57,093 bases of DNA from Sphaerisporangium sp. (GTDB lineage Bacteria > Actinomycetota > Actinomycetes > Streptosporangiales > Streptosporangiaceae): assembly GCA_025964675.1 (NCBI GenBank), contig JAOPYI010000132.1:1-57093 (forward strand), given 5' to 3'. The position numbers and the translations under genes are program-made. The notes under the pieces were generated by a model. It was given only the letters and a program-made list of their open reading frames with translations, had not been told where the DNA came from and did no database searches. Positions 1-57,093 of the stretch are shown here, piece by piece (positions within the stretch are counted from its first letter, which is position 1; every line of letters starts with the position of its first letter).

Positions 1-234
1 TCGAGCCCGCATCCTGGCAGACCTTCATGGGGAAACCCGGCGGCCAGCCTCTGGGGCCCGCCCCGGTGTCGCATCCGGGCGGTCGTAGCCGCTCCTGACC
101 GCGCAGTATCGGTCCCGCGTCGGCATCTGGGCTCGACCTACGTCGCGCTCAGGTGCCGACGTCCACGTGCTCCCTCGTGGGGCAGGTCACTACGTTGATC
201 TCCATTCTCGATGTACTAAGCCTGTCATCCGCGA
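1..234. other. No supported gene at the left edge
   Basis: Two plus-strand frames are open from the left edge, one to a TAG at 86-88 and one to a TGA at 96-98, so the tail of a gene entering from the left is possible, but neither short translation is recognisable. I see no RNA gene, repeat or convincing terminator here. Confidence 0.4.
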
Positions 235-612
235 TCAGCCGAGCTCGGCGACCAGCCTCTTGGGGGCGATCAGCCGGTAGGCCTCGGTGACGATCTCGGC
301 GACCTCCCGCCAGTCGGCGGGCACGTCGAGGTAGACGCCGAGCCAGCCGCGATGGCCGACGTACGGCGGGCGGAAGAACCGCCCGGGATCCTCGGCGACG
401 AGTGCCTCCTGCGTGCCTGGCGGCGCTGCGCACCAGAACGCCAGGCGGTCGTCGTGGTGGTGGTCGGCGAGCGTCACGAAGGTCTTCTTGCCGCGCACGA
501 ACCAGGTGGGCTCGCCGTGGCTGAGGCGCTCGGTCGTCTCGGGCAGGGCCAGGCACAGCCGCCGCAGCTCCTCGATGGCCTTGGCTGGTTCGAGTTTCTC
601 CACAACGGCCAC
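235..612 (-). CDS. MmcQ/YjbR-family protein
   Basis: A 125-residue protein of the MmcQ/YjbR fold (double-wing, CyaY-like), often called DNA-binding although its molecular role is not established. The family pattern is clear: an N-terminal helix ending in LCLALPETTE, then the strand pairs HGEPTWFVRGKKTF and LAFWCAAP, and the GHRGWLGVYLD segment near residue 90. Length is usual for the family. The longest start is GTG at 612. A GTG at 603 is an alternative, because a TAGGGT -10-like hexamer lies seven bases before it and would give a leaderless message starting MEKLEPAKA. It lies downstream of the site-2 protease on the same strand with a gap of about 70 bases; no functional link is evident. 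Confidence 0.85.
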   Translation of the reverse strand: MAVVEKLEPAKAIEELRRLCLALPETTERLSHGEPTWFVRGKKTFVTLADHHHDDRLAFWCAAPPGTQEALVAEDPGRFFRPPYVGHRGWLGVYLDVPADWREVAEIVTEAYRLIAPKRLVAELG

Positions 613-684
613 CCTAGAACATCGATCAGGTGTTCGGATACCGATCGACAGAACGCACCGCGGGCTGTGCCAGGCCGGGCGTGA

Positions 685-1992
685 TCAGCCCGACAGGCGG
701 ATCGGGTTGACGATGTCGGCGTAGATCAGCAGGGTGCCCATCACCAGGAGAACCGCCGCCATGGCGTACGTCAGGGGGAGCGCCTTGGCGATGTCCACAT
801 AGCCCGGCACCGGACGGCGCCGCACCCGGGCGTAGCCCCGCTTGAGGCCTTCCCAGAGCCCACCGGCGATCTGACCGCCGTCCAGGGGCATCAACGGGAT
901 GAGGTTGAACATGCCGATCGCGAGGTTCACCCCGGCGAGCAGCTGGAGGAAAGCCGCGATCTTGGTTTGAACCGGGATGCTGGACGCGGCGATCTCACCG
1001 CCGATGCGGCCGGCGCCCACGATGCTCGAGGGGCTGTTGAGGTCGCGTGCCTGCCCGCCGAAGGCGGCCTGCCAAACCCCGACGATCTTCTGGGGGAAGT
1101 TCCCGATGGCTTGGGCGGTGCGCTTCGTCAGGTCCCACATGACACCGACGACGTAGCCGGGGCCCTGCTTCTCGAGGGCCGTGGTGGGGCTGACACCAAG
1201 GAAGCCGACCGCCTTGTCGAGTTTGGTCGGGTCGTCGATCGACGGACGATCTTGTGCGATGAGGTTCACGGTGAGCGTCATCGGACGGCCTTGGCGCTCG
1301 ACGCCGATGGCCACCGGGCCCGCGCCGTGGGACCGGATCAGCTTGGTCGCGTCGTCCCAGGTGGTCACCGGCTTGCCGCCGAACGAGACGATCCTGTCGT
1401 TGGCCTTCAGCCCGGCCAGCGCGGCGGGGGTGTCCCGGTGGGCCGGCGTGCACTTCTGGCCCTTCTCCTGCTCCGCCACGGTCATGACGCACTCGGAGAC
1501 CTTGGCCACCACCGGCTGCGCGACCTCGACGCCGAAGCCCATCAGCACGACGGCGAAGAGGGCGAAGGCGAGCAGGAAGTTCATCGACGGCCCACCGGCC
1601 ATGATGATGACCTTCTGCCACCAGGGCTTGCGGTAGAAGACCCGCTCGCCGTCGCCCGGGCGGATCTCCTCCAGGGAGGCCTGGCGGGCGCTCTCGATGA
1701 GCCCCTGCCACGGCCCTGTGGACATGCTCCGCAGCTTGGCCGGATCGTCGGAAGGTCTGGGCGGCAGCATGCCGATCATGCGGATGTAACCGCCGAGCGG
1801 AATCCATTTCACGCCGTATTCGGTGTCGCCGCGTCGTCGCGACCACATGGTGGGCCCGAAACCGACCATGTACTGCGTCACCTTGACACCGAAGATCTTG
1901 GCCGGGACCAGATGGCCGACCTCGTGCAAGGCAATGGACAGCATCATCCCCAGGAAGAAGATGAGAAACCCGGCCACGATGAGCCAGCTCAT
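685..1992 (-). CDS. rip1: Site-2 intramembrane metalloprotease (Rip1/RseP type, M50)
   Basis: A 435-residue zinc protease of peptidase family M50B that cuts anti-sigma factors and other substrates within the membrane. The first membrane helix carries the zinc-binding HEVGH motif at residues 23-27. A PDZ domain lies in the middle (around GLKANDRIVSFGGKPVTTWDD), and the third zinc-ligand motif LDGG (MPLDGGQIAGG) lies in a C-terminal membrane segment. At least four hydrophobic segments are visible. The ATG at 1992 is preferred over a GTG 15 bases upstream because a GGTGGGGG ribosome binding site lies seven bases before it. In many actinobacteria rip1 sits between dxr and ispG; neither is present here, so this may be a relocated copy or a paralogue. 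Its substrates cannot be read from the sequence. Confidence 0.93.
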   Translation of the reverse strand: MSWLIVAGFLIFFLGMMLSIALHEVGHLVPAKIFGVKVTQYMVGFGPTMWSRRRGDTEYGVKWIPLGGYIRMIGMLPPRPSDDPAKLRSMSTGPWQGLIESARQASLEEIRPGDGERVFYRKPWWQKVIIMAGGPSMNFLLAFALFAVVLMGFGVEVAQPVVAKVSECVMTVAEQEKGQKCTPAHRDTPAALAGLKANDRIVSFGGKPVTTWDDATKLIRSHGAGPVAIGVERQGRPMTLTVNLIAQDRPSIDDPTKLDKAVGFLGVSPTTALEKQGPGYVVGVMWDLTKRTAQAIGNFPQKIVGVWQAAFGGQARDLNSPSSIVGAGRIGGEIAASSIPVQTKIAAFLQLLAGVNLAIGMFNLIPLMPLDGGQIAGGLWEGLKRGYARVRRRPVPGYVDIAKALPLTYAMAAVLLVMGTLLIYADIVNPIRLSG

Positions 1993-2204
1993 TGGTGCTA
2001 CCCCCACCTGCGGAGAAGACGCTTTCTGTTTACATTGCCCCGTCCGAGCGTAACCGAACTCGGCGACAACTCCGGCCCTGCCGCGAAATCACCACTCAAC
2101 ACCGGTCCGACGCGGTGCGCATCGCGGCCGAGGCGGGCTGGCTGTAGGGACCCCGGGGGGCATGATCGGCCACAGGCCCGCACGGGACCAGACCTGCCAT
2201 GGGG

Positions 2205-3320
2205 CTACGGGCGCCAGATGAGGATGAGCGCGCAGTCGTCGTTGTGGCCGGCGGACATGGAGTTGACCAGGGGCCGCGCGCCATCGTGGAAGCCGGAGGG
2301 CACGAGCCGCTCGGCCTCGCCGAGGAGCCGGTCGAGCCCTGAGTCGATGTCGCGCCCGGGCTGCTCGATCAGGCCGTCGGTGTAGAGCATGAGCGCGTCG
2401 CCCCTGCGGAGCACGCCGCTGTCGGGCTCGCAGTGGAGGTCGGGGACGACGCCCAGCACCACGCCCTTGGCGGCGGAGACCTGCCAGGTGCCGGTGCCGG
2501 AGTCGAACTTGACCACGGGCGGGTGGCCGGCCGAGGTGATCTGGTACGCCCCGGTGGACAGGTCGAGACGCAGGTGGACGGCCGTCACGAAGCCCTCACC
2601 CTCGGGCTGGCGGTGGAGATAGGCGTTGCATGAGGGCAGGAAGGAGTCGACCGATCCGAGCAGCCCTCCGAAGGTGCCCGACAGCATGAGCGCGCGGGTG
2701 CCCGCGTCCACCCCCTTGCCGGACACGTCGACCAGCGCGATCTCCAGGATGGAGCCGTGGCGCATGGAGACCAGGAAGTCGCCGCCGAAGGACGAGCCGC
2801 CGGCCTGCTTGAGCACGACGCGCGACCCCCAGTCCTTGGGGAGCTGCGGCAGCTCTCCCTGCCTCTTCAGCCGGTCTCTGAGCTCCAGGAGCATGACGTC
2901 GCCGCGCAGGCCCTGGACGCCGAGCTTTCCACGGGTGCGGGCCATCAGGGACGCCAGGACCGTGGTGAACCCGATGGTCACGAGCAGGCCGGCGCCGACG
3001 GAGCGGACGCCGAGGACGACGGCGATGTAGGCAAGGGCGACGGCGACCGCGCCGATCAGGACGACAAGGCTGCGCAGGCGGAGCTGCAGACCGCCCACCA
3101 GGGTGACCAGGATGAACAGGCTCGGCGAGAACCACTCTGTGGAGACCCTCGCGGCGAGGGCCCCGAGCAACAGGGTGAGGACGCTGAGGGTGATGAGGAG
3201 ATTCCGGTCGCGCGCCAGCGGTCCCCTACGCAGGAATCGCACGATCCGCACCAGGAACGGGATGCGTACCAGGATCGCGCGGAGCCGTGGGGGGATCAGC
3301 GGCGCCGGACGGGAACTCAT
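2205..3320 (-). CDS. Membrane-anchored PP2C/SpoIIE-type serine phosphatase
   Basis: A 371-residue protein with an N-terminal membrane region (about residues 35-130, four to five hydrophobic segments) followed by a PPM/SpoIIE phosphatase domain. Metal-binding landmarks are GGDFLVS (near 180), VDVSGKGVDAG (near 200), SAGHPPVV (near 275) and YTDGLIE (near 320). Relatives (RsbU, SpoIIE) dephosphorylate anti-anti-sigma factors in partner-switching cascades. No PAS, GAF or HAMP sensor is visible, so the membrane segments may sense directly. No anti-sigma gene is adjacent, so the partner is unknown. It diverges from the Eis-like gene, and the two share the roughly 100-base AT-richer gap. Confidence 0.9.
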   Translation of the reverse strand: MSSRPAPLIPPRLRAILVRIPFLVRIVRFLRRGPLARDRNLLITLSVLTLLLGALAARVSTEWFSPSLFILVTLVGGLQLRLRSLVVLIGAVAVALAYIAVVLGVRSVGAGLLVTIGFTTVLASLMARTRGKLGVQGLRGDVMLLELRDRLKRQGELPQLPKDWGSRVVLKQAGGSSFGGDFLVSMRHGSILEIALVDVSGKGVDAGTRALMLSGTFGGLLGSVDSFLPSCNAYLHRQPEGEGFVTAVHLRLDLSTGAYQITSAGHPPVVKFDSGTGTWQVSAAKGVVLGVVPDLHCEPDSGVLRRGDALMLYTDGLIEQPGRDIDSGLDRLLGEAERLVPSGFHDGARPLVNSMSAGHNDDCALILIWRP

Positions 3321-3415
3321 GATGCACTCGACTCTATCTGCACGTCTGCCCTTTGGGCAGCCGACTTGACCAAGACCTTGATCATTAAACAGGGATATTA
3401 GGTGGCCGTTCCGGT

Positions 3416-4693
3416 TTGCCCGGTCATAACGTTAATCGGGTGAACAAGGAACCAAGCCGCAACGTGAACCCGGTCATCCGCCCGATCAAGGCCTCAGAGT
3501 GGCCCGAGTGGCGGGAGGTCGATCAGGAGGCGTTCGCCGCCGACTTCTCGGACGCGCGCGCCGAGCGGTTCAGGGCCACGCTTGAGTTCGACCGGTCACT
3601 CGGAGCCTTCGACGGCGATCGGCTGGTCGGCTGCGCCACGGGGCTGAGCTTCACCATGACGGTCCCCGGAGGCCCAAGGCCCGTCTGCGGCGTGACGGCC
3701 GTCGCCGTCCTGCCCTCCCACCGGCGCCGGGGCATCCTGTCCGCACTCATGCGGCGGCAGCTCGCCGATCTCCATGAGGGTGGCGAGGCCGTCGCGGTGC
3801 TGTACGCCTCCGAGGCCGGCATCTACGGCCGCTACGGGTACGGCAGGGCCGTCGACAGCATGTTCTTCCGCATCCCGAAGCGGGGTTCCGAGTTCGTGCC
3901 GCACGCGCCGGCCGACCCGTCACTGCGGCTGCGCGTGGTACGGCCCGCCGCCGCGCGTGCCGACATCGAGAAGGTCTTCGACGCGGTCCTCGCCACCCGC
4001 CCCGGCCTGTACGCCAGGAGCGAGGCACGATGGAACGCCGTGCTGGCCGACGAGCCGGACGCCCACCGAGGGGCCTCCTCGTTGCGCTGCGTGATCGCCG
4101 AGGACGACGCGGGAGCGCGGGGATACGCCCTGTTCCGGCTCAAGCCGTCGTCCACCGACCACGACGTGCCGGACGGCGAGGTGCGGCTGATCGACCTGTT
4201 CGGCCTGGACCCCGCCGCCTATGCCGTCTTGTGGCGGCACGTGCTCGACCGCGATCTGTGCTCGCGGGTGTTCGCCTGGAACCGCCCGGCCGACGATCCG
4301 ATCATGCACCTGCTCGCCGAGCCCCGCCTGCTCAACGCGGGCTGGCTCGACGAGATGTGGGTGCGCGTGGTGCACCTCGGCAGAGCGCTGCCGGACCGCG
4401 CCTACGCCGCTCCCGTCGACGTGGTGATCGAGGTCGAGGACCCGGTCTGCCCCTGGAACGCGGGCCGCTGGCGGCTGTCCGCCGACGCCACCGGGGCCAC
4501 CTGTGCCCGTACGAACGACCCCGCCGACCTGGAGCTTCCCGTGAGCGTGCTGGGCGCGGCCTACCTCGGCGGGCGGACGCTCGGAGCGTACGAGGCCGCC
4601 GGGATCGTACGCGAGAGACGGCACGGAGCGATGCGCGCCCTGTCGGCGGCGATGTCGTGGGAGACCAAGCCGTGGGGCGGTCTCATCTTCTGA
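3416..4693 (+). CDS. Eis-like GNAT N-acetyltransferase
   Basis: An Eis-type enzyme, up to 425 residues, of the family that acetylates amines of aminoglycosides, peptides or proteins with acetyl-CoA. The layout is that of Eis: an N-terminal GNAT domain with the acetyl-CoA site VAVLPSHRRRGILSALM, a second atypical GNAT region, and a C-terminal sterol-carrier-like domain ending in phenylalanine (WGGLIF). Three starts are possible. TTG 3416 has AGGTGG about ten bases upstream; GTG 3440 and GTG 3464 give 417 and 409 residues, closer to the usual 400-410, but have weaker ribosome sites. The M. tuberculosis enzyme gives kanamycin resistance; whether this one does cannot be told from sequence. Confidence 0.9.
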   Translation: MPGHNVNRVNKEPSRNVNPVIRPIKASEWPEWREVDQEAFAADFSDARAERFRATLEFDRSLGAFDGDRLVGCATGLSFTMTVPGGPRPVCGVTAVAVLPSHRRRGILSALMRRQLADLHEGGEAVAVLYASEAGIYGRYGYGRAVDSMFFRIPKRGSEFVPHAPADPSLRLRVVRPAAARADIEKVFDAVLATRPGLYARSEARWNAVLADEPDAHRGASSLRCVIAEDDAGARGYALFRLKPSSTDHDVPDGEVRLIDLFGLDPAAYAVLWRHVLDRDLCSRVFAWNRPADDPIMHLLAEPRLLNAGWLDEMWVRVVHLGRALPDRAYAAPVDVVIEVEDPVCPWNAGRWRLSADATGATCARTNDPADLELPVSVLGAAYLGGRTLGAYEAAGIVRERRHGAMRALSAAMSWETKPWGGLIF

Positions 4694-4745
4694 CCGCCCA
4701 CGGGAGCCAGGCGCGGCGGGTCTCGTGTGATCGCGGGCGCCGTTC

Positions 4746-4751
4746 TAGGAT
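4746..4751 (+). promoter_or_regulatory. -10 element for a leaderless transcript
   Basis: TAGGAT ends six bases before the ATG at 4758. That spacing places the transcription start on the start codon, the common leaderless arrangement of actinobacteria, and there is no purine-rich ribosome site. I see no clear -35 element. Confidence 0.5.
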
Positions 4752-4757
4752 CTGGGC

Positions 4758-4967
4758 ATGGCATTGCAGAGCTTGCAGATCACCGCGATAACGGCGATGC
4801 GGGCGCGTGATGTCTCGCGCCCCACGCCCGACCAGCAGGAGACCGCCGACAGGCGGCCCCTGCGTGACGAGATGCCCCGCAAGGCGGAGCCGGCGCGAAG
4901 GAACGAGCCGCAGCGAAAGCCGGAGCCCCCGCGAAAGACCGATACCCGCCGCCGCAAGGACGGCTAG
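4758..4967 (+). CDS. Small basic proline/arginine-rich protein, function unknown
   Basis: A 69-residue ORF that I do not recognise. The first 18 residues could form a short helix (MALQSLQITAITAM). The rest is rich in R, K, P, D and E with repeated PRK/ARR/PRR steps and is probably disordered. Support for a real gene is the good -10 box at leaderless spacing and the fit between the Eis-like gene and rpiB, which converges on it with a six-base gap. There is no membrane segment or metal motif. Confidence 0.55.
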   Translation: MALQSLQITAITAMRARDVSRPTPDQQETADRRPLRDEMPRKAEPARRNEPQRKPEPPRKTDTRRRKDG

Positions 4968-4973
4968 CACCGC

Positions 4974-5441
4974 TTACGGCAGGGGCGGGATCACACCGGT
5001 GGTCTCGTACGCGAAGATCTGGGCGATGCGGCGGCGGTGCCTCTCGTCGCCGGAGAACGGCGTGCTGAGAAAGACCTCGACGAAGCGCGCGGCCTCCTCC
5101 AACGAGTGCATGCGGGCGCCGAGGCTGATGACGTTGGCGTCATTGTGCCGCCGGGACAGCGAGGCGGTCTCCTCGCTCCAGGCCAGGGCGGCGCGGATGC
5201 CGCGCACCTTGTTGGCCGCGATCTGCTCGCCGTTCCCCGAACCGCCGATCACGACGCCGAAACTGCCGGGGTCGTGGGAGACGGCCTCGGCCGCGCGGAG
5301 CACGAAGACCGGATAGTCGTCCTCGGCGTCGTGGACGAAGGCACCGTCGTCGACGACCTCGTGGCCGTGATCCTTCAGCCAGGAGACCAGGTGGTTCTTG
5401 AGTTCGTAGCCGGCGTGGTCGGCGGCGATGTAGACGCGCAC
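4974..5441 (-). CDS. rpiB: Ribose-5-phosphate isomerase B
   Basis: A 155-residue RpiB/LacAB-family enzyme interconverting ribose 5-phosphate and ribulose 5-phosphate in the pentose phosphate pathway. The start MRVYIAADHAGYELK holds the phosphate-binding AADHAG motif. GGSGNGEQIAANKV (near residue 67) is the actinobacterial form of the active-site loop, with glutamate-proximal residues in place of the catalytic cysteine used by the E. coli enzyme. RHNDANVISLG near residue 100 supplies the family histidine and arginine. Length and start are normal. It diverges from the deformylase gene. Confidence 0.95.
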   Translation of the reverse strand: MRVYIAADHAGYELKNHLVSWLKDHGHEVVDDGAFVHDAEDDYPVFVLRAAEAVSHDPGSFGVVIGGSGNGEQIAANKVRGIRAALAWSEETASLSRRHNDANVISLGARMHSLEEAARFVEVFLSTPFSGDERHRRRIAQIFAYETTGVIPPLP

Positions 5442-5585
5442 GGGGCCATTGTCGCAGCCTCGCCCGCTGAAGGTCCATCTGGCCGCGCCGCGCGCGGATC
5501 ACCGGGGCGAGCCAGGGGCGCCACCGGCGTGAATTCGGTTACAGTAATGGTCAGTTCACTACATGACCCCTTACAGGAGAGCTTG

Positions 5586-6074
5586 ATGCGTGAGATCCGC
5601 GTGATCGGTGACCCGGTCCTTCGCACCCCCACCGAGCCGGTCACGGACTTCGACAGGGATCTGCGGCGGCTGATCGACGAGATGGTGGAATCCATGTACG
5701 CCGCCGACGGCGTGGGCCTGGCGGCGCCCCAGATCGGCGTCTCCAAGAAGCTCTTCGTGTACGACGTCAGCGGCCGCAAGGGGCATGTGGTGAATCCCGA
5801 GCTGACCATCGACGACGCCGACGAGGTCCTTGACGAGGAAGGGTGCCTGTCGGTGCCCGGCCGCGACACGGGCAAGCCGCTGTACGCGCCGACGCCTCGC
5901 GCGGCGGGCGTGAGCGTCAGCGGGTTCGACCGGCTCGGGCGGCCGGTGCGGATGAAGGCCCGGGGGCTGCTGGCCCGCTGCTTCCAGCATGAGTACGACC
6001 ACCTCGAGGGCGTCCTGTACGTCGATCGTCTCGCCAAGGACGCGAAGCGCAAGATCCTTCTGCAAGCCCCCTGA
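5586..6074 (+). CDS. def: Peptide deformylase
   Basis: A 162-residue metallo-hydrolase that removes the formyl group from the N-terminal methionine of new proteins. All three family motifs are present: GVGLAAPQIG (residues 40-49), EGCLS with the metal-binding cysteine, and QHEYDHLEG, whose HEYDH supplies two histidines and the catalytic glutamate. The frame is open far upstream, but ATG 5586 is the real start: AGGAGA lies five bases before it and the product begins MREIRVIGDPVLR as in other deformylases. It converges on the aldehyde dehydrogenase gene. Confidence 0.96.
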   Translation: MREIRVIGDPVLRTPTEPVTDFDRDLRRLIDEMVESMYAADGVGLAAPQIGVSKKLFVYDVSGRKGHVVNPELTIDDADEVLDEEGCLSVPGRDTGKPLYAPTPRAAGVSVSGFDRLGRPVRMKARGLLARCFQHEYDHLEGVLYVDRLAKDAKRKILLQAP

Positions 6075-6130
6075 GGCCTGCCACGGCGAAGGGAAGGACT
6101 CGACGGCTTCATGGGGACCGGCCCTTCGGG

Positions 6131-7537
6131 TTACAACTGCAAGGACTTGACCTCGAGGTACTCCTCCAGACCGAACTCCCCGAGCTCGCGTCCGTTCCCG
6201 GACTGCTTGTAGCCGCCGAACGGGGCCGAGGGGTTGAACCGGCCTCCGTTGATCGCCACCTGTCCGGTGCGCAGCCTGCGCGCCACCGCGACCGCCCCCT
6301 CCTCGGTCGCCGCCCACACCGCGCCCGCCAGGCCGTACGGCGTGCCGTTGGCGATGTCCACGGCCTCGTCGACCGAGGTGTAGGGGATGAGCGAGAGCAC
6401 GGGGCCGAAGATCTCCTCCTGCTCGATCGCCATCCCGGGCGCGACCCCGGCGAAGACGGTGGGCTCGACGTAGTAGCCGCGGTCGAGCGGCCGGTCGCCC
6501 CCGCCCGCCACCAGGCGGGCGCCTTCCTCCTGGCCACGGTTGATGTAGTGGACGACCCGGTCGCGCTGAGCGGCCGACACCAGGGGGCCGAGCCGCGTGG
6601 CCTCGTCGAAGGGGTCGCCGACGGTGTAGGTGGACGCGGCCTCCACCGACCGGCTGACGGCCTCGTCGTACTGGTCGCGGTGGACCAGCATGCGAGTCCA
6701 CGCCGAGCAGGTCTGCCCCGAGTTGATGAAGGCGTTGGCCACACCGACCTTCACGGCCGTGCCCAGGTCGGCGTCGGGCAGGATGAGGTTCGCCGACTTG
6801 CCCCCGAGCTCCAGCGCGACACGCTTGACCGTGTGGGAGGCGAGGGCGGCCACACGCCTGCCGGCCCGGGTCGATCCGGTGAAGGACACCATGTCGACGT
6901 CCGGGTGGGCGGCCATCGCCTCCCCCACGATCGGGCCGTGACCGCTCACCATGTTGAAGACGCCGGCGGGCAGCCCGGCCTCGTGGAAGATCTCGGCGAG
7001 CGCGTAGGCCGCGAGCGGGGCGACCTCGCTCGGCTTCAGCACGACCGTGCACCCGGCGGCGAGCGCGGGGGCGACCTTGCAGACGACCTGGTGGAGGGGG
7101 TAGTTCCACGGGGTGATGGCCCCGACGACGCCGACCGGCTCGCGCAGGATCAGGGAGTTGCCGATGCGCCTGTCCGCCTCGCCGTGCTCCTCGGCCAGCC
7201 GCGCGTAGTCGGCGAGCACTCCGGCGGGCATCAGCGTCTGGACCTTCAGCGCCAGGGCGTACGGCGCGCCCATGTCGATCGCGATGGTGCGCGCGACCTC
7301 TTCGGCGCGGTCCTTCAGCAGGTCGGCCGCCGCTTTGAGGATCTTGCTCCGCTCGGCGGGAGCCGTGCCCGACCACTCCGGGAACGCGGCACGCGCGGCG
7401 GAGACGGCCCCGTCGACGTCGGCGGCCGAGCCGGCGGGCACCCGGTCGACGACCTCCTCGGTCGCCGGGTTGACGACGTCGATGCCCTCACCCGAGGAGG
7501 ACCGGACCCAGGCTCCGTGCACGTAAAGGTGACGCAT
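6131..7537 (-). CDS. NAD(P)-dependent aldehyde dehydrogenase
   Basis: A 468-residue aldehyde dehydrogenase oxidising an unknown aldehyde to the acid. Landmarks in order: the cofactor-fold segment [22 protein letters not shown], the general-base glutamate in [11 protein letters not shown], the catalytic cysteine in SGQTCSAW, and EEIFGPVLS. The frame continues 65 codons upstream, but that stretch is arginine/proline-rich junk; ATG 7537 follows a GAGGG site and gives the family start [10 protein letters not shown]. Length is slightly under the common 480-500. No neighbour indicates the substrate. Confidence 0.93.
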
Positions 7538-7760
7538 GACCCTCAACCCTTGGCGCGGAGTGGCCGGCGGCGAGGAATCGCGCCGCCGGGCTGTGTCCGA
7601 TCCACCGCCCGGCGGTCGCGAGTCCAGGGGATGTCGTCCCGCGCGGTCGCCGGCATCCTGTCGCCTTCCCCGTTGAGAGTACGGGCATGCAAGGAGAACG
7701 GCTTGAGTCGACCATGGTCGGCCGGCGACCATCGCCGGGGTCGGACCGCGGCTCAGCCGA

Positions 7761-8408
7761 TCAGTCGAAGATCGGTGCGCGGGTGCGGGAGCGCTTCAGC
7801 TCGAAGAAGCCGTCGGTGCCGGCGACGAGGAGCACCCCGTCCCACAGCTTGCCGGCGTCCTCGCCCTTGGGTGCCGGAGAGATCACGGGGCCGAAGAAGG
7901 CCACGCCGCCGACGGCGATGACCGGCGTGCCGACCTCCTGGCCGACCAGCTCGATGCCCCTGTTGTGCGACCGGCGCACGCCCTCGTCGAACTCGGTGGA
8001 GTCGGCGGCGGACAGCAGCCCGCGGTCGAGCCCTGCGGCCTCAAGCGCGTCGCCGATCACCTCGCGTAGCGCGGCGGCCTGGTCGAACTCCTGCTCGGAG
8101 TCGCCGGGCTTGAGGCGGCCCTGGTTGTGGATGCGGACTCCCAGCTCGGTGTAGAGATCGCCGAGGATGTCGTCGCCGTACTTCTCGGCGGCGGCCCGCA
8201 GCACGCGGACCGGGCCCATGGCGCTCTTGAGAATCTCGCGGTAGCTCTCAGGGATGTCCTTGTCCTCGTTGAGAACGGCGAGGCTCATGATGTGCCAGCG
8301 TGGTTCTACGGGTCGTACGTCCCGCACCTCCAGCAGCCAGCGGGACGTCATCCACGCCCATGGGCAGAACGGGTCGAACCAGAAGTCCACCGGGGTTCGT
8401 TCAGTCAT
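7761..8408 (-). CDS. Rv2466c-type DsbA-fold protein lacking the second CXXC cysteine
   Basis: A 215-residue thioredoxin/DsbA-fold protein very similar, from memory, to M. tuberculosis Rv2466c, the mycothiol-dependent nitroreductase that activates TP053: shared blocks are DFWFDP, the CPW active site, [13 protein letters not shown]-like GPVR, RIHNQG, VGTPVI, VAFFGPV and GEEAGKLWD-like segments. The active site here reads CPWA (codon GCG for Ala, about residue 14), so the resolving cysteine of CPWC is absent. The start is ATG 8408 with AGGAAG eight bases upstream, not the longer start at 8450. It is divergent from pepN, as Rv2466c is from Rv2467. Confidence 0.9.
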
Positions 8409-8707
8409 GGCCAGCTTCCTGCTTTCGTGGTTCCGGTACCTCGCAGCCACAACCTGCCCGCCGATGCTTTCTATTCCGCCGTATTCCGCTAGGAAATACC
8501 GAGCTAGCTTTAGACGGGTCCGACCGTATTCGGCGTCTTCGCCGGTCCCCTAAGGACGCCCGCCCCTGTACGCCTCGCAGCGAGACTCGACCCCTTGACA
8601 ACCGGGAACGCCGCGCTTCCGGTGCGGCATTAGCGCGCCCGACGTGGCAGGATTCATGCATTCCTCTCGCGAAGGGGCGGGGGGGAGAGTCGTGATGAGG
8701 AGCGGAT
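8409..8707. other. Divergent intergenic region before pepN
   Basis: About 300 bases separate the divergent Rv2466c-like gene and pepN. A perfect TTGACA lies at 8595-8600 on the plus strand, but I find no matching -10 hexamer at 16-18 bases. The pepN ribosome site GAGGAG lies just before the GTG at 8708. No other gene is seen. Confidence 0.4.
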
Positions 8708-11275
<2,568 letters not shown>

Positions 11276-11364
11276 GGTCAGTCTCTCCCGTGACCCTCGC
11301 CTGGCCGAAGCCCCACGGGGCCGAGGCGAGGCCCTCCCCGCCCGAGGTACACCCTCCTTGAGAC

Positions 11365-11409
11365 CCGGCCCGCCTGCGTTCAAGTCCGGTTGAACGTCAG
11401 GCGGGCCGG
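11365..11409 (+). terminator. Strong hairpin after pepN
   Basis: A 12-bp stem CCGGCCCGCCTG/CAGGCGGGCCGG (11365-11376 with 11398-11409) continues into a 7-bp stem CGTTCAA/TTGAACG, with a single bulged T at 11397 and a six-base loop. There is no U-tract, as is usual in high-GC actinobacteria. It probably separates pepN from lemA. Confidence 0.75.
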
Positions 11410-11551
11410 TCGGCTTCCCGGGGTTCAACGGCGCTGTAAGCGCATTGCAAGCAGCCCACGGTGATATGTGGCAGAAGCGACAGCATCCGTTTACAGCAGG
11501 CGACCGCGGGTCTACTGTGCGCGCTGTCACCGTATGTCCGGGAGGCCCCCC

Positions 11552-12103
11552 TTGATTTCCCTTGCCATCGTCGGCGCCCTCGCCCTCATCCTCATCTTCG
11601 TCGTCGTCACGACCTACAACGGCCTGGTCCGCAAGCGCGGTGCGGTGGACAACGCCTGGGCCCAGATCGACGTGCAGCTCAAGCGCCGCCACGACCTGAT
11701 CCCGAACCTCGTCGAGACCGTGAAGGGGTACGCCTCGCACGAGCGCCAGACCCTGGAGGCCGTGGTCGCCGCCCGGCAGCAGGCCGTCTCCGCCCAGGGC
11801 CCCCACGATCAGGCCGCCGCCGAGAACATGCTGTCCGGCGCGCTGAAGAACCTTTTCGCCCTGTCAGAGGCCTACCCCGACCTGAAGGCCAACCAGAACT
11901 TCGCCGCGCTTCAGGAGGAGCTGGCGAGCAGCGAGAACCGCATCGCCTACTCCCGGCAGTACTACAACGACGCCGTGCTGGCCTACAACAACGGCATACA
12001 GACGGTCCCGGCGAACATCGTCGCGGGGATGACCGGATTCCATGAGCGCGAGTACTTCCAGGCGCCCGGCGAGGAGCGCGGCCCGGTCCAGGTCCGCTTC
12101 TAG
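11552..12103 (+). CDS. lemA: LemA family protein
   Basis: A 183-residue LemA protein: one N-terminal membrane helix (ISLAIVGALALILIFVVVTTY) followed by a helical bundle outside or at the membrane. The family blocks NAWAQIDVQLKRRHDLIPNLVETVKGY and ALQEELASSENRIAYSRQYYNDAV are intact, as is the C-terminal FQAP segment. TTG 11552 is the best start because GGAGG lies six bases upstream; ATG 11534 would add six residues and has no ribosome site. Function is poorly known. It is followed after four bases by the DUF2207-like gene, a common pairing. Confidence 0.92.
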   Translation: MISLAIVGALALILIFVVVTTYNGLVRKRGAVDNAWAQIDVQLKRRHDLIPNLVETVKGYASHERQTLEAVVAARQQAVSAQGPHDQAAAENMLSGALKNLFALSEAYPDLKANQNFAALQEELASSENRIAYSRQYYNDAVLAYNNGIQTVPANIVAGMTGFHEREYFQAPGEERGPVQVRF

Positions 12104-12107
12104 CACC

Positions 12108-13979
12108 ATGATCTACTTTCTTGTCACGGCGGCCGCACTCGGCCTCTGGCTGCTCCTGCTGGCCATGCTGGCCTACGCCACCCGCAACCCCGACGTCATC
12201 CCGGGACCGCCCACCAGCGAGCTGCGCGACGAGTCACCCGCTCTGGTGGACCTGATCACCGGCAACTGGCGCCTCTGTGACGAGGCCGCCTCGGCCACCC
12301 TGCTGGACCTGGCCGCCAAGGGCGCGGTCCAGATCGAGGAGGTCGGCCCGGAGCTGTCCCTCGTACGGCTCCGCGAGCCTCGCACCCCGCTCACGGCGTA
12401 CGAGAAGCTGGTCCACGACCATGTGGCGTCGCTCGCCACCGACGGGGTCGTGGCCACCGGAGCCCTCGCCGAGGGCGCCAGGAACCTCGCTCGCTGGTGG
12501 AAGAGCTTCCGCAAGAAGGTGATCGCGGAGGCGCGGGAGAAGGGCCTGTCCCGGGCCCGCTGGAGCACGGCCCAGGCCACGCTCCTCACGGTCGCCGCCG
12601 CCGCGCCCGCCATCGCCTTCGGCGTCGCCGTGGCCGCCACCGCGGACGACCGCCACAGGGACGGGGGCTTCGGGGCAGCCATCGTCGGCTTCGCGCTGCT
12701 GACCGCGCTGATGGGAAAGCTGAACGGCGAGCGCGGCACGGCCGAGGGCGCCAAGGTCGCGGGCTACTGGATGGGGGTGCGCCAGCACCTGGGCGCCAAC
12801 AACGGGTTCGCCGACCAGCCCGCCGCGGCCGTCACCATCTGGGGACGGCACCTGGCCTACGCCGCCGCTCTCGGGATGGCGAGGCGCGCCGTGACCAGCC
12901 TGCCGATCAGCGTGCCCGCCGACGACAAGCGGGCCTGGTCCGACTACGGCGGCATGTGGCACGCCGTGAACGTGCGGTATCCCCGGCGCATCCTGTGGGG
13001 CCGCCCGCCCTGGCCGATGATGCTCCGCGGCGTGATAGCCGGGCTCGGGACCTGGTTCTGGCTCTGGCTGTTCGGAGTCGTCGCGCGGGCCCTGCTCGAT
13101 CTGCCGGAGTCGTTCGTCATGCCGGTCGTCTACCTCGGCGCCGCCACCGCCGCCGCCGTGCCGATCGCCTTCGCCATCGCGGACCTGACCACCAAGACGC
13201 AGCTCGAGGCTCAGATCGTACGGCTGCGCGCGATCCAGGTCGGCTCGAACGGCGACGACCAGCCGAAGTACGCCTACTGGGTGGCGCTGGACGACGGGCA
13301 CCTGCGCGACGTCAAGGCCCTCGGCATCGACGAGTCGAAATGGGGATCGCTGGCCGAGGGTGACCTCGTCAGAGCGAGCATCGGGCGCAGGCTGGGCTGG
13401 ATCGACCAGATCGAGGTCGTCGAGCGGTCACGGCACCGAGGCGTGTCGTCGTACGACGACACCGGCGAGCAGCTGCTCAACGCCCCGGAGAACCTCGGCG
13501 AGGTGCCGGTGCTCCTCCGTCCTTCTCAGGGCGCCGGTGCTGACGCCGGCAAGGCCGACGACGACCGGCCGGCGGCTCTGGTCACCCCGGGCGACCTGCG
13601 GCGGGCACTCGGCATCGAGGTCGGCCCCGCCGGGCCGTACCCTGACGCGCTCCCCACGCCACCGTGGCTGGCGGTGCGGTCCTGCCGCTACCAGACCACC
13701 GGCGGGATTCCGGTCACCGTCGACGTGCACGCCGCCTCCGGGGCGCGGGGCGGCTACCTGATGGTCCTCGGTCACCTGCTGACCCGCGTCGAGGGACGCC
13801 AGATCTCCGGGGTGGGCGGCGGCGCCATGCTGTATCCCGGGGTCGTGTCCGCCCGGACCAGCGAGGGGACCTTCGCCATCCACGTGCACTCCCCCGCGGG
13901 CCCACCGCCTCCTGACGCGCTCGTCGACCTGGCCCGTACGGCCGCCGAGCGCATGGAAGGAAGATCGCCTGTCGCCTGA
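12108..13979 (+). CDS. DUF2207-like membrane protein without the usual exported domain
   Basis: A 623-residue membrane protein paired with lemA. The region from residue 20 to about 420 resembles the C-terminal half of DUF2207 proteins: a winged-helix-like stretch (SATLLDLAAKGAVQIEE), then hydrophobic pairs near 160-205 and 305-365. The N-terminal signal peptide and beta-rich exported domain typical of DUF2207 are missing; the protein starts directly with a membrane helix (MIYFLVTAAALGLWLLLLAM). A further domain at about residues 455-623 (from LLRPSQGAGAD through LAVRSCRYQTTGG to MEGRSPVA) is unrecognised. ATG 12108 lies four bases after the lemA stop. Function unknown; membrane stress or envelope maintenance is only a guess. 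Confidence 0.85.
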   Translation: MIYFLVTAAALGLWLLLLAMLAYATRNPDVIPGPPTSELRDESPALVDLITGNWRLCDEAASATLLDLAAKGAVQIEEVGPELSLVRLREPRTPLTAYEKLVHDHVASLATDGVVATGALAEGARNLARWWKSFRKKVIAEAREKGLSRARWSTAQATLLTVAAAAPAIAFGVAVAATADDRHRDGGFGAAIVGFALLTALMGKLNGERGTAEGAKVAGYWMGVRQHLGANNGFADQPAAAVTIWGRHLAYAAALGMARRAVTSLPISVPADDKRAWSDYGGMWHAVNVRYPRRILWGRPPWPMMLRGVIAGLGTWFWLWLFGVVARALLDLPESFVMPVVYLGAATAAAVPIAFAIADLTTKTQLEAQIVRLRAIQVGSNGDDQPKYAYWVALDDGHLRDVKALGIDESKWGSLAEGDLVRASIGRRLGWIDQIEVVERSRHRGVSSYDDTGEQLLNAPENLGEVPVLLRPSQGAGADAGKADDDRPAALVTPGDLRRALGIEVGPAGPYPDALPTPPWLAVRSCRYQTTGGIPVTVDVHAASGARGGYLMVLGHLLTRVEGRQISGVGGGAMLYPGVVSARTSEGTFAIHVHSPAGPPPPDALVDLARTAAERMEGRSPVA

Positions 13980-14078
13980 AACGGAGTCGAGGACCTACGG
14001 TTCCAATGTTCCTCGACCCCGTGAAAGGGGCCGGATGTACGAAAGGACGGGCCGCCGGTGGCGTGAGAGGGTGGCCAG

Positions 14079-15071
14079 GTGCAATCGGCCCTGGACCTTC
14101 TCACCGAACTCGCCCGGCGGTACGCCTTCGCGGACCTGGGCGCCCTGGCTCCCAAGGTGCTTCCTGAGGCGCTCGTGATACCGGCGCTGTGCGAGTTCGG
14201 CGAGCGGCTGCTCACGCTCGACGCGGAGGACTTCGCCACCGAGGTCGACGCGAAGACCGTCCCCGGCGACCTGAGACGCCGTGCCCGCGACTGCCATATG
14301 CCGCAGACGCCCCGCGAGCAGCCCCGTGGTGCCCTTGCCTCGCTCAGGCCCGCCTACGGGCTGCTGCTCGAGGTCATCAGGATCCGGTGGGACCGGCGCG
14401 AGCTCAGCTCGATGATGGCGGCCCTGCACATCGCCGGCGAGTACCTCCCGCTGCTGGCCTTCGAGCCGGTCCTCGGGCACGCGGGCGACCCGGCGCGCTG
14501 GCCCGAGGGGCTGCGTGCGGAGGGCAGCAGGTTCGGGGCGATCGGTGACCGCGACTGCGACCACACCAAGGCTGAGAAGTCGGCCGCTGAGCGCACGCTG
14601 CGGGTCGCGAACGAGCCCCCGCAGGGGTGGCGGGCCTACTTCGACCGCCAGCACAGCCAGCTCGCCGGGGCCATGGCGACCTGTGTCGCCAAGTGCCGCA
14701 GGCCCTGCACGGCCATGCACTGGATCGCCGCAGAGGCACGTGACAGCCTGGCCCTGCGCTGCAAGGTCGCGCTGGCGTTCGCCGACACCCCGCTGGTACG
14801 GCTGCGCCACGCCGCGCCCGTGGGTCACGGCTTCGGCGTGCCGTCGCCCGAGGAGGTGCTGGACGCCTGGGCGCGAAGCCGGTCACATCTCGACAAGAAC
14901 GGCGTGGGGCACGGGGCCACCCGTGACGACGGCTTCCCCCTACCGGGGCTGCCCAGCCTGTTCTCGGCCGTCGCGGGCTCGCCCATCGAGCCCGCGACTC
15001 TGCTGGCCGACGTCGCCGCCCACCTGGTCTCGCTGATCGACGGTCCGGCGATGCGAGGCGCCGGGGCGTGA
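14079..15071 (+). CDS. Conserved-looking protein of unknown function
   Basis: A 330-residue soluble protein that I cannot assign. The N-terminal 70 residues are helical and acidic. A histidine/cysteine-bearing middle (GDRDCDHTKAEKSA, then CVAKCRRPCTAMHW near residues 205-215) could bind metal, but the spacing matches no motif I know. The C-terminus includes a GHGFGVPSPEEVLDAW segment. The start is GTG 14079 behind GAGAGGG. Codon use matches the neighbours. It converges on the amidase gene with a seven-base gap. Confidence 0.75.
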   Translation: MQSALDLLTELARRYAFADLGALAPKVLPEALVIPALCEFGERLLTLDAEDFATEVDAKTVPGDLRRRARDCHMPQTPREQPRGALASLRPAYGLLLEVIRIRWDRRELSSMMAALHIAGEYLPLLAFEPVLGHAGDPARWPEGLRAEGSRFGAIGDRDCDHTKAEKSAAERTLRVANEPPQGWRAYFDRQHSQLAGAMATCVAKCRRPCTAMHWIAAEARDSLALRCKVALAFADTPLVRLRHAAPVGHGFGVPSPEEVLDAWARSRSHLDKNGVGHGATRDDGFPLPGLPSLFSAVAGSPIEPATLLADVAAHLVSLIDGPAMRGAGA

Positions 15072-15078
15072 CCGCCGA

Positions 15079-16497
15079 TCACCAGACGGCGGGACGCCGA
15101 TCGCCCCAGAACCCGCCGACGGCCGCCTCCACCTGGGCGGATACCGAGATGAGCGTGGCCTCGCCCCCGAACCGCCCCGCGAGCATCACGCCGATCGGCA
15201 GGCCCGCGTCCGTCCAGTGCAGGGGAAGGTTGACGGCGGGCTGGCCGCTGACGTTGTAGATCGCGGCGAACGGCGCGAACCGCTCCATCCGGTTGAAGGT
15301 CTCCTCCGGGTCCTCGACGTCCTCGAACCAGCCGACGGGCACGGGCGGCTGGGTGACGGTGGGCGACAGGATCGCGTCGTACTCGTTCATGACCAGGAAC
15401 CCGAAGCGCGTCGCCGTCTGCAACGTCGCCTGGGCCTGAAGGAAGGCCGGGGCCGTGGTCGCGAAGCCGCGCTCCCGCAGCCACCTCGTCAGGGGGCGCA
15501 GCTTCGGCTCCAGCGACGGGTCCACCGGGTGCATGCACGCGAAGCAGAACCACAGCTTCTCGAACTCGCTCAAAATGGACGGGTCGAACGGCGGGGGCAT
15601 GTCGACGACCTCGTGGCCGAGCGACTCCAGCAGCACCGAGGCCTTCTCGTAGGCGGCGAGGACGTCCGGGTGCACCTCGGCGCCCGGCACCACCGGCGTG
15701 GCGTTCCTGCCGATCCTGAGGCGCCCGGGCTCGCGCGTGACCGCCTCGATGAAGCCCACGGGCGACGGCGGCGCGTGGTACAGGTCGCCCGGCTGGTTGT
15801 GCGCCATCACAGAAAGGAGCGCGGCGGCGTCGGCCACGGTCCGGGCGATGGGACCGTTCGTCGACAGGCCGGCCAGGTCGGGGACGATCGGCGCGAACGA
15901 GATGCGACCCCGGGTCGGCTTGATGCCGTACAGGCCGCAGACCGAGGCGGGGATGCGGATGGAACCCGCGCCGTCGCTGCCCTGCGCTGCCGGGGCGAGC
16001 CCGGCCGCGACCGCCGCCGCCGCTCCCCCGCTCGAACCACCCGCCGACCGCGTCAGGTCCCAGGGGGTACGCGAAGGAGCCGACACGTCGGTCTCGGTGT
16101 AGCAGGGCAGGCCGAACTCCGGAGTGGCGGTCTTGCCGAGCATGATGGTGCCGGCGTCCCGCAGCCGCTCCACGACGCTGTCGTCGACAGGCGCCACGAA
16201 GCCCTCGTAGGTCGCGGAGCCGAACCGGATCGGGACGTCCTTGACGAGGTTGAGGTCCTTGATCGGTATGGGAACGCCGAGCAGCGGGGGAAGCTCCGCG
16301 CCCCGCAGGACGAGGGCCTCCGCCTTCCGCGCCTGGTCAAGGGCACGATCGGCCGTCAGCGTGACAAAGGCCCCGACCTCGGGGTCGATGCGCTCTACGC
16401 GCTCGAGATAGTGCTTGGTGATCTCCACCGGAGACAGCTCCCGGGATCGCACGGCCGCCGCCTGCTCCAGGGCTGTAAGATCATGTATGTGCGCCAC
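15079..16497 (-). CDS. Amidase (amidase-signature family)
   Basis: A 472-residue serine amidohydrolase. The Ser-cisSer-Lys triad is visible: lysine in PIPIKDLN (near residue 79), cis-serine in the glycine/serine-rich GGSSGGAAAAVAAG (near 153) and the nucleophile serine in GSDGAGSIRIPA (near 177). The C-terminal half (VNLPLHWTDAGLPIGVMLAG) is also typical. No GatB or GatC gene is nearby, so it is probably a catabolic amidase and not the tRNA amidotransferase subunit. The substrate is unknown. Confidence 0.93.
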   Translation of the reverse strand: MAHIHDLTALEQAAAVRSRELSPVEITKHYLERVERIDPEVGAFVTLTADRALDQARKAEALVLRGAELPPLLGVPIPIKDLNLVKDVPIRFGSATYEGFVAPVDDSVVERLRDAGTIMLGKTATPEFGLPCYTETDVSAPSRTPWDLTRSAGGSSGGAAAAVAAGLAPAAQGSDGAGSIRIPASVCGLYGIKPTRGRISFAPIVPDLAGLSTNGPIARTVADAAALLSVMAHNQPGDLYHAPPSPVGFIEAVTREPGRLRIGRNATPVVPGAEVHPDVLAAYEKASVLLESLGHEVVDMPPPFDPSILSEFEKLWFCFACMHPVDPSLEPKLRPLTRWLRERGFATTAPAFLQAQATLQTATRFGFLVMNEYDAILSPTVTQPPVPVGWFEDVEDPEETFNRMERFAPFAAIYNVSGQPAVNLPLHWTDAGLPIGVMLAGRFGGEATLISVSAQVEAAVGGFWGDRRPAVW

Positions 16498-16643
16498 GCT
16501 TCCGCACAGTAGGGCCTATGCCCGTGAGTTATCTAGAGAGGAAAAGGGTTAGATACCCGGCTTTTCGCCCTACGATGCGGGAATAGGCGGCCACAAAAAT
16601 GTGAACTAGCCAACACTAGGCACACTCTTGGGCGTCAACTACC

Positions 16644-17471
16644 GTGAGTTACGTGGATTCCGGTCTAGAACCTGATGACGGTCACAATATGTCACCCATT
16701 TGGGTGAGCGACCGCCCCTCGGAGCAGAAATCTCGGCCCGCGCCTCCCGAGCCGACTTACGCTCCCGTCGAACGCGCGTCCCTGCTCGGCCTGCTTCAGC
16801 AGCCCAGATACCGACATCTGCGCCAGCGCGCCCTGATCGCCGCCGGCGCGGGGCTGATCGTGGGCATCCCCATGTGGAGCTGGCGGCTCGGCCTGGTCGC
16901 GGCGATCATCGCCGCCATCGCCGACACCGTGTACCGCGCGCGCACGGCGTCCTCGGTCGCGCCCTGGCGCCGCGCGTCGGCCGCCGAGCGGCGCACCGAA
17001 GCACAGTTGGACAAGCTCGAGCGAAGCGGTTACCTCACGCTGCACGCGCGGGCCATCCCCGACAGCGACGCGCAGATCGACCACCTGGTGGTCGGCCCGA
17101 CAGGGGTGTACGCCATCGACTCCGAGAAGTGGGACAAGCGGCTCCCCGTCCGCGTCCAGTCCCACCGCAAGCTGTTCCACGGGCCGTACAACCAGAAGCC
17201 ACGCCTGGACGAGGCCCGCTGGGAGGCGTCCCAGGCGAGCGAGCTGATCACCGGGGTGCTCGGCCACGAGGTCACCGTCGTGCCATCTCTGGCCGTCTAC
17301 GGCCCCGCGATCCCCTGGAAGATCCTCAACATCCGCGAGGTGGACGTCTTCGACGGCAGCCGCGTGCGCAAGTGGATCACCAACCGGGAACGTTCCCTGA
17401 CCTCCGAGGAAATCGAGGAGATCTACGCCGCCGCGGAGCAGGTCCTCCCGGCGCGCTACCCCGAGAACTGA
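16644..17471 (+). CDS. NERD domain membrane protein
   Basis: A 275-residue protein with two close hydrophobic segments (about residues 65-98) followed by a NERD (nuclease-related) domain at about 112-235. The NERD core is clear: AQIDHLVVGPTGVYAIDSEKWDKRLPV contains the conserved aspartates of the restriction-endonuclease-like fold. NERD proteins are suspected nucleases, often membrane bound, but few have been tested. The start GTG 16644 has no strong ribosome site, so a leaderless message is possible. A 15-bp perfect hairpin follows. Confidence 0.85.
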   Translation: MSYVDSGLEPDDGHNMSPIWVSDRPSEQKSRPAPPEPTYAPVERASLLGLLQQPRYRHLRQRALIAAGAGLIVGIPMWSWRLGLVAAIIAAIADTVYRARTASSVAPWRRASAAERRTEAQLDKLERSGYLTLHARAIPDSDAQIDHLVVGPTGVYAIDSEKWDKRLPVRVQSHRKLFHGPYNQKPRLDEARWEASQASELITGVLGHEVTVVPSLAVYGPAIPWKILNIREVDVFDGSRVRKWITNRERSLTSEEIEEIYAAAEQVLPARYPEN

Positions 17472-17482
17472 CCCCCAGAAGG

Positions 17483-17534
17483 TCCTTCGGGGTTCCCGTC
17501 ACTGTCCACCACTGCCCCAGGGAACCCCGAAGGA
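17483..17534. terminator. 15-bp inverted repeat between the NERD gene and ilvD
   Basis: TCCTTCGGGGTTCCC at 17483-17497 pairs perfectly with GGGAACCCCGAAGGA at 17520-17534 across a 22-base loop. It begins 12 bases after the NERD gene stop, as expected for an intrinsic terminator of that gene. Confidence 0.75.
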
Positions 17535-17586
17535 TCCCGCCTCCCGGCGTGTCCAGCCTGTGGACCGCAGGTCTCGCCAGTCGGGC

Positions 17587-17601
17587 GATGGTCGTACCAT
17601 C
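17587..17601. promoter_or_regulatory. FadR/GntR-type operator-like palindrome before ilvD
   Basis: GATGGTCGTACCATC is a perfect 6-3-6 inverted repeat. Its core TGGTCGTACCA fits the FadR-subfamily consensus TNGTNNNACNA and resembles the operator of the lut locus in this window. It ends 35 bases before the ilvD start, where repressor binding could act. Which protein binds is not known. Confidence 0.45.
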
Positions 17602-17636
17602 AGAAGACTCAGCAGTCGTCCGATGGGAGAACGGTC

Positions 17637-19478
17637 ATGCCGGCCCTCAGGTCTCGTACGGTCACTCATGGCAGGAACATGGTCGGGGCACGCGCCCTCC
17701 TCCGAGCCACGGGCGTAGCCGGCGGGGACTTCGGGAAGCCGATCATCGCGGTGGCCAACAGCTTCACCCAGTTCGTCCCCGGCCACGTCCACCTGCGTGA
17801 GGTGGCCGAGGTCGTGGCGGGTGGCATCCGCGAGGCGGGGGCGATCCCGCGCGAGTTCAACACCATCGCCGTCGACGACGGCATCGCGATGGGCCACGGA
17901 GGCATGCTGTACTCCCTGCCCTCGCGCGAGCTGATCGCCGACGCCGTGGAGTACATGGTCAACGCCCACTGCGCCGACGCGCTGATCTGTGTCTCCAACT
18001 GCGACAAGATCACGCCTGGCATGCTGCTGGCCGCGTTCCGGCTCAACATCCCGACCCTCTTCGTCTCCGGCGGTCCCATGGAGGCGGGCAAGTCTCCGTC
18101 GGGCCGCAAGCTCGACCTGATCGACCCCATGGTCGCCGCGGCCGACGAGAGCGTCTCCGACGCCGAGTTGCTCGAGATGGAGGAGAACGCCTGCCCCACC
18201 TGCGGCTCGTGCAGCGGCATGTTCACCGCCAACTCGATGAACTGCCTCGCGGAGGCCATCGGCCTCGGGCTGCCGGGCAACGGCACCACGCTCGCCACCC
18301 ACAAGGCCCGCAAGGGGCTGTTCGAGAAGGCCGGGCGCCAGATCGTCGAGATCACCAAGCGCTACTACGACGACGACGACGAGTCGGTGCTGCCGCGCAA
18401 CATCGCCACCCGTGACGCCTTCGAGAACGCCATGGCCCTCGACGTCGCCATGGGCGGCTCGACCAACACCATCCTCCACCTGCTGGCGGCGGCCCGCGAG
18501 GCCGGTGTCGACTTCGGCCTGAAGGAGATCAACGAGGTCTCCCTGCGCGTGCCGTGCCTGTGCAAGGTGGCGCCCGCCACGGCGAAATACCACGTGGAGG
18601 ACGTCCACCGCGCGGGCGGCATTCCGGCGATCCTCGGCGAGCTCGACCGGGCCGGGCTGCTCAACCGCGACACCCACAGCGTCCACGCGGCGTCCCTCAC
18701 CGACTTCATCAACGAGTGGGACCCGCAGTCCCCCACCGTGACCGACGAGGCGCTCGAGCTCTGGCACGCCGCCCCCGGCAATGTCCGCACGGTCAAGGCC
18801 TACTCCCAGGACGCCAGGTGGGAGTCCCTCGACCTCGACCGCGCCGAGGGCTGCATCCGCGACCTCGAGCACGCCTACACCCGTGACGGCGGCCTGGCCG
18901 TGCTCTACGGCAACATCGCGCCCGAGGGGTGCATCGTCAAGACGGCGGGCGTCGACGAGTCGGTCTGGAAGTTCAGCGGCCCGGCCGTGGTGTTCGAGTC
19001 GCAGGAGGACGCGGTCGAGGGCATCCTCGCCAACAAGGTCTCGGCCGGCGACGTCGTGGTCATCCGCTACGAAGGCCCCAAGGGCGGTCCCGGCATGCAG
19101 GAGATGCTCTACCCCACGAGCTTCCTCAAGGGCAAGGGCCTCGGCAAGGCGTGCGCGCTGGTCACCGACGGGCGGTTCTCCGGCGGCACCTCCGGGCTCT
19201 CGATCGGGCACGCCTCCCCGGAGGCGGCCGAGGGCGGCATCATCGCCCTGGTCGAAGACGGCGACCTCGTCGAGATCGACATCCCCGGCCGGAGCATCGC
19301 GCTGAAAGTCTCCGAGGCCGACCTCGCGGCGCGGCGCGAGCGCCTGCTGGCCGACCTCGGCCGCTACCGCCCGCGCGACCGCGACCGTGCGGTCAGCGTC
19401 GCCCTGCAGGCCTACGCCGCGCTCACCACCTCAGCCTCCACCGGCGCCTCACGCGACCTGTCGCAGCTCTCCCGCTGA
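17637..19478 (+). CDS. ilvD: Dihydroxy-acid dehydratase
   Basis: A 613-residue Fe-S dehydratase converting 2,3-dihydroxy-isovalerate and -methylvalerate to the keto acids of valine, leucine and isoleucine synthesis. Cluster cysteines are in [10 protein letters not shown] (near residue 122) and [19 protein letters not shown] (near 190). The C-terminal [21 protein letters not shown] motif is intact. Length matches the E. coli-type enzyme. The ATG at 17637 follows GGGAG. It is transcribed alone, with a possible GntR-type operator upstream and a hairpin terminator downstream; no other ilv gene is near. Confidence 0.97.
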
Positions 19479-19486
19479 CCGGCGCT

Positions 19487-19526
19487 CACCGAGTGGTACG
19501 GCTCACACGAGCGGCACCACTCGGTG
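19487..19526 (+). terminator. Hairpin after ilvD
   Basis: CACCGAGTGGT at 19487-19497 pairs perfectly with ACCACTCGGTG at 19516-19526, and one more T-A pair extends it. The 18-base loop can itself fold (GCTC/GAGC). It starts eight bases after the ilvD stop. Confidence 0.7.
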
Positions 19527-19700
19527 ACCTCTGCGCTGTTCCCCAAGGGGGAGCCGTGCGGAGATCTGTTTCGGAAGGCCCGCGACGCGGCTCAGCAGGG
19601 TCCGTGAAGGACAGGCCGGCGTCACCGTGAGGTAAAGAACAGTCGCCTCACGGTTCGCCGTACCAAGGTCTGGTGTTCGAAAAATGTCGGTGGCCGAAGG

Positions 19701-19706
19701 TAGTCT
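19701..19706 (+). promoter_or_regulatory. -10 element for a leaderless WYL transcript
   Basis: TAGTCT ends six bases before the ATG at 19713, with no ribosome binding site in between. This indicates leaderless transcription and supports the short start of the WYL gene. Confidence 0.5.
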
Positions 19707-19712
19707 TCAAGT

Positions 19713-20231
19713 ATGGCCAACGTCACCACGCCGCTCCTGACGACCGCCGAAATCGCCGCTCTCGCCTTGTCTCTCGCCCATCTCGGAGAGGGTCCCCAGG
19801 CCGTCACCGCCCGCCGGGGCCTGCGCAACGTGTTCGAAAACCTCGACCTTGACGACGACGTCGTCGCCGCGACCCTCGACACGCTCACCACGCCGCTGCC
19901 ACCCGATGTGGCCAGGCGCGCGCGCACGATCGCGGGCGCCGTGACCGGCCGGCAGGTGGTGCGGCTTCACTACCGCGACGCCGGCGGCCGGGTCACGTCC
20001 CGTGATGTCGAGCCGGTCACTTGCCTGGTCCACCGTGATCATTGGTATCTCGTGGGGTGGTGCCGCACGAAGGCCGGCATCCGGGCGTTCCGGTTCGACC
20101 GCATCGTCGCGGTCGAGCCCACCCTGGTGCCCGCCCGGCCCCACCGCGCCGAGCGCTACCTCCCCTTCCAGCGAAGGAAGGTCACGGGCCGCCAAACTCC
20201 GGCCCGCGTGATCGACCGCCGATCCGCCTAG
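19713..20231 (+). CDS. Stand-alone WYL domain protein without a helix-turn-helix
   Basis: A 172-residue protein aligned with the middle and C-terminal part of YafY/DeoR-like WYL regulators: a linker (LTTAEIAALALSLAHL) and the WYL ligand-binding domain, whose CLVHRDHWYLVGWCRTKAGIRAFRFDRI contains the W-Y-L triplet and the conserved arginine region. The N-terminal winged helix is absent. The leaderless -10 box right before the ATG indicates that this is the natural start and not a sequencing truncation. WYL domains bind nucleic acids or nucleotides; a headless version may modulate another regulator. The C-terminus is basic (RRKVTGRQTPARVIDRR). Confidence 0.85.
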   Translation: MANVTTPLLTTAEIAALALSLAHLGEGPQAVTARRGLRNVFENLDLDDDVVAATLDTLTTPLPPDVARRARTIAGAVTGRQVVRLHYRDAGGRVTSRDVEPVTCLVHRDHWYLVGWCRTKAGIRAFRFDRIVAVEPTLVPARPHRAERYLPFQRRKVTGRQTPARVIDRRSA

Positions 20232-20267
20232 CCGTCACCGGCACTCACGGCCCGCCGCCGGCAGGCC

Positions 20268-20297
20268 CTCGCGCCGCGCTCCCCCGCGCGGCGCGAG
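20268..20297. terminator. Convergent hairpin between the WYL and FmdB genes
   Basis: CTCGCGCCGCG at 20268-20278 pairs perfectly with CGCGGCGCGAG at 20287-20297 around an eight-base loop. It lies between two convergent genes and can serve both. Confidence 0.7.
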
Positions 20298-20321
20298 CCG
20301 GGCAGGCACGTGTGGCGTGGG

Positions 20322-20540
20322 TCAGCCGCAGCAGCCCCCGCCGCAGCACCCGCCTCCGCCGCCTCCACCACCGCTGGGGCGTGGCGCCGAGGCGCCGCCC
20401 GTGACGGCGACCGTGGACAGGAGCTTCACCGTGTCCGCGTGTCCCTCGGGGCAGGCGGCGGAGTCACTCGCGGCGGACATGGGGCGCGACACCTCGAAGG
20501 TGGATCCGCAGGCGCGGCAGCGGTAGTCATAGCGGGGCAT
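20322..20540 (-). CDS. FmdB-family zinc ribbon protein
   Basis: A 72-residue protein with the FmdB pattern: MPRYDYRCRACGSTFEV gives the first CXXC, and a second zinc knuckle would come from the ACPEGH segment near residue 35, where one cysteine is replaced by glycine-histidine. The C-terminus is a run of glycines closed by paired cysteines (GGGCCGGGCCG), a tail often seen in this family. Its role is unknown, probably small regulatory or metal binding. Confidence 0.85.
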   Translation of the reverse strand: MPRYDYRCRACGSTFEVSRPMSAASDSAACPEGHADTVKLLSTVAVTGGASAPRPSGGGGGGGGCCGGGCCG

Positions 20541-20628
20541 GCCATCAGGGTACGGCGTGCCGCGTCCGCACGACCAGGTCGGTCAGCGCCGGGCCACCCT
20601 GCGGATAGGGATCGGCGAAGGCCCTACG

Positions 20629-21138
20629 TCACGCTGCCGTCTCCGCGAGGTAGGGAGCCCACTGCGGATCGCCGTCGAACTGCGCGCCGATGAGCCGCCA
20701 GTGGACGCCTCGTGGCACCACCGGGGCGACGCGCAGCGACCACCCCAGCTCATCCAGCAGCCGGTCCGCCTTGCGGTGGTTGCATGGCATGCATGACGCG
20801 ACGCAGTTCTCCCAGGTGTGAAGCCCGCCACGGGAGCGGGGCAGCACGTGGTCGATGGTCTCCGCGCGCTGGCCGCAGTAGGCGCAGCGATAGTCGTCCC
20901 TGCGCATGAGCGCGGCCCGGGTCAGCGGGATCCGTGAACGATACGGAATACGGACGTAGCGCCGGAGCCGGATGACCGACGGCACGTCGACCGTGCAGGT
21001 GGCGGAGCGCAACACCGCGCCCCGGCCGTCGCGGTGCACGACGTCCGCCTTCTCCCTGATCACGAGCACGACGGCCCGATGCAGGTTGAGGGTGGTGAGT
21101 GGTTCGAAAGTGGCGTTCAGCAACAGGACCTGGCGCAT
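20629..21138 (-). CDS. HNH endonuclease
   Basis: A 169-residue HNH nuclease. The first 80 residues (MRQVLLLNATFEPLTTLNLHRAVVL) are the conserved lead region of this actinobacterial subfamily. The nuclease core follows: CAYCGQRAETIDHVLPRSRGGLHTWENCVASCMPCNHRKADR, with zinc-binding CXXC pairs, the DH pair and the central asparagine. ATG 21138 is chosen because GGAAGG precedes it; the frame open to 21279 is not protein-like. M. tuberculosis has a homologue at Rv2469c, beside glbO. It is probably a housekeeping nuclease and not a restriction enzyme, since no methylase is near. Confidence 0.92.
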   Translation of the reverse strand: MRQVLLLNATFEPLTTLNLHRAVVLVIREKADVVHRDGRGAVLRSATCTVDVPSVIRLRRYVRIPYRSRIPLTRAALMRRDDYRCAYCGQRAETIDHVLPRSRGGLHTWENCVASCMPCNHRKADRLLDELGWSLRVAPVVPRGVHWRLIGAQFDGDPQWAPYLAETAA

Positions 21139-21506
21139 CAGCGGGCCTTCCCCGCTCTGCACGTAGTCGAACGGGATGTGCCTCGGCACATCCCGAATTG
21201 CGGCCCGTCGTCTTGGGCTCCGGATGCTTCCGTCACGTGGACCTCCGCCGGACGGCCCAGCGGATGGGTTCCACGGCACCGCCCTTCAGCAAGTGTGGCC
21301 TCTCGGTCGACCCTCCCGCCACCCCAATTAACGGTCGTGTCTTCCAGGCCCCGCCTTCCGGTTTATGTCCGGTTCACCCCGCTAAGCAAACCTATTGGGG
21401 AAAGATCACTCCTGGAGGGTGATGATCTGCCTGTTCCACCACGAGCGAAGACCTGGCCAAAACGATGTCTCACGACTGGTAACGGGGGTGTCATAAGCTC
21501 GCCTAC
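21139..21506. other. Divergent intergenic region, HNH gene to prolyl oligopeptidase
   Basis: About 370 bases without a supported gene. On the plus strand TAAGCT at 21494-21499 stands seven bases before the ATG at 21507, fitting a leaderless start. The middle (21290-21420) is lower in GC than the surroundings and may hold the HNH promoter. No hairpin of note was found. Confidence 0.4.
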
Positions 21507-23579
21507 ATGACGCGAGAGCCCTACCCGAACGCACGCCGTGACGACGTGGTTGACGACTTCCACGGCACGCCGGTGCCCGACCCCTACCGCTGGCTGGAGG
21601 ATGCCGAGCAGCCCGAGGCCAAGGAGTGGCTCGACGGGCAGGGCGAGCTGTTCACCAAGGAGATGGCCGCGTCACGCAGGCGGGAGGCCTTCCACGCCCG
21701 CGTCTCCGAGCTGGTGCGATCCGGCACGGTCGGCGCTCCGGCGTGGCGGGGTGACCGGCGTTTCTTCATGCGACGCACCCCCGAGCAGGAGCACGCCGTG
21801 CTCTACACCGTCGGCCCCGATGAGGCTGAGCACATCCTGCTCGACCCCATGGCGATGGACCCCTCCGGGCTCACGACCGTCGACTCCTGGCAGCCCGACA
21901 AGGAAGGCCGGCGGCTCGCCTACCAGATCTCGGTCGGCGGAGACGAGGAGTCCCAGCTCCACGTCATCGACGTCGTGACCGGCGAGCGGCTCGACGGGCC
22001 GATCGACCGGTGCCGCTACTCCCCCATCGCCTGGCTGCCCGGCGGCGAGGCGTTCTACTACGTGCGCAGGCTGGCCGCGAGCGAGGTCCCCGACGGCGAG
22101 GACCAGTTCCACCGCCGCGTCTACCTCCACCGCCTCGGCACCCCCGCCGACCAGGACGTCATGATCTTCGGCGAGGGGCTCGAGAAGACCAACTACTACG
22201 GCGTCTCGGTCTCCAGAGACGGCCTCTGGCTGTCGATCTCGGCCTCCCGGGGTACGGCCCCGCGCAACGACCTGTGGATGGCCGACCTCTCCGGTTCCTC
22301 CCTCGAGACCCCGCGTCTGATCAACGTCCAGCAGGACGTTGACGCCCAGACCGGGCTCCTGTTCGGCCGCGACGGGCGCCTGTACGTCTTCACCGACCGC
22401 GACGCCCCGCGCGCCCGCGTCTGCGTCACCTCGCCCGACCGGCCCGAGTACGAGAGCTGGCGCGATCTCATCCCCGAGGACCCGGAGGCGGTGCTGTCCG
22501 ACTTCGCGATCCTCGACGACCTGGAGCGCCCGGTGATGCTCGTCGGCTGGACGCGGCACGCCATCAGCGAGATCTCCGTCCACGACCTGGCCAGTGGAGA
22601 CAAGATCGGCGAGGTGCCCACCCCGGGGCTCGGCACGATCGGCGGCATCACCGAGCGGCCCGAGGGCGGTCACGAGGCCTGGTTCGGCTACACCGACCAC
22701 ACCACCCCGGCGAGCATCCAGCGCTACGACGCCCGCACCGGCGAGACCACGCTGTGGGCGGCCTCCCCCGGGGCCGTCGAGGTGCCGGAGGTTACCACCG
22801 AGCAGGTCGTCTACCACTCCGCCGACGGCACCGAGGTCCACATGATCGTGGTCTCCGGGCCCGGCGGCGGTCCCAGGCCGACGATCCTGTACGGCTACGG
22901 CGGCTTCGGCGTGTCCATGACGCCGGGGTTCTCCCCCTCGATCCTGTCGTGGGTGGAGGCGGGCGGCGTCTACGCCGTCGCCCAGCTCCGAGGCGGCGGC
23001 GAGCAGGGCGAGGAGTGGCACCGCGCGGGCATGCTCGGCCGCAAGCAGAACGTCTTCGACGACCTTCACGCCGCGGCCGAGCACCTGATCGCCACGGGCG
23101 TCACCACGCCGGAGCAGCTCGCGATCTCGGGAGGATCCAACGGCGGCCTGCTGGTCGGGGCCGCGCTCGTCCAGCGGCCCGAGCTGTACGCGGCGGTGGC
23201 CTGCTCGGCGCCGCTGCTCGACATGGTCAGGTACGAGAATTTCGGCCTCGGCGCCACGTGGAACGTCGAGTACGGCTCGGCCGCCGACCCGGAGGAGTTC
23301 GCCTCGCTGTGGGAGTACTCCCCGTACCACCATGTCCGTGAGGGAGTCCGCTACCCCGCGACGCTGTTCATGGTCTTCGGCTCCGACACCCGGGTGCATC
23401 CGCTGCACGCCTGGAAGATGTGCGCCGCGCTGCAGCACGCTCAGGCGGCGGACGACCGGCCCATCCTGCTGCGCAACGAGGCCGAGGTGGGCCATGGAGC
23501 GCGCGCGGTCAGCCGCTCGGTCGAGCTCATGGCCGACCAGCTGGCGTTCCTCGCCGATCACACCGGCCTCACCGGCTGA
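21507..23579 (+). CDS. Prolyl oligopeptidase-family serine peptidase (S9)
   Basis: A 690-residue cytoplasmic S9A peptidase that cuts short peptides after proline or a related residue. The N-terminal part has the family opening (DDFHGTPVPDPYRWLED) and the seven-bladed propeller. The catalytic hydrolase domain has the nucleophile in ISGGSNGGLLVGA (near residue 546), the aspartate in MVFGSDTRVHP (near 626) and the histidine in VGHGARA (near 662). There is no signal peptide. It converges on purU. Confidence 0.95.
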   Translation: MTREPYPNARRDDVVDDFHGTPVPDPYRWLEDAEQPEAKEWLDGQGELFTKEMAASRRREAFHARVSELVRSGTVGAPAWRGDRRFFMRRTPEQEHAVLYTVGPDEAEHILLDPMAMDPSGLTTVDSWQPDKEGRRLAYQISVGGDEESQLHVIDVVTGERLDGPIDRCRYSPIAWLPGGEAFYYVRRLAASEVPDGEDQFHRRVYLHRLGTPADQDVMIFGEGLEKTNYYGVSVSRDGLWLSISASRGTAPRNDLWMADLSGSSLETPRLINVQQDVDAQTGLLFGRDGRLYVFTDRDAPRARVCVTSPDRPEYESWRDLIPEDPEAVLSDFAILDDLERPVMLVGWTRHAISEISVHDLASGDKIGEVPTPGLGTIGGITERPEGGHEAWFGYTDHTTPASIQRYDARTGETTLWAASPGAVEVPEVTTEQVVYHSADGTEVHMIVVSGPGGGPRPTILYGYGGFGVSMTPGFSPSILSWVEAGGVYAVAQLRGGGEQGEEWHRAGMLGRKQNVFDDLHAAAEHLIATGVTTPEQLAISGGSNGGLLVGAALVQRPELYAAVACSAPLLDMVRYENFGLGATWNVEYGSAADPEEFASLWEYSPYHHVREGVRYPATLFMVFGSDTRVHPLHAWKMCAALQHAQAADDRPILLRNEAEVGHGARAVSRSVELMADQLAFLADHTGLTG

Positions 23580-23614
23580 ACGCCCGCCCGGCGACGGTGT
23601 CCGGGGGCGGCGTC

Positions 23615-24463
23615 CTAACGGGGGAAGACGACGGTTTTGTGGCCGTCGAGAAGGACGCGCTGCTCGGCGTGCCAGCGTACGGCCCGGGACAGCGCCAGGC
23701 GCTCCACGTCGCGGCCCATCGCGGCGAGGTCCTCCGGCGAGTGAGTGTGGTCGACGCGGGCGACCTCCTGCTCAATGATCGGGCCCTCGTCGAGGTCGGC
23801 CGTCACGTAGTGTGCGGTCGCGCCGATCAGCTTCACTCCCCGGGAGTACGCCTGGTGGTACGGCTTGGCGCCCTTGAAGGACGGCAGGAACGAGTGGTGG
23901 ATGTTGATCACCTTGCCGGACAGCTTGACGCACAGGTCCTCGGACAGCACCTGCATGTAGCGGGCCAGCACGACCAGATCGGCGCGGTAATGCTCCACCA
24001 GCATGAGGACTTCCGCCTCCTGGCGCGCCTTGGTCTGGGGGGTCACCGGCAGGTGGTGGTAGTCGATGCCGTACGACTGGGTGAGGGGCCGGAGGTCGGG
24101 GTGGTTGGAGACGACGGCGACGATGTCGATGTCGAGCAGCCCCGAGCGCACGCGGTAGAGCAGGTCGTTCAGGCAGTGGCCGAGCTTGCTGACCATCACG
24201 AGCACCCTCGGCTTGACGGCGAGGTCGTGCAGCCGGAACTCCATGGCGAAGTCGGGGGCGAGCGCGGTGAAAGCCGTACGCAGCTCGGCCTCGGGAAGCG
24301 ATCCGGTGAACTGCACCCGCATGAAGAAGCGCCCGGCGACCGGATCGCCGAACTGCTGGCTCTCGGTGATGTTGCACCCGCGCGCGGCCAGCAGGCCGGA
24401 GACGGCCGCGACCACGCCCGGCTTGTCCGGGCAGGACATGGTCAGCACATATTCGGAGCTCAC
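23615..24463 (-). CDS. purU: Formyltetrahydrofolate deformylase
   Basis: A 282-residue enzyme hydrolysing 10-formyl-tetrahydrofolate to formate and tetrahydrofolate, balancing one-carbon pools. It has an N-terminal ACT domain (YVLTMSCPDKPGVVAAVSGLLAARGCNI) and a C-terminal formyltransferase-fold domain. The catalytic region reads INIHHSFLPSFKGAKPYHQAYSRGVKLIGATAHYV, with the asparagine-histidine pair and the later aspartate in ADLDEGPII. Length and start are normal. Confidence 0.95.
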   Translation of the reverse strand: MSSEYVLTMSCPDKPGVVAAVSGLLAARGCNITESQQFGDPVAGRFFMRVQFTGSLPEAELRTAFTALAPDFAMEFRLHDLAVKPRVLVMVSKLGHCLNDLLYRVRSGLLDIDIVAVVSNHPDLRPLTQSYGIDYHHLPVTPQTKARQEAEVLMLVEHYRADLVVLARYMQVLSEDLCVKLSGKVINIHHSFLPSFKGAKPYHQAYSRGVKLIGATAHYVTADLDEGPIIEQEVARVDHTHSPEDLAAMGRDVERLALSRAVRWHAEQRVLLDGHKTVVFPR

Positions 24464-24644
24464 CGGCGCCTCACCTCTTCGCTCGCGTTGAGGCAGATTA
24501 CCGCTCCCCGGGAGCGTCCCGATCCCTCAGTCCACGCGTTGAGCCGGTGATCCTCCGGCAGGGCCCCGCGATGACACGGCAGGCAGGGCAATCTGGCTCA
24601 TTACGGTCGTTCGACGGTACAGAGACGCAATCCGACTTCTCCTG

Positions 24645-24845
24645 TTGCCCACTGTTGACCTGGCGCTTCGTAACCTCTATGACGTGAAATGGGTCGACAG
24701 CAGAGGATTTGAGGTCGAGGCGCTTGTCCTCGGCAACCAACCCTGGCTGCGCGTACGCAGAGGGCACGACTACGTGGCGTACTACACGGACGTCACCGAG
24801 CTGTCGCGGCATCTGGACCTGACCGACCTCGTGGTCACCGACTGA
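24645..24845 (+). CDS. Small protein of unknown function
   Basis: Up to 66 residues; unrecognised. The core WVDSRGFEVEALVLGNQPW, followed by RVRRGHDYVAYYTD and ELSRHLDLTDLV, looks like a compact alpha/beta domain and is too well patterned to be chance. The start is uncertain: TTG 24645, or GTG 24684, which removes 13 residues. A TTGACC-17-TATGAC promoter-like pair ends exactly at the base before GTG 24684, so a message from it would begin inside the gene; the longer form may use a promoter further upstream. It is followed by another unknown gene on the same strand. Confidence 0.6.
   Translation: MPTVDLALRNLYDVKWVDSRGFEVEALVLGNQPWLRVRRGHDYVAYYTDVTELSRHLDLTDLVVTD
24655..24683 (+). promoter_or_regulatory. 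Promoter-like TTGACC-N17-TATGAC
   Basis: TTGACC (24655-24660) and TATGAC (24678-24683) are separated by exactly 17 bases. It overlaps the 5' part of the small unknown gene, so it may instead serve the downstream gene at 24930 or be fortuitous. Confidence 0.35.
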
Positions 24846-24929
24846 TCGTCGTCGTCGCGGCGGTCCTCTCACCGACACGTGAGGACGGGAAGTACAGTGG
24901 CGCCCGGACAAGCGGAGAGGAGCCGGCGG

Positions 24930-25376
24930 GTGCTGAAGTGGGACACGCTGTCACAGGGAGAGAAGCGGGCTGCCGTCGCGCTGGCCGCGATGCTGCCCGG
25001 CTACGTCAACGCCGTCTTCGTGGCCGAGCACCTCGCGGATGCCATCGCCTGGCAGCGTGGCGAAATCTCTGACGAGGAACTGGTGGAGCGCACCGGCTGG
25101 ACGTTCAACGCGACACCGGAGCAGTACGCCGACATGGCGATCAGGTCCGCCGAGGAGGCCGGCATCGACCCGGTGGAATGGCTCGACGCGATGAAGAGCG
25201 CCTACGAAGAGCAGCGCGCCATCGCCGCCGAACTCCAGGAAGAGAGCACGCGGCAGACCGCCGATCACCCGGAAGAGTTCTGGCAGATCATCAACGCCAA
25301 CACCTGGCCCGAGGTCTCAGAAGAGCCGGAGTCATCCGACCCTCCGAGGAACCCTGAAGAGCCAGGGGCGTGTTGA
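24930..25376 (+). CDS. Helical acidic protein of unknown function
   Basis: A 148-residue soluble protein starting MLKWDTLSQGEKRAAVALAAMLPGYV. I do not recognise it. It is predicted mostly helical, with conserved-looking aromatic and acidic positions (WTFNATPEQYADMAIRSAEEAGIDPVEWLDAM) and a disordered proline/glutamate-rich tail. GTG 24930 is preferred, with GGAGAGG about nine bases before it; an earlier in-frame start at 24879 lacks one. It lies about 85 bases after the small unknown gene on the same strand. Confidence 0.7.
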   Translation: MLKWDTLSQGEKRAAVALAAMLPGYVNAVFVAEHLADAIAWQRGEISDEELVERTGWTFNATPEQYADMAIRSAEEAGIDPVEWLDAMKSAYEEQRAIAAELQEESTRQTADHPEEFWQIINANTWPEVSEEPESSDPPRNPEEPGAC

Positions 25377-25451
25377 GCCCGCGTTCTCGAGCGGCGTCGA
25401 CAGCGCGGGCGCCCAGCAGGGCCTGGAGACCTTGGATGAGGCTGCTCGGCC

Positions 25452-25919
25452 ATGACCTCGATGATGATCAGTAACCGGCCGGCTGCGCGGGTGGTCTGTA
25501 TGGACGGCGGAGGCCGGATCCTGCTGATGCACTGGCGAGATCCCTTCAGTGGCGTGGTCTTCTGGGAGCCCCCTGGCGGTGGGATCGACGCAGGAGAGAC
25601 CCCGCTGGAGGCCGCGCGGCGGGAGCTGTTCGAGGAGACGGGACTTCCGGGTGACGCGGTGATCGACTTGTGGGTCCCGGTGGACCGGGACTACCACTGG
25701 CTGGGCGTCCACTATGTGAAGGTCGAGCCGTTCTACCTCGCCCGCTTCGCCGAGACCCCTGAAGTCGTCCCCACCACGCTCACCGGCGAGGAGCAGGACA
25801 CCTATCTCGGGCATCGCTGGTTCAGCCCAGCCGAGCTCGCGGCCCTTTCCGAGCCTGTCGAGCCTCCCACGCTGGCCGGGGTGATCGCCCTCCTCGGCCG
25901 GCGTCCGGCCCACGAGTGA
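25452..25919 (+). CDS. NUDIX hydrolase
   Basis: A 155-residue NUDIX-fold pyrophosphohydrolase. The box GGGIDAGETPLEAARRELFEETG (near residues 38-60) matches GX5EX7REUXEEXGU, with all metal-binding glutamates present. The substrate, some nucleoside diphosphate derivative, cannot be inferred. ATG 25452 begins MTSMMISNRPAARVVCMDGGGRILL; M4 or M5 are possible alternatives. It converges on the TPR gene. Confidence 0.92.
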   Translation: MTSMMISNRPAARVVCMDGGGRILLMHWRDPFSGVVFWEPPGGGIDAGETPLEAARRELFEETGLPGDAVIDLWVPVDRDYHWLGVHYVKVEPFYLARFAETPEVVPTTLTGEEQDTYLGHRWFSPAELAALSEPVEPPTLAGVIALLGRRPAHE

Positions 25920-25947
25920 CCGGCGGACGGCCCGGCCGTACCTCGCC

Positions 25948-27969
25948 TCAGGTGACCTCGCCGAGCGCTTTGACGATGTCGGGGTCATCCGAGTCCATGG
26001 CATGGGCGCGTCGAAGGTCGTCGAGGGCTTCCGCCGGCCTCCCAAGGTCCCTCAGGGCGATTGACCGGTTGAAGTACAGCTCGGCCTTCTCTTCCAGCTC
26101 CAGCGCGCGCGTCAGGTCCGCCACGGCCCCGGTGAGGTCGCCCGTCTCGTACCGCAGGCTCGCGCGGTTCGCCCAGGCGGGTACGAGGCCCGGCGCGCCG
26201 GCGAGCGCCACGTCGAAGGCCGTCCTCGCCTGCTCGAAGCGCCCCGCGGCGGTCTCCAGCTGGCCGAGCACGCAGGACAGGTGCGAGTTGCCGGGGGCGA
26301 GGCTGAGCCCCGCCTCGACGTCCGCCCGCGCCTGCTCGTCCAGGCCGAACTGGACGAGCAGTCCGGCCCGGTTGATGTAGGCGTCCAGGTAGCCGGGATC
26401 GAGCTCCAGCACGTGGTCGAGGTCGGCCTTGGCGCCTTCGAGATCTCCCGTGGCGAGCAGGAGCTGGGCACGGTTGTAGTAGCCCTCGGGAAGCGGCGGG
26501 CTGAGCGTGATCGCCGCCAGGTAGTCGGCGAGCGCGGCATCCGGCTGTCCCATCTGGAACAGCAGGTTTCCCCGGTCGAGGTAGTAGTCGGGATAGGCGG
26601 GGTCCATGGCGATCGCCGCGTCCAGGTCGGCCAGCGCGCCCTTCGGGTGCCCGAGCAATCCGAGGAGCTGCGCCCGGTTGGCTCGCAGGACCATGCGGTG
26701 GATCATGTGGCGCCCCGGCGGCAGGTCGTCCTCTGCCAGCTCGATCGCCGACTCGACGAGCGCGAGCGCCCGGTCGGCGTCGCCGCCGCGCATCTCGATG
26801 AGGGCCTTGCCGTTGAGGTCGAAGCCCAGCTTGAAGGCGCGGACGGAGCGATCGGGCAGCAGGTGGGAGATGGCGATGGCCTCGTTGATCCAGCCCTGGG
26901 CCCGGCCGAGGTCGCGCCGGGCGGGATCGGGATGGCGCGCGTCGAGCATGGCAGTGCCGTACGCCGACGCCGAGTGGACCTCGGCGTCCAGGCTGGCGCG
27001 GCGTGCCCGCTCGTACAGCTCCCGGGCCTCGTCCCTGCGGCCCAGCCCGGCCAGGGCCGTCGCCGTACCCTGGGTGAGGTTCCACCATCGGCCCGTTCCG
27101 GCCCCGGCCAGCCGCAGGCCGCGCAGCCCGGCATCGGCCGCCGCCTCCAGGAAACCCTCGCGCATGCAGTGGTCGAGCACGGTCCAGAGCGCCTCGACGC
27201 CCGCACCCGACGGGTCGCTTCCGTGCTCCCGGTGGTAGGCGATGGCGCCGAACGACCAGGACGGCTCGCCGGTGGCGGCCAGCTCGTCGGCTCGCCGGTC
27301 GTGCAGGCGGGCGCGCTCGGCCGGTGGCAGCGCCTGGTACGCGGTGATCGCCAGGGGGTCGTCGAGGGTGCCGTCGGATGCGACATAACGAGGGGCGAGG
27401 TTTTCCGGTTCGCCCAAAGCCGATAATTCGGCCTTTATGACCTGACCATCAAAAGAATCGGGTGGAGCTTTACGGGAACATGCCACAATTGTCAAACGCC
27501 GGGAGTCGAAACGGCGCACAAGCGTGGCGAGGAGTTCGCGATCGGTCTCGTCGGCCTCGTCGACGTTGTCGACGACGATAGGCCCGCCGACCACGCCGCA
27601 GTCCCGGATGAATTCGGTGATTCCATTGGCGATCCTCAGGACACGGCGGGGAGCCGGCACGAGGATGCGCTCCTCCTCGGAAAGGCGCGCGTCGAGAGGT
27701 TCACGGCGGGCGATCACCCGATCACGGAGATCGGGTGCCGCCGCTCGGATCTCGATGTCGTGCTCGGCGACCACATCGGAGGAGCGCTCCAACGCCGCCG
27801 GAAGCAGGACTCGCAGAAGCGCTCCACCGAAGGTGTACGGCCCCCGCAGGCGACGGTGAGCGTCGAACACAGGGGCCGGCCACGAGGGAAGTCCCAGACC
27901 GGCGAGCACGCCGAGCCGGTCCTTCGAACGCGCTCCGCAGACCCAGAGGTGGTCAGGGCGGGTGATCAC
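25948..27969 (-). CDS. TPR protein with a degenerate ATPase-like N-terminus, coupled to a small peptide gene
   Basis: A 673-residue protein in two parts. Residues 1-175 look like a decayed STAND/LuxR-type ATPase: there is no P-loop, but VVDNVDEADETDRELLATLVRRF (about 132-154) followed by LTIVACSRK resembles a Walker B and sensor region. From about residue 290 to the end there are many tetratricopeptide repeats (for example GNLLFQMGQPDAALADYLAAI), with at least seven in the last 300 residues. The start is GTG 27969, whose GTGA overlaps the stop of a 24-codon peptide gene by four bases, so the two are translated together. TPR arrays bind peptides or proteins; the peptide or its modified form may be the ligand or client. 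No database match is claimed. Confidence 0.85.
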   Translation of the reverse strand: MITRPDHLWVCGARSKDRLGVLAGLGLPSWPAPVFDAHRRLRGPYTFGGALLRVLLPAALERSSDVVAEHDIEIRAAAPDLRDRVIARREPLDARLSEEERILVPAPRRVLRIANGITEFIRDCGVVGGPIVVDNVDEADETDRELLATLVRRFDSRRLTIVACSRKAPPDSFDGQVIKAELSALGEPENLAPRYVASDGTLDDPLAITAYQALPPAERARLHDRRADELAATGEPSWSFGAIAYHREHGSDPSGAGVEALWTVLDHCMREGFLEAAADAGLRGLRLAGAGTGRWWNLTQGTATALAGLGRRDEARELYERARRASLDAEVHSASAYGTAMLDARHPDPARRDLGRAQGWINEAIAISHLLPDRSVRAFKLGFDLNGKALIEMRGGDADRALALVESAIELAEDDLPPGRHMIHRMVLRANRAQLLGLLGHPKGALADLDAAIAMDPAYPDYYLDRGNLLFQMGQPDAALADYLAAITLSPPLPEGYYNRAQLLLATGDLEGAKADLDHVLELDPGYLDAYINRAGLLVQFGLDEQARADVEAGLSLAPGNSHLSCVLGQLETAAGRFEQARTAFDVALAGAPGLVPAWANRASLRYETGDLTGAVADLTRALELEEKAELYFNRSIALRDLGRPAEALDDLRRAHAMDSDDPDIVKALGEVT

Positions 27970-28040
27970 CCCTTGTGGATCACACTTGCCGTGCCGGTCA
28001 GGTGCACCATGCCAGGCTTGCGGACGATGATCTTCTTCAT
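27966..28040 (-). CDS. 24-residue peptide, possible RiPP precursor or signal peptide
   Basis: A short gene on the minus strand: ATG at 28040, TGA at 27966-27968. The peptide begins MKKIIVRKPG, is strongly basic in its first half, continues with the VHLTGT segment and ends ASVIHKG; it has no cysteine, two threonines, one serine and two histidines. A textbook ribosome site (GAGGAGG) lies about seven bases upstream, and the stop overlaps the TPR gene start (GTGA). Both argue strongly for translation. It is too short for ordinary gene calling. It could be a ribosomally made, modified peptide with the KKIIVRKPG part as leader, a signal peptide, or a leader peptide controlling the TPR gene. I do not recognise the family. 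Confidence 0.7.
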   Translation of the reverse strand: MKKIIVRKPGMVHLTGTASVIHKG

Positions 28041-28141
28041 AGCTTGTCCTCCTCAGGTCTTCAGCTACAAAGTCCTAATTATTCGGACAAATCGATAATC
28101 CGCAAGTATTACACCTAGATTGTCATGCAAATCGATTGGGT
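28041..28141 (-). promoter_or_regulatory. AT-rich region with 9-bp direct repeats upstream of the peptide gene
   Basis: This 100-base gap is far lower in GC than the rest of the window. CAAATCGAT occurs twice, at 28088-28096 and 28128-28136, exactly 40 bases apart (about four helical turns), and each copy contains the palindrome ATCGAT. On the minus strand TTGCGG-17-ATAATT is a possible promoter pointing at the peptide gene. The repeats are candidate regulator sites. Confidence 0.45.
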
Positions 28142-28639
28142 CTAACGGGTGAGTTGCGACGACGGTTCCGCGATCAGCTGCTTCTCTCCGTAAACAACGA
28201 CAAGTCCGCCTCTCTCCTCCCTGCGCAGTTCACGCCAGCCGTACTTGCGATACAGCTCCAAAGCTGCCCCTTGCCCCAGGGTCGTGTCACCTCGCAGGAT
28301 GCGATAGCCGAGTTGCGCCGCGGACTCCTCGAGCGCGTCGAGGATCAGGGTGCCGAACCCCCGCCGCTGGAAGTCCGGATGGACCCGTAACCGGCACATC
28401 TCGGCCGTCTCATCGTCGATCCGCCGCAGCCCGCCCATGGCGACGATCCCGGCGCCGTCCACCTCACCGACGAGGAACTCCCCCCGGTCGGCGAGGTAGA
28501 GCCGGTTGATGTGCGGGATGTCGTCCTCGTAGTAGACCCCGTCCCCATGGGTGATACCGACCTGCGCCAGGCAGGTGCGGTGCAGCCCCCAGACGGCTTC
28601 CCGATCTGACCAGCGATACCGCCTGAGCACAAGCCTCAT
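28142..28639 (-). CDS. GNAT-family acetyltransferase
   Basis: A 165-residue GNAT enzyme transferring an acetyl group from acetyl-CoA to an unknown amine. The fold is complete: MRLVLRRYRWSDREAV opens it, MCRLRVHPDFQRRGFGTLILDALE holds the acetyl-CoA loop (QRRGFGT), and ALELYRKYGWREL is the usual C-terminal motif. ATG 28639 overlaps the stop of the XRE regulator gene (ATGA), so the two are translationally coupled; the longer frame to 28750 lies inside that gene. Confidence 0.92.
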   Translation of the reverse strand: MRLVLRRYRWSDREAVWGLHRTCLAQVGITHGDGVYYEDDIPHINRLYLADRGEFLVGEVDGAGIVAMGGLRRIDDETAEMCRLRVHPDFQRRGFGTLILDALEESAAQLGYRILRGDTTLGQGAALELYRKYGWRELRREERGGLVVVYGEKQLIAEPSSQLTR

Positions 28640-30225
28640 ACACCGGCCTCCGCCGTTGAAGTCGAGGGAGCCTCCGGCGCAGAGGAAGCCTCCGGCACCC
28701 GCGAGGCAAGGGTCTCGTTGAACCCCGCCAGCCCGGGGATCTCGCCGCATCTCACCTGGATCGCCTTGGACAGGTCGAAGGCCCGGCTCAGGATGATGTC
28801 CGTGCGGAAGTCGACACCAACCTGCTTCACCGCCTCATGCCCGATCCTCAAAGCCTCCTCGCCGTCGCCCTCGATCACCCTGCAGTGCGCCTGGTCCAAG
28901 CGGATGAGCGTCTGGTCGAGCAGGTCGCCTTCGTACTTCTCCAGCGCCTGCTCCAGGATCAGGTCGGCCTCAATGGTCTGGCCCAGCCGGGTCAGTGCGT
29001 CGCCCTGGTGGAAGTAGAGCTGGCGCTCGGTGTAGCCGAAGGCGGTGTCCTCCTGCTGCGCGGGCGTCATCTGGGCGAACGCCGCCCGCGCGCGTGCCAG
29101 CGCCCGCTTGGCCTGGTCCACGACGTCCTTCTTGCCGCCGGAGTTCGCGAGCATGGACAGTGCGCGGGCCTCCACGACCGGAGCCATGGCCTTGGCCGCG
29201 CACGGTGTCTGCCCGGCCAGATCGCGGCTCTTCTTGGCCAGGTTGAGCGCCTCCCGGGGATCGCCGTAGAAAAGTGGGACAAGGGCCTCCCGGGCCGTGA
29301 CCCAGGCGCGCAGCGCACGGTCGCCGGTCTCGTCGGCGGCCGTGCGCGATGTACGGAAGAACGACCGGGCCATCCTCTGGTCACCGAGGTCGATCATGAT
29401 GATTCCGGCCAGGCCGGAGAGCCGGGCGGCGAGGGCGCAGAGACGCTCCTGAAGATCGATGGGCTGATGGTGCTCCATCGCCTGGCGCACCGTGCTGAAC
29501 TCCAGCAGCACGTCGCAGAGTTGGCGCATCGGGGGCGTGTTCATGTACTGCCGGCCGAAGGAAGCCGTCGCCTCCTCCCAGTGGTCAAGCATGGCCGGGG
29601 AGACAGTGGTCGAAACGAGGGTCTCGTCCATGCGCCGGCGGATGTTGTCGGCCGCGCCGAGCACCGACTCGTTCAACGGCACCGCGGTACCCGCTATGAG
29701 TTTCAGCAGCGTTCTACGTAACACGTTCTCGTCCTCCTCACCCCCGTTCAAAGAGGGGTCGCTGAGCGGCCTTGTCCACAGCTCGCGCGAGTCGGGGGAA
29801 CTGTCGGGTTCGAGCTCCTGGAGGCCGCCACCCCGTACGACACCCGGCATCCGGTGGCCATGGCCACAGATGCACGGACCGTCGTACCCGAGGGCCGCCG
29901 GCTCGACCCGGTAGACCGAACACAGGTAGTGGAGGTACTCCGGACCGGGGCGCTTCAGACCGCTCTCGTAAGCGCTCAGAAGCGTCTCCCCGATGCCTGG
30001 CACCGGTTTGCCGTCGCGTTCGAATAAGGCACGTACCTGTTCGATTACGTCGGCAAGGGCGATGCCATGGGCGAGGCGGTGAGATTTGATTCGAGTTGTC
30101 CCGAAATGAGGAGTACACGCTTCAAATACCTCTTCGGCGATTCGGGCCGTAGCGCGCCCGACCGCCAAGCCGCGCGCCCGGGTTTGCCGCGCTAACTCCG
30201 TTTCCTTGTGCTGTCTGCCGGACAT
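28636..30225 (-). CDS. XRE-family regulator with TPR-like C-terminal half
   Basis: A 529-residue transcription factor. The N-terminal 40 residues are basic, then an XRE helix-turn-helix occupies about residues 46-108 (RLAHGIALADVIEQV to YESGLKRPGPEYLHYLCSVYRV), followed by a CICGHGH cluster at about 118-124 that could bind metal. From about 250 to 500 there are helical repeats of TPR character (GDALTRLGQTIEADLILEQALEKYEGD). The plan resembles RRNPP-like and related actinobacterial regulators, whose repeat domains may bind peptides; that function is inference. ATG 30225 has GGAGAGGGG upstream. It is coupled to the GNAT gene and transcribed toward the peptide/TPR pair. Confidence 0.85.
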   Translation of the reverse strand: MSGRQHKETELARQTRARGLAVGRATARIAEEVFEACTPHFGTTRIKSHRLAHGIALADVIEQVRALFERDGKPVPGIGETLLSAYESGLKRPGPEYLHYLCSVYRVEPAALGYDGPCICGHGHRMPGVVRGGGLQELEPDSSPDSRELWTRPLSDPSLNGGEEDENVLRRTLLKLIAGTAVPLNESVLGAADNIRRRMDETLVSTTVSPAMLDHWEEATASFGRQYMNTPPMRQLCDVLLEFSTVRQAMEHHQPIDLQERLCALAARLSGLAGIIMIDLGDQRMARSFFRTSRTAADETGDRALRAWVTAREALVPLFYGDPREALNLAKKSRDLAGQTPCAAKAMAPVVEARALSMLANSGGKKDVVDQAKRALARARAAFAQMTPAQQEDTAFGYTERQLYFHQGDALTRLGQTIEADLILEQALEKYEGDLLDQTLIRLDQAHCRVIEGDGEEALRIGHEAVKQVGVDFRTDIILSRAFDLSKAIQVRCGEIPGLAGFNETLASRVPEASSAPEAPSTSTAEAGV

Positions 30226-30548
30226 ACCGGCCCCTCTCCTGTGGCCAGCCGCTCGTCCTGGTTGTCCATACCGACCCATCCCACCTGCGCTGACGCAACA
30301 TCGCGCCGGGTTAGGCTGCGTCTATCGAGAATGATGGACCAGTTATGACGAGACGTGAATGGAGTATTGAAGCTGCTGACATAGAATCGTCCCTCTCCGG
30401 GGACGTTCTTTCAACCCACTTCAAATATCCGCCCCTCCGACCGACCCCTGACGTTCGTTGACCTGTCGGCACAGGTGAGTCAGATTTGGCCGACCACCCC
30501 GATTCGCCGGCGTCATCGCCGCGGAATCGGACTAGAGGAAGGCTCGAA
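30226..30548. other. Divergent intergenic region, XRE regulator to 30549 gene
   Basis: A 323-base spacer between divergent genes, moderately AT-rich at 30335-30430. On the plus strand TTGACC (30458-30463) and CAGATT (30481-30486) are 17 bases apart and point to the 89-residue gene. A TAGGCT -10-like hexamer is at 30312-30317. It is a likely site for autoregulation by the XRE protein. No additional ORF is convincing. Confidence 0.4.
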
Positions 30549-30818
30549 GTGGACGAAGGCTTCCAACACCTGGAACGACTGGTCGACGAGCTCGACGCTC
30601 GGGGGCTGCTCGCCCGGGTGGTGCACACGCAGTCAGGGCGGGCGTTCGTCCGCGTGATCAACCCGAACGCCACCAGCCTCGCCGAGAACGTCACGTGCCG
30701 GCCGCAAGCGACCCCCGCCTACTACTGGTGGTCCTGGGGTGAGCGCATGCACCAGGTCGACGACCCGGCGGGAGCGGCGACCAAGGTCGCCCGAGTGCTG
30801 GCCGCGGTGAGCCAGTAA
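30549..30818 (+). CDS. Small conserved-looking protein, divergent from the XRE regulator
   Basis: An 89-residue soluble protein, unrecognised. It starts with an amphipathic helix (MDEGFQHLERLVDELDARG), then a beta-rich centre (ARVVHTQSGRAFVRVINP) and the aromatic stretch TPAYYWWSWGERMHQVDDP, ending in a helix. It resembles small proteins commonly found next to XRE regulators in filamentous actinomycetes, role unknown. GTG 30549 has GAGGAAGG six bases upstream and is better than the TTG at 30486. Confidence 0.75.
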   Translation: MDEGFQHLERLVDELDARGLLARVVHTQSGRAFVRVINPNATSLAENVTCRPQATPAYYWWSWGERMHQVDDPAGAATKVARVLAAVSQ

Positions 30819-30885
30819 GACACGAGACGGACGCGGTGCGGCGCAGTCACCGTGTCCACCCGTGTCCACCGCGGCTCTCCGGGGT

Positions 30886-30954
30886 CGGCGGGGTGCCCGG
30901 TGCGGAGCGTCCAGGTCCGTGGAGACACGGCCTTGGGCGCTGGGCACCCCGCCG
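30886..30954 (+). terminator. Long nested inverted repeat after the 30549 gene
   Basis: CGGCGGGGTGCCC at 30886-30898 pairs perfectly with GGGCACCCCGCCG at 30942-30954. The 43-base interior holds a second hairpin, CCGTG-GAGA-CACGG. It lies 68 bases after the stop; it may be a terminator or part of a structured RNA. Confidence 0.55.
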
Positions 30955-31035
30955 GCTCCTTATCCGGACGACCACCGGGTCAGGACTTGATCCAGGCCCG
31001 CGTGGTGATCGGGGAACTCCCCGATCGGAAACGGC

Positions 31036-31065
31036 GCGGGACACGCTTCCGGGTGCGTGTCCCGC
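31036..31065. terminator. 11-bp perfect hairpin before mscS
   Basis: GCGGGACACGC at 31036-31046 pairs with GCGTGTCCCGC at 31055-31065 around an eight-base loop. With the larger repeat at 30886-30954 it makes up most of the structure in the 440-base spacer before the channel gene. Confidence 0.55.
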
Positions 31066-31258
31066 CCGAGCCGTCTGTCACCGGGGTGCCCCGGCCCGCC
31101 CCTCCGCGGCCCCGGGCCTGGGTGCTCCCGTCTTCCCCGGCGCAATGTGACGACGGCCGGGCCGGTCGGCGGACTCAGTCAGGTCAAGTACCGTTCCACT
31201 AGGTCAAAAACCGAGAACTGTGTCCGCCGACCGACCCGATCCGAAGGGGATCACCCGC

Positions 31259-32254
31259 GTGTTCCTGCCCGTCCTCGAGTCGTCAGCCTCACCGGACCCG
31301 ACCATCCCTGGCCTCCAAGAAGCCGCGCAGAACGCCATGACCATGTGCGGGGTCAATAGCAACGACGACCCCCTGTGTGTGACACTGCTCACCATGCTTC
31401 CCGCGAATTGGGCGTCACCGGTCGCCTGGGGCATCAGCCTGATCCTCATCGTGGCGGTCGCCCTCATCGTTCGCGCGGTCCTCCACCGGCTGATCAACCG
31501 CGTGATCCGGCGGGCCGCCGACGGCGTGATGCCGGAGCGCCTCCGCGTGAAGATGAGCACATCCTTCGACGGCACCGCGGCCGTGCTCACCGAGCGACGG
31601 CGCCAGCGCGCCGAGACGCTGGGCTCGGTCCTCAGCAGCCTGATCTCCATCATCGTCTTCGGCACCGCCGCGCTCATGATCCTCGGGCGCTTCGGCATGA
31701 ATCTCGCGCCCGTTCTCACCAGCGTCGGCATCCTCGGCGTGGCCGTGGGCTTCGGGGCCCAGGAACTGGTCAAGGACTTCATCGCGGGCATGTTCATGCT
31801 GATGGAGGACCAGTACGGCGTGGGCGACCTGATCGACACCGGAGCGGCCGCCGGCACCGTCGAGGCCGTCACCCTGCGCATCACCCGCCTGCGGGACGCG
31901 GACGGCAGGGTCTGGTACGTCCGCAACGGCACCATCACACGCATCGGAAACGACTCCCAAGGCTGGTCTCGCGCCCTCGTTGACGTGCCGGTGGCCTACG
32001 ACGCCGACATCTCGGGCATCCGCGACCTGCTCAAGGAGATCGCCGGGGCCATCTGGGAGGATCCCGGCTTCCGCGATGTCGCGATCGTCGAGGAGCCCCA
32101 GGTGTACGGGCTGGAGCAGATCTCCGACAAGGCGATGATCTTCAGGATCACCGTGAAGACCGTCCCCGCGCACCAGGCGGAGATCGCCCGGGAGCTGCGC
32201 ATGCGGGTCAAGTGGGCGCTCGACCGAGCGGGCATTCCCCTCGCCGGTGTCTGA
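31259..32254 (+). CDS. MscS-family mechanosensitive channel
   Basis: A 331-residue small-conductance mechanosensitive channel that releases solutes on osmotic downshock. Hydrophobic helices lie near residues 50-75 and 125-145; the pore helix follows with the glycine/alanine-rich [30 protein letters not shown], and the beta domain with [38 protein letters not shown] 31259 is preferred because AAGGGGA lies eight bases upstream; GTG 31220 adds 13 residues. The N-terminus carries a cysteine-containing stretch before the first helix. The globin gene begins 14 bases downstream. Confidence 0.93.
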
Positions 32255-32268
32255 GTAGGCTGGAGTAC

Positions 32269-32658
32269 GTGTCCGCTACTCCTCCGGAATCCCTGTCCTT
32301 CTACGACGCCGTGGGCGGCTCAGAGGCCTTCGAGCGCCTCGTGCACCGCTTCTACCAAGGCGTCGCCGAGGATCCACTGCTACGCCCGCTCTACCCCGAG
32401 GAGGACCTCCACGGGGCCGAGGAGCGGCTGCGCATGTTCCTCATCCAGTACTGGGGCGGTCCCAGCACCTACGGCCAGCAGCGCGGGCATCCCCGGCTGC
32501 GCATGCGGCACGCGCCGTTCGTCATCGGCGAGAGCGAGCGCGACGCGTGGCTGAAGCACATGCGTGACGCCGTGGAGTCCCTGGAACTACCCGAAGATCT
32601 GGAGACCAAGCTCTGGACCTACCTGCTGTACGCGGCCCAGAGCCTCGTGAACGCATAA
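32269..32658 (+). CDS. glbO: Group II truncated haemoglobin
   Basis: A 129-residue 2-on-2 globin of the trHbO class, a cytoplasmic haem protein for oxygen or nitric oxide chemistry. Visible family residues: the distal tyrosine in RFYQG (B10), the WGGP turn, the proximal histidine in RMRHAPF (F8) and the tryptophan in RDAWLKHM (G8). GTG 32269 fits the usual N-terminus ([10 protein letters not shown] follows); a weak TGGAG site precedes it. It is 14 bases downstream of mscS and its TAA directly abuts the GH13 frame, matching the glbO-aglA order of mycobacteria (Rv2470-Rv2471). Confidence 0.93.
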
Positions 32659-34230
32659 GTGCCCGGCTCAGGGGGCAGCCAAGGACTTGTGAATAAATCC
32701 CCTTGGTGGCGTGATGCCGTCGTTTACGAAATCTACGTTCGCAGCTTCGCCGACGCCACGGGAGACGGCGTCGGTGACCTCCAAGGGATCCGTTCCCGCC
32801 TGCCCTACCTAGCGGAGCTGGGCGTGGACGCGGTCTGGCTTACTCCGTTCCAACCCTCCCCCATGGCCGACGGCGGGTACGACGTCGCCGACTACCGAGG
32901 CGTCGACCCGCTCTTCGGCGACCTCGGCGACCTCGACGCCCTGGTCGCCGACGCCCACGCCCACGGCCTTCGGCTGATCGTCGACATCGTTCCGAACCAC
33001 AGCTCGTCGGCCCATCCGTGGTTCCAGGCGGCCCTCGCCTCGCCGCCGGGCAGCCCCGAGCGCGACCGCTACGTCTTCCGGAACGGCGACGTGCCGCCCA
33101 ACAACTGGACGTCGGCGTTCAGCGGGCCGGCGTGGAGCCGAGTCCCCGACGGGCAGTGGTACCTCCACCTGTTCGCGCCGCAGCAGCCTGACTTCAACTG
33201 GCGCAACCCCGCCGTCCACGAGGAGTTCCTCGATGTCCTGCGGTTCTGGCTCGACCGGGGTGTCGACGGGTTCCGCATCGACGTCGCCATGGGTCTCTAC
33301 AAGGACGCCGACCTGGCGGACATTCCTCCCGCGAGCGAGGGATACCAGGCCCCGTCGCCCATCTGGAGCCAGCCAGAGGTGCACGAGGTCTACCGCGAGT
33401 GGCGCAAGGTCCTCGACTCCTACCCCGGCGACCGCGCCGCCGTGGGAGAGGTGTGGACCCACTCCCCCGAGGATCTCGCCCTCTACGTAAGGCGTGACGA
33501 GCTGCACCAGAGCTTCAACTTCGCCTGGCTGGAGGCGCCGTGGTCGGCCACGGCCTTCCGGAAGATCATCGACGACACGCTGGCGGCGGTCACGGCGCCG
33601 ACGTGGGTGCTCTCCAACCATGACGTAGTGCGCCATGTCACCAGGTACGGCGTGGGATCCCCGGACCCGCACGCCGGCCTCGCACGCGGACGCGCCGCGC
33701 TGCTCGCGATGCTGGCCCTGCCCGGGTCCGCGTATCTCTACCAGGGAGAGGAGCTGGGCCTTCCCGAGGTGAAGGATCTTCCTGCGGAGGCGCGGCAGGA
33801 CCCGATCTTCAAGCGCTCCAACGGCAGGCTTCCCGGGCGTGACGGATGCCGGGTGCCGATCCCCTGGTCCGGCACCGCCGAGCCGTACGGGTTCTCTCCG
33901 GAGGGCGGCCACCCATGGCTGCCCCAGCCGCCGGAGTGGGCGGCGCTCACCGCCGAGCGCCAGGCCGGCGACCCGGCCTCCACGCTTTCGTTCTACCGCC
34001 GGGCACTGGCCCTTCGCCGGTCCATGAGGGAGTCTCTGCCCGGCTCGGTCACTTGGCTCGAATCTCCGGGCGACGCGCTGTTTCTCTCGCGGGGCGAGCT
34101 GATCTGCGCGATCAACTGCGGCGAGGACCCCGTACGGCTACCGCCACACGGCGGGATCCTCATCTCCAGCGGGGAGCCGGACGAGGTGTCACTGGCCCCG
34201 GACACGGCCGTGTGGCTGCGCCCCGCGTAG
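32659..34230 (+). CDS. aglA: GH13 alpha-glucosidase / oligo-1,6-glucosidase-like enzyme
   Basis: A 523-residue cytoplasmic glycoside hydrolase family 13 enzyme acting on alpha-glucosides. Conserved regions: DIVPNHSS (region I), DGFRIDVA with the nucleophile aspartate (II), AVGEVW with the acid glutamate (III) and LSNHDVVRH with the third aspartate (IV). There is no signal peptide. GTG 32659 immediately follows the globin stop; GTG 32689, behind AAGGA, gives the more typical start MNKSPWWRDAVVYEIYVRSF. Substrate (maltose, isomaltose, trehalose-type) is not decided by the sequence. Confidence 0.93.
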   Translation: MPGSGGSQGLVNKSPWWRDAVVYEIYVRSFADATGDGVGDLQGIRSRLPYLAELGVDAVWLTPFQPSPMADGGYDVADYRGVDPLFGDLGDLDALVADAHAHGLRLIVDIVPNHSSSAHPWFQAALASPPGSPERDRYVFRNGDVPPNNWTSAFSGPAWSRVPDGQWYLHLFAPQQPDFNWRNPAVHEEFLDVLRFWLDRGVDGFRIDVAMGLYKDADLADIPPASEGYQAPSPIWSQPEVHEVYREWRKVLDSYPGDRAAVGEVWTHSPEDLALYVRRDELHQSFNFAWLEAPWSATAFRKIIDDTLAAVTAPTWVLSNHDVVRHVTRYGVGSPDPHAGLARGRAALLAMLALPGSAYLYQGEELGLPEVKDLPAEARQDPIFKRSNGRLPGRDGCRVPIPWSGTAEPYGFSPEGGHPWLPQPPEWAALTAERQAGDPASTLSFYRRALALRRSMRESLPGSVTWLESPGDALFLSRGELICAINCGEDPVRLPPHGGILISSGEPDEVSLAPDTAVWLRPA

Positions 34231-34277
34231 CCGACCCGGCTCTCCGCCCCGCCGCGGACGCATGAGGCGCGACGCCG

Positions 34278-34310
34278 GTGGTACGGGCACGTCGGACGTG
34301 CACGTACCAC
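34278..34310. terminator. Convergent hairpin between the GH13 gene and ettA
   Basis: GTGGTACG (34278-34285) pairs with CGTACCAC (34303-34310); after one mismatch GCACGT pairs with ACGTGC around a three-base loop. It lies between convergent genes and is nearly symmetrical, so it can act both ways. Confidence 0.75.
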
Positions 34311-34322
34311 GGGCGTTCTCGA

Positions 34323-35987
<1,665 letters not shown>

Positions 35988-35997
35988 GCTCCTAAGA

Positions 35998-37299
35998 CTA
36001 GGGGATGCCGCCGTCGGAGTTGTCCGCTCGCGCACGAGGCGGCGCCAACGGGGCCACAGGCAGGCATATGCGGTCGCGGCCGAGCTCCTTCGCCCGGTAC
36101 AGAGCGAGGTCGGCCGCGGCGAGCAGCTCGATCAGGTCGTCACCGTGGAGGCTCATGATGGCGACCCCGGCGGAGATCGTCACCGTGATCATCGCGTCGT
36201 CCACCGGAATGGCCATCCTGCCGACCCGGGACCGCAGGCGCTCGGCGACCCGGCGGGCCTCGGCGACGTCGGCGCGCGGCAGGAGCACCACGAACTCCTC
36301 GCCGCCGAACCGGCCCACGACGTCGTAGTCACGGAGCTGGCTGCGCAGCGCTGTGGCGACACCCGCGAGAACCTGGTCGCCGACCAGGTGGCCGTAGGTG
36401 TCGTTGACCCGCTTGAAGTGGTCGATGTCGACGATCAGGAGCGCGAGGGTCTCGCCCGTGCGGCGGGCGCGGACGATCTCGGTGTCGGCCTCCCGCTGCC
36501 ACGCCGCGGCGTTGAGCAGGCCGGTCTTGGCGTCGGTGCGGGCGGCGGCCTTGAGCTGCGCGTGGAGCAGGCTGCGTTGCAGGAGCACGACCGGTGGAAG
36601 CGTCAGCACCAGCAGGACGGGACTCAGGCCGCAGGCGATGGCGACCAGGACACCGAGGCACAGCTCGACGACGTCGAGGAGAACGCGCTCGCGGTCCCAA
36701 AGGACGTCGCGCCAGCGGGTGTCGGGGTCCGCCATGTGGAGCGCGATGGCGATCAAGGCGGTGTTGAGCACCGTGAACAGCGCCGCGCACCCGACGGCGA
36801 GCGCCATCGGGCCACCGGACCCGAACGATCGGCCCGTCGGATCGTGCACGACCGAGTGGAAGAGCACAGAGGCGACACCGGCCGCGAGACCGATCGCCGC
36901 CGCGCTGAAGACACGCCGGTAGACCACAGTCGCCCGGACCCGGATCTGCAACAGGAGCTGCAGGGGCAGGGGCGCCAGCAGCGCGTAGACCGGGGGCAGC
37001 AGCAAGGCGACCGGGAGCCACCACGCGGAGAGCAGGTCACGCGAGACACCGGCCGGCATGCCGAGGCGACGGGTCGCCTCGATGCAGACCGCTCCACACG
37101 CCATCAGCGCCATGAACGTCAACAGCTCCGACCAGCGGAACTCCGTCGATCTGGCGAGGATGCCCGCCACACCGGCGGCGAGCCCGACGGTGGCGCACAA
37201 ATACGCGACCAAGGCGGCGGGCTGTGCCAGCAGCGGCCATCGGTCGGCTAGCGAGAGCATGCCGCGTGGCTCGACCGCGATCTCACCGGATGCCGTCAT
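35998..37299 (-). CDS. Membrane-bound diguanylate cyclase (GGDEF)
   Basis: About 433 residues. The N-terminal 250 residues hold seven to eight hydrophobic segments, a MASE-like sensor region; the C-terminal 170 form a GGDEF domain with active site GGEEF (in VGRFGGEEFVVLLPRADVAEARR), the metal-binding LLIVDIDHFKRVNDTYGH and the later ISAGVA. It should make cyclic di-GMP, which in filamentous actinomycetes controls development. No RXXD inhibitory site is seen: the residues before GGEEF are DYDVVGRF. Possible starts are TTG 37311, GTG 37302 and ATG 37299, the last behind a G-rich site. Confidence 0.93.
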   Translation of the reverse strand: MTASGEIAVEPRGMLSLADRWPLLAQPAALVAYLCATVGLAAGVAGILARSTEFRWSELLTFMALMACGAVCIEATRRLGMPAGVSRDLLSAWWLPVALLLPPVYALLAPLPLQLLLQIRVRATVVYRRVFSAAAIGLAAGVASVLFHSVVHDPTGRSFGSGGPMALAVGCAALFTVLNTALIAIALHMADPDTRWRDVLWDRERVLLDVVELCLGVLVAIACGLSPVLLVLTLPPVVLLQRSLLHAQLKAAARTDAKTGLLNAAAWQREADTEIVRARRTGETLALLIVDIDHFKRVNDTYGHLVGDQVLAGVATALRSQLRDYDVVGRFGGEEFVVLLPRADVAEARRVAERLRSRVGRMAIPVDDAMITVTISAGVAIMSLHGDDLIELLAAADLALYRAKELGRDRICLPVAPLAPPRARADNSDGGIP

Positions 37300-37661
37300 C
37301 ACATCCCCCAACGCTCTCCATCCGGACTGGTATGTCTTTCGACTCTACGTCTCACGATGTGTAACACAATAGTCGCAGAGTGTGCGGCCCGCGATGGGAA
37401 CCGCTACGTTGAGCACTGTGGCCATCTCCGTCCGTTGGTCACGATGTGACCGCTCCCCCTCGAGCGGCCCCCTGTGGGAGAGGAGCAGCCATGGTGCGAG
37501 GCGTGATCTGGACCTGATCAGGTGCCTTCACACATGACCCACGGTGGCTTCGCCCGCTGCCCGCAGAGACGAAGCCTCTTAAGGCGGGTGCGTCGGCCGC
37601 GCTTCGGCCGGGACAACCGACACGCCGGAACACAGCCGACACATCCCCGCCGGAGAACGAC
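37300..37661. other. Spacer between ssb and the cyclase gene
   Basis: About 360 bases without a supported gene. The part next to the cyclase (37330-37380) is AT-richer and probably holds its promoter. A small hairpin CGGCCG-CGCTT-CGGCCG lies at about 37590-37606 and could end the ssb transcript. I looked for a cyclic di-GMP riboswitch and found none. Confidence 0.35.
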
Positions 37662-38504
37662 TCAGGCGGCGAGGCGCTCGACGGTTTCCCCTCCCGGCCA
37701 CGACCCCACGTCGTCCGAACCCTCCACCGTGTCCATCCGGGACTCCGCACGAGCGAGGCCGGAATCACCGTCTCCGCCCGCCCCAGCGAGAACGAGGCCG
37801 GTCTCGGCTGACCCTATGTGGGTGGGATTGGGCCGTCCCGACCTCCTACGAGAGACACCGGAACGAGCCGAACCCGGGGAAACCTCGGGATCACCCGGAC
37901 CCCCATGGGTCAAGTCGCCCCCAGCCGAACCGTCGGAGACACCCCCATGGGCGAGATCCGCTTCGGCTGAGCTTATGAGGGCGGGGTGGGTGTCGCCCGC
38001 TTCGGCGGGACGCGTGAGAGCGAAGCGTGGGTCGACGCCAGGTGAGCCGCCGGACTCAGCCGTCGGGCCGCCGAGCTCCCAATCTCGGGTGCTGAGGGCC
38101 AGTTGCTGTCGCGCGACCTCGTCGAAGGACGGCGTGGGCACTCCCCGATGGGACTTCTCGAAGCTGCTCACGCCGCGCCTCAGATCGTGGCCGAGCGATG
38201 TGGCCTCGACCTCGGCGAGGAAGCGCCTCTCGCCGTCGCGCTCGTAGGAGCGGATGCGAAGCTTGCCGTGGACGACGATCGGCTGACCGAGCTTGACCGA
38301 CTGGGCGACATTGTCGGCCAGGACCCGATAGCACCGGACGGTGTAGAAGGTGGTCTCGCCGTCGTGCCAGGACTGGGACGCCTTGTCGAACACGCGCCGC
38401 GTCGTGGCGAGTCTGAGCGACGTGGCGCGGGAGCCGTCGTCGAAGTGATACTCCCGGGGATCGGTGCTGACGTTGCCGCTCAACGTGACATAGATGTCGT
38501 TCAT
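37662..38504 (-). CDS. ssbB: SsbB-like single-stranded DNA-binding protein with a long tail
   Basis: A 280-residue protein. Residues 1-110 are an OB-fold of SSB type (MNDIYVTLSGNVSTDPREYHF, FYTVRCYRVLADNVAQSVKLGQPIVVHGKLRIRSYERDGERRFLAEVEA). The remaining 170 residues are low-complexity (G, S, P, D, E) and end WPGGETVERLAA, without the acidic DDDIPF-type tip by which the main SSB recruits partners. This agrees with the paralogue SSBb (Rv2478c) more than replicative SSB. ATG 38504 has GGGAGG just upstream; the frame open to 38579 is not conserved-looking. Confidence 0.9.
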   Translation of the reverse strand: MNDIYVTLSGNVSTDPREYHFDDGSRATSLRLATTRRVFDKASQSWHDGETTFYTVRCYRVLADNVAQSVKLGQPIVVHGKLRIRSYERDGERRFLAEVEATSLGHDLRRGVSSFEKSHRGVPTPSFDEVARQQLALSTRDWELGGPTAESGGSPGVDPRFALTRPAEAGDTHPALISSAEADLAHGGVSDGSAGGDLTHGGPGDPEVSPGSARSGVSRRRSGRPNPTHIGSAETGLVLAGAGGDGDSGLARAESRMDTVEGSDDVGSWPGGETVERLAA

Positions 38505-38808
38505 CGTGCCTCCCATGGCGGGCCGGCGGACGGTCTCCGCCGACATGGGAGCCAGCTTGCCCGGCCCGTCACTCTCCATAATCGCCGAACTCCATTCTGT
38601 GGAGTTCCCGCCACGCCGTACGGCCGGCTGTGGAAAACCGACGAAGGTCCAGGTCAGGCGACGTGGTGCTCTTGGGTCAGGTCTTGGTGGGCCGGTGCGG
38701 ATTCTCGTGAGTGAGGTTCATTGTGCTGAGGCGAGCCTGATACGGAGGCCGCGCAGGAGTAGCCGGTGTCCGAGCGGTCATCGGTTGGGAACCGTTGAGC
38801 CGGTGTGG
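38505..38808. other. Spacer between dynA and ssb, with a small palindrome
   Basis: About 300 bases without a supported gene. GAACTCCA/TGGAGTTC (38587-38594 with 38600-38607) is an 8-bp perfect stem with a five-base loop, about 85 bases before the ssb start. It may be an operator of ssb or a terminator of the dyn operon. Confidence 0.4.
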
Positions 38809-40458
38809 TCAGCGGCGGCCTGAGGTGAGAGCGGCGAAGAAGTCGTTGTAGCGGCGAAGCTCCTGCTCCACCGGCTTGATGACCATGTCCTTGGACACCG
38901 CCGAGATCCGCCGGCGCATCTCCCGTTCGAGATGTACACGCTCGTTGCCGGCGCCCAGCACCACGAAGTTGCGGCTGGCGATGGCAGACAGCAGGCCGAG
39001 CCCGAGCACGCTGACCATCATCAGCCCCAGCCAGGGCAGCGCCGAGACGTCCCCCAGCAGGTCGGTGGGCTCCCGGCCGACCTTGAAGACCCCGTACAGC
39101 AGGATCGCCCCGGCCCAGCCCACCCCGGCGACGAAGAGCACGACCAGGAGGTACTGCCAGATCTTCAGCAGCCACCACCACCCAGGCACCCGGTCGAGGC
39201 GTGGCGCGATCTCGGTCAGCTCGTCGGAGAGGACCTGCGGCAGCCTGCTCAGCTGGGAGCGCGCGGAGTCCCGGACGCCGTTCTGCCAGGCCTCCGGCAT
39301 GTCCGAGCTGAGGCCGTCGGCCAGCGCCTGGACGGCGTTCTCCACCTCGGCGGGCTGAGCGCTGACCGAGGCCGCGGTCACGGCCCTGATGTCGTCGCGC
39401 AGGTTGCCGAGGCGAAGGCTGTTCATCGGGTCGGGCCGCAGCCGCGCGGCCCAGCGGGCGTACGGCCAGCCGACCCAGTCGATGGAGCGCACGCCGTAGA
39501 CGTTCTCCATGGCCTCCCCCACGGCAGGCACGCCGACGGCGTCACAGAGCGCGTCGGTCAGCCCTTCCTGCCTGGCGAGGTCGACGGTGGGGTGCACGGC
39601 CATGGCGTCCGGGGCCGGCATGACCTTGGTGAGGCGGACCATGATGCGGTCCAGATCGGCGTCCAGGCGCTGCACGGCGGCCCGCCGGTTGGCGACCGAC
39701 TCCGCGAGCACGCTCTTGAGGCTGTTCACGCCCCTGCCACTGGTCGCCGACGTGGGCACGATCCTCGGGTGATGGACGCCCTCGCGCTTCAGCAGGTCGG
39801 ACAGGTCGACGACGCACTCCGCGAGCTCCTCCGGGGCCAGCCGGTCGGCCTGGTTGAGCGCGAACACGGTGATCGCCTCGTGCCCGGCCAGCTCGGCGAC
39901 GTACTTGCCGTGCGTGGCGGCGTCGGCGTACTTCTGCGGGTCGAGCACCCACACGATCAGATCGGCCACCTGGATCAGGCGGTCGGCCTCGTGGTCGGTG
40001 ATGGCCCTGATCGAGTCATGGTCGGGCAGGTCGAGCAGGATCAGGCCGTGGAGCTGGCTCTCGCCCCTGTCCAGGGCGCTGGCACGGGCGAACCGGTGCC
40101 GCCACTGGATCTGGAGCCAGTCCAGGAGCGGTCCGGCGCCGTCGAGACCCCAGACGCAGGCGTGGGTGCGGGCCGTCGTCGGCCGGCGTACGCCGGTCGG
40201 GGACAGCTCGAGCCCGGATATCCGGTTGAACAGCGAGGACTTGCCGCTACCCGTGCCTCCGGCGAGGGCCACCACGGTGTGGTCGCCGGACAGCTTGAGA
40301 CGGTCGCCCGCGCGGAGCAGAAGCTGACCGGCCTCGGCGATCAACGCGGGATCGACCCGGCCGGGCCCGAGCTCCACGATCCTCGCCAGAGCCGCGAGCC
40401 GGAAGCCCAGGTCGCTGCGCGTATCCATCGTCCCGGCACGTGCGCCGCTGACACTCAT
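38809..40458 (-). CDS. dynA: Dynamin-like GTPase, DynA type (YfjP-like)
   Basis: A 549-residue membrane GTPase. The G domain has a P-loop AGGTGSGKS at residues 66-74, a switch threonine region RRPTTARTH, G3 DLPDHDS (about 144) and G4-like NQAD (about 213). Two strong membrane helices lie near 420-490 (LLVVLFVAGVGWAGAILLYG and LMMVSVLGLGLLSAI). A C-terminal helical tail follows. Together with the gene upstream it matches the plan of the Streptomyces DynA/DynB pair, which stabilises FtsZ rings during sporulation septation; the equivalence is inference from architecture. ATG 40458 overlaps the dynB stop (ATGA). Confidence 0.85.
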   Translation of the reverse strand: MSVSGARAGTMDTRSDLGFRLAALARIVELGPGRVDPALIAEAGQLLLRAGDRLKLSGDHTVVALAGGTGSGKSSLFNRISGLELSPTGVRRPTTARTHACVWGLDGAGPLLDWLQIQWRHRFARASALDRGESQLHGLILLDLPDHDSIRAITDHEADRLIQVADLIVWVLDPQKYADAATHGKYVAELAGHEAITVFALNQADRLAPEELAECVVDLSDLLKREGVHHPRIVPTSATSGRGVNSLKSVLAESVANRRAAVQRLDADLDRIMVRLTKVMPAPDAMAVHPTVDLARQEGLTDALCDAVGVPAVGEAMENVYGVRSIDWVGWPYARWAARLRPDPMNSLRLGNLRDDIRAVTAASVSAQPAEVENAVQALADGLSSDMPEAWQNGVRDSARSQLSRLPQVLSDELTEIAPRLDRVPGWWWLLKIWQYLLVVLFVAGVGWAGAILLYGVFKVGREPTDLLGDVSALPWLGLMMVSVLGLGLLSAIASRNFVVLGAGNERVHLEREMRRRISAVSKDMVIKPVEQELRRYNDFFAALTSGRR

Positions 40459-43265
40459 CGTGCGACCTCGAGGTTGTACGTTGCCTGGTAGAGCCGCTTT
40501 GCCGCGGCCTCGTCGGGGATCCCGGCCTCGTCGAGCACCTGCACGTATCTCAGCGTCTCCTCATCGAAGAGCAAACTGATGCGGGCCCGCAGGTCACTGC
40601 GCGCCTTCGTGCCGATGGTGCGCAGCGAGTCCGCACCGAGCACGCCGCGCAGCATGCGCTCGGGCAGGGTGCCGGTCCCGGAGGAAGTCGCCACATCGGA
40701 GCTTCCGTAGCCGAGCAGGCTGATCATGAAGACCAGCGCGAGCGCCTCCTCGTCGAAGGAGACCAGCTTCGCCACCGATCGCTTGGTCACACCGCCCGAG
40801 CGGATCAGCGCCACGACATGCTCCTGCCAGGCTCCGATCGTACGGCCGACCCGGCGTACGAACTCGTCCGACGGGCGCCCGAGGCCGGACACGGCGGCCA
40901 GGCGGTCGCCGACGCCGTCGCGCTGCCGCCACCTGGCGACGACCTCCACGGCGGCCCGCTGCCCCGCGGACACGATCACCGACTCGAGCCCGGAGCGCAG
41001 CGCCGACTTGAACGCACGCAGTCGCATGGGGGCCTGCTGGGTGCTCTTCGTCGCCAGGCGGCCGGGACGTCGCAGGTGCAGGGTCTTCATGAGGTCACCC
41101 GAGCCGGCGAAGTCCTGCCAGCGGGCGAGAACCTCCCCACGCAGGAGCGATCCGTCGCTCGTCGCCTCGTCGATCTCGGCCAGCGCGCCCATGTACGCGG
41201 CGTCCACGTCGGTCCGGAGCTCGGCCCGGAAGGCGACCTGGGCCTCCAGGTGCCGTGCCAGGGCGGGGATGCGGCTGCGGAAGCTGTTCAGGACGCCGTC
41301 CAAGGTCGCCTGGACGGCCTGCCCCCGGCGCTGCTCGTCGACGGACAACTCGGTCAGCCACATGCGGAGCTCGGTTACCTCCTCGTCGGGCAGTCGACCG
41401 CCGGTGACCGTGGACTCGTTGATGACGAACCGCTCGACGTCGCCGAGTCCGTACTCCTGGAGCATCCGGGAGAAGTGCTTGTCGATCACCTCGCGGGACC
41501 TCACGGGCACGCGGGAGAGCACGATCGCGAGGCGGGCCCCGCGCTCCTTGGCGAGGCGCAGCAGATTCCACGCGGGCGCGTCGGCGTAGCGGGCCGCCGT
41601 GGTGACGAAAACCCACAGGTCGGCGGCGTCGAGCATGCGATGGGCGATCTCGTGATGGGTCTCCACCACGGAGTCGATGTCCGGGGTGTCGAGCAGGGCC
41701 ACGCCCTGGGGCAGCCGCTCCGTGGACGCGAGGACAAGGCTGTCCAGAGTCCCGTCCGGCCCTGGCCTGTCGACCCGGATCATGCCGTTCAGCACGTCGC
41801 CCTTGGCGAACCAGTCGCGGTCGTCGGGGTGGCAGGCGAGTACGGGGGTGCCGGTGGTCGGGCGGCGCACGCCCGTGGAGCTGACCTTCGCGGCGGCAAG
41901 GGTGTTGACCAGGGTCGACTTTCCCGCCCCTGTGGAGCCCGCGACGACGACGAGTGCGGGCGCGGTGCTCATGTGCACGCGCGGGATCACGTAGTCCTCG
42001 ATCTGGGCGAGGATCTCGGTCTGCGCCTTGCGCGCCTCCTCGACCCCGGGAACGTCCAGGCCGAGCCGCAGGCCGGTGACGCTGTCCCTCAGCCCGGAAA
42101 GCGCGGCGGTCAACGCCCGCGAGACCGGTTTGGGCAGTGGCACCTCGCGGACACGCTGGTACGGCGGGATCGAACCGCCTTCGCTCTCATCGGAACCGTC
42201 GGCGTCCGCCGCCGGGGCGGCTTCGGCCGGCTCCCACACAACACGCGACCCGGTGTCACCCGGCCCCGACTGGGGCTGGCCCGCGGAAGTACGAGACTTC
42301 GTCTCCTTGAAAGGGTCGAAGGAGACGTCTTCCGACACGGGTAAGACGTCTTGATCGTCGGCAGCGACGTCTTCCGGGACGGGCGAGACGTCCGGCGTAT
42401 CAGTAGAGACGTCTTCAGATGAGAGCGAGACGTCCTGGTCAGCGGCAGGGACGTCCTCGGATACGGGCGCGAAGTCCAGCTTCTCGGCGGAGACGTCTCC
42501 CGATACGGGCGAGACGTCCTCGTGATCGGCGGAGACGTCCTCCGGCGCGGGTGAGACGCCCCGAGGATCAGGGACGTCCTCCAGGACGGTTGAGACGTCC
42601 GGCGTCGCAGGTGGGACGTCCCGCGTCTTAGGCGAGTCGTCTTTCTTTACGGCTGACGCGTTCTCGGGTGTGGAGGAGGTGTCTCGCGCTTCGGGAGAAG
42701 GGTCGTTGGCCGGACTGTCGTCCTTGGGGACTGCGACGTGGTGGGCCTGGGATGACGCGGCGGTGTCGTCGGTCGCCACCTCAGGGGCTTGGGCCTTGAC
42801 CGGGGCAAAGGCGTCGAATGCGGCTTTGCCGGACACGGCGTCGCTCGTGCCGGTGTCACCGGTCGCGACCTGCGCCGCTCCAGCCTTGACCGGCGCGAAA
42901 ACGTTGAACGCGGCCTGGCCGGGGGCGGCATCGCTGGACTGCCCGCCACTTGAGTCGGTGCCGTCGGTCCCGGCGGCACCGGTCCGGGCGGCGTCGCGCT
43001 CGGCGGTGTCGCCGGTTTCGGCGGATGGCGGCTGGGGTGTGGCGGTCGGCACGTCGGTAGGGATCTCGGCGTCGAGCTCCTGGCCGGGGGCAGCGGTGGC
43101 GTCGCTACCGGCGGCACGTGGATCGTCGTCGCCGGGCCGGATCGCTTGGAACGTTATGGTCTGCTCCTCCGGGGTCTCGGGGAGGTCCTTCTCCTCGATC
43201 ACCGCGTCACCCGACTGCTCGGTGTGCTCATCGGCGCACTCCGTCTTCTTCGCAGTCGACTTCAC
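40455..43265 (-). CDS. dynB: Dynamin-like GTPase with a long repetitive N-terminus, DynB type
   Basis: A 936-residue protein. Residues 1-365 are acidic and disordered: a duplicated block of about 30 residues (GQAAFNVFAPVKA and GKAAFDAFAPVKA near 116 and 146), then a run of DVS/EDVS units from about 216 to 315. The GTPase domain starts near 430, with P-loop AGSTGAGKST (442-451), switch RRPTTGTP, and G3 LDTPDIDS. The C-terminal half is helical with one weak hydrophobic segment (LALVFMISLLGYG), so membrane attachment may depend on DynA. The start is GTG 43265, overlapping the cysG stop by four bases (GTGA). Confidence 0.85.
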   Translation of the reverse strand: MKSTAKKTECADEHTEQSGDAVIEEKDLPETPEEQTITFQAIRPGDDDPRAAGSDATAAPGQELDAEIPTDVPTATPQPPSAETGDTAERDAARTGAAGTDGTDSSGGQSSDAAPGQAAFNVFAPVKAGAAQVATGDTGTSDAVSGKAAFDAFAPVKAQAPEVATDDTAASSQAHHVAVPKDDSPANDPSPEARDTSSTPENASAVKKDDSPKTRDVPPATPDVSTVLEDVPDPRGVSPAPEDVSADHEDVSPVSGDVSAEKLDFAPVSEDVPAADQDVSLSSEDVSTDTPDVSPVPEDVAADDQDVLPVSEDVSFDPFKETKSRTSAGQPQSGPGDTGSRVVWEPAEAAPAADADGSDESEGGSIPPYQRVREVPLPKPVSRALTAALSGLRDSVTGLRLGLDVPGVEEARKAQTEILAQIEDYVIPRVHMSTAPALVVVAGSTGAGKSTLVNTLAAAKVSSTGVRRPTTGTPVLACHPDDRDWFAKGDVLNGMIRVDRPGPDGTLDSLVLASTERLPQGVALLDTPDIDSVVETHHEIAHRMLDAADLWVFVTTAARYADAPAWNLLRLAKERGARLAIVLSRVPVRSREVIDKHFSRMLQEYGLGDVERFVINESTVTGGRLPDEEVTELRMWLTELSVDEQRRGQAVQATLDGVLNSFRSRIPALARHLEAQVAFRAELRTDVDAAYMGALAEIDEATSDGSLLRGEVLARWQDFAGSGDLMKTLHLRRPGRLATKSTQQAPMRLRAFKSALRSGLESVIVSAGQRAAVEVVARWRQRDGVGDRLAAVSGLGRPSDEFVRRVGRTIGAWQEHVVALIRSGGVTKRSVAKLVSFDEEALALVFMISLLGYGSSDVATSSGTGTLPERMLRGVLGADSLRTIGTKARSDLRARISLLFDEETLRYVQVLDEAGIPDEAAAKRLYQATYNLEVAR
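42320..42640. repeat. GACGTC-containing coding minisatellite in dynB
   Basis: The palindrome GACGTC occurs 13 times in about 300 bases, roughly every 21-24 bases. It encodes the repeated Asp-Val of the DVS/EDVS units. Units are imperfect and mostly 7-8 residues long, with higher-order 14-15 residue pairs (PVSEDVPAADQDVS, PVPEDVAADDQDVL). Confidence 0.85.
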
Positions 43266-44500
43266 GGAACCCGCTCCGCTCGAACCATCTCGATCTCCTG
43301 GCCGACCCTGACGACGTCACCGACGACCACGATCGCCGGCGGCCGCGTCCCAGCGGCGATCACGCGCTCCGCCACCGTGGAGAGGCTGGCGTAAAGAGCT
43401 CGCTGGGTCGGAAGAGTACCGTCCTGTACCACCATCACGGGGGTTTCCGGCGAACGTCCGTCTCGTATGAGTGTGTCGGCGATCATGGCTATTCGTTCAA
43501 CCGCCATCAGAAGTACCAGGGTTCCCGGTGATCTCGCCAGTCCCGGCCAGTCAACAGTTGATTTCGGATCGTCCGGCGCCACGTGAACGGAGATGACGTG
43601 GAACTCCTGGCTCACCCCTCGGTGGGTGACCGGCACTCCCGCCGCGGCGGGCACGGCGACCGCGCTCGTGACGCCGGGCACCACGATGACGGGAATGCCC
43701 GCCCGCGCGCACGCCAGCATCTCCTCGCCGCCCCGGCCGAAGACGAACGGATCGCCGCCCTTCAGCCGCACGACGAACTTGCCCTCCCGCGCGTGCTCGA
43801 TCAGCAACTCGTTGATCTTCTCTTGGGCGAGGTAGCGGCCGTACGGGATCTTGGCCGCGTCGATCAGCTCCACATCGGGCGCCAGCTCGTCCAGCAGTGC
43901 CCGCGGCGCCAGGCGGTCGGCGACGACGACGTCGGCCTGGGCGAGGAGCTGGCGCCCGCGCACGGTGATCAGGCCGGGGTCGCCCGGGCCGCCGCCTACC
44001 AGCGCGACGCCGACGGGCTTGGTGCGGTTGCGGCGGGCGTCGACCGTGCCGTCGCGCAGGGCGCCCACCACGGCGTCGCGGATGCCGGCCGCGCGGCGCG
44101 GGTCGCCGCCGGCGGTGACGGCCACGCTGATCTCATCCACCCGGCCGCTCGCGGGGGTCCAGGCGGCGGAGGCGTCGCGGTCGTCGGCGCGTACGCACCA
44201 GATGCGCTTGGCCTCCGACTCGGCGGCGATGGCCGCGTTGACGGACCGGTTGTCGGTGCACGCCTGGACGAGCCATGCTCCGTCGCAGTCACCGACCTGG
44301 TAGGACCGGCGCTCCCAGGTGATCAGGCCGTCGGCGATGAGGTCGTCGAGCGCCGGTGTCACGCTCGGGGACACCAGGGTGACCGACGCGCCGGCGTCCA
44401 GCAGGGTGGGCACCCTGCGCTGGGCCACGCGCCCGCCGCCGACGACGAGCACGCGCCTGCCGTTGAGCCGTAGACCGAGCAGGTAGGGCGACGACGACAT
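43262..44500 (-). CDS. cysG: Sirohaem synthase: precorrin-2 dehydrogenase / uroporphyrinogen-III methyltransferase
   Basis: A 412-residue bifunctional enzyme. Residues 1-150 are the NAD-binding precorrin-2 dehydrogenase/ferrochelatase domain ([14 protein letters not shown]). From 160 a CobA-type SAM methyltransferase follows ([58 protein letters not shown]). It makes precorrin-2 and then sirohydrochlorin from uroporphyrinogen III, for sirohaem or cobalamin. Chelatase and cobT genes lie upstream on the same strand. Its stop overlaps the start of dynB, an unexpected coupling. Confidence 0.95.
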
Positions 44501-44555
44501 GGGGCGGTGTTCCCTTTCCCGGGAAGAGGCAAAACCCGTTGTACGTGAGGTAAAC

Positions 44556-45620
44556 CTACAGGCCGTCTGTGATGCGGGGCACAGCTGGTCTTCCCTCCAG
44601 AAGGGGCTTGCGCGGGTCCCAGGGCTCGCCTCCGGCCTCGACCTCGCGCCTGCGCGCGATGGCCGACAGCGCCTCCAGGATCACACGGTTCCCAAGGTAG
44701 GCGGTGATCTCCGCGTGGTCGTACGGCGGGGCCACCTCGACGACTTCCATGCCGACCACAGGCAGCTCGTAACAGATGCGCCGCACCGCGTCGAGGAGTT
44801 GCCGCGCGGACAGCCCGCCGGGCTCGGGGGTGCCGGTGCCAGGGGCGTGCGCGGGGTCGCACACGTCGATGTCCACGGAGAGGAAAACGCCGTCGCACTC
44901 GTCGGTGGCGATGGTGAACGCCTCGGTCAGGCATTCGGTGAGACCGCGCTCCACGATCTCGGTCATCTCATACGAGCGCATGTTCTGCTGTGCCATCCAG
45001 CCCAGGGTCTTCGGGCCCGGCCAGTAACCGCGCAGCCCGATCTGCAGGAACCTGTCCCCGCGGATGGCCTCTGACTCGATGAGCCGGCGCATCGGCTGCC
45101 CGTGCCCGTGCAGGTGCCCGAACTCGATGTCACCGGTGTCGGCGTGGGCGTCGAAGTGGATCATGGACACCCGCCCGAACCCGTGGTGGCGGGCCACCCC
45201 GCGGGCGTCGGGCAGGGCGATGGTGTGGTCGCCCCCGAGGACGAGCGGCATCGCGCCGGACGCGGAGATCGTGTGGACGGCCTCCTCGATATCCCTGATC
45301 GAGCCTTCGATGTCGCCTGAGTAGCACTCCACGTCACCGGCGTCGAGGACCTTGAGGTCCTGCAAGGGGTCGACGCGCAGGGCCAGGCTGGGCCGCGATC
45401 CGTCGTGGGGCAGGTAGCAGGCCTGCCGCAACGCCATAGGGCCGAAGCGCGCGCCGGGGCGATTGCTGGTGCCGCCGTCGAAGGGGGCTCCCACGATGAC
45501 GACGTCCGCTCCCGCGAAGCTCTCCGGGTCGCTGAGATCACAGCGTTCCACACCCAGAAAGGTGATGTCAGGTCCGAACATTGGGCCGTAGCGCATCGGT
45601 GTCCAATCATGCTCCATCAC
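44556..45620 (-). CDS. Agmatinase/ureohydrolase-family enzyme
   Basis: A 354-residue arginase-fold hydrolase with two manganese sites: GGDHT (about residue 129), IHFDAHADTG (about 154) and SVDIDVCDPAHAPG (about 247) supply the aspartates and histidines. The family includes agmatinase, guanidinobutyrase, guanidinopropionase and guanidine hydrolase; which one this is cannot be told, and polyamine genes are absent nearby. ATG 45620 or the adjacent ATG 45617 are both possible. It lies between cobT and cysG with gaps of 116 and 55 bases. I found no guanidine riboswitch in the 116-base leader. Confidence 0.92.
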   Translation of the reverse strand: MMEHDWTPMRYGPMFGPDITFLGVERCDLSDPESFAGADVVIVGAPFDGGTSNRPGARFGPMALRQACYLPHDGSRPSLALRVDPLQDLKVLDAGDVECYSGDIEGSIRDIEEAVHTISASGAMPLVLGGDHTIALPDARGVARHHGFGRVSMIHFDAHADTGDIEFGHLHGHGQPMRRLIESEAIRGDRFLQIGLRGYWPGPKTLGWMAQQNMRSYEMTEIVERGLTECLTEAFTIATDECDGVFLSVDIDVCDPAHAPGTGTPEPGGLSARQLLDAVRRICYELPVVGMEVVEVAPPYDHAEITAYLGNRVILEALSAIARRREVEAGGEPWDPRKPLLEGRPAVPRITDGL

Positions 45621-45736
45621 AGAATGGCACCATTTAAGCGTATTGATGGAAAACGCCCACCGAGTAAGGGTTCGGGCGATCTGACCGTGTTGTCGCTGTC
45701 GCCGGATCGTGTCTTCGGCGTCCCGCCGAGGAGGGG

Positions 45737-46828
45737 CTAGACGTCCTTGTCCGTCACCCCGGCGGAGTCGAACGTGGCCACGTCGTGCATGACACGTACG
45801 GCCGCGCTCACCAGCGGGTACGCGAGCAGGGCACCCGTGCCCTCGCCGAGCCGGAGTTCGAGGTCGACCAGGGCGCGAAGGCCGAGATGGCCTAGCGCGA
45901 TCGCGTGCCCGGGCTCGGCCGAGCGGTGCCCGGCCACGCAGTAGTCGATGGCGTCGGGCGCCAGCGCGGCGGCGGCCAGCGCGGCCGATCCGGCGATCAC
46001 TCCGTCCAGGATGACGGGCACCCGCGCGGCGGCGGCGCCGAGGATGAACCCCGCGATGGCCGCGTGCTCCAGACCGCCGACCGCCGCCAGCGTCCGCACG
46101 GCACCCGCGACGGAACCGCCCGCCTCGTCGACCCGCGTGCCGGGGACGCCGTTGACCTGGAGGGCACGTCGCACGATCTCGATCTTGCGGCTGAGGGTGG
46201 CGTCGTCGGCGCCGGTCCCCCTGCCGGTGGTCTCCGCCGCGTCCTTTCCCGTGAAGGCGCAGATCAGGGCGGCGGACGCGGTGGTGTTCGCGATGCCCAT
46301 GTCGCCGCTGATCAGGCAGGCCGCTCCCGCCGCGACCAGATCACGGGCGACGGAGATGCCGGCCTCCACGGCCGCCACGGCCTGGGGGACCGTCATGGCC
46401 GGGCCGAGTGACATGTCCGCCGTGCCGTACGCGATCTTGCGGGAGACCAGCCCGGCCGCCTGCGGCAGGTCGGCGGCGACACCGACGTCGACCACGGTCA
46501 CCGACGTGCCGACCTGGGCGGCGAAGGCGTTCGCCACGGCGCCGCCCGCGAGGAAGTTCGCCACCATCTGGGTGGTGACCTCCTGCGGCCAGGGAGTCAC
46601 TCCCTGGGCGTGCACCCCGTGATCGGCGGCGAAGATCGCCAGGGCCGCGGGCGTGGGAAGCGGGGGCGGGCAGGCGCTCGCGACTCCGGCCAGACGCACC
46701 GCGACCTCTTCGAGCACGCCGAGGGCGCCACGGGGCTTGGTCAGGCGGTCCTGATGGGCTCGCGCGTCCGCCATCGCCTGCCGGTCGGCCGGACGGATCG
46801 CGGCCAGGGTCTGCTCGAGGACGCTCAT
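45737..46828 (-). CDS. cobT: Nicotinate-nucleotide-dimethylbenzimidazole phosphoribosyltransferase
   Basis: A 363-residue enzyme that makes alpha-ribazole phosphate, the lower ligand of cobalamin. Landmarks: DRLTKPRGALGVLEEVAVRLAG at the N-terminus, FAADHGVHAQGVTPWPQEVT, GDMGIANTTASAAL, then DGVIAGSAALAA and AGHRSAEPGHA. Length is typical. ATG 46828 lies three bases after the cbiX stop, so the two are probably co-translated. No cobalamin riboswitch was found upstream of the pair. Confidence 0.95.
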   Translation of the reverse strand: MSVLEQTLAAIRPADRQAMADARAHQDRLTKPRGALGVLEEVAVRLAGVASACPPPLPTPAALAIFAADHGVHAQGVTPWPQEVTTQMVANFLAGGAVANAFAAQVGTSVTVVDVGVAADLPQAAGLVSRKIAYGTADMSLGPAMTVPQAVAAVEAGISVARDLVAAGAACLISGDMGIANTTASAALICAFTGKDAAETTGRGTGADDATLSRKIEIVRRALQVNGVPGTRVDEAGGSVAGAVRTLAAVGGLEHAAIAGFILGAAAARVPVILDGVIAGSAALAAAALAPDAIDYCVAGHRSAEPGHAIALGHLGLRALVDLELRLGEGTGALLAYPLVSAAVRVMHDVATFDSAGVTDKDV

Positions 46829-46831
46829 ATC

Positions 46832-48055
46832 TCAGACCAGCCCGTCGGCCATCGCGGCCTCGTCACGAGGCAGCATCCGCACGGATGGCCGGGCGGGGGC
46901 CAGCAGGTCCTGATCGGCCGCGCCCAGGGACGCGACGCCGTTCACCGATCCGACGAGATCCAAGGATTCGGCCCCTTCCGGAGAGTCGGCCGCCACCGCG
47001 GCCCGCGACGCGTTCAAGGCCTCGGCGCCCCGGGCGGGTTCGAAGCCCTCCAGCGAGAGCTGTTCACCCACCGCTTCGAGAAGCTCTTGCTCCGGAACCG
47101 CCGGCCCGGCAATGCCGAGAACGCGCTCCCCCGCGTCCAAGCGCCACGACTCGACCGCCCCGAGGGGTTCGTCCTCGGTGTCAACCAGAGGCTCCCTACC
47201 CGCCAGGGGTTCGGCGCCGTCCGAGCCGGGCTCGCACGCGGGGGGCTCGGCGGCCAGCAGGACTTGCTCGTACCGGTCGATGATCAGGTCGGCGAGACCC
47301 TCGCAGTCGCCGATCACCTCGGCGCATCGCACGTCGAGGTCGATGTGCCCCGCGGCGTACGCCAGGGCCTCGGCCCAGATGCGTTCGAGCACGCCACCGG
47401 CGAACAGCAGGTAAGGGAGCACGACGACCCGCTTGGCGCCCAGGCGGCGGCAGCGCTCGATGCCCTGGGCGACGCTCGGCGGGGCGTCCGCGACGTAGGC
47501 CGTCTCGACGGTCAGCAGCTCGGGCGCGTGGGTCTCCCAGAAGAGCCGCGAGACCCGGTGCACGTCGGCGTTCGCACGGGTGTCGGAGGAACCGTGGCCC
47601 ACCAGGACCACGGCGGTCTCGGCGGGCGAGACCGGCTCCCACGGCGCCTCGCCATGCTCGCCTGTCACGGAGACCGACGCGAGGCGGGGCATCTCGGCGA
47701 GCGCGTCGGCGAGCCGCTCTGCCATCAGCGCCAGCACCTGCGGCGAGGCGCCGAGGGCCGGACCGTACTCGCAGGTGAGGATGGGATGGGCCACCCTCGC
47801 ACGCGCGATGGCGGCGGGGACGTCGTCGCTGTCGCCGAGCACCAGGGGGACCGCCACCAGGCGGTGGTGGCCCCGGGTGACGAGCGAGGCGACGGAGTCA
47901 CTCAGCGACGGCCGTCCCTTGGCGACGAACCCGCCCGACACATCCGCCACCACTTGGTCGAGACGGCACCGCAACCGGTGGACGAAACGGCCGAACTCTG
48001 CCGCACCGGTGTCGTCGTGGGCGCCGTGCCCTATGAGAAGGAGCGGCGGCTTCAT
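46832..48055 (-). CDS. Sirohydrochlorin chelatase (CbiX-like) with a long C-terminal extension
   Basis: A 407-residue protein. Residues 1-270 form two CbiX repeats with the metal-inserting histidines in LLIGHGAHDD and VVLVGHGSSDT and in the later QVVADVSGGF and TVETAYVAD strands, so it should insert cobalt or iron into sirohydrochlorin. From about 272 to the end is an acidic, glutamate/alanine/leucine-rich extension (GREPLVDTEDEPLGAVESW and onwards) that is not part of the family and looks partly helical. ATG 48055 (MKPPLLLIGHG) has GGAG just upstream and is preferred over ATG 48121. It heads the cbiX-cobT pair. Confidence 0.88.
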   Translation of the reverse strand: MKPPLLLIGHGAHDDTGAAEFGRFVHRLRCRLDQVVADVSGGFVAKGRPSLSDSVASLVTRGHHRLVAVPLVLGDSDDVPAAIARARVAHPILTCEYGPALGASPQVLALMAERLADALAEMPRLASVSVTGEHGEAPWEPVSPAETAVVLVGHGSSDTRANADVHRVSRLFWETHAPELLTVETAYVADAPPSVAQGIERCRRLGAKRVVVLPYLLFAGGVLERIWAEALAYAAGHIDLDVRCAEVIGDCEGLADLIIDRYEQVLLAAEPPACEPGSDGAEPLAGREPLVDTEDEPLGAVESWRLDAGERVLGIAGPAVPEQELLEAVGEQLSLEGFEPARGAEALNASRAAVAADSPEGAESLDLVGSVNGVASLGAADQDLLAPARPSVRMLPRDEAAMADGLV

Positions 48056-48227
48056 GTGGATCTCCGATACTTTGACCTGCGGATATGTTGGTCGGGTCGC
48101 GAGGATATCCGAATCTGTCAATCCATGGGCATCGCTTTGCGGAGCATTTGGTCAAGACAAGACCGACCGTTCATCGTGATCTGGCCGAGGGGCCGCCGGG
48201 CGGGAAGGTGACACCGCCGGCCTTACC

Positions 48228-49343
48228 TCAGTCCGTCCCACCCTTGAGCAAACTGAACAGCACGGCGTCCGAGATGCCTCCTGACACGGGCAGAGCCCGT
48301 CGGAGCACCCCCTCTTCTGTGAAGCCCGCCTTCCTCGCGACGGCCTGGCTCGCGACGTTTCCGACGGCGGCGAGCAGGGTGACGCGGTGAAAGCCTCGCA
48401 TCATGAGGAACGTGCTGACCGCGCGCGTCGCCTCCCAGGCGAACCCCTGGCGGCGGGCCCACGGCGAGATCCAGTAGCCCACCTCGACGTCGCCGCGCTC
48501 CCAGTCGGCCCGCTGCACGCCGGCGGATCCCGCGATGCGGCCCCCCGCCTTGGGCTCGATGGCGAACTGCACGCCGTTCACGGAGTCGGTGTGTGCGAAC
48601 TTGGTGCACCAGTCGTACGCGCGCTGGAGGTCGTACCCCTCGGCCCACGGCATCCAGCGGTTGATCTCGGGGTCGCGGTCGACGGCGGCGAAGACATCTC
48701 TGGCATCGCTTCCGGTGAAGGGGCGGAGGATGAGGCGCTCGCTCTCCAGTCGTACGCCGGTGCCGAAGCCCCGGCCGTTCATCGTGGGCGGCCCGATGGC
48801 GAGGTCGCGGGACAGCAGCCCGAAGACGACCAGGTCGTGCGGCCCGTCGTCCTCGAAGCCCGCGCCGCGCAGCACGCCTTCGCGGGTGAAGCCGCACTTC
48901 TCTGCGACCCGGAGGGAGGCGGTGTTGTCCAGGTTGGCGCGGAGCTCCACCCGGCGCAGGCCGCCCTTGGTGAGCACCCACTCGGTCAGCCCGCTGACGG
49001 CTTCGGGGGCGTAGCCCCGGCCTCGGTGAGCCGGGTGCACGCCGTACCCGACCTCGGCGGACCCGGCGCCCCACACGGTCCTGAACAGGCTGATGGCCCC
49101 GACGATCGCGCCCTCGGCGACCATCGCCAGGTGGATGCCCTGGCCCGAGCGCCACAGCTCGTGCACGCCGTACGAAAGCCACTGGGACAGGCCCGACACG
49201 TGGCTGGGAACACCGGGCGGGAGGAACCGCGCCCCGGACTCGATGATCGCCCGCACCCGGTCGGCGTCGCGGGGGCCGAAGGGCCTGAGTACCAGACGCC
49301 TCGTGGTGATCGTCAAGTGCTGATCGAAACCGGTCAATTCCAT
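48228..49343 (-). CDS. Tandem GNAT acetyltransferase (two RimJ/RimL-like domains)
   Basis: A 371-residue fusion of two RimJ/RimL-type GNAT domains. Domain one (about 10-175) has RLVLRPFGPRDADRV, the acetyl-CoA loop HRGRGYAPEAV and NTASLRVAEKCGF. Domain two (about 196-365) has RLILRPFTGSDARDV, ARRQGFAWEATRAV and NVASQAVARKAGF. Both keep the cofactor loop, so both may be active. The two halves are clearly related, suggesting an old duplication within the gene. Substrates are unknown. Confidence 0.92.
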   Translation of the reverse strand: MELTGFDQHLTITTRRLVLRPFGPRDADRVRAIIESGARFLPPGVPSHVSGLSQWLSYGVHELWRSGQGIHLAMVAEGAIVGAISLFRTVWGAGSAEVGYGVHPAHRGRGYAPEAVSGLTEWVLTKGGLRRVELRANLDNTASLRVAEKCGFTREGVLRGAGFEDDGPHDLVVFGLLSRDLAIGPPTMNGRGFGTGVRLESERLILRPFTGSDARDVFAAVDRDPEINRWMPWAEGYDLQRAYDWCTKFAHTDSVNGVQFAIEPKAGGRIAGSAGVQRADWERGDVEVGYWISPWARRQGFAWEATRAVSTFLMMRGFHRVTLLAAVGNVASQAVARKAGFTEEGVLRRALPVSGGISDAVLFSLLKGGTD

Positions 49344-49399
49344 CCCCCTTGTGCGGACATATCAGCTCACCGCACATTGGGGGGTGTCCGCAACTTGAA

Positions 49400-49433
49400 G
49401 GGTCCTTGGCGGCCACATGACCACCAAGGACCC
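49400..49433 (-). terminator. Hairpin after the ABC exporter operon
   Basis: GGGTCCTTGG (49400-49409) pairs with CCAAGGACCC (49424-49433), a perfect 10-bp stem with a 14-base loop. It lies 57 bases beyond the permease stop on the minus strand. Confidence 0.7.
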
Positions 49434-49489
49434 CGACATCTCATGTCACATGGTTCCCGTCAATGAACTGCCGCAACTTCCGGCGGCTA

Positions 49490-50662
49490 TCACGAGGCGG
49501 AGGCCAGCGCCTCCCGCCACCGCACCCGGGCGCCCGTACGCAGGACCGCACGCTGGTAGATCCGGCCGCCGATGAGCAGGACGGCCGTCGCCGCTACCAC
49601 CATCAGCCCCATGGCAAGGGCCGTCTCCCAGAGCGGGACCTCGATGACGGCCGACCGCACCGGCATGACCATCGCGGAGAACGGCGGGACGATCGACAGC
49701 ACGTGCGTCAGCGTGCCATCGGGACTCTGCACCGCGACGAACCCGACGAGGTAGGCCGCCATCATCAGCATGGTCGCCGGCGTCAGCACGCCGCTGAGCT
49801 CCTCCTGCCGGGACACCAGCGAGGCGATCGCCGCGAACATCGCGGCGTAGAAGGCGTAGCCGAGGAGGAACCACACGACCACGCCGGCCACGAGCCCGTA
49901 CGTGCCGTCGGGCAGCCGGGGCACCGCGCCGGTGATCTGCGCCGCCGCCAGGCCGACCCCGGCGATGACGACGAGCTGCGACAGGCCCAGCACGCCGATG
50001 CCGATGGTCTTGCCTGCCAGCAGCTGCCACGGCCGCACGACGGTGAGGAGGATCTCCACGATCCTGCTGCTCTTCTCCTCGACCACGCCCATCGCCACCC
50101 AGGTGCAGACCTGGATGAGCAGCATGAAAAGGATGATGACGATGATCATCGCGATCCCGCTCCTGACCGTGGCGTCCTCGCCGCTGCCGTTGAGCGTGAC
50201 CTCTGTCATGGGCCGCACCTGCTGCGCCTGCCCGACCTTGGCCGGATCGAGGCCGGCCGAGGTGAGGTTCTCCTCGGTGGCGACCATGCGATGGACGGTG
50301 TCGAGGACCACCGAGAGCCCCTGGTCGACCACGGTCTTGGAGATCACCGTGGCGTTGTCCACGACCGCCGCCTCCACGTCACCGCCCGCAACGGCCTTGC
50401 GCGCCGCCGCCTCGTCCGCGTAGCGCTTGACCTTGATGGACAGGTCGGTGCCGTGCGCCGCCTGCGCGGCGAGCACGGCCTGGAGCCTGTCGGCCTGCGG
50501 GCCGGCCAGACCCACGGTGTAGTCGGAAGCGCCGCCCAGGAGCTTGGGAAGGGCGGCCAGGACGGCCACGAGCACCGCCGTGACGAGCAGGCCGTAGCGG
50601 TATCCCTTGGTACGGCCCCGCACGCTTATCTCGCGCCGGGCCACCAGCGCCATGGCGTTCAC
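49490..50662 (-). CDS. ABC-2 type transporter permease (NatB-like)
   Basis: A 390-residue membrane subunit with an N-terminal helix (YGLLVTAVLVAVLAALPKLLGG), an external loop of about 130 residues, then five helices from about residue 175 (IIVIILFMLLIQVCTWVAMGVVEEKSSRIVEILLTVVRPWQLLAGK). That EEKSSRIVEIL motif is typical of NatB-like sodium or drug exporters. The start is GTG 50662, overlapping the ATPase stop (GTGA), so the two subunits are coupled. The exported substrate is unknown. Confidence 0.93.
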   Translation of the reverse strand: MNAMALVARREISVRGRTKGYRYGLLVTAVLVAVLAALPKLLGGASDYTVGLAGPQADRLQAVLAAQAAHGTDLSIKVKRYADEAAARKAVAGGDVEAAVVDNATVISKTVVDQGLSVVLDTVHRMVATEENLTSAGLDPAKVGQAQQVRPMTEVTLNGSGEDATVRSGIAMIIVIILFMLLIQVCTWVAMGVVEEKSSRIVEILLTVVRPWQLLAGKTIGIGVLGLSQLVVIAGVGLAAAQITGAVPRLPDGTYGLVAGVVVWFLLGYAFYAAMFAAIASLVSRQEELSGVLTPATMLMMAAYLVGFVAVQSPDGTLTHVLSIVPPFSAMVMPVRSAVIEVPLWETALAMGLMVVAATAVLLIGGRIYQRAVLRTGARVRWREALASAS

Positions 50663-51573
50663 GCGACCACCTCACGGAAGATCTCGGCCAGCGAGGGCTC
50701 CTGCCAGCCGAAATGCTGGACGCGCCCGGCCTGGGCCGCGAGGCGCAGGGCCTCCTGGTCGTCGGCGGGGGTGAGGATCACCTCTTCGTAGCGCTCGCTC
50801 CCATGTCCCTGCCCGTCCGGCGGGCGGTCGGTCTTGGCGACGATCTCGCCGGGCAGCCGGTCGGCCCAGCCGGGCTCCGCGCCGGTCACCACGATGCGCA
50901 GGCGCTTGCGCGACTCCCGTGCGCGCAACTCGGCCACGGTGCCTCCCGCGACCATGCGGCCCGCCTTGATGATGCCGACCGAGTCGCACAGCCGCTCCAC
51001 CAGGTCGAGCTGGTGGCTCGAGAAGACGACCGGCACGCCCGCGGCCGTACGCTCGGTGAGCACGCCGGCCAGCGCGTCGACCGCGATCGGGTCGAGGCCG
51101 GAGAACGGCTCGTCGAGGATCAGCACCTCGGGCTCGTGGATGAGGGCCACGGCGAGCTGCACGCGCTGCTGGTTGCCCAGCGACAGGCTGTCGACGTCGT
51201 CACCGCGCCGCTCCGCCAGCCCCAACCGCTCGATCAGGGCGCCCGCCGAGCCCTGCGCGGCCTCCGCGCTCATGCCCCCGAGCTTGCCGAAGTATTCGAT
51301 CTGCTCGGCGACGCGCATCTTGGCGTACAGCCCGCGCTCCTCTGGCATGTAGCCGAACCTGCGGCGGGTCTCGAACCCGGCCTTCCCGCCCCTCCACCGC
51401 ACCTCGCCGGCGTCCGCGCTGAGCACGCCCATGACGATGCGCATCGTCGTCGTCTTTCCCGCGCCGTTGGCGCCGACGAAGCCGAACATCTCCCCGGCGC
51501 GCACCGTCAGGCTCACACCGTCGAGCGCCACCGTGTCGCCGTACCGTTTCCTGAGTCCGTCGACCTCAAGCAT
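50659..51573 (-). CDS. ABC transporter ATP-binding protein
   Basis: A 304-residue ATPase with a Walker A GANGAGKTTT (about 34-43), a signature LSLGNQQRVQLAVALIHEPEVLILDEPFSGLDP covering C-loop and Walker B, and an H-loop in VVFSSHQLDLVERL. The C-terminal 80 residues form the DrrA/NatA-like accessory domain. It partners the permease downstream. Its ATG at 51573 overlaps the end of the regulator gene by eight bases. Confidence 0.95.
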   Translation of the reverse strand: MLEVDGLRKRYGDTVALDGVSLTVRAGEMFGFVGANGAGKTTTMRIVMGVLSADAGEVRWRGGKAGFETRRRFGYMPEERGLYAKMRVAEQIEYFGKLGGMSAEAAQGSAGALIERLGLAERRGDDVDSLSLGNQQRVQLAVALIHEPEVLILDEPFSGLDPIAVDALAGVLTERTAAGVPVVFSSHQLDLVERLCDSVGIIKAGRMVAGGTVAELRARESRKRLRIVVTGAEPGWADRLPGEIVAKTDRPPDGQGHGSERYEEVILTPADDQEALRLAAQAGRVQHFGWQEPSLAEIFREVVA

Positions 51574-51883
51574 GGGGGGATCCCTTCATGATCTTTTCGA
51601 GCACCGCTACGTACTCCTGGAAGGCCTCACGGCCTTTCGAGGTGAGCGAGAGCCAGGTGCCGGGCTTCTTGCTGATGAACGCCTTCTCGACCTTGACGTA
51701 GCCGGCCTCCTCGAGGGTGAGCATGTGCTTGGACAGCAGGGAGTCGCTGATCTCGATGGTGTCGCGCAGGAACCGGAACTCGACCTTCTCGGCGGCGGCC
51801 AGCGCCGCCATGATCGACAGCCGCACCGGCGTGTGGATGAGCTGGTCGAGCTCGTGACGGGGATGGCCTGTGTTTCCGGTCAC
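51566..51883 (-). CDS. Winged-helix transcriptional regulator of the ABC operon
   Basis: A 105-residue DNA-binding protein of the HTH_34 type (PF13601-like). The pattern is LDQLIHTPVRLSIMAALAAAEKVEFRFLRDTIEISDSLLSKHMLTLEEAGYVKVEKAF, a full winged helix with recognition helix SDSLLSKHMLTLEE, followed by the wing SKKPGTWLSLTSKGR. The true start is GTG 51883, which overlaps the membrane protein stop (GTGA); the longer frame upstream is a shadow of that gene. It probably represses its own operon. Confidence 0.92.
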   Translation of the reverse strand: MTGNTGHPRHELDQLIHTPVRLSIMAALAAAEKVEFRFLRDTIEISDSLLSKHMLTLEEAGYVKVEKAFISKKPGTWLSLTSKGREAFQEYVAVLEKIMKGSPHA

Positions 51884-52323
51884 CGGTCGCCTTCCCAGGG
51901 GCGCAGCCGCCAGAACGCGTACAGGACCGGCACCGCCGTCGCCACCGCGACGGCCAGCCCCGCGGCGACCCACCAGCCGGACGGATGCTCGGGCAGCACG
52001 TAGGAGCCGAAGGCCGTGGCGCCGACCAGCGTGCCCGCCCACACGATGGTCACCCAGCACGTCATTCGGGAGTAGTCGCGGCCGTACACGCCCTGCCGGT
52101 AGGCGTAGATCATGGACAGCACCGTCATGCCCACCCAGGAGATCACGGCGACGGTGCGGACGACCGGCGGGGCGAAGAACATGGCGCACCAGTAGAAGAT
52201 CGCCGCGACGCCCCAGACAAGGAACAGCCACCCCGCCCACTTCGCCGACCGCCCGACGCGCCGGCGCATCCGGCCGATCTCTTCGAGCGCGTCGCCCGCG
52301 CTCAGGCTCTCACTGGCGTTCAT
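51880..52323 (-). CDS. Four-helix membrane protein, first gene of the ABC operon
   Basis: A 147-residue integral membrane protein with a short cytosolic N-terminus (MNASESLSAGDALEEIGRMRRRV) and four hydrophobic helices (about 28-50, 57-74, 88-108, 115-138). Its family name is not known to me. It leads a four-gene unit (membrane protein, regulator, ATPase, permease) with overlapping joints, so it probably works with the exporter or senses its substrate. Confidence 0.85.
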   Translation of the reverse strand: MNASESLSAGDALEEIGRMRRRVGRSAKWAGWLFLVWGVAAIFYWCAMFFAPPVVRTVAVISWVGMTVLSMIYAYRQGVYGRDYSRMTCWVTIVWAGTLVGATAFGSYVLPEHPSGWWVAAGLAVAVATAVPVLYAFWRLRPWEGDR

Positions 52324-52430
52324 GGGTTTCCCTGCCTTTCACGTACTCAAAACCGTAGCAAGCACTCAACTCCCATTCAAGTGGTTTCGCGCGGTTCCAG
52401 AAATGGCCAGCCCGGCACTTTCTGCCGGAT

Positions 52431-53045
52431 TTACCGGGTGATGATCACTTCGAGCGTGCGGGGGCCGTGTACCCCCTCGACGCGGTTCAGCTCGATGTCA
52501 CTGGTCGCGGATGGTCCGCTGATCCACGTCTGGGGACGCACCGGATCGAGACGGGCGACGGCCTCGGGCACGCCGCCCACGATCTGATCGGCGCTCACCA
52601 CGCACAGGTGGTAGTCCGGCACGAGGGTGAGAGCCCTGCGCCCCTGGCCGGGGCCGGCGTCCAGCACGATGGTCCCGGTCTCGGCGATGCCGGCGGCGCA
52701 GCCGGTGATCACGCCGTCCGCCGCGTCCAGTTCGGCGGCGCTGAGCGGCGGATCGTCCCGGAGCCGCTCCAGGCCGGGCACGGCGGCCAGCCACCCCTCC
52801 GGCAGCCCGCCGGGGACGACCACCCTGCGCGCGCCGCGGCCGGACAGCGCCCGGGCCACGGTGGCGGCCAGCTCGTCCCCGGGCACCACGTGGACGATCG
52901 CCCGGTAATCACGGACCCGCTCGGCGAACAGCTCGACGCGTCCCGCCTCCTGGCCCGACGTCTGGTACGAGCGGGAGATCTCCACTTCGGGGGCGCCGGC
53001 GACGGCCGAGCGGATCCGCGACAGGATCTGGTCTCGCGAGCTCAT
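52431..53045 (-). CDS. lutC: Lactate utilisation protein C (LUD domain)
   Basis: A 204-residue LutC/YkgG protein, one of three subunits of the non-flavin L-lactate dehydrogenase complex. The LUD domain includes VVPGGLPEGWL, the glycine-rich ITGCAAGIAETGTIVLDAGPGQGRRALTLVPDYHLCVV and the C-terminal SGPSATSDIELNRVEGVHGPRTLEVII, all well conserved. ATG 53045 (MSSRDQILSRIRSAV) has GAGAGG upstream. Gap to lutB is about 50 bases. Confidence 0.93.
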   Translation of the reverse strand: MSSRDQILSRIRSAVAGAPEVEISRSYQTSGQEAGRVELFAERVRDYRAIVHVVPGDELAATVARALSGRGARRVVVPGGLPEGWLAAVPGLERLRDDPPLSAAELDAADGVITGCAAGIAETGTIVLDAGPGQGRRALTLVPDYHLCVVSADQIVGGVPEAVARLDPVRPQTWISGPSATSDIELNRVEGVHGPRTLEVIITR

Positions 53046-53097
53046 CGGGCACCTCTCGGGGCTGGGCGCGGGGCCACGGGTCTCCGGTCGCGCCGTC

Positions 53098-54507
53098 TCA
53101 ACGGCTTCCCCCTTCGGTGCGGTCCCACCAGTCGCGGAAGGACTCCTCGGGCACCGGCGGGACATCCCTGGTATCCGTCCACGCCGCACCCGGGCCCGGC
53201 AGGCGCCTTTTGGGCACCAGCCCCCGGAACCGGGTGGCCAGGCGCTGGGCGCGCTCCAGTCGTACCGGCTTGTCGAGCACCCACCCGGCGGCCTTCAGCC
53301 CGAGCCGTTCCGCGGGGCCGTGCGGGGCCTTGGAACGCAGATGGACGAGCACCTCCGGGATGTCGATCGCGACCGGGCACACGTCATAGCACGCGCCGCA
53401 CAGGCTGGAGGCGTACGGCAGCGAGGCGTCCAGCGGGGACTCCATTCCGCGGAGCTGCGGGGTGAGGATGGCCCCGATCGGCCCGGGATAGACAGAGCCG
53501 TACGCATGGCCGCCGACGCGCTCGTAGACCGGGCAGACGTTGAGGCAGGCCGAGCAGCGGATGCAGCGCAGCGCCTGGCGTCCGATCTCGTCGGCCAGCA
53601 CCTTGGTACGGCCGTTGTCGAGGAGCACGAGGTGGAAGTCCTGGCCCTCGGTGGCGCCGGTCCACATGGAGGTGTAGGGGTTCATCCGCTCGCCGGTGGA
53701 GCTTCTCGGCAGCAGTTGCAGGAACACCTCGAGGTCACGCCAGGTGGGAAGAAGCTTCTCTATGCCGACCACGCTGATCAGGGTCTCGGGCAGTGTCAGG
53801 CACATGCGGCCGTTGCCCTCGGACTCCAGCACCACCAGGGTGCCGGTCTCGGCGATCACGAAGTTCGCCCCCGAGATGCCGACCTTGGTGGACAGGAACC
53901 GCTCGCGAAGGTGCAGCCTCGCGGCGTCGGCCAGCATCCTCGGGTCGTCGCCGAGGTCGTCGGGAGCGGGGCGGCCCCACTCGGCCATGTGCTCGAGGAA
54001 GATCTCCCGGATCTCCGAGCGGTTGCGGTGGATCGCGGGCACCAGGATGTGCGACGGCCAGTCGTCGCCGAGCTGCACGATCAGCTCGGCGAGGTCGGTC
54101 TCGTAGGCGGTGATGCCCTCTTTCGCCAGTGCCTCGTTGAGGCCGATCTCCTGGGTGACCATCGACTTGACCTTCACCACCTCGGTCTGGCCGGTGGCCC
54201 TGACCAGGCCGGTGACGATCTCGTTGGCCTCGTCGGCGTCCGACGCCCAGTGGACGTGGCCGCCCGCCTTGGTGACCGCTTCCTCCACCTGGAGCAGGTA
54301 GCGGTCGAGGTGGCGCAGCGTCTCGTCCTTGATCGCCTTACCCGCCGCGCGCAGCTCCAGCCAGTCGGGCAGTTCCTCCACGACGGTGGCCCGCTTGGCG
54401 CGGATCGTGTGCGTGGCCTTGCGGAGGTTGTACCTGAGCTGCGAGTCCTGGAGTGCTTTCTCCGCGTTCTTCGGGAACGAGGGCATTCCCAGGAAGGTGC
54501 CGCTCAT
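53098..54507 (-). CDS. lutB: Lactate utilisation iron-sulfur protein B
   Basis: A 469-residue LutB/YkgF protein with an N-terminal LUD domain (SGANFVIAETGTLVVLESEGNGRMCLTLP around residue 215) and a ferredoxin-type part with two [4Fe-4S] motifs, CIRCSACLNVCPVY (about 313) and CGACYDVCPVAIDIP (about 370). The C-terminal tail of about 80 residues belongs to the family. It passes electrons from lactate oxidation, with LutA and LutC, to the quinone pool. Confidence 0.95.
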   Translation of the reverse strand: MSGTFLGMPSFPKNAEKALQDSQLRYNLRKATHTIRAKRATVVEELPDWLELRAAGKAIKDETLRHLDRYLLQVEEAVTKAGGHVHWASDADEANEIVTGLVRATGQTEVVKVKSMVTQEIGLNEALAKEGITAYETDLAELIVQLGDDWPSHILVPAIHRNRSEIREIFLEHMAEWGRPAPDDLGDDPRMLADAARLHLRERFLSTKVGISGANFVIAETGTLVVLESEGNGRMCLTLPETLISVVGIEKLLPTWRDLEVFLQLLPRSSTGERMNPYTSMWTGATEGQDFHLVLLDNGRTKVLADEIGRQALRCIRCSACLNVCPVYERVGGHAYGSVYPGPIGAILTPQLRGMESPLDASLPYASSLCGACYDVCPVAIDIPEVLVHLRSKAPHGPAERLGLKAAGWVLDKPVRLERAQRLATRFRGLVPKRRLPGPGAAWTDTRDVPPVPEESFRDWWDRTEGGSR

Positions 54508-54541
54508 GGTGCCTCTCCTTCAGTGATCACCGGTACGCGCG

Positions 54542-55318
54542 TCACCGCTCCGCCTCCGTGCTGGCGAGGATCTCCGCCAGGTGCATGACCCTGACTCCGG
54601 TACGGAGACGGCTGAGCGTGCCCCCGATGTGCATCAGGCAGGAGTTGTCGGCGGCGCACAGCACTTCAGCGCCTGTCGCCACGATATTTCCTACTTTGTC
54701 GGCACACATGGCTGCGGAGACCGCGGCGTTCTTCACCGCGAAGGTGCCGCCGAAGCCGCAGCACTCATCCGCGCCGGGAAGCGGGGTCAGCTCCAGTCCT
54801 CGTACGTTCTGGAGGAGCCGGGTGGGCCGGTCTCCAACCCGGAGGCCGCGGAGGGAGTGACATGTCGGGTGATATGTAACCCGGTGTGGGAAATATGCGC
54901 CTACGTCGGTAGTACCTAGTACGTCTACGAGGAACTCCGAAAGGTCGTACACCTTCGGCGTCACCTCGGCCACCGCCTCGGCGAACGGGGAGTGCCCGCC
55001 GTGGGCGCTCGCGAAGGCCCCCGCCCGCGTCGCCCCCATGCCCGCCGCCAGCTTCGGATACTGCTCACGGACCATCGCGGCGCACGAACCCGAAGGAACC
55101 ACCACGGCGTCGTAGCCGCTGAAGACCTCCAGGAACTGCCGCGCCAGCCGTACCCCCTCGTCGCGGTATCCCGTGTTGACGTGCATCTGGCCACAGCAGG
55201 TCTGGCCGGCCGGGAACTCCACCTCGCAGCCCAGGCGGCGCAACAGCGTCACGACCGCCTTCCCCGTGCCCGGAAAGAGCGTGTCGTTGACACACGTGAC
55301 GAACAGAGCGACCCGCAT
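54542..55318 (-). CDS. lutA: Lactate utilisation Fe-S protein A (CCG domain)
   Basis: A 258-residue LutA/YkgE protein with two cysteine-rich CCG domains (AGQTCCGQMHVNTGY, about residue 38-52, and DECCGFGGTFAVKN, about 185) that hold Fe-S or heterodisulfide-type centres. ATG 55318 (MRVALFVTCVNDTLFPG) follows GAGGAAGG; the frame open to 55459 is not coding. The stretch coding for about residues 125-155 uses low-GC codons, unlike the rest. The gene is first in lutA-lutB-lutC and diverges from the regulator; the operator palindrome lies 62 bases upstream of the start. Confidence 0.94.
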   Translation of the reverse strand: MRVALFVTCVNDTLFPGTGKAVVTLLRRLGCEVEFPAGQTCCGQMHVNTGYRDEGVRLARQFLEVFSGYDAVVVPSGSCAAMVREQYPKLAAGMGATRAGAFASAHGGHSPFAEAVAEVTPKVYDLSEFLVDVLGTTDVGAYFPHRVTYHPTCHSLRGLRVGDRPTRLLQNVRGLELTPLPGADECCGFGGTFAVKNAAVSAAMCADKVGNIVATGAEVLCAADNSCLMHIGGTLSRLRTGVRVMHLAEILASTEAER

Positions 55319-55379
55319 CGCAACCCTTCCTCGAGGTGTTACCTGGAGCCGCACGGCCGGGGCGCGGCGGCGACACCGA

Positions 55380-55396
55380 GTATGGTCAGACCATAC
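55380..55396. promoter_or_regulatory. Operator of the lut locus for the divergent GntR/FadR regulator
   Basis: GTATGGTCAGACCATAC is a perfect 17-bp palindrome between lutA and the GntR gene. The core TGGTCAGACCA matches the FadR-subfamily consensus TNGTNNNACNA. It lies 38 bases before the GTG at 55435 and 61 before the lutA ATG, so one site can control both directions. Confidence 0.75.
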
Positions 55397-55434
55397 TTTA
55401 GGAGGGTCGTACTCCAGCAGGGAAGGAGGGGCAC

Positions 55435-56160
55435 GTGGCGGACAAGGCGCGGCGGACACGTGCGTTCGAAGAGGTGCTCCTCCAGGTCGAGCGGCGGATC
55501 TCCGACGACGGGCTCAGGGTGGGAGACCGCCTCCCCGGCGAACGTCAGCTCGCCGAGCAGCTCAAGGTCAGCCGGGCCTCGGTTCGCGAGGCCCTCCGCG
55601 TGCTGGAAACGCTCGGCGTGGTGTCGTCCCAGGCCGGCCGGGGCCCCGACGCGGGAGCGATCCTCACCTCCCGACCCGACAGCGCGCTCACCGACCTGCT
55701 CCGCCTCAGCCTCGGCCTGTCCAGCCTGTCATTGCGCGAGGTCATCGACACACGGCTGATGCTCGAACGCTGGTCGGCCGAACAGGCGGCGCAGGCAGTC
55801 CGCAGGACCTCACCGGATCCGTCCCCCGGCGCCCTCTCCGCGTCGGGACCTGATGCGATGACGCGGGCGATAGGGGCCATGGAGGCCGCGGCGACCGCCG
55901 AGGAGTTCGTGGAGCACGACATCGCCTTCCACGTGGCCATCGCAGAAGCCTCGGGCAACAGGCTCGTCGCCGCCGTGATGCGCGCCCTGCGCGACGCGAT
56001 GCGCCGGTACGCGATCGAGGCGGTCGATCGTCTCGGCGACACCAGCGTGCTGCGGGAGGACCACCACCGGATCCACAACACGATCACCTCAGGTGACGCG
56101 GCCGGCGCGATCGACGCCGTGACCACCCACCTCGCCCACGCCTATCCCGAACTGTTCTAG
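55435..56160 (+). CDS. GntR/FadR-family regulator, LldR-like
   Basis: A 241-residue regulator. The winged helix (about 10-75) has GDRLPGERQLAEQLKVSRASVREALRVLETLGVV. The FCD effector domain (about 95-232) has the metal-binding pattern RLMLERW, EHDIAFHVAIAEASGN, REDHHRIHNTI. Regulators of this subfamily bind small carboxylates; by position L-lactate is the likely ligand. GTG 55435 follows GGAAGGAGGGG. It is divergent from lutABC and probably represses both itself and the operon through the 55380-55396 palindrome. Confidence 0.94.
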   Translation: MADKARRTRAFEEVLLQVERRISDDGLRVGDRLPGERQLAEQLKVSRASVREALRVLETLGVVSSQAGRGPDAGAILTSRPDSALTDLLRLSLGLSSLSLREVIDTRLMLERWSAEQAAQAVRRTSPDPSPGALSASGPDAMTRAIGAMEAAATAEEFVEHDIAFHVAIAEASGNRLVAAVMRALRDAMRRYAIEAVDRLGDTSVLREDHHRIHNTITSGDAAGAIDAVTTHLAHAYPELF

Positions 56161-56212
56161 CGGAGCCGGCGCCGCCAAGGAGCCATCGTGGTGTCCTCTC
56201 GACCAGTCGAGG

Positions 56213-56226
56213 TAGAACATGTTCTA
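56213..56226. promoter_or_regulatory. KstR-like operator palindrome before the LLM gene
   Basis: TAGAACATGTTCTA is a perfect 14-bp palindrome and fits the published KstR consensus TNNAACNNGTTNNA. It lies 39 bases before the LLM gene start, where a repressor of sterol catabolism could act. No kstR gene is in the window. Confidence 0.6.
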
Positions 56227-56265
56227 ATTGCGGAGCGCTGACCGTACTCCCGCGGAGGTCTGGAC

Positions 56266-57093
56266 ATGAGCGGTGACCTGAAGCTCGGACTGAACGTCGG
56301 TTACTGGCAGCGGAACGCCGACGACGCGACCGAGGTGGTCCAGACGGCCGAGCGCCTCGGGTACGACTCGGTGTGGACGGCGGAGGCGTACGGTTCGGAC
56401 GCGTTCACCCCGCTGGCGTGGTACGGCGCCAGGACCAGCAGGATCAAGCTCGGCACCAGCGTCGCGCAGATCTCGGCCCGCGCTCCGGTCACCACCGCCA
56501 TGACGGCGATGACGCTCGACCACCTCACTGGAGGGCGGTTGCTGCTGGGCATCGGCGCGTCCGGGCCGCAGGTGGTGGAGGGCTGGTACGGCCAGCCGTT
56601 CCCCCGGCCGCTCGCCCGCACCCGCGAGTACGTCGACATCATGCGGAAGGTGTGGCGCCGGGAGGAACCCGTTACCGGCGACGGCCCGCACTACCCACTC
56701 CCCTACCCCGGCGGGGCCGAGCTGGGCAAGCCTTTGAAGCTGATCACCCATCCGCTGCGGCCGGAGATCCCGCTCTACCTCGGCGCGGAAGGACCGAAGA
56801 ACGTCGCGCTGGCCACCGAGATCACCGACGGCTGGCTGCCGCTGTTCGTCTTCCCCGAGAAGATCGAGGGCATGTACGGCGACGCGTTGGCGGGGGCCAA
56901 GCCCGGATTCGACATCGCGGCGATGGTCCTGGTGATGATCACTGACGACATCCAGGCCGCGCTGAACGGCGTGAAGATGATGCTCACGCTCTACATCGGC
57001 GGCATGGGCGCCAAAAGCCGCAACTTCCACGCCGACATCGTCGGCCGCATGGGCTTCGCCGACGCGGCTCAGAAGATCCAGGAGCTGTACCTG
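56266..57093 (+). CDS. LLM-class F420-dependent oxidoreductase (partial, runs off the end)
   Basis: The first 276 codons of a luciferase-like monooxygenase-fold protein. It begins MSGDLKLGLNVGYWQRNADDATEVVQTAERLGYDSVWTAEAYG, typical of the F420-dependent group, followed by TSVAQISARAPVTTAMTAMTLD and LLLGIGASGPQVVEGWYG. GGAGG lies about seven bases before the ATG at 56266. With the KstR-like palindrome just upstream, a relative of the KstR-regulated Rv3520c of M. tuberculosis is likely. The C-terminus is missing because the window ends. Confidence 0.9.
   Translation, partial: MSGDLKLGLNVGYWQRNADDATEVVQTAERLGYDSVWTAEAYGSDAFTPLAWYGARTSRIKLGTSVAQISARAPVTTAMTAMTLDHLTGGRLLLGIGASGPQVVEGWYGQPFPRPLARTREYVDIMRKVWRREEPVTGDGPHYPLPYPGGAELGKPLKLITHPLRPEIPLYLGAEGPKNVALATEITDGWLPLFVFPEKIEGMYGDALAGAKPGFDIAAMVLVMITDDIQAALNGVKMMLTLYIGGMGAKSRNFHADIVGRMGFADAAQKIQELYL

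Follow-up and report, generated by a model that had tools for sequence, protein, structure and literature searches.

The window analysed here, a stretch of 57,093 nucleotides of Sphaerisporangium DNA, carries on its reverse strand a gene of 24 codons that runs directly into the gene of a 673-residue TPR protein. We propose, with a probability of roughly 0.55 and on the strength of sequence comparisons, that the two genes encode a cognate peptide-receptor module in which the peptide would be the dedicated ligand of the TPR protein. We found the pair to be conserved within one actinomycete family and related to a three-gene system in which a gene for a PqqD-like and M50-like protein (PqqD-M50) stands between the peptide gene and the TPR gene. 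As far as we searched, in open-licence PubMed Central, the pair is undescribed; no description of it was present among the matches listed.

The peptide gene (27966..28040, reverse strand) starts with the ATG at 28040, is preceded by a GAGGAGG ribosome-binding site (28048..28054, reverse strand) and encodes the cysteine-free 24-residue peptide MKKIIVRKPGMVHLTGTASVIHKG. Its TGA (27968-27966) shares bases with the GTG start (27969-27967) of the TPR gene (25948..27969, reverse strand), so that the two genes overlap by the four bases GTGA (27966..27969, reverse strand). No family in Pfam or NCBIfam matched the window peptide, and no known NCBIfam family matched four peptides of the three-gene system. 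A signal peptide was not seen by eye.

A search with the TPR protein against 100 related genomes produced matches at E <= 0.001 in 39 of them (30 loci). Twenty-six of the 30 loci made up one TPR group, that of the window, and a peptide of the same family was located directly upstream in 25 of these; in the single exception (L027, genome G060) the peptide sits elsewhere in the genome. A profile made from 21 peptides was then compared with 341 genomes of the family. It matched at E 1.6e-8 or better in 149 genomes of 26 genera (hand count), while the next genome had an E-value of 2e-6; of the 313 matches at E <= 1, the majority resembled chance. The TPR gene followed the peptide gene in 34 out of 36 loci with strong peptide matches (L031-L066, the window included). 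Among 61 genomes of the family (G000-G060), all 28 with a TPR gene of the two-gene type had the peptide at E 3.5e-9 or better, the three with only a three-gene TPR gene had peptide matches at E 3.9e-5 to 0.04, and in the 30 with no TPR match at E 1e-100 no peptide scored better than E 0.005; the scores are inflated, as the profile was built partly from the same genomes, but the contrast of 28 versus 0 is not caused thereby.

For 44 distinct 24-codon sequences the median dN/dS was 0.22 (906 of 946 pairs were usable), and the differences per site at codon positions 1, 2 and 3 were 0.20, 0.19 and 0.43, respectively. We observed the same excess at the third position separately in the two clades of two-gene loci, A (42 sequences) and B (29 sequences), and in peptide genes orphaned of their TPR gene (6 sequences). 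Judged by these substitutions, the peptide codons are under purifying selection. Since peptides of the same sequence stand upstream of TPR relatives in other genera and since the third-position excess is present, the peptide gene is, by its sequence record, real; conservation and codon selection rule out a chance frame. An earlier note on this DNA, made from the letters alone, had described the 24-codon frame with its ATG, GAGGAGG, GTGA overlap and lack of cysteine, all of which the DNA confirms. It had pointed to the regions upstream of TPR homologues and to third-base substitutions as the places to look, and its view of peptide and TPR protein as one functional module is well supported by the peptides present at 25 of the 26 loci of the window's group together with the selection seen on the 24 codons.

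The relation to a larger system became visible at weaker peptide matches. Six of seven such places were fetched, and all six had an extra gene between the peptide gene and the TPR gene. Its product has about 400 residues and an HE..H motif that is invariant in 45 aligned relatives. At E <= 0.1, Peptidase_M50 matched 14 of the 45 relatives, PqqD matched five and a lasso PqqD model matched nine; wherever curated cut-offs were shown, the matches were below them. A profile of this middle protein compared with solved structures matched only TfuB1 (E 0.075) and TbiB1 (E 0.45), in both cases over the first 90 residues or so. The matches, each weak, agree with one another, and the middle protein can be described as a membrane protein with PqqD-like and M50-like parts.

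A scan of named genomes identified 107 relatives of the middle protein, and 80 of these were kept (L077-L156). The genera with the three-gene set include Micromonospora, Streptomyces, Kitasatospora, Lentzea, Streptosporangium and Actinokineospora. At all 80 loci the downstream TPR protein was homologous to that of the window, and a peptide was present at 79, in 72 cases by a strict pattern and in seven of the other eight by a looser look, which returned some N-terminally extended peptides; L154 was the only locus that had none. Peptide genes may occur there in tandem, with three copies in L081, four in L138 and five in L140. The five tandem genes of L140, precursor-like and with diverse tails, lie at about -992 to -189 upstream of the PqqD-M50 gene. 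The set of peptide, PqqD-M50 and TPR genes is apparently undescribed, although spread across many actinomycete genera.

Several features near three-gene loci could be of interest in themselves. A flavin-reductase-like gene was recognised, by reading and not by family search, in 32 of the 80 loci, and SARP/BTAD-like regulators, also by reading, near some of them. In L091 and L108 a gene resembling a B12-binding radical SAM enzyme (by reading) is positioned directly upstream of the peptide and PqqD-M50 genes; the peptides of these two loci are extended at the N-terminus, and their tails end in PWPF or PWPY. At L069:2092-2265, within about 4 kb of a Micromonospora-like three-gene set, lies a putative ATP-grasp-target RiPP precursor (TIGR04497, E 2.4e-9). 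In one genus, several genomes gave distant PqqD-M50 matches (E about 1e-64) that continue past a single TAG, for example at G356:C1:4702739-4703923, G350:C66:12247-13434 and G015:C16:104390-105583.

The genome of the window holds both forms, the window pair and a three-gene copy (G000:C303) that contains its only PqqD-M50 gene at E 1e-20. The three-gene TPR protein of another genome of the genus (G002) is identical to its counterpart in Sphaerisporangium sp. TRM90804. We also considered whether the three-gene copy supplies a protease in trans to the pair. This is not required, as a close PqqD-M50 match is lacking in five of the 11 genomes of the genus, all five of which have the pair; four of these genomes gave distant matches at E 1e-29 to 1e-53 and one gave none at E 1e-20.

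Across the wider peptide family (80 named actinomycete loci) the front, MKKIxVRKxGxVRLT, is conserved and the tail is variable, with lengths mostly of 25 to 38 residues. The three-gene peptides collected with one pattern (68 distinct) have 25 to 38 residues, T15 in all 68, Y22 in 59 and a variable tail. The two-gene peptides (31 distinct in clade A and 26 in clade B), however, have 24 residues and His22 in 57 cases out of 57, this His22 replacing the Tyr22 of the three-gene peptides; counted by locus, the length is 24 residues in 50 of 50 cases in clade A and in 33 of 35 in clade B. The window peptide is of the MKKIxVRKxG type shared with the three-gene system, while the window pair has no PqqD-M50 gene between its two overlapping genes. 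A quick, midpoint-rooted tree of 93 TPR proteins, four of the two-gene rows being under 500 residues, placed the 41 rows of the two-gene type in one group (SH-aLRT 100), which split into A (22 rows) and B (19 rows). The window protein belongs to clade A. A class-wide sample of 394 genomes gave only three matches outside the family, all of them three-gene copies. Such sequence relationships make the window pair, apparently, a protease-less derivative of the larger system. Because the two-gene TPR proteins form a single group and the matches outside the family are all three-gene copies, we infer that the PqqD-M50 gene was lost once, the direction (loss and not gain) being read from a tree whose root is a midpoint.

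The two clades differ in how the genes are joined. A GTG over the peptide stop that opens a frame of at least 150 codons was present in 46 of 49 clade-A loci and in none of 29 clade-B loci checked; two clade-B loci do spell GTGA, yet the frames open for just 38 and 52 codons. The four-base overlap is therefore a feature of TPR clade A only. Adjacency is not universal either: the peptide persists in some genomes unlinked or without a TPR neighbour, and in G060 and G026 both peptide and TPR protein are kept, though far apart. At one locus of G060 (L179, on contig C62) a clade-B TPR gene without a peptide lies beside ftsY, and the nearest related peptide is on another contig (L177). The reverse was observed in G053 (L074), where a peptide gene lies beside ftsY without a TPR gene.

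Residue 7 of the peptide follows the TPR clade. In a non-random sample of 99 loci, some of which were fetched for looking orphaned, and with a search pattern that allowed R, H, C or Q, residue 7 was Arg in 49 of 50 peptides linked to clade A (Cys in the remaining one) and His in all 35 linked to clade B. It was also His in all 11 peptides at the clade-A site whose TPR gene is gone, and in the three other peptides that had no adjacent TPR gene. With position 7 left free, all 84 three-gene peptides (69 distinct, 73 loci) had Arg7. In the TPR protein, residue 274 (window positions 27148-27150) is a candidate specificity position, being Leu throughout the clade-A rows, His throughout those of clade B and Tyr in 48 of 52 three-gene rows. 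Acidic TPR residues tracking the choice between Arg7 and His7 were looked for and none were found.

Upstream of all 11 orphans stand the GNAT-type and NsdA-like genes of the clade-A site; none of these stretches contains a TPR relative, the NUDIX gene follows in eight, and all 11 genomes hold a clade-B TPR gene elsewhere. In genus g6, for example, clade B is present in 16 of 16 genomes; three keep the clade-A TPR gene and have Arg7 in the peptide beside it, ten have an orphaned peptide with His7, and the other three have no peptide at the clade-A site at E 1e-4. On a tree of neighbouring genes (32 loci, with seven of the 11 orphans) loss of the clade-A TPR gene and the change from Arg to His, three changes each, coincide; when only well-supported branches are counted, two independent pairs of such changes remain, which is not significant, and the change from Arg7 to His is a single CpG transition. 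These patterns are suggestive of re-pairing of the orphans in trans with the clade-B TPR protein, a story that we hold with lower confidence than the ligand mechanism. The orphans may instead be decaying: three of them (G347, G357 and G358) have diverged in their middle part, one (G265) is extended at the C-terminus, and those three genomes of g6 show no peptide at the site at that E-value.

In the TPR protein, Pfam TPR_2 matched with E 9.8e-33, and the array spans about residues 430-671 (25957..26682, reverse strand). A degenerate AAA_16/STAND-like segment is located at residues 47-162 (27484..27831, reverse strand). The AAA_16 match is weak, with E 0.0029, below the curated cut-off, for the whole protein and E 0.00036 for the N-terminal part alone. 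The alignment runs from residue 47 or 48 to 162 and covers only profile positions 69/70-167, and AAA_16 was matched at E <= 0.1 by 21 of 24 N-terminal parts of relatives. The unmatched first portion of the profile is, we assume, the one that holds the P-loop. The earlier note's long C-terminal TPR array is borne out, and its wording of a Walker-B-like segment without a P-loop was a fair one for so partial a match. Neither an HTH or other DNA-binding domain (at E <= 0.1) nor an effector domain was found among the Pfam matches, and comparison of the N-terminal part with solved structures gave one chance match, and none with a profile search.

The chromosomal surroundings of the clade-A site are conserved. 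Upstream on the same strand lie a GNAT-type gene (28142..28750, reverse strand; its true start is probably near 28639) and a gene for an NsdA-family TPR-like regulator (28636..30279, reverse strand; NCBIfam NF053720, E 3.4e-40), and downstream a NUDIX gene (25452..25919) on the opposite, forward strand. No metallopeptidase gene was found in the neighbourhood of the window pair. A putative promoter (28078..28105, reverse strand) consists of TTGCGG (28105-28100), a spacer of 16 bases and AATAAT (28083-28078), 37 bases before the ATG. An element of the form TTG(G/C)C...AATA(A/C)T was present in 30 of 47 clade-A loci compared to 0.14 expected in shuffles, for a motif picked after seeing the very sequences counted. 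It was located 27 to 50 bases ahead of the start codon (112 in two cases). The same element was detected in five of seven orphan loci, in one of 31 loci labelled clade B (two of which were later moved to A) and in none of nine three-gene loci. A generic scan for consensus promoters gave nothing at the window's putative promoter.

The mechanism that we favour starts from an ancestor with a short precursor-like peptide, a PqqD-like/M50-type membrane protein and a TPR protein whose N-terminal part is of a degenerate STAND/AAA type. There the PqqD-like domain would recognise and bind the conserved front half of the peptide, and the M50-type protease would free the variable tail. In the window lineage the protease gene would have been lost once, the tail would have become fixed as the short SxIHKG end, and the entire 24-residue peptide would have turned into the ligand of the TPR protein. 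Its front half would dock in the TPR superhelix with residue 7 as specificity contact, and its docking, probably an intracellular event, would determine the state of the ATPase-like part; physical binding, the intracellular site and any output are predictions of this model. The fuller account, that a RiPP-type leader outlived its protease and core to become a TPR partner, with residue 7 setting the clade and orphans re-specialising in trans, is tentative, and we put it somewhat short of even odds.

Other readings of the pair draw on known systems. Unlinked enzymes could modify and trim the peptide as a RiPP precursor, with the TPR protein as maturation scaffold, carrier or immunity protein. 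The kin peptides are indeed precursor-like, with a conserved front, a variable tail, up to five tandem copies (L140) and an adjacent PqqD-M50 gene, and M50 proteases act in RiPP pathways, those of epipeptides (EpeP) and pearlins (TglG, TmoG), according to the cited passages of PMC10885120. These proteases resemble the three-gene relatives in combining a membrane M50 protease with a short ribosomal peptide; in the relatives, however, the M50 part forms a fusion with a PqqD-like domain and has a TPR partner, and the window has no such protease. TfuB1 and TbiB1, the lasso recognition proteins, are only weakly like the three-gene middle protein, and no such protein belongs to the window pair. In a word search of the main texts of PMC7470986 and PMC12710340, two papers on recognition elements, neither M50 nor TPR came up. 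A conserved leader with a variable core is what the three-gene relatives have and what the window peptide lacks, all of its 24 residues being constrained and all 57 distinct two-gene peptides ending at residue 24. Neither between the two genes nor immediately next to them, where the GNAT, NsdA-like and NUDIX genes stand, is there a maturation gene, and the five genomes of the genus that have the pair and no close PqqD-M50 match also speak against a precursor, a role that we consider unlikely. A signalling peptide that leaves the cell, is processed outside it, is taken up again and is then sensed by the TPR protein would follow RRNPP quorum sensing (Rap/Phr, NprR, PlcR), whose defining layout in the cited part of PMC10075063 is an adjacent small-peptide gene and TPR-receptor gene, as in the window. 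But the window peptide has no signal peptide by eye, and it is conserved from end to end, where a pro-peptide would have a free front and RRNPP peptides have a variable pro-region. The TPR protein has no DNA-binding domain among its Pfam matches and is of a different TPR family, in actinomycetes rather than Firmicutes, and a peptide of the same sequence across species would not tell kin from others. Such signalling thus seems quite unlikely.

The closest published idea is that of Kaur et al. 2020 (PMC7159879), in the cited passages of which actinobacterial peptide-processing systems are coupled to AP-ATPase-TPR proteins. Like the three-gene relatives, these systems are actinobacterial and bring together, within one neighbourhood, a short peptide, a metallopeptidase and an ATPase-TPR protein. 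In those passages the peptidase is zincin-like and the peptides are FxSxx, RxD or acidic ones, whereas the peptides here are of the MKKIxVRKxG type, the relatives have a PqqD-M50 fusion and the window has no peptidase at all; no match to a system of this kind was found in NCBIfam at E <= 1. The same passages propose metallopeptidase and AP-ATPase-TPR systems as parts of conflict systems, and the window peptide could accordingly trigger or restrain a STAND-like TPR effector in a toxin-antitoxin-like module. With no effector domain among the Pfam matches, a degenerate nucleotide site and stable chromosomal neighbours instead of a mobile pattern, we regard a conflict role as highly improbable. 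Finally, the 24 codons could act only in cis, starting or attenuating translation of the TPR gene, with no role for the peptide itself, an arrangement for which the overlap of GTG and TGA at the 46 clade-A loci would be suited. Selection on the amino acids, the lack of the overlap in clade B and intact conserved peptides with no adjacent TPR gene (the 11 clade-A-site orphans) or a distant one (G026, G060) largely refute a purely cis-acting leader, to which we give hardly any credence.

The pair, read as a peptide with its cognate TPR receptor, adds to a large part of one actinomycete family a conserved peptide gene that is absent from the family libraries searched, and ties this gene to an apparently undescribed PqqD-M50-TPR system of many antibiotic-producing genera. 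If the proposed mechanism is true, the recognition sequence of a peptide-maturation system can come to serve as a ligand itself, and the Arg7 and His7 pairs would make a natural set for the study of peptide-TPR specificity.
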